Source: Candidatus Eiseniibacteriota bacterium (GTDB lineage: Bacteria; Eisenbacteria; RBG-16-71-46). Taken from it: 35,285 bases of DNA. Position numbers and translations under genes: made by a program. Location: NCBI GenBank assembly GCA_005893225.1, contig VBOT01000103.1, forward strand, positions 6,385 to 41,669, in the 5' to 3' direction. The notes below the pieces were generated by a model. The model saw only the letters and a list, made by a program, of their open reading frames with translations, ran no database searches and was not told where the DNA came from. Shown piece after piece: positions 1-35,285 of this stretch. Every line of letters begins with the position of its first letter. Positions within the stretch are counted from its first letter, which is position 1.

Positions 1-378
1 GTGAGTCTCGGGGAGCGCGAGATCGTCCACCCGCACCTCGAGGACCTCGGCGATCTCGCCCTCGGCGGGCCGCCAGCGCTCCGGCGGCCGGATGCGTGCG
101 AGAAACGGGGCGATCCGGAACCCGGTGGTCAGGGTCTCGATCACGGGCAGGCGGTCGAGCACCTCGATCGCGTCTCGCGAGAGCCCAGTTTCCTCGCAGG
201 CCTCGCGGATCGCGGTGTCGAGCGGTGTCCGGTCGTCGGCCTCGCGCCTTCCTCCCGGAAACGCGAGTTGCCCGCCGTGGATGCCGCCTTCGCCGCGTCG
301 CACCAGCACGAGGCGCAGCTCACCCTGGTCGTCGCGGAACAGCGGCACCAGGACCGCCGCATCCTGTAGCTCGGGCAT
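1..378 (-). CDS. Nudix hydrolase, CoA-pyrophosphatase (NudL) type, 3' end outside window
   Basis: The reverse strand reads from an ATG at 378 through 126 open codons to the window edge, so the C-terminus is missing. The protein begins [14 protein letters not shown] and continues with [13 protein letters not shown] and [10 protein letters not shown]. This is the Nudix box (GGRRE, then REACEETGL) preceded by the GGQ-FPGG segment typical of the NudL/YeaB branch, which hydrolyses CoA and its derivatives to phosphopantetheine and 3',5'-ADP. The substrate is inferred from family resemblance only. Its start lies 21 bases after the rho stop codon on the same strand, so it is probably cotranscribed with rho. 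No clear Shine-Dalgarno sequence is visible because the spacer is occupied by a repeat end (384-399). A generic Nudix hydrolase of other specificity is the alternative. Confidence 0.88.
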
Positions 379-383
379 CCGGC

Positions 384-399
384 TTTTCAGCAGCCTGCC
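384..399. repeat. Half copy of palindromic repeat end in rho-nudix spacer
   Basis: Sixteen bases, TTTTCAGCAGCCTGCC, are the exact reverse complement of the left end of the 124-bp palindromic element at 27294-27417. They abut the rho stop codon (400-402) and fill almost all of the 21-base spacer before the Nudix start at 378. Confidence 0.6.
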
Positions 400-1686
<1,287 letters not shown>

Positions 1687-2008
1687 CGCGTTTTCCGCCT
1701 CTAGGAGTTTGCGGCGTTGGTCCGAGCCGGCGACCGGAAGGTGCGGGCTCGGAATCGCCCGGAGGGCACGGGACCCGTCAGGGCCCTTGGGCCGGGGGGG
1801 CTAGAGGTCCAGTTGCTGCGAGATTCTATGGTGATTGACAGGTGACATGCGCGGCGACCTGCAACGGTTTCCAAGATAGAGAGCCGGAAGACGGCGGTAT
1901 GCGATTCGGTCTTTCCTGGGGAGAAGGAGTGCGCCCGGGGCTAGCGAGGGCTGCTGGTTCGGAGTCGAGTCGGTGAGGCGTGTGCCAAACTTCCCAGCTC
2001 TGGACTCA
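1687..2008 (-). promoter_or_regulatory. Long rho leader region
   Basis: About 320 bases between the candidate promoter and the rho start hold no convincing reading frame. In well-studied bacteria rho is autoregulated by Rho-dependent attenuation in a long leader, so the length suits that role here. No specific rut site was demonstrated. Confidence 0.4.
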
Positions 2009-2037
2009 AGGTTAAGCAGACCCCCTGGAACTGTCAA
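2009..2037 (-). promoter_or_regulatory. Candidate sigma70 promoter for rho
   Basis: On the minus strand a perfect -35 hexamer TTGACA (2037-2032) is followed by a 17-base spacer and TAACCT (2014-2009) as a weak -10. Transcription would start near 2001 and give a leader of about 315 bases before the rho ATG at 1686. Confidence 0.5.
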
Positions 2038-2196
2038 GGGCGTTCACAATTCCAAGGAAAATGGGCCCGGAGCCCTGCGCTCTCAGGGGGGGCCTCCCGA
2101 GCCAGGGTGATTGCCGGGTCGGCCTTTACCTGCCTTAGATGCGCCTTGGTAGAACCGGTGCACTTCGGTTATGACGGCTCGCCCGGTATCGACAGT

Positions 2197-2216
2197 GCAA
2201 TGTGGACCCACATTGC
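2197..2216. promoter_or_regulatory. 20-bp near-perfect palindrome, possible operator or RNA hairpin
   Basis: GCAATGTGG and CCACATTGC are perfectly complementary 9-base arms separated by AC. The symmetry suits a dimeric DNA-binding protein or a hairpin in a transcript ending at the terminator downstream. No regulator can be assigned. Confidence 0.45.
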
Positions 2217-2439
2217 TTGCGAATAGCATGAGCCGACGGCTCCCTCCCGACGATTGGCGCGGCCCGGGCGACTCCATGAGCTTGGTAATCTTGGTAATCG
2301 TAGGGGGCCCGAACCCCGTCATCCCGTGGCACGGCACCTGCTCATCCAATCCCTGTGGCGGGGACGCATGGAGTCGCGTCCTACCCAGCCAGCCTGCCAT
2401 CTCCGGCGCGGCTTCACCCCCGCCCCATCTCCAAACCCG

Positions 2440-2475
2440 GCGCCTCGAGCTCCCACGCTCGAGGCGCGCTTTTTT
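2440..2475 (+). terminator. Intrinsic terminator on plus strand
   Basis: A perfect 10-bp stem (GCGCCTCGAG at 2440-2449 with CTCGAGGCGC at 2458-2467) closes an 8-base loop and is followed by GC and six T residues (2470-2475). On the minus strand the same stem lies 40 bases beyond the YbbR-like stop and has only a weak GGGTTT tail, so it may also end that operon. The strong U-tract points to a plus-strand transcript. Confidence 0.75.
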
Positions 2476-2506
2476 GCTGGAGGGTCCCTGCCGGTCCCCC
2501 ATCGCT

Positions 2507-3171
2507 TCAGAGGTTCCGGCGTTGCAGTGGGACGGTGACCCAGACGGCCGCGGGATCCGCCGAGCACCACTGGGGCAGGGTCTGTGGCCTCACCTGGAAG
2601 CGCACCGTGTCCCGGCGGCCCTCGATGCGCACCGGATCGAGCCGGATGCTGTCGAGGCGCGCCACCGTCCTCTCGGGGCCCTGGACCATCACCGTCGAGG
2701 GCTCGACGATCGGCCGGTCCTGCCAGACGAATCCGGCCGCGGGCGAGCCTTCGACGCGGGCGGCGGCCGGGATGCGGCGCCGCACCTTGCGCTCGATCTG
2801 GAGGTCGATCATCCGCGGCCCCACCATGCGCTCGACCTCGAGCCGATCGGAGGCCAGGAGCGGCAAGTCCTCGACGCTCACCGTGCGCTCGAACCGCCCG
2901 GGAGCGACGCCGTCGAGCGAGATCTTGAGCCGCGGCTCGGTGAGCCGGAGCCGGATGAGCTGCTTGCCGGTGCCGCGCAGCTCGGCCTGGACCGCGGGCG
3001 GCACTGGTCCCGAGAGCGACAGGCTGTCGGCGAGCCCGTCGAGCTGGAGCGTGAACGAGATCAGCGCCGTGAAAGGGCGCTCGGTGTAGACGTGCAGGTA
3101 GACGACCACCGCCAGGAGCAGGGCCACGAGCTTGAGCCCGAGGTTGTCGAACAGGAGGCCGCGGACCAGGC

Positions 3172-3175
<4 letters not shown>
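2507..3175 (-). CDS. YbbR/CdaR-like single-span membrane protein
   Basis: This 222-residue protein starts with LLFDNLGLKLVALLLAVVVY, the N-terminal membrane anchor typical of YbbR-domain proteins (segment about 14-28). A beta-rich extracytoplasmic part follows, probably two YbbR-type repeats (about 35-120 and 120-222). In Firmicutes the four-repeat homologue CdaR binds and regulates the diadenylate cyclase CdaA, and the gene usually sits beside cdaA and glmM. Here neither is adjacent: the gene is instead the last member of a phosphatase-kinase-regulator operon. Its ATG overlaps the regulator stop codon as ATGA (3172-3175), implying translational coupling. Its role here is unknown; a link to c-di-AMP would be speculative. 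Confidence 0.75.
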
Positions 3176-4625
<1,450 letters not shown>

Positions 4626-4629
<4 letters not shown>

Positions 4630-5906
4630 GCTCTCCTTCGTGGCAGCCGCACCGTGCAGGTCGTTCCCCGGCCTTCCAGGCTCTGGATGTGGAGATCCCC
4701 GCCCGAGGCCCGGACCAGCCGCCGGGCGAGAAACAGCCCGAGACCCGACCCCTGAGCCTTGGTGGTATAGAACGGACTTCCCACCCGCCGCAAGACGTCG
4801 GGCGGGATGCCGGCCCCCTCGTCGGCGATGCTGACCTCGATCCGGCCATGCCGCTCGGCCTCGCCGATCCGGAGCCGGCCTCCGGCGGGCATCGCCTCGA
4901 GCGCGTTGAGGATCAGGTTCAGGTAGACCTGTTTCAAGGATTCGTTGTCGAGTCCGACCGGGGCCGCCGTGAGCCCTCCGGCGCGCTCCAGCATGACCCC
5001 GCGCGCCCCGAGCTCGCCCTCGAGCAGGTCGAGCGTGGCCTGGAGGGCCGTGGCCGCGTCGCCGCCCTGGCGCGGCTCCTCGCCCACCCTCGCGAACTGG
5101 AGGTAGCGCGCCACGGTCTTCGAGAGCCGATCGGCCTCCTCGATGACGAAGGTCGCCATGCGCTGCGCCTCGGGGTCGAGCATCCGGAGCCGCTCGGCCG
5201 AGCCGCGGATGATCGCCAGGGGGTTCTTGATCTCGTGCGCCAGCGTGGCGGTCAGGCGTCCCATGGCTGCCAGGTTTTCGGCTCGCGAGAGCCGGCGCTC
5301 CAGGGTCGCCGCCGAGGTCGCGGCGCGGACGATGAGCACGGCCAGCACCGCGATCGCCACCGCGGTGACGAGCCCGATCGCGGTCAGGGTGCGCCCGAGG
5401 GCGTCGAGCACCGGCAGGTAGGCGGCCTCGGCCTCGACGGCGACCGCGCCCAGGGCGGCCCCGCCCGGCGAGCGGATGGGGGCGAAGCTGGCCCGCAGCG
5501 CGCGGCCGCCCCGGCGGAACGGTTCGGACACGGCGGGGATGCCCCCGAGCGCGCGGGTCAGGGCCGGCCCCGCCAACGAGTCGAGGCTGCTCGCCAGGCC
5601 CTCGACTCCCTCGGACGAGCGCGCATCGACGAGCGTGGCCCGGGTCGAGTCGATGAGCGAAGCGTCATCCACCCCGGTGGCCGAGCGCAGGGTCACGAGC
5701 TGGACCTGGACCGAGAGGTATCCCGCGCTCTCCTCGCCGCGCGCGCGGACCTCGTGGATCAGCTCGGGCTCGATCTGCGAGGCGGCGGTGGCGGCGACGC
5801 GAGCGAGGCGGCGCTCGAACTCGGACTCGAGGGCCGAGCGCACCCGGCCGTAGGCCACCCACGCCGAGACCGCGGTGACGAGCACCGCCAGGACGGCGAA
5901 GAGCAC
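4626..5906 (-). CDS. Membrane sensor histidine kinase (NtrB/AtoS-like)
   Basis: Two membrane segments (about 1-18 and 174-194) flank an extracytoplasmic sensor region of about 150 residues. A HisKA domain follows with phospho-acceptor H224 in LAHEIKNPLAIIRG, then the ATPase domain with N-box NLILNALEAMP (330-340), G1 box DEGAGIPPD (362-370) and GSGLGLFLARRLV (386-398). It is the likely partner of the adjacent sigma54 regulator. The annotated start is GTG at 5906, but no ribosome-binding site precedes it. The frame is open back to the stop codon of the preceding phosphatase gene, which lies in the same frame only 10 codons upstream. A CTG at 5930 would give the membrane anchor a more natural N-terminus (QRTILTTVLF), so the true start is uncertain. 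Confidence 0.94.
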
Positions 5907-5936
5907 GGTGGTGAGGATGGTGCGCTGCAGGGGCGA

Positions 5937-6677
5937 CTATCCCACCCGGGCCAGGATCACCGTGATGTTGTCGTGGCCGCCGCGCTGCTTGGCGAGCGCG
6001 ATCAGGTCGTCGCAGGCCCGCCGGAGATCGGCGCCCGAGGCCGCACGGGCCAGCTCCTCGTCGGTCACGAGGCCATGGAGCCCGTCGGTGCAGAGCAGCA
6101 CCGTGTCCCCATCCTGGAGCCCCGGCTCGACGCGCTCGGCGTCGATCTCCACCGAGCCGCCCACCCCGACGCTCCGCGTCACCACGTTGCGCCGCGGATC
6201 GGTGCGCGCCTGCTCCGGCGTGATCTGCCGGCTCTCGACCAGCTGCGCGACCAGCGAATGGTCTCGCGTGAGCTGGCGGATGCCTCCCCCGCTCACCAGG
6301 TAGGCCCGGCTGTCTCCCACGTGGCCGACGTAGACCTCGCGTTCCCGCACCACCGCCGCCGTAAGGGTGGTGCCCATGCCCCGCAGCTCGGGTCGGGCGA
6401 GGCTCGCCTCATGGACCGTGCGGTTGGCGTTCTCGATCGAGCTCAGGAGATCGGCCAGGACGCCGTCCCGCCCCTCCCGGTAGGTGCGCAGGACCGATTC
6501 CACGGCGAGCTTGCTCGCCACCTCGCCGGCGCGCGATCCCCCCATCCCGTCCGCCACCACGAGCAACGCCCCCCGATCGCGGTCACGAGGGTCGTCGGAG
6601 CTCCAGCAGGCGAACGTGTCTTCGTTGTGGGGGCGCTTGAGCCCCTGGTCGGACGCAGCCTGCACAACCAGCGTCAT
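5937..6677 (-). CDS. PP2C-family Ser/Thr protein phosphatase
   Basis: This is a compact PP2C (PPM) catalytic domain of 246 residues with no extra domains. Metal-binding and catalytic motifs are all present: NEDT (18-21), VADGMGG with D43, GTT near 102-104, GHVGDSRA (118-125), CTDGL with D198, and GGHDNIT with D236. Such enzymes are Mn/Mg-dependent and remove phosphate from Ser/Thr, often opposing Hanks-type kinases; none is encoded in this window. The ATG at 6677 is preceded by GGGGG at good spacing and is preferred over an in-frame GTG at 6692. It is first in a four-gene minus-strand operon with the kinase, regulator and YbbR-like genes, suggesting joint control of an envelope response. Confidence 0.95.
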   Translation of the reverse strand: MTLVVQAASDQGLKRPHNEDTFACWSSDDPRDRDRGALLVVADGMGGSRAGEVASKLAVESVLRTYREGRDGVLADLLSSIENANRTVHEASLARPELRGMGTTLTAAVVREREVYVGHVGDSRAYLVSGGGIRQLTRDHSLVAQLVESRQITPEQARTDPRRNVVTRSVGVGGSVEIDAERVEPGLQDGDTVLLCTDGLHGLVTDEELARAASGADLRRACDDLIALAKQRGGHDNITVILARVG

Positions 6678-6898
6678 GTTCGGCCCCCGCACGTCCCATC
6701 GGCGGCGCCGGGGCGCCGGAGATCGCGTCCCGCGTCAGGTCTGGTGGTTAGCCGCGGCCCCGCGAAGGTGGAGAGATCAGCCCGCCGCATGTGGAGTGGG
6801 GCCCGCGCCGGCCCATTCTCGGGATTGAGTGGCCGGAATTCAAATGCGCCGCCGCGGCGTGGCCGCCTCGCGGCCCCGCGCCGCAGGCACTAGACGAA

Positions 6899-6932
6899 GC
6901 GGAGCCCCGGGGAAAGCAGCCCAGAGCTCCGC
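6899..6932 (-). terminator. Hairpin downstream of the subtilase gene
   Basis: The minus strand reads GCGGAGCTCTGGG, a 7-base loop, then a complementary arm with two G-U pairs, starting 10 bases after the subtilase stop. Only a short mixed T-rich stretch (TTCGTCT) follows, so it may terminate weakly or protect the 3' end. Confidence 0.55.
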
Positions 6933-6942
6933 GCGGCGACCC

Positions 6943-9900
6943 TCAGCGCAACGCCACCATGCGGCGCTCGAAGGTCTTGCCGCCCGCCTGGAGGCGGTAG
7001 TAGTAGACGCCCGGATCCACCCGCTTGCCGCCCTCGTCGATCCGGTTCCAGGCCGCGGTGTGGACCCCCGCGGGGAGATCGCCCCGGAACAGGCTCTTCA
7101 CCTGCCGACCCTGGAGGTCGTAGATGGCGAGCCACACCTCGCCCGCCTCGGGGACCGCGAACGTGATCGTGGTGCTCTCGAGCACCGGGTTCGGCGCGTT
7201 CTGGGCCAGCGCGAAGACCCTGGGCGTCCCCGACGCATCCGTCGGCTGCGGGCCGTTCACGACCACGGGCAGCCCCTTGGCCTGGCCCCAGTTTCCATGG
7301 ACGTCGCGGCCGCGAACCCACAGCGTCCACGTGCCGGGCGAGAAGCTGCCGGTCTTGAGGGCGGCGCTCACCGCCACGGTCGACGAGGTGTAGCTCCCCG
7401 TCATGGCGTGCCCCACGCCCGCCGCGGCGGGCGTGGCGCCGAAGGACCACTCGGCCATCGCCACGTCGGCCCCGCCCGTGCCCGCGTCCGTGACGGTGGC
7501 GGTCAGGGTGGCGGCCGCCTGGTTGTTCACCGGGTCCGGGCTCACCTGGATCGAGCCGGCCACCACCACCGGGCCCACCGCATCGCCGTTCGCCCTCTGG
7601 ATGGCGAAGACCTGGTCGCTCTCGTCCTGGCCGGCGAACGAGGGCGCGCCGTTGTCCGCGACCCGCACCCGCACCCGCCCGCGGGTGGTGTTGGGAATCG
7701 ATGTGAGACTCCAGCTGTACGGGCTCGCCCCGACCCCGCTCGCGATCGTGACCCAGGACTGCCCGTCGTCGACGGAGTACTCCAGCGTGCGGCTCGCGAC
7801 GCCGGTCCCTCCGGAGGTCGACTCGGTCCAGCCGATCGAGGCGTTGTCGGCGGTGATCGTCTCCCCGCCGTTGGGCGAGGTCACCGCGACGGAGGGCTTG
7901 TCCCGTCCCAGCAGCCAGATCAGCGTCTTGCTCATGATGTCTTCGCGGATGCCCGAGAAGTCCTCCGCCGGTTCGACGCCGGACCACTCGAAGTACATGG
8001 TGACGAGCCTCGATTTAGCTCCGCCCCACACGCCGGATCCCGGAGTGCCGAGCGGCCCGCTGCTCTCCCAGCGGAAGCCACAGTAGTCGGGCGAGACGTC
8101 GCCGCTGAGCCAGGTGTAATTCGCCGTGCCGGCGCCCGGCACCGACGCGATCTCGTCGCCCGAGGCGCCGGAGCGATGCTCGCCGTAGGGCGCGCCCGCC
8201 GTGTAGGCGCCCGAGATCGGGTCGCTGGCGATCCCGGTGACGACGGGCCAGCCCGGCGGAGGCGGATCGGAGAGGAAGGAGGTGTGCAGCGTGTTCTGCA
8301 GCCACGAGGCGCGCTCGGCGCTGTAGAACGGCGATGTCGGGTCGGCGTTCGCCCAGCCGATGTCGTGCCCCACGGTCACGAGCCGGCCGCCACCGTCGAG
8401 GTACAGCGTCAGGGCGTCGCGCGCCGCGTCGGAGAACGGCGGATAGTTCTCCAGTCCGTTTTGCCACCACACCACTTTGTACGCCCTCATCCCTTCGGTG
8501 AGGTCGCCGACGACCGGGTTGCTGGAGAGGGGGCCCTTCCAGTTGTCGTAGGTCCATCCGGTGCCCGCGAAAGCGGTCTGGTAGCGCACATCGCGCTCGT
8601 AGCCGGGCCCGTCGTAGACCAGCAGGATGTCTCCCACCGGACGCACGGTGAACACGTGGTGCCCGGTGCCGTTGTCATCGCGGGTCAGGTTGCCGTTCAG
8701 ATCCTGGGACTCGACGTCGTAGTAGTACGTCTGACCGACCGTGAGGCCCGACAGCAGCACCTGGTGCGACAGCACCGCGACGGGATCGAGCGCGCTCGAT
8801 TGCCCGAGCGACGGCGTGGTCCCGTAGTAGACCTTGGAGGTCGAGTTGGAGTTCGTGGTCCACTGCACCACCACGTCGCCGCCCCCCTGGTTGGCGGTGG
8901 TGACCTGGGTGATGAGAGGCGGCGCGATCGAGACGCGCGCGGCGGCGGTGACGGTGGCGGCCGGGGAGGCGTCCTGGTAGGTGGCGGTGATCACGTCGCC
9001 GTTCGACACCTGGAGGGTCCCGTTGCCGGCGCTGCCCGCGAACGGAGAAAGCGGGAGCGAGCCGGTGTAGACGCCGTTGGAGCCCGAAAGGGTAAGGGGC
9101 TCGCCCCCCGGCTCGGTGGGCGAGGACAGGCTGACGCTCACGCTCGCCGGAGCGTTGGTGTCGGTGACCTGCACCTCCACGGTGCTCGCCGAGCCGTAGG
9201 AGGCGCGGTCCAGGGTCACGATCCCGGCGTTGGTGCCGATGCCGCCGGTGATGCAGAGACCGAAGGGCTGGGGGCCAAAGGGAACGTTCACGCCGTCGAT
9301 CCGGATCGTCCACAGGCCGGCGGAGGGGGTCTTGATCCGGACCGCCTCCTCGACGTTGTAGGGATCGTAGACGTTTCCGGTCGCCGAATAGCCGCCCGAG
9401 TAGACGTTGCCCTTGTAGGTGAGGCTGCCGTTCGTGACCGTGAGGTTCAGGTTGTTGACGAGCTGGGTCGTGCCGATCGGGTCCCCCGGGTAGTCCGTCC
9501 AGCACAGCGTGACCTCGAGGGGGATGGTGCCGTCGGTCACGTTGACCTGGTACTCGATCGACTGGAGGTGACCGAGGCCCGCGGTGTAATCAACCAGGAG
9601 CAGGCGGCGCTGGTCGCCGGCGAAGTAGAGCACGCTGTCGCAGTCGATGCGGCCGAAGCCGATGTTGTTGTCGGGGGCGGTGAAACCCGTCACGTCGTTG
9701 TCGCCGGAGTTCACCGCCATCGCCTTGAGGAGCGCGGCCGAGGGGGTAAACCCGTTCGCCGGCACCTTGGTGCCGGTCGGATACCAGCCCTCGGTGCAGT
9801 ACTGGCGCAGCAGCGCGGTGGCTCCGGCCATGATGGGGCTCGCCATCGAGGTGCCCGAGAGCGACTGGTAGTTGCTGGGCGCGGTGTATGCGGAGCTAAT

Positions 9901-11664
9901 CCCCTGCGCGGGCGCGCAGATCGTGGGCTTGCGCCGCCCGTCCGCGCAGGGGCCGCGGCTCGTCGAGGAGTAGATCTGGTTCGACACGTTGCCATTTCTC
10001 GTCCCGCCCGCGCCCACCGAGCTCTTGGCCGAGGCCGGCGAGCCGACCGTGTTAACGCCCCCCGAGTTTCCGTTGGAGAAGAAGATCAGGAAATCGGGAT
10101 GGTTCCACATGAACTGGTCGACCTGCTGGGAGTTGAGGTCGTAGTCGCCCATGACGGCGGCGCCCCAGGAGTTCGACGAGATGCGCGCCGCGCCGCCGGC
10201 GTTCCCGAGATAAGGTGGGAGGAAGAGGTCGTTCAGGTCCGGAAACGGGTCCACGGCATTGCTGAGGCCCGTGCCCGAGATGTCCATGAAATAGATCTTC
10301 GCGTACTTGGCCATCCCGTCCCTGTCGTCGACATTGATCCCGTCGTCGGTGCCGGCGATGCTGCACGCGGTGTGGGTGCCGTGGTAGGCGGCGGCCAGGT
10401 GGTCGCCGAACTCCACCAGCGGATCCGACGAGCCGAGCTTGTAGGCGATTACCTTGCGGTGGGTGGGATAGTCCCCGAACGTGGTCAGGCTCACGCTGGG
10501 ATCCCTGAACATGTCGTGCCCGACCTCGATCCCGGTGTCCGAGGTGGTCACGACCTGGCCCTCGCCGTGGATGCCCATGTCCCACACCCGGCGGTTCAAG
10601 GTGCCGATGCGCCCGGTCTGGACCACCCACTGCGCGATGGAATTATCGGCGGTAGGCTGGACGTAGGGCTCGATCCAGGCCACATCGGGGTGCTGCGCGA
10701 GCCGGGCCAGGCCCTCCCCCGCCAGGTTGATGCGCAGCAGCTTGTTGATGCCGTTGCTCGAGAAGCCCCTGACCCCATCGAGGTCGCCGTCCTCGAACAG
10801 GAGGACGCTGGCCGTCTGCGGGACCGTCGAGTCCAGCTCGAGCCGCCGGCTCAGCTTGTAGGCCGGCTGGTATGCGCCCACCCAGCCGACCTGGCTGTCG
10901 AGCGAGAGCTGCGAGGTGGCGCTCATCCGCACCAGGTACGAGTGATCGGGGATGTAGGCGATCACCTCGCCCCCGGCCTCGAGGATGGTGCTGCGGGTCT
11001 TCTCGGGATCGGCGGCCCCGTAGTAGACCAGGTAGGTGCGCTTTCCGACCGGCTGAATCGCCTCCTCCCGCAGGCTCGCGGGCAGCGCCGGCTCGCCCAG
11101 GCGCGGATCGATGCTGTAGCCCGACTGGAGCCGAATGCGGTCACCCGACGCTTCCGTCTCGGGCTCGATCGCGGCGATCGGCGAGGCCTTGAGGTACGGG
11201 GATGGCTCGACGCGATTCGAGAACTTGCGGATCACGAGGCAGGACCGCGTCTCGCCGAAGGAGAGCCCGCCTTTTCCTCCGAAGTCCGAGCCCGCCGACC
11301 AGTAGAGCCGGGCGTCCCGATCGAGCTTGATCCCGACCTCCTCGAGCGAGGTGACCGGGTGGCTCAGCGTATACACCTGGACCGGCCCGCCGGCCGGCAG
11401 GCTCGTCCAGCCGCGGGCATCGAAGGGAGCGCGCGACACGAGGAGCAGATGGCGCACCGCGCCGCTCGGCGCCCTCCACGCGAAGCGCAGGCCGCCCTCG
11501 TACAGCGTGGCGTCGGCATCGGGGGACACCAACTCAGGTGCGGGCAACCTGCCCCCGGGCAGCGACGCCCGGGCCGGATGGGACCCCGGCAGCATCGCGA
11601 GGGCAAGGAGCAGGGTCAACACCCAGGGATTCAGGCCGACGCGGGCTCGACGAACCGAACTCAT
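6943..11664 (-). CDS. Secreted S8 subtilisin-like protease with multidomain C-terminus and FlgD-like sorting tail
   Basis: This 1573-residue protein has a signal peptide (about 1-33, ending ARA) and a long N-terminal region that includes a propeptide-like YLVYYGAADPEKTRS section near 211-226. The subtilase domain (about 345-640) has the triad D376 (SDTG), H428 (HGTH) and S606 (GTSMASP). After it come a beta-sandwich (about 690-800), Ig-like segments, a fibronectin III-like domain (about 916-1000), and a GATase/ThuA-like Rossmann domain (about 1010-1250, YDGPGYERDV and LTLYLDGGGRLVTVGHDIG). Two more Ig-like units and a FlgD-like tail (about 1481-1573, QNAPNPV...YDLQGRQV...GVYYYRLQAGG) complete it. 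Such tails act as type IX-like C-terminal sorting signals. The start is supported by GGAGGA five bases upstream. Its substrate is unknown; it is probably an exported scavenging protease. Confidence 0.93.
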   Translation of the reverse strand: MSSVRRARVGLNPWVLTLLLALAMLPGSHPARASLPGGRLPAPELVSPDADATLYEGGLRFAWRAPSGAVRHLLLVSRAPFDARGWTSLPAGGPVQVYTLSHPVTSLEEVGIKLDRDARLYWSAGSDFGGKGGLSFGETRSCLVIRKFSNRVEPSPYLKASPIAAIEPETEASGDRIRLQSGYSIDPRLGEPALPASLREEAIQPVGKRTYLVYYGAADPEKTRSTILEAGGEVIAYIPDHSYLVRMSATSQLSLDSQVGWVGAYQPAYKLSRRLELDSTVPQTASVLLFEDGDLDGVRGFSSNGINKLLRINLAGEGLARLAQHPDVAWIEPYVQPTADNSIAQWVVQTGRIGTLNRRVWDMGIHGEGQVVTTSDTGIEVGHDMFRDPSVSLTTFGDYPTHRKVIAYKLGSSDPLVEFGDHLAAAYHGTHTACSIAGTDDGINVDDRDGMAKYAKIYFMDISGTGLSNAVDPFPDLNDLFLPPYLGNAGGAARISSNSWGAAVMGDYDLNSQQVDQFMWNHPDFLIFFSNGNSGGVNTVGSPASAKSSVGAGGTRNGNVSNQIYSSTSRGPCADGRRKPTICAPAQGISSAYTAPSNYQSLSGTSMASPIMAGATALLRQYCTEGWYPTGTKVPANGFTPSAALLKAMAVNSGDNDVTGFTAPDNNIGFGRIDCDSVLYFAGDQRRLLLVDYTAGLGHLQSIEYQVNVTDGTIPLEVTLCWTDYPGDPIGTTQLVNNLNLTVTNGSLTYKGNVYSGGYSATGNVYDPYNVEEAVRIKTPSAGLWTIRIDGVNVPFGPQPFGLCITGGIGTNAGIVTLDRASYGSASTVEVQVTDTNAPASVSVSLSSPTEPGGEPLTLSGSNGVYTGSLPLSPFAGSAGNGTLQVSNGDVITATYQDASPAATVTAAARVSIAPPLITQVTTANQGGGDVVVQWTTNSNSTSKVYYGTTPSLGQSSALDPVAVLSHQVLLSGLTVGQTYYYDVESQDLNGNLTRDDNGTGHHVFTVRPVGDILLVYDGPGYERDVRYQTAFAGTGWTYDNWKGPLSSNPVVGDLTEGMRAYKVVWWQNGLENYPPFSDAARDALTLYLDGGGRLVTVGHDIGWANADPTSPFYSAERASWLQNTLHTSFLSDPPPPGWPVVTGIASDPISGAYTAGAPYGEHRSGASGDEIASVPGAGTANYTWLSGDVSPDYCGFRWESSGPLGTPGSGVWGGAKSRLVTMYFEWSGVEPAEDFSGIREDIMSKTLIWLLGRDKPSVAVTSPNGGETITADNASIGWTESTSGGTGVASRTLEYSVDDGQSWVTIASGVGASPYSWSLTSIPNTTRGRVRVRVADNGAPSFAGQDESDQVFAIQRANGDAVGPVVVAGSIQVSPDPVNNQAAATLTATVTDAGTGGADVAMAEWSFGATPAAAGVGHAMTGSYTSSTVAVSAALKTGSFSPGTWTLWVRGRDVHGNWGQAKGLPVVVNGPQPTDASGTPRVFALAQNAPNPVLESTTITFAVPEAGEVWLAIYDLQGRQVKSLFRGDLPAGVHTAAWNRIDEGGKRVDPGVYYYRLQAGGKTFERRMVALR

Positions 11665-11667
11665 TTT

Positions 11668-11673
11668 TCCTCC
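11668..11673 (-). promoter_or_regulatory. Strong ribosome-binding site of the subtilase gene
   Basis: GGAGGA lies three to four bases before the ATG at 11664 on the minus strand and fixes that start. It is among the best Shine-Dalgarno matches in the window. Confidence 0.75.
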
Positions 11674-11963
11674 GACTGGGCTGAACGGTATCGCTCACGA
11701 GAGCCTGGCGGGCTCACGAGCGGATGACGAAGCGCTGGGGGAGCGATGGACGACGGATCAGGCTGCCGGGCTTGCCTGCTACCGCAGGGCCGGGACTCGC
11801 CCGGGCCGCGGTGCCCGCTCGAGCGGTGCTCATCGCCGCGGGTCACTCCGCCGGCCCGTCTGGAGTCCAGGGGGTTCCGGGTTGGCTTGCCGCTGGTATT
11901 ATGGCAGAAGGCGCCGGGGCGGTCCGAGTGCAAATTTCCGGGCGTTTGGACGCCGCGCCAGGC
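11674..11963. other. Intergenic region between subtilase and MFS gene
   Basis: About 290 bases without a supported gene. It must contain the subtilase promoter; the only -10-like match (CATAAT at 11903-11898, minus strand) lacks a -35 partner. No strong terminator after the MFS gene was seen. Confidence 0.35.
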
Positions 11964-13244
11964 TCACTTCGCCACCGGATGTGCCATTGCCCGGGGCGCC
12001 AGCGTTTCCGTCATCAGGGCCTGGACCAGGGCCCCCGACAGGAAGGTCAGGCCGGCCACCGCTCCGATCGTCGATGGGATACCGAAACGGTCGGCGAGGA
12101 CGCCGCCGAGGAGCGCCCCCGCAACGTAGCCTCCGTCCCGCCACAGCCGGTAGACGCCGACCGCCGAGGCGCGCCAGCCGGGCGCGGCCACGTCCGACAC
12201 CGCTCCGAGGAGCGTCGGGTAGACGAGGGCAGTCCCGAGCCCGAGAAGCGCCATGCATCCGCCCCAGGCGACCCCCCCGCGCGTCCAGACGAGCAGCACC
12301 AGGGCGGCGGCCTGGATCCACATCCCCGCCACGATCAGCGGCTTCCGCCCCACCCTGTCGGAGAGTGCTCCGGCCGGTAGCTGGAGAACGCCCCACACTC
12401 CCGGGTAGATCGCGGCCAGGAGCCCGATCGTTCGGAGACCGAGCCCCGCCCCGGCAAAGAAGAGCGGCAGCAGCCCCCATGCGACCCCATCGTTCAGGTT
12501 GTTGACCAGTCCCGACTGGGAGACAGAAAAGAGACGCAGATCTTTCCAGCTCACGCGGGCGAACGCCTCGAGGAATCGGGGGCTCGCGGCTGGGTCTGCG
12601 GAGGCCCCGGCCAGCCCGCTCTCGAGACGCGCGTGACCGCGCGTCTCGCGCACGAACAGCGAGAGCACGAGGCCCGCGAGCACGAGGCCAATCCCGATCA
12701 CGAACGGCTGCCGCAGGCCAAGCGATGCCGCGAGGTACCCCGACACGAGCGATGCCAGCGACACGGCCACATAGCCTGCCGACTCGTTAATCCCCGTCGC
12801 GAGGCCCCGCTGGCCGGGACCCGCGAGGTCCATCTTCATGATCACGGCGCTCGACCAGCAAAGGCCTTGCTGGACGCCCAGCAGGAGGTTCGCGAGCACC
12901 ACCCACTCCCACCTTGGGGCGAAGAGGATCAAGAACGGGACCGGGAGCCCGGCGAGCCAGCCCGCCAGCAGGATCGGCTTGCGGCCGAAGCGGTCGCCGG
13001 CACCGCCCGCGATCAGATTGGCGAGCGCCTTGACGACGCCGAAGCTGATGATGAAGGAGAGGATGACGGTGCGGGAGGCCAGCCCGAACTCCCGCTCGGC
13101 GAGGAGAGGGACGACCACGCGCTCGAGCCCGACCATCGCGCCCACGAAGGCGTTGACCACGACCAGCAGCGCGAACTGCCCCGCGTTGGGGGCGAGCCCG
13201 AGCCGGATCTCGGGGGCGAGTGGGGCGCTCGGCGGCGCTGCCAC
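11964..13244 (-). CDS. Major facilitator superfamily transporter
   Basis: This 426-residue protein has about 12 hydrophobic segments and two copies of the MFS loop 2-3 signature, GDRFGRKPIL in the N half and SDRVGRKPLIV in the C half, as expected from the internal duplication of the family. A shorter hydrophilic loop near the middle (about 205-230) separates the halves. NLNDGVAWGLLPLFF at the start of the second half resembles uncharacterised MFS_1 proteins of environmental bacteria. The substrate cannot be inferred. The start is a GTG at 13244, only 16 bases after the dihydrolipoyl dehydrogenase stop, so the two are probably cotranscribed, although no functional link is obvious. Confidence 0.92.
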   Translation of the reverse strand: MAAPPSAPLAPEIRLGLAPNAGQFALLVVVNAFVGAMVGLERVVVPLLAEREFGLASRTVILSFIISFGVVKALANLIAGGAGDRFGRKPILLAGWLAGLPVPFLILFAPRWEWVVLANLLLGVQQGLCWSSAVIMKMDLAGPGQRGLATGINESAGYVAVSLASLVSGYLAASLGLRQPFVIGIGLVLAGLVLSLFVRETRGHARLESGLAGASADPAASPRFLEAFARVSWKDLRLFSVSQSGLVNNLNDGVAWGLLPLFFAGAGLGLRTIGLLAAIYPGVWGVLQLPAGALSDRVGRKPLIVAGMWIQAAALVLLVWTRGGVAWGGCMALLGLGTALVYPTLLGAVSDVAAPGWRASAVGVYRLWRDGGYVAGALLGGVLADRFGIPSTIGAVAGLTFLSGALVQALMTETLAPRAMAHPVAK

Positions 13245-13260
13245 GGTGCGGCCCCGGAGG

Positions 13261-14682
13261 TCAGCGCGCGGTGGCGCGAACTTCCTGGCGAATCAGGTGG
13301 ACGGCGAGGCCGTCGGCGTCCTCGGCCGCCTCGCCCAGCACCTCGGTCACGGTCGGGTGGGCGTGGATCGCGCGCGCCAGATCTTGCAGGTTCAGGTCGG
13401 CAGCGATCGCGAGCGAGCACTCGTGGATGATCTCGCTCGCCTTGGCGCCGATGATGTGGGCTCCGAGCACCTGGTCGGTGGCGGCGTCGGCCACCAGCTT
13501 CACGAACCCGGCGGTCTCGCCATCGGCGATGTTGCGGCCGTGAGCGCGGAACGGGAAGCGCCCGATCTTGACCGTGCGCCCCTCGGCCCTTGCCTCGCGC
13601 TCGGTAAGGCCGACGCTCGCGATCTCGGGGCTGGTGAAGGTGGCAGCGGGGACCGCGCGCCAGTTGGTCTGGGCGGGATGCCCGGCGATGACCTCGGCCG
13701 CCGCCTTGCCCTGCGCCGAGGCGAAGTGCGCGAGCTGCTTGATGTCGGTCACGTCCCCGATCGCGTACACGTTCCGGACCGAGGTCTGCAGCCGATCGTT
13801 GACGATCACCTTGCCGCGATCGGCGCGCGCCACGCCAATCGCCTCGAGACCCATGTCGCTCGAGTAGGGGCGCCGGCCGGTGGCGACCAGCACCGTGTCC
13901 ACCTCGAGGGTCTTGCCGCCGGGAAGCGTCAGGACGACGCCGTCGGGGCCACTCTTGAGACCCTCGACCTTGGTGCCGAGATGAACGTCGATCTTCTGCT
14001 TCTTGAGCTCGCGCTCGAGCGCCTGGGCGATCTCGTCGTCCTCGGCGGGGACCAGTCGCGGCAGCATCTCGATCAGCGTCACCTGGGTGCCGATCGCGGC
14101 GAAGAAGCAGGCGAACTCGGTGCCCACGACCCCGCCCCCGAGCACCGCCAGGCGCCGGGGCTGCCTCGAGAGGTCCAGCGCTTCCTGGCTCGTCACCACG
14201 CGCTCGCCGTCGAGCTGGAAGCCCGGCGGCAGCGTGGCGACGGCTCCGGTCGCGATCATGACGTTGTCGGCGGACAGCTCGACGCTCTGTCCGCCGGGCT
14301 GGGCGACCCGGATGCGGTTGGGGCTCGTGAGGCGCGCAGTACCGCGGAAGATCTCGACCTGTCTCCCCGCGAGCAAGGACTTCACGCCGCCGGTCAGCTG
14401 CTTCACGATCTTGTTCTTGCGCTCGACCAGCCAGTCCCAGCGCACCTTCGGCTCGCCGACATCGATGCCGAACTCGCGCGCCCTGCGGATCTGCTCGAAA
14501 AGATGAGCGGTGACGATCCAGGCCTTGGTGGGAATGCAGCCCCAGTTGAGACACGTGCCGCCGAGCTCGTCCTTCTCGACCACCGCGGTCTTGAGGCCGA
14601 GCTGCGCGGCGCGGATCGCCGCGACGTAGCCGCCGGGGCCGGTGCCGATGACGACCAGGTTGAAGTGGTTGGAGTCACTCAT
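13261..14682 (-). CDS. lpdA: Dihydrolipoyl dehydrogenase (E3)
   Basis: This 473-residue flavoprotein disulfide reductase has the FAD-binding motif GTGPGGYVAAIRAA near the N-terminus and the redox-active disulfide GGTCLNWGCIPTKA (C44, C49). A second nucleotide-binding motif LGGGVVGTEFA is the NAD site, followed by ATGRRPYSS and the FAD segment YAIGDVTD. The C-terminal dimerisation domain carries the catalytic pair H442 and E447 in HAHPTVTEV. E3 reoxidises dihydrolipoamide of 2-oxoacid dehydrogenase complexes or the glycine cleavage system. The W in CLNWGC and T in IPTK (usually V/S) mark a common variant. No E1 or E2 genes lie nearby, so it may be shared among complexes. It is first in an apparent two-gene unit with the MFS transporter. 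Confidence 0.96.
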   Translation of the reverse strand: MSDSNHFNLVVIGTGPGGYVAAIRAAQLGLKTAVVEKDELGGTCLNWGCIPTKAWIVTAHLFEQIRRAREFGIDVGEPKVRWDWLVERKNKIVKQLTGGVKSLLAGRQVEIFRGTARLTSPNRIRVAQPGGQSVELSADNVMIATGAVATLPPGFQLDGERVVTSQEALDLSRQPRRLAVLGGGVVGTEFACFFAAIGTQVTLIEMLPRLVPAEDDEIAQALERELKKQKIDVHLGTKVEGLKSGPDGVVLTLPGGKTLEVDTVLVATGRRPYSSDMGLEAIGVARADRGKVIVNDRLQTSVRNVYAIGDVTDIKQLAHFASAQGKAAAEVIAGHPAQTNWRAVPAATFTSPEIASVGLTEREARAEGRTVKIGRFPFRAHGRNIADGETAGFVKLVADAATDQVLGAHIIGAKASEIIHECSLAIAADLNLQDLARAIHAHPTVTEVLGEAAEDADGLAVHLIRQEVRATAR

Positions 14683-14821
14683 GACGGGCGCTCGAGGTTA
14701 GATGTGGCCTGTTATGTCCCGTTGCGGAAATGCCCGGGGATCGGGACCATGCAAGCTGGAACGCGACTCTAGGAAGGGGCCGGAGTGCTGTCAATGCGAG
14801 CCGTCGTGAGGTCGCCGTACC

Positions 14822-14829
14822 GAGGAGGT
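14822..14829 (+). promoter_or_regulatory. Ribosome-binding site deciding the DUF2064 gene start
   Basis: GAGGAGGT lies three bases before a GTG at 14833, where family similarity also begins (ERVALFARWP). It favours this GTG over the in-frame ATG at 14785. Confidence 0.65.
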
Positions 14830-14832
14830 CCA

Positions 14833-15525
14833 GTGGAACGCGTCGCGCTGTTCGCTCGCTGGCCCGAGCTTGGCCGCGTCAAGACGCGCCTCTCGCCCGC
14901 ACTCCCACCGGAGCTGGCCCTGAGGCTCTACGAGGCGATGCTCGAGGACGCGCTGGGCGCCATGAGCCGATGCGGCGCCGACGAGTCGTTCGTCTACTGG
15001 GCCGACGCTCCCCCCGATCGCGGCCTGTGGGACGGGAAGATCACTCCTGCTCGGTCGCAGGACCAAGCTGGCGAAGATCTCGGGGCGAGGCTCGAGCGAG
15101 CGTTCGACGACCTGCTGAAGCACGGGCCGGCGCGCGCCGTGATCCTGGGCGCCGATTGCCCGATGCTGGACGCTGACATGCTGCGCCGGGCGTTCGACGC
15201 TCTCGCGGAGCACGACCTGGTCCTCGGCCCGAGCCGCGACGGAGGCTATTACCTGATCGGCCTGACGAGAATCGCGCCGTCGCTGTTCCGCGACATTGCC
15301 TGGGGAACCGACGAGGTGCTCGAGCAAACCCTCGACCGGGCCCGAGGACTTCGGCTGGCGGTCAGCCTGCTTCCGACGCTCGACGATCTCGACACGCCGG
15401 GGGATCTGGTGCGCTGGCTCGTAACGGCCGTGGAGGCCGGGGAGCTGCCATGCAGGCGCACGGCAGGGACGCTGTGCGAGCTTGGACTCCTGCCGGGCCG
15501 GACGATGGGCGGGCAGGCACACTGA
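14833..15525 (+). CDS. TIGR04282/DUF2064 GT-A-type glycosyltransferase
   Basis: From the GTG at 14833 this gives 230 residues starting ERVALFARWPELGRVKTRL, the nucleotide-binding beginning of the GT-A fold (compare MobA/CofC-like proteins). Also present are GADCPMLDADMLRRAF with the metal-binding acidic cluster, LGPSRDGGYYLIGL and WGTDEVLEQT, all family hallmarks. Members of TIGR04282 were first noted next to radical-SAM/selenodomain proteins and in arsenosugar loci, and are often annotated as glycosyltransferases. No such partner is visible here, so substrate and product are unknown. It stands alone, divergent from lpdA and convergent with the htrA gene. A longer form from an ATG at 14785 is possible but lacks family support. 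Confidence 0.9.
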   Translation: MERVALFARWPELGRVKTRLSPALPPELALRLYEAMLEDALGAMSRCGADESFVYWADAPPDRGLWDGKITPARSQDQAGEDLGARLERAFDDLLKHGPARAVILGADCPMLDADMLRRAFDALAEHDLVLGPSRDGGYYLIGLTRIAPSLFRDIAWGTDEVLEQTLDRARGLRLAVSLLPTLDDLDTPGDLVRWLVTAVEAGELPCRRTAGTLCELGLLPGRTMGGQAH

Positions 15526-15531
15526 GGAACG

Positions 15532-15579
15532 TGCCGCGAGGTGGGATCAGGACACGGGGGTGCCACCCACCTCGCGGCA
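15532..15579. terminator. Perfect 14-bp stem between convergent genes
   Basis: TGCCGCGAGGTGGG (15532-15545) pairs perfectly with CCCACCTCGCGGCA (15566-15579) around a 20-base loop. It starts six bases after the glycosyltransferase stop and faces the htrA gene ending at 15698. No T-tract follows on either strand, so it is a terminator-like or 3'-stabilising hairpin rather than a classic intrinsic terminator. Confidence 0.5.
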
Positions 15580-15697
15580 AAGCGGCCTGTATCGGTCCGC
15601 TTACACCCGAGATAGAACTCCCTGGCCTGCGCGCCGTCAAGAGCGAATCTCGCAGGAGCCCGCACGGTGCTCGACTCGAAGAGCAGGACGCCTTGGC

Positions 15698-17104
15698 TCA
15701 CTCGATCTCGAGCGCCACGTAGATCAATCGCCCGCGACGGTTTACGTGCAGCGCGAGCGATGACCCGGCCGGGAGCCCCGATACCAGCGCCCGCAGCTCG
15801 TCGAGCGTGGCCACCGACCGGCCGTTCGCTGCGAGAATCACGTCTCCCGGCTGCAAGCCCCCTTCCTCGGCGGCGGGCGGCGGGAGCGTGAGCCCGGCCA
15901 CCGCCACGCCCTGGGCTGCACGAAGCCAGGGCAGCATCGGCGACAGCTGCTCGTCCACCGTGATCCCCAGAATCCCGAGACGCGGCACCTGGTTCCCCTC
16001 CCGGGAGACCCTGGCCGCCATGCGCCCGACCTCGTCATCGCGCTCGCCCACCTCGACCGCGACCGTGCGCACGGCTCCATGGCGTGAGACGTGAAGGTTC
16101 ACCCTCGAGCCCACGGGGCGCCGGTAGAGGTTGACGTCGAACTGGCGGCCGTTCTCCATCGGCTTGCCGTCCATCTCCAGGACCACGTCGCCGGGCTGGA
16201 GCCCCGCGCCGGCCGCCGGGCCTCCGGGCCGGACATCGGAAAGGATCACGCCCCAGATCCGGTCGAGCCCGAGCCCGCCCGCGAGGGTCGGCGTGATGGT
16301 CTGGGCCACGACGCCGATGTCGCCGCGGTGCACGAAGCCAAGCGTCTTGAGCTGCTGGTAGACGGCGACCACGATGTTGCTCGGCGCCGCGAATCCGATC
16401 CCCTCGTTCCCGCCGGACTGGCTGAAGATGGAGGTGTTCACGCCCACCAGCTTGCCGCGCGCGTCCACCAGCGCCCCGCCGCTGTTGCCGGGGTTGATCG
16501 CGGCGTCGGTCTGGACGTAAACCATGCGGTCTTCGGGCCGGAGCTGCCTCCCGGTCGCGCTCACGATTCCCATCGTGATGCTGTTCTGGAGCCCGAGCGG
16601 GCTCCCCACCGCGAGGACGATCTGTCCTGCCTTGAGCCCGTCCGAGTCCCCGAACTCGAGATGCGGGAGGTTGCGCTCTTCGATGCGGAGCACCGCGAGG
16701 TCGGTCTCGACGTCGACCCCGACCAGATGAGCCGGCACGAGCTTGCCGGGCGGCCGGACCAGGGATCGGCCAGGTCCGCTTCCAGCCGCCGGCACCGCGA
16801 GCACCACCTCGATGCGGCGCGCACCCGCGACCACGTGGGCATTCGTCACGATGTCGCCGTCCGGCGAAACGATCACGCCGGAGCCGCCCTGACGCTGGAG
16901 GCCTAGGTAGCCTTCCCCCTCGCCCAGCGGGCCGATCGAGGAGACGCGCACCTGAACCACCGACGGGGTGACCCGGGCGGCAACCGCCTCGAAGGTGGCG
17001 CTGAGATCGCCGAACGACGCGCTTCCGGGGGCCGGAGCGGCGACGGCATGACGCGCCATGGCTCCCGAGAACAGGATCGCCAGGACCCAGGCCGACACCC
17101 TCAC
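15698..17104 (-). CDS. Periplasmic HtrA/Deg-type serine protease with two PDZ domains
   Basis: This 468-residue protein starts at a GTG (17104) that overlaps the TPR gene stop as GTGA. It has a signal peptide (about 1-22, ending AVA) and a trypsin-like domain with catalytic H90 (TNAHVV), D135 (ETDLAVL) and S208 (NPGNSGGAL). PDZ1 (about 265-360, GLQPGDVVLEMDGKP) and PDZ2 (about 375-468, GLQPGDVILAANGRS) follow. HtrA proteases degrade or chaperone misfolded envelope proteins. A frame open further upstream inside the TPR gene is not needed, because the signal peptide begins at this GTG. Unlike the membrane-anchored HtrA at 27434-28921, this one appears soluble or cleaved, so the genome has at least two Deg paralogues. 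Coupling to the TPR gene suggests a shared function. Confidence 0.93.
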   Translation of the reverse strand: MRVSAWVLAILFSGAMARHAVAAPAPGSASFGDLSATFEAVAARVTPSVVQVRVSSIGPLGEGEGYLGLQRQGGSGVIVSPDGDIVTNAHVVAGARRIEVVLAVPAAGSGPGRSLVRPPGKLVPAHLVGVDVETDLAVLRIEERNLPHLEFGDSDGLKAGQIVLAVGSPLGLQNSITMGIVSATGRQLRPEDRMVYVQTDAAINPGNSGGALVDARGKLVGVNTSIFSQSGGNEGIGFAAPSNIVVAVYQQLKTLGFVHRGDIGVVAQTITPTLAGGLGLDRIWGVILSDVRPGGPAAGAGLQPGDVVLEMDGKPMENGRQFDVNLYRRPVGSRVNLHVSRHGAVRTVAVEVGERDDEVGRMAARVSREGNQVPRLGILGITVDEQLSPMLPWLRAAQGVAVAGLTLPPPAAEEGGLQPGDVILAANGRSVATLDELRALVSGLPAGSSLALHVNRRGRLIYVALEIE

Positions 17105-17916
17105 CTTCCGTCCGGCAGCGGCGGCGCCACCTTTCCCGTCTTCTGCTGCATCCGCGTCATCGCGTCGATCAGCGGCTGTCGCATCCCCTCGGGGGGTCCG
17201 CTCTCGAGCGCGCGATGGTAGTAGGAGAGCGCCCCCGCGAAATCGTTGCGGCGCTCGCGGACGATCCCGAGGTTGTAGAGCGCCACCGCCTGATGAGGGT
17301 CGCGCGCCAGGGCGAAGTTGAACAGCCTCTCGGCTTCTTCTGTATCCCCGAGGTTGTAGTAGCACACCCCCATGTCCACGATCGCGGTGGTCCGGGTCGA
17401 GTCCTGCCGGATGGCGGACCGGTACTGGACGATCGCCTCCGACCAGTTGCCCGTGTCGTAGAGGACGTTGGCCACCCCGATCCTCGCCTCGACGTCGGTC
17501 GAGTCCTTGGCCAGGGCGGCTCGAAACTGATCCGCCTGCTTCTGCTGGTCGACGTTGGACCCCTCGACCGGCTGGCTGGCGCGATCCAGGTTGGCCTTGA
17601 CCGCGACATAGATGACCGCCGCCGCCGCGATGAACGCGAACATCAACCAGAGAGAGAGAGCCTGGTTGGATGCCGGTCGTGGCCGGGCGCGACGGATGGG
17701 GCGCGGCAGGATGATCTCGGGCTCGGATGCCGGACCCGAAGCGGGCTCGGTCGTCTGCGGCCCGCCGCTGCCGTGGCCCGGCGCTGTGGGGCCGGCCGAG
17801 GGCCTGTCAGAAACCGGGGCGGTTTCGGACTGGAGCGGGAAGTTGCACGCGGCGCACGCGGTGCTGTCGCTCGGGTTCGGGTGCCCGCAATCCGGGCATC
17901 GGAGGGTTTCGGGCAT
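17101..17916 (-). CDS. Zinc-ribbon, single-span TPR protein
   Basis: This 271-residue protein begins with a four-cysteine zinc ribbon (C7, C10, C21, C24 in RCPDCGHPNP...CAAC). A Pro/Gly-rich linker, a basic patch PIRRARPRP, one membrane segment (about 87-106) and at least three TPR units (about 120-250, e.g. IVDMGVCYYNLGDTEEAERL) follow. There is no signal peptide. With cytoplasmic N-terminus and positive-inside rule, the TPR part should be outside the cytoplasm, where it could scaffold proteins. The gene overlaps the downstream htrA by four bases (GTGA). A PDZ protease with a TPR partner suggests an envelope protease-adaptor pair; this is inferred from gene order only. It has no recognised named family. 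Confidence 0.85.
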   Translation of the reverse strand: MPETLRCPDCGHPNPSDSTACAACNFPLQSETAPVSDRPSAGPTAPGHGSGGPQTTEPASGPASEPEIILPRPIRRARPRPASNQALSLWLMFAFIAAAAVIYVAVKANLDRASQPVEGSNVDQQKQADQFRAALAKDSTDVEARIGVANVLYDTGNWSEAIVQYRSAIRQDSTRTTAIVDMGVCYYNLGDTEEAERLFNFALARDPHQAVALYNLGIVRERRNDFAGALSYYHRALESGPPEGMRQPLIDAMTRMQQKTGKVAPPLPDGR

Positions 17917-17936
17917 GGGCTAGGGGCTCGGGCCGG

Positions 17937-17965
17937 ACTATATGGGCCGGGTGCGGTACCGGCAA
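17937..17965 (-). promoter_or_regulatory. Candidate sigma70 promoter for TPR-htrA operon
   Basis: On the minus strand TTGCCG (17965-17960) and TATAGT (17942-17937) are 17 bases apart, four of six and five of six matches to consensus. Transcription would begin about 15 bases before the ATG at 17916. Confidence 0.4.
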
Positions 17966-18046
17966 GGAATCGAGTTCCCCGGCGCCGCCGCGCGCCCGCC
18001 CGTTTCTTGCCCCCTATTCGGGGCGATGCTAGCGTCGCCCCTCTCC

Positions 18047-21000
18047 ATGCGCATTCCTCGCCTCGTCCTCGCCGCGATGCTGTGGGCGTGGCTGTGCGCC
18101 CCGGCGGCCGCCGAGGAGGCGCGGATCGTGGTGCTCCACACCACCGATCTCCACGGCGCCCTCACTCCCTACGACTACCTTGCCGACCGCCCGGCCGCCC
18201 GGGGGCTCGTGAAGCTCGCCACCATGGTGGAAGCGGTTCGCGCCGAGAAGTTGCCGACGCTGCTCCTCGACGGCGGCGACTGCATCGAGGGCAGCCCGCT
18301 CGTGACGATCTACCGCCACCACGACCGTGCGTTGCCCGACCCGATGATGGCGGCCATGACCCGCATGCGCTACGACGCCATGGCGATCGGCAACCACGAG
18401 TTCGACTTCGGTCGCGAGGCGCTGGAGCAGACCCGCGCGGCCGCAACGTTCCCCTGGCTCGCCGCCAACGTGGTCAAGGCCACCGACGGCGCACCGGCCT
18501 TCGGAACCTCGATCGTGAAGATGCTCGGCCCGCTGCGCGTGGGCGTGGTGGGGTTGACCACGCCGGCGGTGCCGTCGTGGGAGGACTCGGAGAACGTCGC
18601 CGGGCTCCGCTTCCTCTCCCCGCTGGAGGCGGCGCGCCGCGAGGTGGACCGCCTGCGCCGGGCCGAGCGCTGCGACCTGGTGGTGCTCCTCGCCCACACC
18701 GGGCTCGAGCGCGACCCCGTGACCGGCGCCGAGCGCCGCGGCGACACTCCCGACGAGAACTGGGGCTTCCGTCTCGCCACCGAGGTGCCCGGGGTCGACC
18801 TGATCGTGCTCGGCCACACCCACGTGGTGGTGCCCTCGGCGCAGATCGGCGGCACGCTCGTGACGCAGGCGGGCAAGTGGGGCGAGGGCTTGGGGCGCGT
18901 CGATCTCACGCTGACCCGCTCGTCGGCGGCCGAGCCGTGGAAGGTGGTCTCGCGCCGCGCCCAGGTCCTCGCAGTCGCCGACTCGACCGCTCCGGACACG
19001 TCGCTGGCCCGGCTCGCCGATCCCTACCACCGGGCCGCGCAGGAAGTGCTGGCGACCGTGATCGGCACGGCGGCCCGCGACATCGCATCGCCGGGGGGGC
19101 GTTACGAGGACGGCCCGCTCTGGGAGCTGATCCATCGCGTGCAGCTCGAGGCCACCGGCGCCGACGTGTCGCTCGCGGCGCTCCCCGATCCCGCCGCGCG
19201 CATCGCGTGGGGGCCGATCACGGCGCGTGACCTGCTGCGTGCCTATCCTTTCGGGAACACGCTCTCCGCCGTTGAGCTCAGCGGCGCGGCGCTGAAGCAG
19301 GTGCTCGAGCACTCGGCCCGCTACCTGTCCGACTACACGTTCGAGGCCGGCCGGCCCCTGTCCGAGCCCGGCTACCCCGGCTACAACTTTGACTCCGCGG
19401 AAGGCGTCACTTACGAGATCGACCTCACGCGCCCGGCGGGCGAGCGCATCGCTCGTCTGTCCTTCCGCGGCGAGCCGCTGGCGCCCGACCGCAGGCTCAA
19501 GGTGGCGGTCAACAGCTACCGCGTCCACGGGGGCGGGGGCTTCCCGGCGCTCTCGAAGGCCCCGATCGTGTGGCATCAGTCGCGCGACATCCGCGAGCTC
19601 CTGATCGACCACGTGCGTCGCGCGCGCACGCTGGACGGAGGGTTCACGCGCAACTGGGGGATCGTCCCCGACTACGCGAGCGCGCGGGAGCGGCCGCTCA
19701 TCGACCTCCTGGTGCGCCAGGGCGTGCTCGACCGGTCCGAGGCGCTGCACCTCTCGCCCGAGGCTCCGGCCCGCCGCGGCGACCTCGCCTACTGGCTGGC
19801 GCGCGCCTTCGGCTGGCGCGAGCAGAAGCTGTCGGGGGCCTTCGCCGACGCCCCCGACTCGCTCGAGCCCTGGCTCGACGGCCTGCTCAAGCGCCGGGTG
19901 CTGAGAGACGCGGGGTCGTCCGACCAGATCCAGCCGTTCGCCCCGGCGCGCCTCTCCACCGCCCTCGACTGGTGCGAGCGCGCCGCCCGGCACGAGCGCT
20001 ACCGCCTCAAGCCGACCTACGACGCGACGTTCCGCGACGGGCTCCTCGCCGGGGTCGGCGTCGCGCGCCGCCCGGCCGCGCGCGGCGACACGCTGACGCG
20101 CTCGCAGGCGCTCGGCATCGTCGCCAACACGCGCTTCCCCTGGATCCGGATCCTCGAGACCACCGATTTCCACGGCGCGATCCTGTCGGTCGGGCGCGAC
20201 CGGAGAACGGGTCGGGCGATCGGGACCTCGCCGGTGCTCGCCGCCCACATCGAGCGCCTGCGGGCCGAGAACCCCGAGGGCACGGTGCTGATCGACGGCG
20301 GCGATCTGTTCCAGGGCACGATGATCTCGAACCTGCAGTTCGGCCGCCCGATGGTGGAGCAGATGAACGCTCTGCACTACGCCGCCGCGGCGATCGGCAA
20401 CCACGAGTTCGACTGGAGCGCCGATACCCTGGAGCGGCGCGTTCGCGAGATGCGCTTCGCCGAGCTCGGGGCCAACCTGCGCGAGCGGCGGACCGGCCGC
20501 ATGCCGGCCTGGGTGCGGGCCGACACGGTGTTCACCCGCCGCGGCGTGCGGATCGGCGTGCTGGGCCTCTGCTATCGCTTCACGCCCACCGTGACGCTCG
20601 CGACCAACGTGCGCCACCTCGAGTTCCAGGACGACTCGACCACGGCGGCGCGGCTCGTGCCGCAATTGCGGACCATGGCCGATGTCGTGATCGGCGTCGG
20701 TCACATACCGGCCGAGACCGACTCGACCCGCCGGCTGCGCGGAGGCGACCTGGCGCGGCTCGCTCGCGGGGTCAAGGGCGTGGATGCGTGGTTCGGCGGG
20801 CACAGCCACAACCAGGTGCTCGATCGCGTGGACGGCGTGCCGGTGATGATCGCCGGCGCGCACGGCGAGGTGATCGGTGTCTGCGATCTGGTGATGGACC
20901 CGGTGAAGCACCGCGTGGTCGAGTCCCGCGCCGATCTGGTGCTCACCTACGCCGACCAGGTGACGCCGGATTCGGCGATGCAGGCACGCGTCGAGCGCTG

Positions 21001-21616
21001 GAACTCGGCGGTCGCCCCGATCGCCTCGAAGCCGATCGGGAAGTGTACGCGGCGCCTGACCCTGAGCCGGGGCGGCGAGTCGACGGTCGGAGATTTCGTC
21101 GCCGACGCCATCCGGCGCGCCCTGGGGGTCGACATCGCGCTCCAGAACAGCGGCGGCCTGCGCGCCGAGCTGGGCGAGGGAACCGTGACGCGGGGCGCGA
21201 TCTACGAGGTGATGCCGTTCGACAACGTGATCTTCACGCTCGAGCTGACCGGCGCCGAGGTGCGGCGCGCGCTCGAGCAGGCGCTGCGCTACGGCCGCGT
21301 CACACAGGTGAGCGGCGTCCGCTATCGCTTCGACCGCCGCCGCCCCGATTTCCAGCGCATCCTTTCGCTCACCGACACCGCCGGCGTGGCCCTGGACGAG
21401 AGCCGGATCTACAAGGTGGCGTGCAACGACTTCATGGCCACCGGCGGCGACAACTACGACGTGCTCTCGGGCGGCCGCAACCGCACGGCGACCGGCGTGC
21501 TGGTGCGCGACGTGCTGGAGGCGTACGTGGCCCAGCGCTCGAAGACGGGGTCGCTCGACGTCAGCCTGGATGGGCGGATCGAGTCGGTGGGGCAGGGAGG
21601 GTCGGGGGGGAATTGA
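18047..21616 (+). CDS. Tandem CpdB-like / UshA-like bifunctional nucleotidase with SLH-like linker
   Basis: From the ATG at 18047 the protein has 1189 residues with a signal peptide (about 1-22, ending AAA). Module 1 has a calcineurin-like metallophosphatase (TTDLHG with D34/H36, D75, GNHEFDFG at N116/H117, GHTH at H257/H259). Its 5'-nucleotidase C-terminal domain (AYPFGNTL, YNFDSAEGVTYEIDL) resembles 2',3'-cyclic nucleotide phosphodiesterase CpdB. A middle region of about 150 residues (RRGDLAYWLARAFGW...FADAPDSLEPWLDGLLKRRVL) looks like S-layer homology repeats. Module 2 repeats the phosphatase (TTDFHG D707/H709, GNHEFDW N785, GHSHNQ H919/H921) and a UshA-like nucleotidase domain (MPFDNVIF, NDFMATGGDNYDVL). 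Bacillus YfkN is a known fusion of the same two activities. An ATG at 18026 is an alternative start. Likely role: extracytoplasmic nucleotide salvage. Confidence 0.94.
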   Translation: MRIPRLVLAAMLWAWLCAPAAAEEARIVVLHTTDLHGALTPYDYLADRPAARGLVKLATMVEAVRAEKLPTLLLDGGDCIEGSPLVTIYRHHDRALPDPMMAAMTRMRYDAMAIGNHEFDFGREALEQTRAAATFPWLAANVVKATDGAPAFGTSIVKMLGPLRVGVVGLTTPAVPSWEDSENVAGLRFLSPLEAARREVDRLRRAERCDLVVLLAHTGLERDPVTGAERRGDTPDENWGFRLATEVPGVDLIVLGHTHVVVPSAQIGGTLVTQAGKWGEGLGRVDLTLTRSSAAEPWKVVSRRAQVLAVADSTAPDTSLARLADPYHRAAQEVLATVIGTAARDIASPGGRYEDGPLWELIHRVQLEATGADVSLAALPDPAARIAWGPITARDLLRAYPFGNTLSAVELSGAALKQVLEHSARYLSDYTFEAGRPLSEPGYPGYNFDSAEGVTYEIDLTRPAGERIARLSFRGEPLAPDRRLKVAVNSYRVHGGGGFPALSKAPIVWHQSRDIRELLIDHVRRARTLDGGFTRNWGIVPDYASARERPLIDLLVRQGVLDRSEALHLSPEAPARRGDLAYWLARAFGWREQKLSGAFADAPDSLEPWLDGLLKRRVLRDAGSSDQIQPFAPARLSTALDWCERAARHERYRLKPTYDATFRDGLLAGVGVARRPAARGDTLTRSQALGIVANTRFPWIRILETTDFHGAILSVGRDRRTGRAIGTSPVLAAHIERLRAENPEGTVLIDGGDLFQGTMISNLQFGRPMVEQMNALHYAAAAIGNHEFDWSADTLERRVREMRFAELGANLRERRTGRMPAWVRADTVFTRRGVRIGVLGLCYRFTPTVTLATNVRHLEFQDDSTTAARLVPQLRTMADVVIGVGHIPAETDSTRRLRGGDLARLARGVKGVDAWFGGHSHNQVLDRVDGVPVMIAGAHGEVIGVCDLVMDPVKHRVVESRADLVLTYADQVTPDSAMQARVERWNSAVAPIASKPIGKCTRRLTLSRGGESTVGDFVADAIRRALGVDIALQNSGGLRAELGEGTVTRGAIYEVMPFDNVIFTLELTGAEVRRALEQALRYGRVTQVSGVRYRFDRRRPDFQRILSLTDTAGVALDESRIYKVACNDFMATGGDNYDVLSGGRNRTATGVLVRDVLEAYVAQRSKTGSLDVSLDGRIESVGQGGSGGN

Positions 21617-21710
21617 AGGGGGTCCGTTCGGCCGCGGGCTGCCCAAGGTTCCGGTAAGTGCCTGATTTAGCGCCACCCCCTGCCGAAAACCCCTGGATGG
21701 AGTGGCCGCC

Positions 21711-22892
21711 ATGAGAATCCCCCCAGCCGAGAAGTCCCGCCCCATGTTGGCAAGCATGGTGGCGGCAGTCGCCGTCGCGCTCGCGCTCCTGACTGGCGCG
21801 TTCTCCGGCAGCGCCGAGGCCGACCCGCTCTTTGCCGCGCCGTTCCTCTCCTTCGAAACGGGGAGAGGTCCACAGTCCGTTGCGATCGGGGACCTGAACG
21901 GCGACGGCAAGGCCGACCTGGCGACAGCAAACTGCCACTCCAACACGGTGTCGGTGCTGCTCGGGAACGGAGATGGGAGCTTCCGGGCGCACACCGACTT
22001 CGAGACCGGGAGCTATCCTTACTCCGTGGCGATGGGAGACCTGAACGGGGACGGCAAGCCCGACCTGGCGGTAGCGAACACCGGCTCCAGGTCAGTTTCG
22101 GTGTTACTCGGCAACGGCGACGGAACCTTCGGAGCGCGCACCGACTTCGGCACTTGGACTGATCCCTACTCCGTGGCGATCGGCGACTTGAACGGGGACG
22201 GCAAACCCGACCTCGCAGTGGGGAACGAGGTGTATCTCGGGAACGGCGATGGGACCTTCGGGGCGCGCATCAGCTGGGGCAGCGCGGCCTTTGTCGCGAT
22301 CGGGGATCTGAACGGAGACGGCAAGCTTGATCTCGCGACAGTGGGCGACGCCCATTCCCTCTCAGTGCTGCTCGGGAATGGCGATGGCACGTTTGGCACG
22401 CCGACCGCCTTCGCGACCGGGGACGGTCCCTGCTCCGTTGCGATCGGGGACCTGAACGGCGACGGAAAGCCCGACCTGGCGGTGGCGAACTCCCACTCCT
22501 GGTCCGTGTCAGTGCTGGCCGGGAACGGCGATGGCACGTTCGAAACGTACACTGACTTCGGAATCGGGAGCAATCAGAACTCCGTGGCGATCGGGGACCT
22601 GAACGGCGACGGAAAATTGGACCTCGTGGTGGCTAGCGGTTCGGTCTCGGTATTGCTCGGGAACGGTGATGGGACCTTTGGGGCGCAGACGGACTTCGTG
22701 AATGGGAGTAGCTCTCCCTCCTCCGTGGTAATCGGGGATCTCAACGGAGATGGCAAGCTCGACGTCGTTGCGTCTCCGCACTATGCCGGCGATTATTCCT
22801 CCTCTCCCAGTGCAGTGAGCGTGTTGCTCGGAAACGGCGATGGGACCTTGGGGGGCAAAGACCAACGACTTTGGTACGGGGAACGACCCTAA
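21711..22892 (+). CDS. Secreted VCBS/FG-GAP repeat protein, N-terminal part (frameshifted)
   Basis: As sequenced, 393 residues: a signal peptide (about 1-33) and seven repeats of about 45-50 residues with the core SVAIGDLNGDGKPDLAVAN and VSVLLGNGDGTFGA. The DxNGDGKxD loops bind calcium in the FG-GAP/VCBS family, and seven such repeats usually form one beta-propeller. After the seventh repeat the frame breaks at a run of six G (22850-22855) and ends in unrelated residues (KDQRLWYGERP). Removing one G joins it in frame to the next entry, giving one protein of about 911 residues. The original gene was therefore probably 21711-24444, with a +1 insertion that is either real or a sequencing error. 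The ATG at 21711 is preferred to a GTG at 21702. Confidence 0.85.
   Translation: MRIPPAEKSRPMLASMVAAVAVALALLTGAFSGSAEADPLFAAPFLSFETGRGPQSVAIGDLNGDGKADLATANCHSNTVSVLLGNGDGSFRAHTDFETGSYPYSVAMGDLNGDGKPDLAVANTGSRSVSVLLGNGDGTFGARTDFGTWTDPYSVAIGDLNGDGKPDLAVGNEVYLGNGDGTFGARISWGSAAFVAIGDLNGDGKLDLATVGDAHSLSVLLGNGDGTFGTPTAFATGDGPCSVAIGDLNGDGKPDLAVANSHSWSVSVLAGNGDGTFETYTDFGIGSNQNSVAIGDLNGDGKLDLVVASGSVSVLLGNGDGTFGAQTDFVNGSSSPSSVVIGDLNGDGKLDVVASPHYAGDYSSSPSAVSVLLGNGDGTLGGKDQRLWYGERP
21951..22010 (+). repeat. 60-bp exact direct repeat, copy 1
   Basis: Sixty bases encoding SVLLGNGDGSFRAHTDFETG in VCBS repeat 1 recur without mismatch at 23551-23610, exactly 1600 bases downstream. Confidence 0.9.
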
Positions 22893-24444
22893 TTCCGTTG
22901 CGATCGGCGACCTGAACGGCGATGGCAGACCCGATCTGGCGACAGCCAACAGCCCCGGGGGCACGATATCGGTCCTGCTCGGCAACGCTGATGGCAGCTT
23001 CGGCGTAAAGACCGACTACAGCACGGGGAGCGGTGCCGGCTCGGTGGCGATCGGCGACCTGAATGGCGACGGCAAGCCCGACCTGGCAACCGCGAACGCC
23101 GGATATACGGTCTCGGTGCTCCTCGGGAACGGCAACGGGAGCTTCGGAGTGAGTACCGAGTGCAGAACGGGGGGCCGTCCCCAGTCGGTGGCGATCGGGG
23201 ACCTGAACGGGGACGGGAAGCCCGACCTGGCGGCAGCAACCGTCGACTCCGGCATGATCTCGGTACTGCTCGGCAATGGCGATGGGACCTTCGGGGCGCA
23301 CACCGACTTTGGGAACGGGATCTATCCCTATTCCGTGGCGATCGGGGACCTGAACGGGGACCGGAAGCTCGACCTGGCGACGGCGAACCACTCCGGCACG
23401 GTCTCGGTGCTGCTTGGCAACGGAGACGGGAGCTTCGGGGTCAAGACAGACTTCGGCACAGGTGGGTCTCCGAACTCCGTGGCGATCGGGGACCTGAACG
23501 GGGACGGGAAGCCCGACCTGGCGACGGCGAACCTTGTTTCCAATACCGTTTCGGTGCTGCTCGGGAACGGAGATGGGAGCTTCCGGGCGCACACCGACTT
23601 CGAGACCGGGCGCGATCCCCTCTCCGTGGTAATCGCGGACCTGAACGGCGACGGCAAGCTCGACCTGGCGACAGCGAACTACGGATCCAACACGGTTTCG
23701 GTGTTGCTCGGGGACGGCGTCGGGGGCTTCGGGATGAATCCTGAGTACGGGATCGGGAGCTTTCCCGTATCCTTAGTGATCGGTGACGTGAACGCGGACG
23801 GCAAGCCCGACCTGGCGGTGGCACACGAATGGAGTACGGTTTCTGTGCTGCTCAACACCGGATCGGGAGGAACAACCGCGACCTTGCTGGCTGAGTTCGA
23901 CGCGAGCCCACGCGACGGCGGCATCGAATTGCGCTGGAGCTTCGGTGACCGCTCGCGCGTGTCCTCGGTCGCCATCGAGCGCACGCAAGTGGTGGACGGG
24001 CCCTGGGCGCCAATCACTCCCGAGCTGCGCCAGGATGGCGACGTGACGGCGGCACTCGACCGCACTGCTGATCCGGGGCAGGCGTACTTCTATCGGCTCG
24101 TGGTGAGGCTCGTGGACGGTACCGGCGTCACGTTCGGCCCGGTGTCCTCGACCAGGCGCGCGCCCGTTGCCACGAGCACCATCTCCCTCCTCGGCCCGAA
24201 CCCGACCAACGGGAGAACCCAGATTCAGTACGATGTGGCTCGCGCCGGTCGCGTGAGGCTGGCCGTGGCCGACGTGTCCGGCCGTGTGGTCGCGACCCTG
24301 GTCGATGGTATCCCGCCGCCCGGTCGGTACCAGGTTTCATGGGACGGGACCAAAGGTGGCCAGCGGCTGGCGGCGGGCCTCTACTTCGTGCGGCTCACGG
24401 CGCCGGATCGGACTGTCGTGAGGAAGCTCGCCACGATCCGATGA
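22840..24444 (+). CDS. VCBS/FG-GAP repeat protein, C-terminal part with FlgD-like sorting tail
   Basis: The second half of the frameshifted gene. The frame opens just before the G tract, and its first ATG (22840) is not a genuine start. It carries seven further calcium-loop repeats (e.g. SVAIGDLNGDGKPDLATAN), making 14 in all, followed by a non-repeat beta-rich segment (about 23880-24170) resembling a fibronectin III-like domain. A FlgD-like tail (GPNPTNGRTQIQYDV...VADVSGRVVATL...GLYFVRLTA) of about 85 residues closes it. The tail matches that of the subtilase at 6943, so both are predicted cargo of a type IX-like export route. Without the N-terminal part it would have no signal peptide. Function is probably adhesion or surface display; no catalytic motif is seen. 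Confidence 0.85.
   Translation: MGPWGAKTNDFGTGNDPNSVAIGDLNGDGRPDLATANSPGGTISVLLGNADGSFGVKTDYSTGSGAGSVAIGDLNGDGKPDLATANAGYTVSVLLGNGNGSFGVSTECRTGGRPQSVAIGDLNGDGKPDLAAATVDSGMISVLLGNGDGTFGAHTDFGNGIYPYSVAIGDLNGDRKLDLATANHSGTVSVLLGNGDGSFGVKTDFGTGGSPNSVAIGDLNGDGKPDLATANLVSNTVSVLLGNGDGSFRAHTDFETGRDPLSVVIADLNGDGKLDLATANYGSNTVSVLLGDGVGGFGMNPEYGIGSFPVSLVIGDVNADGKPDLAVAHEWSTVSVLLNTGSGGTTATLLAEFDASPRDGGIELRWSFGDRSRVSSVAIERTQVVDGPWAPITPELRQDGDVTAALDRTADPGQAYFYRLVVRLVDGTGVTFGPVSSTRRAPVATSTISLLGPNPTNGRTQIQYDVARAGRVRLAVADVSGRVVATLVDGIPPPGRYQVSWDGTKGGQRLAAGLYFVRLTAPDRTVVRKLATIR
22850..22855 (+). other. G6 tract at probable +1 frameshift
   Basis: Six consecutive G lie where the upstream frame should continue as GAKTNDFGTG. 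With five G both halves join in frame. The 60-bp repeat copies are 1600 bases apart, one more than a multiple of three (1599 would preserve frame), which supports one inserted base. Confidence 0.75.
23551..23610 (+). repeat. 60-bp exact direct repeat, copy 2
   Basis: Identical to 21951-22010 and located in VCBS repeat 12. Such identity among otherwise diverged repeats suggests recent duplication or gene conversion within the array. Confidence 0.9.
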
Positions 24445-24746
24445 TCCTCACTCGACTCCGGGAAGTAATTCGTCTAGAGAAGAAACCCAAGATAGACCTG
24501 CCGCGAAAGATTTGACGCGGGTCGCAAATATTTCTCTTGACCCGCTGCGAAGCCACCCTCATCCACGGCTCGCTACTGCTCGTGCAACAGCGCACCAGAA
24601 TGCCCAGGAAGGGCGCTGCCGACATGGGATCTCCGCGCTGAGAAAAATCCCGTGGCGCTGCGTTCCGCGCGCTCTCAGTGACTCCACAAGCGCCAAGCAA
24701 CGCCATGGCAGAATAGAGAGACCACGAGCCCCCGCACGAGGTTTCC
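24445..24746. other. Intergenic region upstream of HNH gene, locally AT-rich
   Basis: About 300 bases without a supported gene. The first 100 bases are visibly more AT-rich than the surroundings. Inverted arms GCGGGTC (24517-24523) and GACCCGC (24539-24545) enclose an AT-rich 15-base loop. This may terminate the VCBS gene or be part of an insertion boundary; no target-site duplication was identified. Confidence 0.35.
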
Positions 24747-25883
24747 ATGGCTCGTTCCTATTCCTTGGTTCATCTCGCCGACGGAATTCTCCTTAGCAAC
24801 CTGGCCGCGCTCGTCGCCCGGGACCGCGGCACGACCGCCGAGCTGCTGGCCCACATCGCCGAGGTGGACACGCGCCGGCTGTACGTGCCGGAGGGTTTCC
24901 CCTCCATGTTCCTCTACTGCGTGCACCAGCTGCGCCTCTCCGAGGATTCCGCGTACAAGAGGATCCAGGCGGCGCGCACCGCGCGGCAGTTCCCCCACAT
25001 CTTCGACGCTCTGGCATACGGCCGCCTCCACCTCACGGCGGTGAAGCTCTTGGGGCCCTACCTGACTCCCGGGAACGCCACCGAACTCCTGGAAGCGGCA
25101 GCCCGCAAGACGACCCGCGAGGTCGAGCAGTTGCTCGCGGAGCGCTTTCCGCGCTCGGAAACGCTGGCCCTGGTAGAGACCCTTCCGCCCTCACCACCCC
25201 TTCCCCACGACCAGCGTTCGCCGGGGCCGGTGGAGACGTGCGCGTCGGACGGCATACAAGCCGCCGGCACACTCGCCCCGCGGCGAGTTGGCCCGGTTGC
25301 CGCCCCGCGTACGACGGTGACGCCGGAGGCGCCCGAGCGCTTCCTCTTTCAGTTCACCGTCGGACGGGACACGCATGATGACCTTCGGTACGCGCAGGCT
25401 CTGCTGAGCCACGTGATCCGGTCGGGAGACGTCGCGGAGGTCATTGCCCGAGCGCTCAAGGCGCTCATCAGAGAGCTCGAGAAGCGCAAGTTCGCGGCGA
25501 CGAGCAGGCCGCGCTCGGGCCACCGGCGAGCAACGGCGAGGCGGTGCATCCCTGCCCACGTGATGCGCGCGGTGTGGGAGCGAGACGGAGGTCGATGCAC
25601 TTTCGTCGGTCCGGCCGGTCAGCGTTGCCCGGCGCGCGCCTTCCTGCAGTTCGATCACATCGACCCGGTGGCACTTGGGGGTCAGGCGACGGTGGATCGG
25701 ATCCGACTCCGGTGCGCCGCCCACAACCAGTACGCGGCGGAGTGCACGTTCGGCACCGAGTTCATGCGCCACAAGCGAGAAGAGGCTCGGCGTGCGCGGG
25801 CCGAGGCGCGACGCGCGGCGGCAGCTCGTCGCCTTGCGCTCTTTAGGTCGAGCCCCTTCCCGTCGCTGGTGCTCTGCAGCTGA
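24747..25883 (+). CDS. HNH endonuclease family protein
   Basis: This 378-residue protein has a C-terminal HNH nuclease domain (about 265-345): VWERDGGRCTF, then a zinc-type cysteine pair (GGRC, QRC), the catalytic FDHIDPVALGG, and RIRLRCAAHNQYAAE. The N-terminal part (about 10-140) is helical, with SEDSAYKRIQAARTARQFP, a stretch shared by a family of stand-alone HNH proteins common in soil and sediment bacteria. The middle (about 140-200) is Pro-rich, and a basic KKRK-like linker precedes the nuclease. The ATG at 24747 follows GAGG. Members often occur in many copies per genome with unknown function. No methylase, toxin or integrase partner lies beside it, so restriction or mobility cannot be claimed. 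It is convergent with the amidase gene. Confidence 0.88.
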   Translation: MARSYSLVHLADGILLSNLAALVARDRGTTAELLAHIAEVDTRRLYVPEGFPSMFLYCVHQLRLSEDSAYKRIQAARTARQFPHIFDALAYGRLHLTAVKLLGPYLTPGNATELLEAAARKTTREVEQLLAERFPRSETLALVETLPPSPPLPHDQRSPGPVETCASDGIQAAGTLAPRRVGPVAAPRTTVTPEAPERFLFQFTVGRDTHDDLRYAQALLSHVIRSGDVAEVIARALKALIRELEKRKFAATSRPRSGHRRATARRCIPAHVMRAVWERDGGRCTFVGPAGQRCPARAFLQFDHIDPVALGGQATVDRIRLRCAAHNQYAAECTFGTEFMRHKREEARRARAEARRAAAARRLALFRSSPFPSLVLCS

Positions 25884-26016
25884 CGGTTTGGGAGCGGCGC
25901 TGTGACTCGCCACGGCGTGGGACATCAGGAACTTTGACGCCGGGGAGGCCGGTGCAGGGGGGGTTCCGCTCCTCGCGCGCGGGTTCTTCGTGTTCGCGAG
26001 TCGCCCTGCCTTCAGG

Positions 26017-27231
26017 CTAGTGCACCGACCCCTCTTGGGGATCCGCCTCCGGAGTCATGAGCCCGATCCCGGCGCGCTGGAAGTAGGTGCGCACCCCGAT
26101 CGCGAGCTGCTTCCCCATCTGCTTCTGGAACTCGGGGTTCTTGAGCAGCCTCGCCTCGGCGGGGTTGTTGATGAAGGCGGTTTCCACCAGCACCGAGGGG
26201 AACTCGACCGACTTGAGCACCACGAAGCCGGCCTGCTTCACGCCGCGCGATTCGAGGCGCCGGTCCGCGGCCACGTGGTCGAGCAGCGTCTCGGCGAGGA
26301 GCTGGCTCTGCTGGAGCGCCGAGGAGCGCTTCACGTCGTAGAGGATGTTGACCAGGTCGTCCTCCGCCTGGGACGGGACGCCGCCCACCAGGTCGGCCGC
26401 GTTCTCGAGGTCGGCGAAGTCGGCGTCGGCCTGGTCGGCCGCCCCGCGCAGCGACAGGAAGTAGACCTCGGTGCCGCTGCCCCGGCCGCGCCGGCGCGAG
26501 GAGTTGGCGTGGATGCTGATGAACAGGTCGGCCTTCATGCGCTCGGCGATGTGGTAGCGCTCGCGGAGCGGGATGAAGTAGTCGCCGTCCCGCGTCAGGG
26601 CGGCGCGAATTCCCGGCATCTGGTTGAGCTCGTCCACCACCGCCCGCCCCACCGCCAGGGTGACGTTCTTCTCCAGCACCCTGCCGGGCCCGCGCGCGCC
26701 GTTGTCCTCGCCGCCATGACCGGGATCCACGGCGACCAGGCGCACCCGTTCCTTCCTCTTGGTCGCGGCGATGCCGGCCAGCCGGCGGTCCTCGGCCACG
26801 TCGCCGCCCGGGCGCGTCACGTCCACCACTAGGCGGAACGGCTGGTTCTCGTCGGCCGCCAGGGAGAGGACGTGGAACCGGCTGTTGTCATGGAAGAAGA
26901 GGCGGAGCTGAGCGCCCTCCACCGTGGTCGCGACCTCGACCGAGTCGACCACGCCGTCGCGCACGCCGAGGATGCCGGGCACCGATGGGGCCCTCGACAC
27001 CAGCTCGCCGGGCAGACTCAGCACCACCTGACGGCTCCGGCCCGAGTCGGGAGCGACCGCGGTGACGGTGTGGGAGAACTCGAACACCACTCGCGTGTCG
27101 GCGGGCGCCGACCACGAGCGCATCCCGGTGAGGACCACCCCTTGCGCGCCGGGCGTGTCCGCCGAGGCTGCGGAGAACGACCCGGCTAGGACCGCGAGCC
27201 CTACGGCGAACGCGATGGCGCGTGGATGCAT
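26017..27231 (-). CDS. N-acetylmuramoyl-L-alanine amidase (AMIN + Amidase_3)
   Basis: This 404-residue protein has a signal peptide (about 1-24, ending ASA), an AMIN domain (about 30-140, peptidoglycan targeting) and a zinc amidase domain (about 164-385). Zinc ligands and catalytic residues are H172 (VDPGHGGEDNG), E187 (LEKNVTL), H241 (ISIHANSS) and E350 (VLVETAFINNP). The order AMIN-Amidase_3 is that of E. coli AmiC/AmiB, which split septal peptidoglycan to separate daughter cells. The insertion between about 260 and 330 resembles the regulatory helix that blocks the active site in those enzymes until an EnvC/NlpD-type activator binds; that activator is not in this window. It lies downstream of the anchored htrA on the same strand, separated by a hairpin and a palindromic repeat. 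Confidence 0.95.
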   Translation of the reverse strand: MHPRAIAFAVGLAVLAGSFSAASADTPGAQGVVLTGMRSWSAPADTRVVFEFSHTVTAVAPDSGRSRQVVLSLPGELVSRAPSVPGILGVRDGVVDSVEVATTVEGAQLRLFFHDNSRFHVLSLAADENQPFRLVVDVTRPGGDVAEDRRLAGIAATKRKERVRLVAVDPGHGGEDNGARGPGRVLEKNVTLAVGRAVVDELNQMPGIRAALTRDGDYFIPLRERYHIAERMKADLFISIHANSSRRRGRGSGTEVYFLSLRGAADQADADFADLENAADLVGGVPSQAEDDLVNILYDVKRSSALQQSQLLAETLLDHVAADRRLESRGVKQAGFVVLKSVEFPSVLVETAFINNPAEARLLKNPEFQKQMGKQLAIGVRTYFQRAGIGLMTPEADPQEGSVH

Positions 27232-27262
27232 GGGGTCAAATGCCTTCCCTGCTCTTTAGCAG

Positions 27263-27288
27263 GGGAGGCGGCTTCCGAGCCGCCTCCC
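27263..27288. terminator. Strong 11-bp hairpin between htrA and amidase genes
   Basis: GGGAGGCGGCT (27263-27273) pairs perfectly with AGCCGCCTCCC (27278-27288) around a TCCG loop. It lies downstream of the htrA stop on the minus strand and about 30 bases before the amidase ATG. No T-tract follows, so it could be a terminator helped by Rho or an mRNA-stabilising structure. Confidence 0.55.
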
Positions 27289-27293
27289 TATCC

Positions 27294-27417
27294 GGCAGGC
27301 TGCTGAAAACCCCGATTGCTGCGTTGCTCGGTCGCTCCTCGCTGCGACGTATCTTTCAGATACGACTCGCTCGTCGCTTCCCTCGCGCCTTGCACTCGGG
27401 CTCTTCAGCAGCCTGCC
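27294..27417. repeat. 124-bp imperfect palindromic intergenic element
   Basis: The ends GGCAGGCTGCTGAAAA (27294-27309) and TCTTCAGCAGCCTGCC (27402-27417) are inverted copies with one mismatch. The centre GTATCTTTCAGATAC (27349-27363) forms the apex of a long, imperfect hairpin of GCTCG/CTCGC-rich arms. It has no coding capacity. I recall similar long hairpins with TTTTTCAGCAGCCTG ends between genes in several environmental bacterial lineages. A half copy is at 384-399. Confidence 0.75.
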
Positions 27418-27433
27418 AATCCGACAGCAGCTT

Positions 27434-28921
27434 CTAGTCGATGCGCAGCGCCACGAAGCGGGACCGGCCGTTGCTGTTGACCAGCAATACCGCCGGCTTG
27501 TGAGCCATCTTGGCGTCGCGCAACGCCTTGGTGAATCCGGCCGCGGTCGCGATCGGCTTGCCGCTCACCTCTTCGACGATGTCGCCGGGCTGAATCCCTT
27601 CTTCGGAAGCGTTGCTGTCGTCCTCGACGTCCGTGACCATGACGCCCGACTTGGCCTTGGCGTTGATCTTCTCGTCGGCGGTCAGCTCGCGCACCTTGAG
27701 GCCGGCGAGGCTCTCGCTCGCCTCGGGCTGGGAACCGTTCCCGGGGGTCGCGCTCGCCAGTTTCTGCTCGTCGCGGCTCTCGAGGGTCACGTTGAGCGTC
27801 ACGCGCTTCCCGTCCCTCAGCACCACGATCGGCACCCGCTTCCCGACCGGTGTATCGGCCACCTTGAGCCTGAACTTTGCCATGTCGGTGACCGGCTCGC
27901 CGTTGTACTCGACCACGACGTCGTTGCGCCTGAGCCCGGCGCGCGACGCCGGCGAGTCCTCCACCACGTTCTGGATCAGCACGCCCTGGGTGCCGTTGAT
28001 GCCGAAGCCTTCGGCGATCTCAGGGGTGAGCTCGGCGAGATAGACGCCGAGCATCGCCCGCTTGACCTGGCCGCTCGCCATGAGCTGCTGGGCGACGTGC
28101 TTGGCCAGGTTGATCGGAATCGCGAAGCCGATGCCCTGGCCGCTGGTGTTGATCGCGGTGTTGATCCCGATCGCCTCGCCGCGGATGTTGCAGAGCGGGC
28201 CGCCGGAGTTGCCGAAGTTGATCGAGGCGTCGGTCTGGATGAAGTCCTGGAACGCCGGCGTTCCGCCGAAGATGTTGAGATCCGAGCGCCCGGTGGCGCT
28301 GACGATGCCGACCGTCACCGAACCGCGCAGCTGGCCGAGCGGGTTGCCAATCGCGATCGCCCAGTCGCCCACCCGGAGCCGATCCGAGTCGCCGAGCTGC
28401 AGCACCGGCAGGTCGTCGCCGTTGATCTTGATGACCGCCACGTCGGTCTCGGGATCGGTGCCGATCACCTTGGCCTTGAACGAGCGCTTGTCGTTTAGGG
28501 TCACCGTGATGTCGCTGGCATTCTGCACCACGTGGTTGTTGGTGAGGATGTGTCCCTCCCGGTCGATGATGAAGCCCGACCCGGAGCTCGGCATCGTCCT
28601 GGGATGCCGCATCTCCTGCCCGAAGAAGCGCCGGAACAGCTCCTCCTGGGGATCGTCGGGGTCGTTCGCGCCGCCGACCTTCTTCTTGACGTCGACGAAC
28701 ACCACGGCGGGCAGCGTGCGCTCGACCACGCCGACGAACGGGCTATCGCCTTCTGGCGCGGTTGTGGCCGCCAGCGCCGCCGACTCGCTGGTCGGCGAGC
28801 GTTTGAGCTCGAGGCCGGCGCTCAGGCCCAGGCCGATGACGAGCCCGACCAGGATCAGCGCGATCGCGCCGATGTAGTAGCTGCGCGGGCCTGTGTTGTG
28901 AGGGGCATCTTGGGGTGTCAT
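27434..28921 (-). CDS. htrA: Membrane-anchored HtrA/DegQ-type serine protease with two PDZ domains
   Basis: This 495-residue protein has an uncleaved N-terminal membrane segment (about 16-35) after a short cytoplasmic tail. Its protease domain (about 65-265) has catalytic H130 (TNNHVV), D160 (ETDVAVI) and S239 (NFGNSGGPL). Acidic LA-loop residues (DPDDPQEELFRRFFGQ) precede PDZ1 (about 280-375, GVLIQNVVEDSPASRAGL) and PDZ2 (about 395-495, GIQPGDIVEEVSGKP). HtrA proteins degrade unfolded envelope proteins; the loop and double PDZ are DegP/DegQ-like, while the anchor is DegS-like. AAGGAGG just upstream fixes the ATG at 28921. It has its own candidate promoter and probably cotranscribes, at least in part, with the amidase gene. 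It is the second HtrA in the window. Confidence 0.96.
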   Translation of the reverse strand: MTPQDAPHNTGPRSYYIGAIALILVGLVIGLGLSAGLELKRSPTSESAALAATTAPEGDSPFVGVVERTLPAVVFVDVKKKVGGANDPDDPQEELFRRFFGQEMRHPRTMPSSGSGFIIDREGHILTNNHVVQNASDITVTLNDKRSFKAKVIGTDPETDVAVIKINGDDLPVLQLGDSDRLRVGDWAIAIGNPLGQLRGSVTVGIVSATGRSDLNIFGGTPAFQDFIQTDASINFGNSGGPLCNIRGEAIGINTAINTSGQGIGFAIPINLAKHVAQQLMASGQVKRAMLGVYLAELTPEIAEGFGINGTQGVLIQNVVEDSPASRAGLRRNDVVVEYNGEPVTDMAKFRLKVADTPVGKRVPIVVLRDGKRVTLNVTLESRDEQKLASATPGNGSQPEASESLAGLKVRELTADEKINAKAKSGVMVTDVEDDSNASEEGIQPGDIVEEVSGKPIATAAGFTKALRDAKMAHKPAVLLVNSNGRSRFVALRID

Positions 28922-28926
28922 TCATT

Positions 28927-28933
28927 TCCTCCT
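28927..28933 (-). promoter_or_regulatory. Ribosome-binding site of the anchored htrA gene
   Basis: AAGGAGG lies five bases before the ATG at 28921 on the minus strand and supports that start. Confidence 0.7.
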
Positions 28934-28934
28934 T

Positions 28935-29224
28935 GCGGGCAGCCCCGCCTGGCGAGCCTGTTGTTCGGCCCGCCGGGGCGCCCAAGTCACTCGATCATTA
29001 GGTTATCGGCCGGAACGTCCGGTCTGTCACAAAGCAGTCAATTGTGTGAAGGGCTCGTGCCGCGCCCGTGACGCGCGGCGAGAACCGCTTACCAGCCGTT
29101 ACTACGCGCCAAGAGCCGCGACGGTTCCGCGGCCCCGGGCACCGCCGAAACACGGGTCCGGCGCGGCGAATGCGCGCCCGGCCTTCCTTGTCGCCGATTC
29201 TGTCAGGTTGTTAGACTGCGACTC
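28935..29224. other. Divergent intergenic region between htrA and lpxH
   Basis: About 290 bases separate the divergent starts and hold no supported gene. The htrA side carries a promoter candidate (29002-29030). On the lpxH side no Shine-Dalgarno or good promoter was recognised. Confidence 0.35.
29002..29030 (-). promoter_or_regulatory. Candidate sigma70 promoter for htrA with an inverted repeat in the spacer
   Basis: On the minus strand GTGACA (29030-29025) and GATAAC (29007-29002) are 17 bases apart. The spacer contains CCGGA-ACG-TCCGG on the plus strand (29010-29022), a small inverted repeat that could bind a repressor. The leader would be about 75 bases. Confidence 0.45.
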
Positions 29225-29959
29225 ATGTCCGAGGGCGCGGCGTACTTCTTCTCCGACGCGCACCTCGGCGCGGAGTCGGAGGACCGCGAGGCGGCGCGCA
29301 CCAGCCGGCTCCATCAGTTCCTCGGCGCCCTGCCGGGCCGTGCCAGCTCGCTCCACATCGTGGGCGACCTGTTCGACTTCTGGTTCGAGTACCGTACCGC
29401 CATCCCGCGCCGGCACTTCGAGACCCTGAGCGCGCTCCAGCGCGTACGACAGGCGGGTATCGGCATCACCTATCTCACCGGCAACCACGATTTCTGGCTC
29501 GGTCCATTCCTCTCCCGCGAGCTCGGGATCGAGACCCACGAGGGGCCGCTGGAGCTCGAGCTCCAGGGGCGGCGGATCTGGGTCCACCATGGCGACGGGC
29601 TGGTGAGGGGCGATCTGGGTTACAGAGTTCTCAAAAAGGTGATGCGCAACCCCTTCAGCATCGCGTGCTACCAGCTCCTCCACCCGGACCTCGGCATCCC
29701 GCTCGCCCACTGGGCCTCGCGCCTCTCCCGGGGCTCCCGCGAGGATCGCCCGCTCGAGCCGGAGCGGCTGCGCCACGATGTCGCCGACCCACGCTTCAGC
29801 GATGGGTTCGATGCCGTCTTGATCGGGCACTTCCATCACGCCTACGAGCACCGCGAGAACGGCCACGAGTTCTTCATCCTCGGCGACTGGATCCGGCGGT
29901 TCACCTACCTGGTGCTCGAGAACGGCCAGTTCCGGATGAAGACCTGGCCGCCCGCCTGA
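29225..29959 (+). CDS. lpxH: UDP-2,3-diacylglucosamine diphosphatase, LpxH type
   Basis: This 244-residue calcineurin-like phosphoesterase has the five metal-binding blocks of LpxH: FSDAHLG (D11, H13), GDLFDFWFEY (D48), TGNHDFW (N87, H88), HHGDG (H121/H122) and GHFHHA (H202, H204). It would hydrolyse UDP-2,3-diacylglucosamine to lipid X and UMP, the fourth step of lipid A synthesis, on the inner face of the cytoplasmic membrane. The FDFWFEY block and the overall length are typical of LpxH rather than of general phosphodiesterases. The gene is single, divergent from htrA and convergent with the PorV-like gene. No ribosome-binding site precedes the ATG, so a leaderless message is possible. Its presence indicates an LPS outer membrane. 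Confidence 0.9.
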   Translation: MSEGAAYFFSDAHLGAESEDREAARTSRLHQFLGALPGRASSLHIVGDLFDFWFEYRTAIPRRHFETLSALQRVRQAGIGITYLTGNHDFWLGPFLSRELGIETHEGPLELELQGRRIWVHHGDGLVRGDLGYRVLKKVMRNPFSIACYQLLHPDLGIPLAHWASRLSRGSREDRPLEPERLRHDVADPRFSDGFDAVLIGHFHHAYEHRENGHEFFILGDWIRRFTYLVLENGQFRMKTWPPA

Positions 29960-30008
29960 TCCCGAAGCGCAGGAAGACGCGTGGGCGCGGCTCGGCGCCC
30001 GGCGAATG

Positions 30009-30929
30009 CTAGAAGCGCGCAAAGAACGAGAATCGCTGCGTGTCGCCGAGGTCCTCTCGCAGAGGCACGTAGGCGTAGTCGAGCCCCAGTGACTTGATCG
30101 AGTAGCCGGCGCCGACGCTGAACGACGAGGCGCTGTCGTTCACCCTCAGCCCCGCGCGAAGGGCCGCGCCAGCGGGATGGGAGATCTCGGCTCCCACCAT
30201 CCCCACGCCGTTCCGCCCACGGGTGATCCGGCCCTCCAGCGCGCCGCGCACCTCCAGCCGCGACGGGAGAGGGAGCTGGTACGAGACCCCGCCCTGGAAC
30301 GCCGTCGGAAGGCTGATGGGGTCGCCCTCGGTGCCGTCGATCCTGTAGCGCGCCGTCGGCCCCAGGTTGTGTCCGCTGAGGCTGACTCGCAGGGTCGAGC
30401 CCGGCGGCTGCCACGTGCCCCCGAGCCCGAACGCGGGGGCCGTCACCGAGGAGTTGGCGATGCGCTCGCGCAGGATCTGGGCCGAGCCGCCGACCGAGGC
30501 GCCCCAGCCGACCGGGTGCCCGTACTCGAGCCCGAACTCGAGATCGTGCGAACCGAAGCTGCCGATCAGGTTGCCGAGCTCGTCCCGCTCGTCGATCGGC
30601 TCCGAGTAGAGGGCCCGCACCGATCCGCTCACTCCGCCTCCGAGCATCCGGCCCGCCACGGAGAAGTGATCGTGGCGGAGCTTCTCGAACATCTCGTAGT
30701 GGCCGCCGGTGACCTCCACCCCGTTCACCCCCTCCAGGCCGGCGGGATTCCAGAACGCGGCCTCCGCCCCCTGCGCCACCGAGGCGTAGGCACCCCCCAT
30801 CCCGGAGGCCCGTGCGCCGGTCGGGATCTCGAGGAACGCGAAGCCGGCCGGGCCGGCGGCGGCGTTCGAGACCGCGAGTCCTGCGGCGAGCAACGGCATC
30901 CACGTGCACACGAGACGAGCTCGGATCAT
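30009..30929 (-). CDS. PorV/PorQ-family outer-membrane beta-barrel protein
   Basis: This 306-residue protein has a signal peptide (about 1-25, ending AAA) and then GFAFLEIPTGARASGMGGAY and AAFWNPAGL, the N-terminal signature of PorV/PorQ (UPF0164) proteins. The rest alternates short amphipathic strands and ends in FSFFARF, a terminal beta-signal with C-terminal Phe as in outer-membrane barrels. In Bacteroidetes PorV shuttles type IX secretion cargo from the translocon to the attachment complex; PorQ-type relatives have less certain roles. Two predicted cargo proteins with FlgD-like tails lie in this window (6943-11664 and 21711-24444). GGAG precedes the ATG at 30929. It is about 80 bases downstream of the DUF4384 gene on the same strand and may share its transcript. 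Confidence 0.85.
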   Translation of the reverse strand: MIRARLVCTWMPLLAAGLAVSNAAAGPAGFAFLEIPTGARASGMGGAYASVAQGAEAAFWNPAGLEGVNGVEVTGGHYEMFEKLRHDHFSVAGRMLGGGVSGSVRALYSEPIDERDELGNLIGSFGSHDLEFGLEYGHPVGWGASVGGSAQILRERIANSSVTAPAFGLGGTWQPPGSTLRVSLSGHNLGPTARYRIDGTEGDPISLPTAFQGGVSYQLPLPSRLEVRGALEGRITRGRNGVGMVGAEISHPAGAALRAGLRVNDSASSFSVGAGYSIKSLGLDYAYVPLREDLGDTQRFSFFARF

Positions 30930-31009
30930 CTGGGCTCCAAATGGCGAACGAGGCCGGAGCGCGACGCGCTCGGTCGGGAGGAAAGCACGAAGTGCCGGCT
31001 CGGATCTAC

Positions 31010-32479
31010 TCAGCGGTCGCGCCTTCGGGAAGGACGCTGGGGCTCGGAGCGCGAGTCACCGGGCGGATCAGCTTTTCGCTCGCGTGGCGGCGCGGACCAC
31101 GATCCGCCCCTCGGGGGCGGTCCCTGGCGCGGCTGCTCGACCTTGGGTGGACTCGAGTCACGCTCGCGACGACCTCCCGGCCACTGGAACCGGGGCTGAT
31201 CCTGGTCCCGCCGCCGATCGAAGCGTGGCTCTTCCCGGGGACGAGGCGGCTGCTCGCTCCTTGGCCGCTCGACGCGCGGTGCCGGGTCGGCTTCCGGCTG
31301 GCTGGAACCCTGGGCGCCGCCCCTCGATGTCGGAGGCTCGATGGAGCGCGGCCCCCTCGTCGCCGGCTCGCCCTGGGGCGGATCGAGGGTTCTGACGCGC
31401 TGGGCCGGCCCGTTCCCGCCCCATCTCCATTGGCGGGTGTCCGGGGGTCGGCCGGCCGGGTTCTGGACGAGCCCCGTCCCCCCGGGGCGCTCGAAGCGGT
31501 GCGCCACCGCCAGGAAGCCCGGAGGCAGGGACTTCGGGTCCTTCCACCTGCGCCCTTCGTCGGACTTGCTCGGCGGCACGTAGCCGGGAGGAGGAGGCGA
31601 CTTGTAGCGCGTCAGCGAGCCGTGCCACAGGCTCCGCCACCGGCCCCAGCCGTCCCACGACGAGTAGAAAGGTCGGCCGTAGAGGCCGTCGCGGAAGCGC
31701 GGTGGGCAGTCCTGCCGGTAGACGTACACGTAGTAGGGCACGTTGCCGAACCAGTACGAGGGGCCCCAGCCCCATCCCCAGTTGATGCGGAAATCGAACG
31801 CGCTGCAGCGGGCGTAGTAGGGGTCGAAGCCGTCCCACCACGCCCACATGTTCGGCCGATGGCAGTCGTTGCAGAGGTAGCGCGGGTAGCGGACCTCGTG
31901 GTGGACGTAGTAGGTGACGTAGGCGGTGGCGAACGAATCCTCGTCTTCCGGATGGTCGAGCACGCGCCGGCGAATCCGCTCCATGGCCACGAACGGGTCG
32001 CCGGCGATCTGGCCCTCGGCCGTCACGCCCTCCTCCTCGCTCTGGTCGCTCGGCCTCCCGTAGTAGCCCATCTCGTCGCCCTTGGAATCGTAGGGCCTCA
32101 GGTACCAGGGCAGGCCCTTGAAGCGGTCGCTCGAGGCGACCGCCACGACGTAACCCTCGCCGACCGGCCCCTGGACCACCAGCTCGGCGCTCGACTCGTC
32201 CTGGGGCAGGCGCATGGACTGCCCGGCCTCGATCCAGTCGGAGCCGCCCTCGTAGGGGAAGAGGACGTGCACGTAGCCTTGGGCGTCGATCTCGTACACC
32301 ATGAGGTGCGCGTCGTCCGTCGCCTTCACCTTGATCTGGATCCTCTCGCCCGGCTGGTAGACCCCCTCGTCCCCGCGGTCGGTCGACACGTTCACGGACA
32401 GCGCGCGGGCCAGCGCGGGGCCCGGGAGCGCCAGGCTCCCGGCCAGCGCGGCCGCCAATACCCATCTCGATGTCTTCAT
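31010..32479 (-). CDS. DUF4384-domain secreted protein with CxxCH motif and Pro/Arg-rich tail
   Basis: From the ATG at 32479 this gives 489 residues: a signal peptide (about 1-24, ending ALA), then a DUF4384-type domain (about 28-120, RGDEGVYQPGERIQIKVKA and DAHLMVYEID, VHVLFP), whose relatives occur in surface and kinase-linked proteins. The central part (about 160-290) is rich in Trp and Tyr and contains LCNDCHRP (C203, C206, H207), a formal c-type heme motif, followed by FDPYYARC (C225) and another Cys at 258. The last 180 residues are Pro/Arg/Gly-rich and probably disordered. The start overlaps the stop of the upstream frame (TGATG), and AAGGAGC precedes it. A similar CxDCH...FDPYYxxC block occurs in the lipoprotein encoded upstream. 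Function is unknown. Confidence 0.85.
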   Translation of the reverse strand: MKTSRWVLAAALAGSLALPGPALARALSVNVSTDRGDEGVYQPGERIQIKVKATDDAHLMVYEIDAQGYVHVLFPYEGGSDWIEAGQSMRLPQDESSAELVVQGPVGEGYVVAVASSDRFKGLPWYLRPYDSKGDEMGYYGRPSDQSEEEGVTAEGQIAGDPFVAMERIRRRVLDHPEDEDSFATAYVTYYVHHEVRYPRYLCNDCHRPNMWAWWDGFDPYYARCSAFDFRINWGWGWGPSYWFGNVPYYVYVYRQDCPPRFRDGLYGRPFYSSWDGWGRWRSLWHGSLTRYKSPPPPGYVPPSKSDEGRRWKDPKSLPPGFLAVAHRFERPGGTGLVQNPAGRPPDTRQWRWGGNGPAQRVRTLDPPQGEPATRGPRSIEPPTSRGGAQGSSQPEADPAPRVERPRSEQPPRPREEPRFDRRRDQDQPRFQWPGGRRERDSSPPKVEQPRQGPPPRGGSWSAPPRERKADPPGDSRSEPQRPSRRRDR

Positions 32480-32790
32480 CACGAGGCTCCTTCGGGCGGC
32501 GAGGCGAGCGACTCGGACCCGCCGGACCCGCCATCGGCGGGTGCCCTCGCGCCATCGTGGCGCTTGTGCTTCTTCCTACCCGGCCCCTCCCGATTTTCTT
32601 CCCGAGACTTTGGACGGCTCAGGGATCGGTCCGGTTCCTCCGGTCGCTGGCGCCGCTCCTGGCGCCAGGACTCGTAGTCCCGCGGGTCCCTGTAGCGCGG
32701 CTGGGCGCGGTAGTCCTCGGGATATGTATAGCGGCCGAAGTCTCTGTGGCTCTCGCGGATCCGGACGTAACGGCTCCGGTAAGTTACGAT
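32479..32790 (-). pseudogene. Probable true 3' part of the CxxCH lipoprotein gene, out of frame
   Basis: A second reading frame continues after about 32790 as YRSRYVRIRESHRDFGRY, then YPEDYRAQPRYRDP, then a Lys/Arg-rich tail ending at a TGA that overlaps the DUF4384 ATG (TGATG). That overlap copies the coupling seen between other genes here. Removing one base from the AA at 32781-32782 joins the lipoprotein frame to this one as DWCNRNYRSRYVRIRE. I infer that the intact gene ran 32968-32479 and that the sequence carries a +1 insertion, real or technical. Confidence 0.6.
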
Positions 32791-32968
32791 TGCACCAGTC
32801 GTAGTACGGGTCGAAGAACCGGTAGCCGTGGCAATCATAGCAGTAGTAGCTCGGATCGGGACGACCTTCCATGCTGTAGCGCCCGACCGCCACCTCGCGG
32901 TAGGCGAAGACGCACCCCGACAGCGCGGCGACCCCCACCGCCGCCGACGCCAGCCTCGTCACCCGCAT
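32576..32968 (-). CDS. Small lipoprotein with CxxCH motif (frameshifted near 32782)
   Basis: As sequenced, 130 residues from the ATG at 32968: a lipoprotein signal with lipobox LSGC (C19), then SYYCYDCHGYRFFDPYYDWC with C43, C46, H47 and C59. CYDCH formally matches the c-type heme-binding motif, but a zinc or structural role is equally possible. Frame 1 beyond residue 62 is Pro/Arg-rich and unconvincing; the Tyr/Arg-rich continuation is in another frame (see the entry at 32479-32790). The gene starts seven bases after the stop of the FN3 lipoprotein gene and precedes the DUF4384 gene, forming a three-gene unit of exported proteins. I do not recognise a family. Confidence 0.7.
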   Translation of the reverse strand: MRVTRLASAAVGVAALSGCVFAYREVAVGRYSMEGRPDPSYYCYDCHGYRFFDPYYDWCNRNLPEPLRPDPREPQRLRPLYISRGLPRPAALQGPAGLRVLAPGAAPATGGTGPIPEPSKVSGRKSGGAG

Positions 32969-32975
32969 GGCACCC

Positions 32976-33803
32976 CTAGGGCCAGAGGATCGAACGGCGG
33001 ACCCGGGCGGCTTCGCGAACCGGGCGGGCGGCGAGCTCGCCGTTGTCACGATCGATCTGGTAGGCCCAATCGAACTTCACCCGGGACGGCCCCACGCTCG
33101 TGACGCGGAACTTCGCGTAGTGAGTCTCAGCCGTTCCCGCCCCCGTTTCCACCACGTAGCAGTGTCCGACGATCATCTCGGCAGTCCCGCTCGGCGCCCA
33201 CCCGTCGCTGGGCGCGAAATCCACGGCATCCAGGCTCGTGGCATAGCCCGCGTCCTGGATCTTAACGTCTTGGAACGCCGCAAACATGACGTAGAGGCTA
33301 TCCCGCGCCCCGAAGAAGATGTCCGCCCCGTTGTCGTCGTAGGGAACCGCGGCGTAGGCGGAGAAGTCGTATCCGCTCGTCGAGGGGCTGTCCAGGTAGT
33401 TGTCCAGCACGCGATCGAACCCGGCGGGGCGAGGAGTGTCGAACACGTCCTCGGGCGGGAAGTCGCCCGAGAGCGCGCTCTCGTTGCCGGCCCGGTCGTA
33501 CGCCGCCACCGCGAAGAACCGCGTGACGCCGTTGCTCAGGCTTTCGACCTGAAACTCGGCGCCGGTGGTCGAACCCACTGGGCGGAAGGGGCAGTCGGGC
33601 CCCGAGGCGCAGGCGGCTTGGAAGACCCGATAGCCGGCGACGTCGGACTCGGTGTTGGGCAGCCACCTAAGGGTGACCTCGTGATCGCCGGTGATGCTGT
33701 AGAGGCCGCGGGGCGCCGCGGGTGGCGTGGTGTCGCGAGGCGCCGTGGTGTCGTGACATCCGGCGAGGAGGAGAGCGAGCGTCAGCAGAGTGACCTTGAG
33801 CAT
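32976..33803 (-). CDS. Lipoprotein with fibronectin type III domain
   Basis: From the ATG at 33803 this gives 275 residues with a lipoprotein signal (MLKVTLLTLALLLAGC, lipid Cys at 16). A fibronectin III-like domain (about 25-115) follows: TPPAAPRGLYSI, VTLRWLPN, VAGYRVFQA and FFAVAAYDRAGNES. The remaining 160 residues are an unrecognised beta-rich domain with many Asp, Tyr and Phe (YDFSAYAAVPYDDNGADIFF). FN3-type lipoproteins are usually outer-membrane or surface proteins of unknown binding partner. GGGGG lies upstream of the chosen ATG; in-frame starts further upstream (33815, 33899) would spoil the lipoprotein signal. It is first in the unit leading to the CxxCH lipoprotein and the DUF4384 protein. 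Confidence 0.85.
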   Translation of the reverse strand: MLKVTLLTLALLLAGCHDTTAPRDTTPPAAPRGLYSITGDHEVTLRWLPNTESDVAGYRVFQAACASGPDCPFRPVGSTTGAEFQVESLSNGVTRFFAVAAYDRAGNESALSGDFPPEDVFDTPRPAGFDRVLDNYLDSPSTSGYDFSAYAAVPYDDNGADIFFGARDSLYVMFAAFQDVKIQDAGYATSLDAVDFAPSDGWAPSGTAEMIVGHCYVVETGAGTAETHYAKFRVTSVGPSRVKFDWAYQIDRDNGELAARPVREAARVRRSILWP

Positions 33804-33850
33804 CGGAGCCCCCATAACTCGAAAGCTAGCGCGGGTTTCGATTCGACGCC

Positions 33851-33856
33851 TATATA
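33851..33856 (-). promoter_or_regulatory. Possible -10 box for the FN3 lipoprotein unit
   Basis: TATATA sits about 50 bases upstream of the ATG at 33803 in otherwise GC-rich DNA. No convincing -35 hexamer is 16-18 bases further upstream, so this is tentative. Confidence 0.3.
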
Positions 33857-34108
33857 GGAGGGCAACCGACGTGCCATGCCGCGAAGTCCTAAGCGGCACT
33901 CGGGGCGCTCGCCCAAGTCATTGGCGGGCAATGAGGCCGGGGCTCGAAGGGATTGCTGGCAGGAGGCCGGGGCGTGCGGTCGCGTCGCACGTGTGCCAGC
34001 GATGCAACACGGGGCGAGAGGCTGAGATCCGCTGGGAGGGAGCGCCCGAGTGGGCGCCTCACGCGGAACCGGGACCGACAACTCGCTGGCGCGTCCCGGC
34101 CAAAAACG

Positions 34109-34184
34109 AGGACACCGGCCGTCTTCGCAACATCAGCCGAGACATCCCCCAGTGTTGGCCGACGCGCGGGTAGACCGGTGTCCT
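34109..34184. repeat. 10-bp inverted repeat enclosing 56 bases
   Basis: AGGACACCGG and CCGGTGTCCT are perfect inverted copies. The spacing suits a long hairpin or the ends of a small remnant element; no transposase is present. Confidence 0.4.
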
Positions 34185-34685
34185 AAACCCCCGGGGCCCT
34201 TGGCACCTCCTCGGCGGGAGGCGGAAACCGGTTCCGCCTTGCCAACCGCCAACCGTTCCAACCCAAGAGTCCCGGGGAAGATTGATTGCAACTCCGAGCT
34301 AGCCGGTCGCAGAGGTCGGAACGCTGTCGTGAAGACTGGGGCTCGTACCCTCGAACCGATTCTCTACGATACCGGCTAGCCCAGATGATTGGTCCGGCAA
34401 TGAGCCGCCGAACTTTTTGGAGGTCCCCCCCCTCCGACAACTAGGCATTGCACCCCGCGTGCCACCACGTCGACCGCGAGCAACTTTGACTGCAATGCGT
34501 TGCAGGACATCGTCTTGCATATTGGTCGCGAGCGCGTCCTGCGCCTCCAGCTTTCCGCCCCAGGACCGCCCACCTGGCAAACAAAATATGACGGTTCGGC
34601 CGGCTCCGCCGTAACCGCCATCGTGGCAGCGTCCTTTTTGTAAAGGGGTTTTAGAGGCTGACTGTCAAGTAATGATCTAAGCGTG

Positions 34686-34699
34686 GGGCCGTGCGGCCC
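34686..34699 (-). terminator. Small GC hairpin after the Fis-domain fragment
   Basis: GGGCC and GGCCC arms around a 4-base loop lie 14 bases after the stop at 34713 on the minus strand. No T-tract follows directly, so termination is uncertain. Confidence 0.3.
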
Positions 34700-34712
34700 G
34701 GACGGAGAGGAT

Positions 34713-34883
34713 CTAGCGGGTGGCCTTGCGGCGCTCGAGCTGGAACGCGCGGATCCTGGCGAGCAGCGTGGGATAGCTGAGGCCGAGCTCGCGGGCCGCC
34801 CGCGCCTTGTTCCAGCGATGGCGGTCCAAGGCCTGAGCGATCATCCGGCGCTCGAGCTCCGTCACGTTCGACCGCAGCGAGAT
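34713..34883 (-). pseudogene. C-terminal Fis-type HTH of a sigma54 activator (5' part missing)
   Basis: The minus strand encodes SLRSNVTELERRMIAQAL, then NKARAARELGLSYPTLLARI and RAFQLERRKATR, followed by TAG. This is the typical C-terminal DNA-binding domain of NtrC-family regulators, with helix-turn-helix ARELGLSYPTLLARIR. Similarity stops abruptly near 34880, where a receiver or AAA+ domain should precede it. Beyond that point the plus strand encodes part of an AAA+ domain instead. The frame is formally open further upstream to an ATG at 34967, but those residues are antisense to the AAA+ fragment. It is therefore a truncated gene, from rearrangement or from an assembly join. Confidence 0.75.
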
Positions 34884-35285
34884 CCGGCCGGTGGGGGCCA
34901 CCCGCAGCAAGAAGGTCGATGCCCGCGTCATCTGCGCCACGGGGATCGACCTGCGCGAGCGCATCAAGGAGGGCAGGTTCCTCGAGGACCTCTACTACCG
35001 GCTCAACGACATCACCGTCCGGGTCCCCACGCTGCGCGAGCGCCGCGAGGACATCCCGGTGCTGGTTCAGCACTTCCTCACCTACTATTCGCGACAGATG
35101 GAGAAGCGGGTGGGCGGGTTCTCGCCCGAGGTGCTCCGGATCTTCCTCGAGTACGAGTGGCGGGGGAACGTGCGCGAGCTGGAGAAGACGGTGAAGCGCA
35201 TGGTGGTGCTGGCCGACGATGGCGATGCTCTCGGCGTGACGCTGCTGCCTCTCGAGATGCGGGAGAATGCGGCGGCGCCGGCGCC
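34879..35285 (+). pseudogene. AAA+ sigma54-interaction domain fragment, truncated 5', open at window end
   Basis: The plus strand from about 34879 reads EIRPVGATRSKKVDARVI, CATGIDLRERIKEGRFLEDLYYRLND, RVPTLRERREDIPVLVQHFL and YEWRGNVRELEKTVKRMV, the second half of a sigma54 AAA+ domain. It includes the sensor I region (usually ATN, here ATG), the arginine finger region (FLEDLYYRL) and sensor II (GNVRELE). Walker A, GAFTGA and Walker B are absent. The frame is closed by a stop at 34834-34836 and has no plausible start. It continues past the window end, where its own Fis domain would be expected. The paralogous regulator at 3172-4629 is intact. Confidence 0.78.

Follow-up and report, generated by a model that had tools for sequence, protein, structure and literature searches.

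The window analysed here, 35,285 bases of DNA corresponding to positions 6385-41669 of contig C121, ends in two pieces of a sigma54 activator that lie on opposite strands and meet near position 34,880 (Table 1). The contig is 41,669 bases long, so position 35285 is its physical end, and the assembly to which it belongs is a draft of 219 contigs (3.37 Mb, 87.85% complete). Read on the minus strand from 34880 to 34713, the first piece translates as SLRSNVTELERR...RKATR followed by a stop codon, and matches the Pfam profile HTH_8 of the Fis family (E = 3.9e-14). The second, read on the plus strand from 34870 to 35285, translates as DRSEIRPVGATRSKK...MRENAAAPA, stays open up to the contig tip without a stop, and matches the end of the Sigma54_activat domain (profile positions 125-167 of 168, E = 2.4e-10) and AAA_lid_14 (E = 2.9e-25). 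The original prediction had placed a Fis-type HTH and half of an AAA+ domain head to head at this point, and the profile searches confirmed both; it had also held that neither piece follows the part that should precede it, in agreement with the in-frame stops that we found 37 codons upstream of the Fis piece and 11 codons upstream of the AAA+ piece. Both pieces are uneroded, with a mean column identity of 84% for the AAA+ piece against 10 orthologs. The sigma54 interaction domain that marks a bEBP is present, its second half in the window and the whole domain in an ortholog (G002), and so is the C-terminal Fis HTH, although in the window it occupies the strand opposite to the AAA+ piece.

Table 1 Features at the contig end and downstream of the regulator (window coordinates)
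Feature	Position	Strand	Basis
DUF4384 protein, next conserved downstream gene	31010..32482	minus	Synteny and Pfam
Conserved neighbour downstream of the regulator	32976..33899	minus	Relatives' loci L083-L088 match 33761-32982 or nearly so
Fis-type HTH, forming the regulator's native C-terminus with its stop codon	34713..34880	minus	HTH_8, ortholog identity, downstream synteny
13-bp join TCGACCGCAGCGA	34868..34880	both	LDRSE codons (AAA+) on plus, SLRS codons (Fis) on minus
Second half of AAA+ domain (sigma54 interaction and lid), to the contig tip	34868..35285	plus	Sigma54_activat, AAA_lid_14, orthologs
GGCGCCGGCGCC, a perfect palindrome of 12 bp ending the contig	35274..35285		Letters of the tip

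The genes from 33761 down to about 31010 also follow the regulator in relatives, and in the longer relative loci this shared order continues to 26050. Because these minus-strand genes are syntenic with those of relatives, the Fis end lies in its native place. The product of the nearest conserved neighbour had no Pfam match at E = 0.001. Between that gene and the end of the regulator, positions 33900-34712 form a spacer of about 0.8 kb with no convincing gene, and relatives have a comparable spacer. A tRNA search of the window returned none, and for positions 33000-35285 no Rfam match reached the gathering level; one match to 5.8S rRNA (14.2 against 42 bits) was taken as chance. Elsewhere in the window, the minus strand encodes a Trypsin-PDZ (HtrA-like) protease at 27440-28741, and a second minus-strand region at about 15704-16885 has 36-38% identity to the same relatives' proteins.

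To place the two pieces, we searched the AAA+ piece against 59 genomes, its own included, and found a match in every one. Across 19 loci from the same family, it shares 70-83% identity with an orthologous activator; for the same-family locus L096 the value is 83%. The best matches in the 19 same-family genomes had 70-82% identity in that search, and in 17 of these genomes the match lies inside an open frame of 1030-1082 codons; the remaining two frames have 744 codons (G009) and 176 codons (G011, where a contig end cuts the gene). The Fis piece matches the C-terminus of this same ortholog with 48-79% identity over 28 relative loci and 64-79% within the family. The ortholog in G002, with 1040 residues, carries TPR repeats, a GAF domain, a sigma54 AAA+ domain (residues 718-883), a lid (889-968) and a Fis domain (991-1029). 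A comparison of domain order took in 29 relative loci from the AAA+ search: in 28, all 19 same-family genomes among them, the Fis domain comes after the AAA+ domain without a change of strand; the 29th (L048) gave no Fis match reaching E = 1e-3. The comparison with sister genomes that the original prediction had proposed thus returned the uninverted order in every one of the 19. These alignments show the two pieces to be consecutive parts of one TPR-GAF-AAA+(sigma54)-Fis activator of about 1040 residues. It is the same gene as in relatives, where both parts share one orientation, whereas the present assembly divides it between two contigs and has the AAA+ piece flipped relative to the Fis end.

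The original prediction had instead seen halves of two activators and had listed recombination between two regulator genes among the possible causes. The genome offers material for such an event, whether by recombination or by mis-assembly, as 18 of its places match the AAA+ segment, the segment itself counted. One of these places is within the window (3265-4260, minus strand), where another sigma54 activator has both domains, AAA+ and Fis, in a single frame and orientation (open frame of 830 aa). Yet none of the places outside the segment exceeds 46% identity with the AAA+ piece, and matches to the Fis piece elsewhere in the genome have 31-48%, far below the identities of the family ortholog that is closest to both. 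Neither piece, then, derives from a paralog. In relatives, moreover, the same ortholog matches both pieces adjacently and on one strand, the downstream synteny sets the Fis end in the native position of this very gene, and searches of the genome gave no sign of a second copy of the ortholog. We therefore dismiss the two-gene reading as extremely improbable. An inverted duplication, in which the flipped piece would also occur elsewhere in its normal orientation, was likewise rejected, as only one copy was found in the genome.

Another contig, C98, carries the N-terminal part of the gene; there, ortholog residues 5-642 are matched up to base 11307 of 11309 and the genes upstream of the regulator follow the order seen in G002 and G001. 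As C98 stops at residue 642 and the AAA+ piece begins at about residue 833, some 190 codons (about 570 bp) are absent between the two contigs. A search of the genome with ortholog residues ~643-832 gave only matches at the level of paralogs (at most 54%). The first half of the AAA+ domain, with its Walker A part, was accordingly not found in the assembly, which is an assembly gap and makes no statement about the living cell. An overlap of the contig tips was considered and rejected: between the final 400 bases of C98 and positions 34601-35285 of the window, the longest common word among those tested was a single 13-mer, which has the same orientation in both and lies at a distance from either tip. 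C98 also encodes a second sigma54 activator upstream of the split regulator (3345-4265, minus strand, open frame of 959 aa), and three relative loci (L087, L093 and L094) have a match to it in the same neighbourhood.

The boundaries of the two pieces converge on 13 bp that can be read as codons of either. Matches of the AAA+ piece to the family orthologs start at 34867 on the plus strand, and those of the Fis piece start at 34880 for L084 and L088 and anywhere from 34832 to 34907 for other relatives. The 13 bp would thus be common to both native places, so that this species would have a second native copy of them in the intact gene. From the join to the tip, the flipped segment measures 405-418 bp. 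The codon equivalent to the last one at the tip is followed after 12-78 nt by the Fis domain in the 19 same-family loci, and the contig therefore stops about where the normal path would re-enter the Fis sequence. Short inverted matches of this kind have counterparts elsewhere in the genome: we counted 19 inverted 13-mer pairs spaced 350-500 bp apart in 482,930 bases, a count in which repeats longer than 13 enter more than once. Substrates for a fold-back are therefore not rare, and they also occur in ordinary coding DNA.

We consider the flip to be very probably a chimeric terminal join, made at the level of the assembly or of the library, at the end of the contig. What is observed has the form of a fold-back chimera, namely an inverted join between parts of one gene about 400 bp apart, with 13 bp of complementarity as deduced from relatives. 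The true chromosome would carry one intact TPR-GAF-AAA+-Fis gene that begins on C98, crosses the missing stretch of about 570 bp and ends on C121, on the window's minus strand. As to the route, we infer that 13 bases of the AAA+ sequence paired with 13 bases where the Fis sequence begins and primed a fold-back molecule, in which the Fis end would become linked to the distal end of the AAA+ piece. As the adjacent missing stretch would have lacked coverage, this chimeric path would have been the one left to the assembler, which would have followed it and halted about where it re-enters Fis sequence. The join would then exist in the library or the assembled sequence but be absent from cells. The original prediction named the right kind of cause when it listed a fold-back or chimeric assembly. 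Among the readings considered, its simplest explanation, an assembly join near a contig end, has the strongest support, and the flip in fact runs to the tip itself; what that explanation missed is that the pieces joined are neighbouring parts of one gene.

Chimeras of this form have precedents, and in amplified DNA strand-switching yields chiefly inverted joins of nearby segments at short complementarity. Among the single-cell multiple-displacement (MDA) chimeras reported by Lasken and Stockwell (2007, PMC1855051), 406 of 475 were inverted, and complementarity of up to 21 bp was present in 93.5% of the inverted joins less than 10 kb apart (PMC1855051). Those chimeras resemble the present join in that nearby segments are inverted at a short complementarity; they differ in that the present join is read from an assembled contig. 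Sonicated libraries are also described as yielding chimeric reads at inverted repeats (PMC10908179). There, too, the strand switches at an inverted repeat and the read continues in opposite-strand sequence, although the libraries in that report were human and targeted, whereas a join of that origin would here have passed into the assembly.

The same contig would be produced by a real, recent inversion of this segment of about 405-418 bp within the regulator gene, at a short inverted repeat, as a one-off mutation or an invertible off-switch. We consider this unlikely, and the comparison of contig ends bears on it from both sides. We compared ends with 1.6 Mb of one relative (G001) at a match limit of 200 bits, taking 42 contigs of the genome itself (40 plus C98 and the window part of C121) less three under 3,000 bases, which gave 68 ends. 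At 200 bits or more, 27 of the 68 ends matched, and the end of C121 was the only one flipped; of the others, 18 kept collinear order to a point no more than 300 bp from the tip, and in eight the match ended farther away. A looser pass flagged 12 ends, but the 11 besides C121 had at most 119 bits per match among the flip pairs listed, up to three for each end; none passed the 200-bit limit, and we read them as composition noise. A whole-contig blastn comparison, to which three short contigs contributed nothing, aligned 150,269 of 485,792 bases at 150 bits or more and again returned the C121 tip as the sole local flip. Since one flip was seen among 27 testable ends, a pervasive or systematic artefact is not demonstrated. 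The artefact, if it is one, is rare, and this control alone does not separate it from a rare real inversion. The absence of any other terminal flip speaks for such an inversion, as does the break of the contig about where its other breakpoint would fall. That the only flip extends to the very tip of a contig nevertheless leans mildly towards an artefact.

Intragenic invertons are phase-variable inversions inside coding sequences, and the present locus shares with them a coding segment flipped between what would be short inverted repeats. A flip here would sever the Fis domain from the AAA+ domain and, given the stop 37 codons before the Fis piece, the flipped gene would give no complete activator. 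Inverton repeats are described as 10-40 nt long (PMC11892184), a range into which the deduced 13-bp pair falls. This pair would flank the segment at one breakpoint, with the second breakpoint beyond the contig tip. The repeat is not conserved, however: perfect inverted matches between the two places do not exceed 10 bp in any of the 18 relatives compared, and the uninverted order is the one found in every same-family genome searched. Recombinases give a similar picture. Serine recombinases (PF00239) had no match in this genome, which is 87.85% complete, under a search that found matches in 10 of 14 genomes as a control. Tyrosine recombinases (PF00589) had five matches, none of them on C121 or C98, so that for the two families searched, in an incomplete genome, no invertase is nearby. 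Two of the five, on C132 (6433-6882 of 6883 bases) and C112 (8243-8698 of 8704 bases), end 1 and 6 bases from the contig ends; contig breaks therefore also fall in recombinase genes. Without a conserved repeat or a searched-for recombinase on either contig, and with a single orientation in the assembly, the locus departs from known intragenic invertons. Little favours an invertible regulator, and a programmed inversion, which would make the locus an inverton inside the TPR-GAF-AAA+-Fis activator gene of an uncultured, Eisenbacteria-like lineage, is highly doubtful.

Our literature searches listed nothing on this regulator gene or this join. Were the flip real, the gene would be a switchable sigma54 activator, of which we know of none in this lineage; as an inverton, its flip of about 410 bp would uncouple the sigma54-contacting ATPase from the DNA-binding domain and so act as a reversible off-switch. 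Under the favoured reading, a chimeric join at the contig end, the locus most likely holds an ordinary sigma54 activator gene and not a new kind of regulator. The case carries a caution: when part of a gene is flipped at the tip of a contig, it can be mistaken for a regulator that is rearranged or invertible, and most of such a case is resolved by alignment to an intact ortholog together with the position of the contig end.
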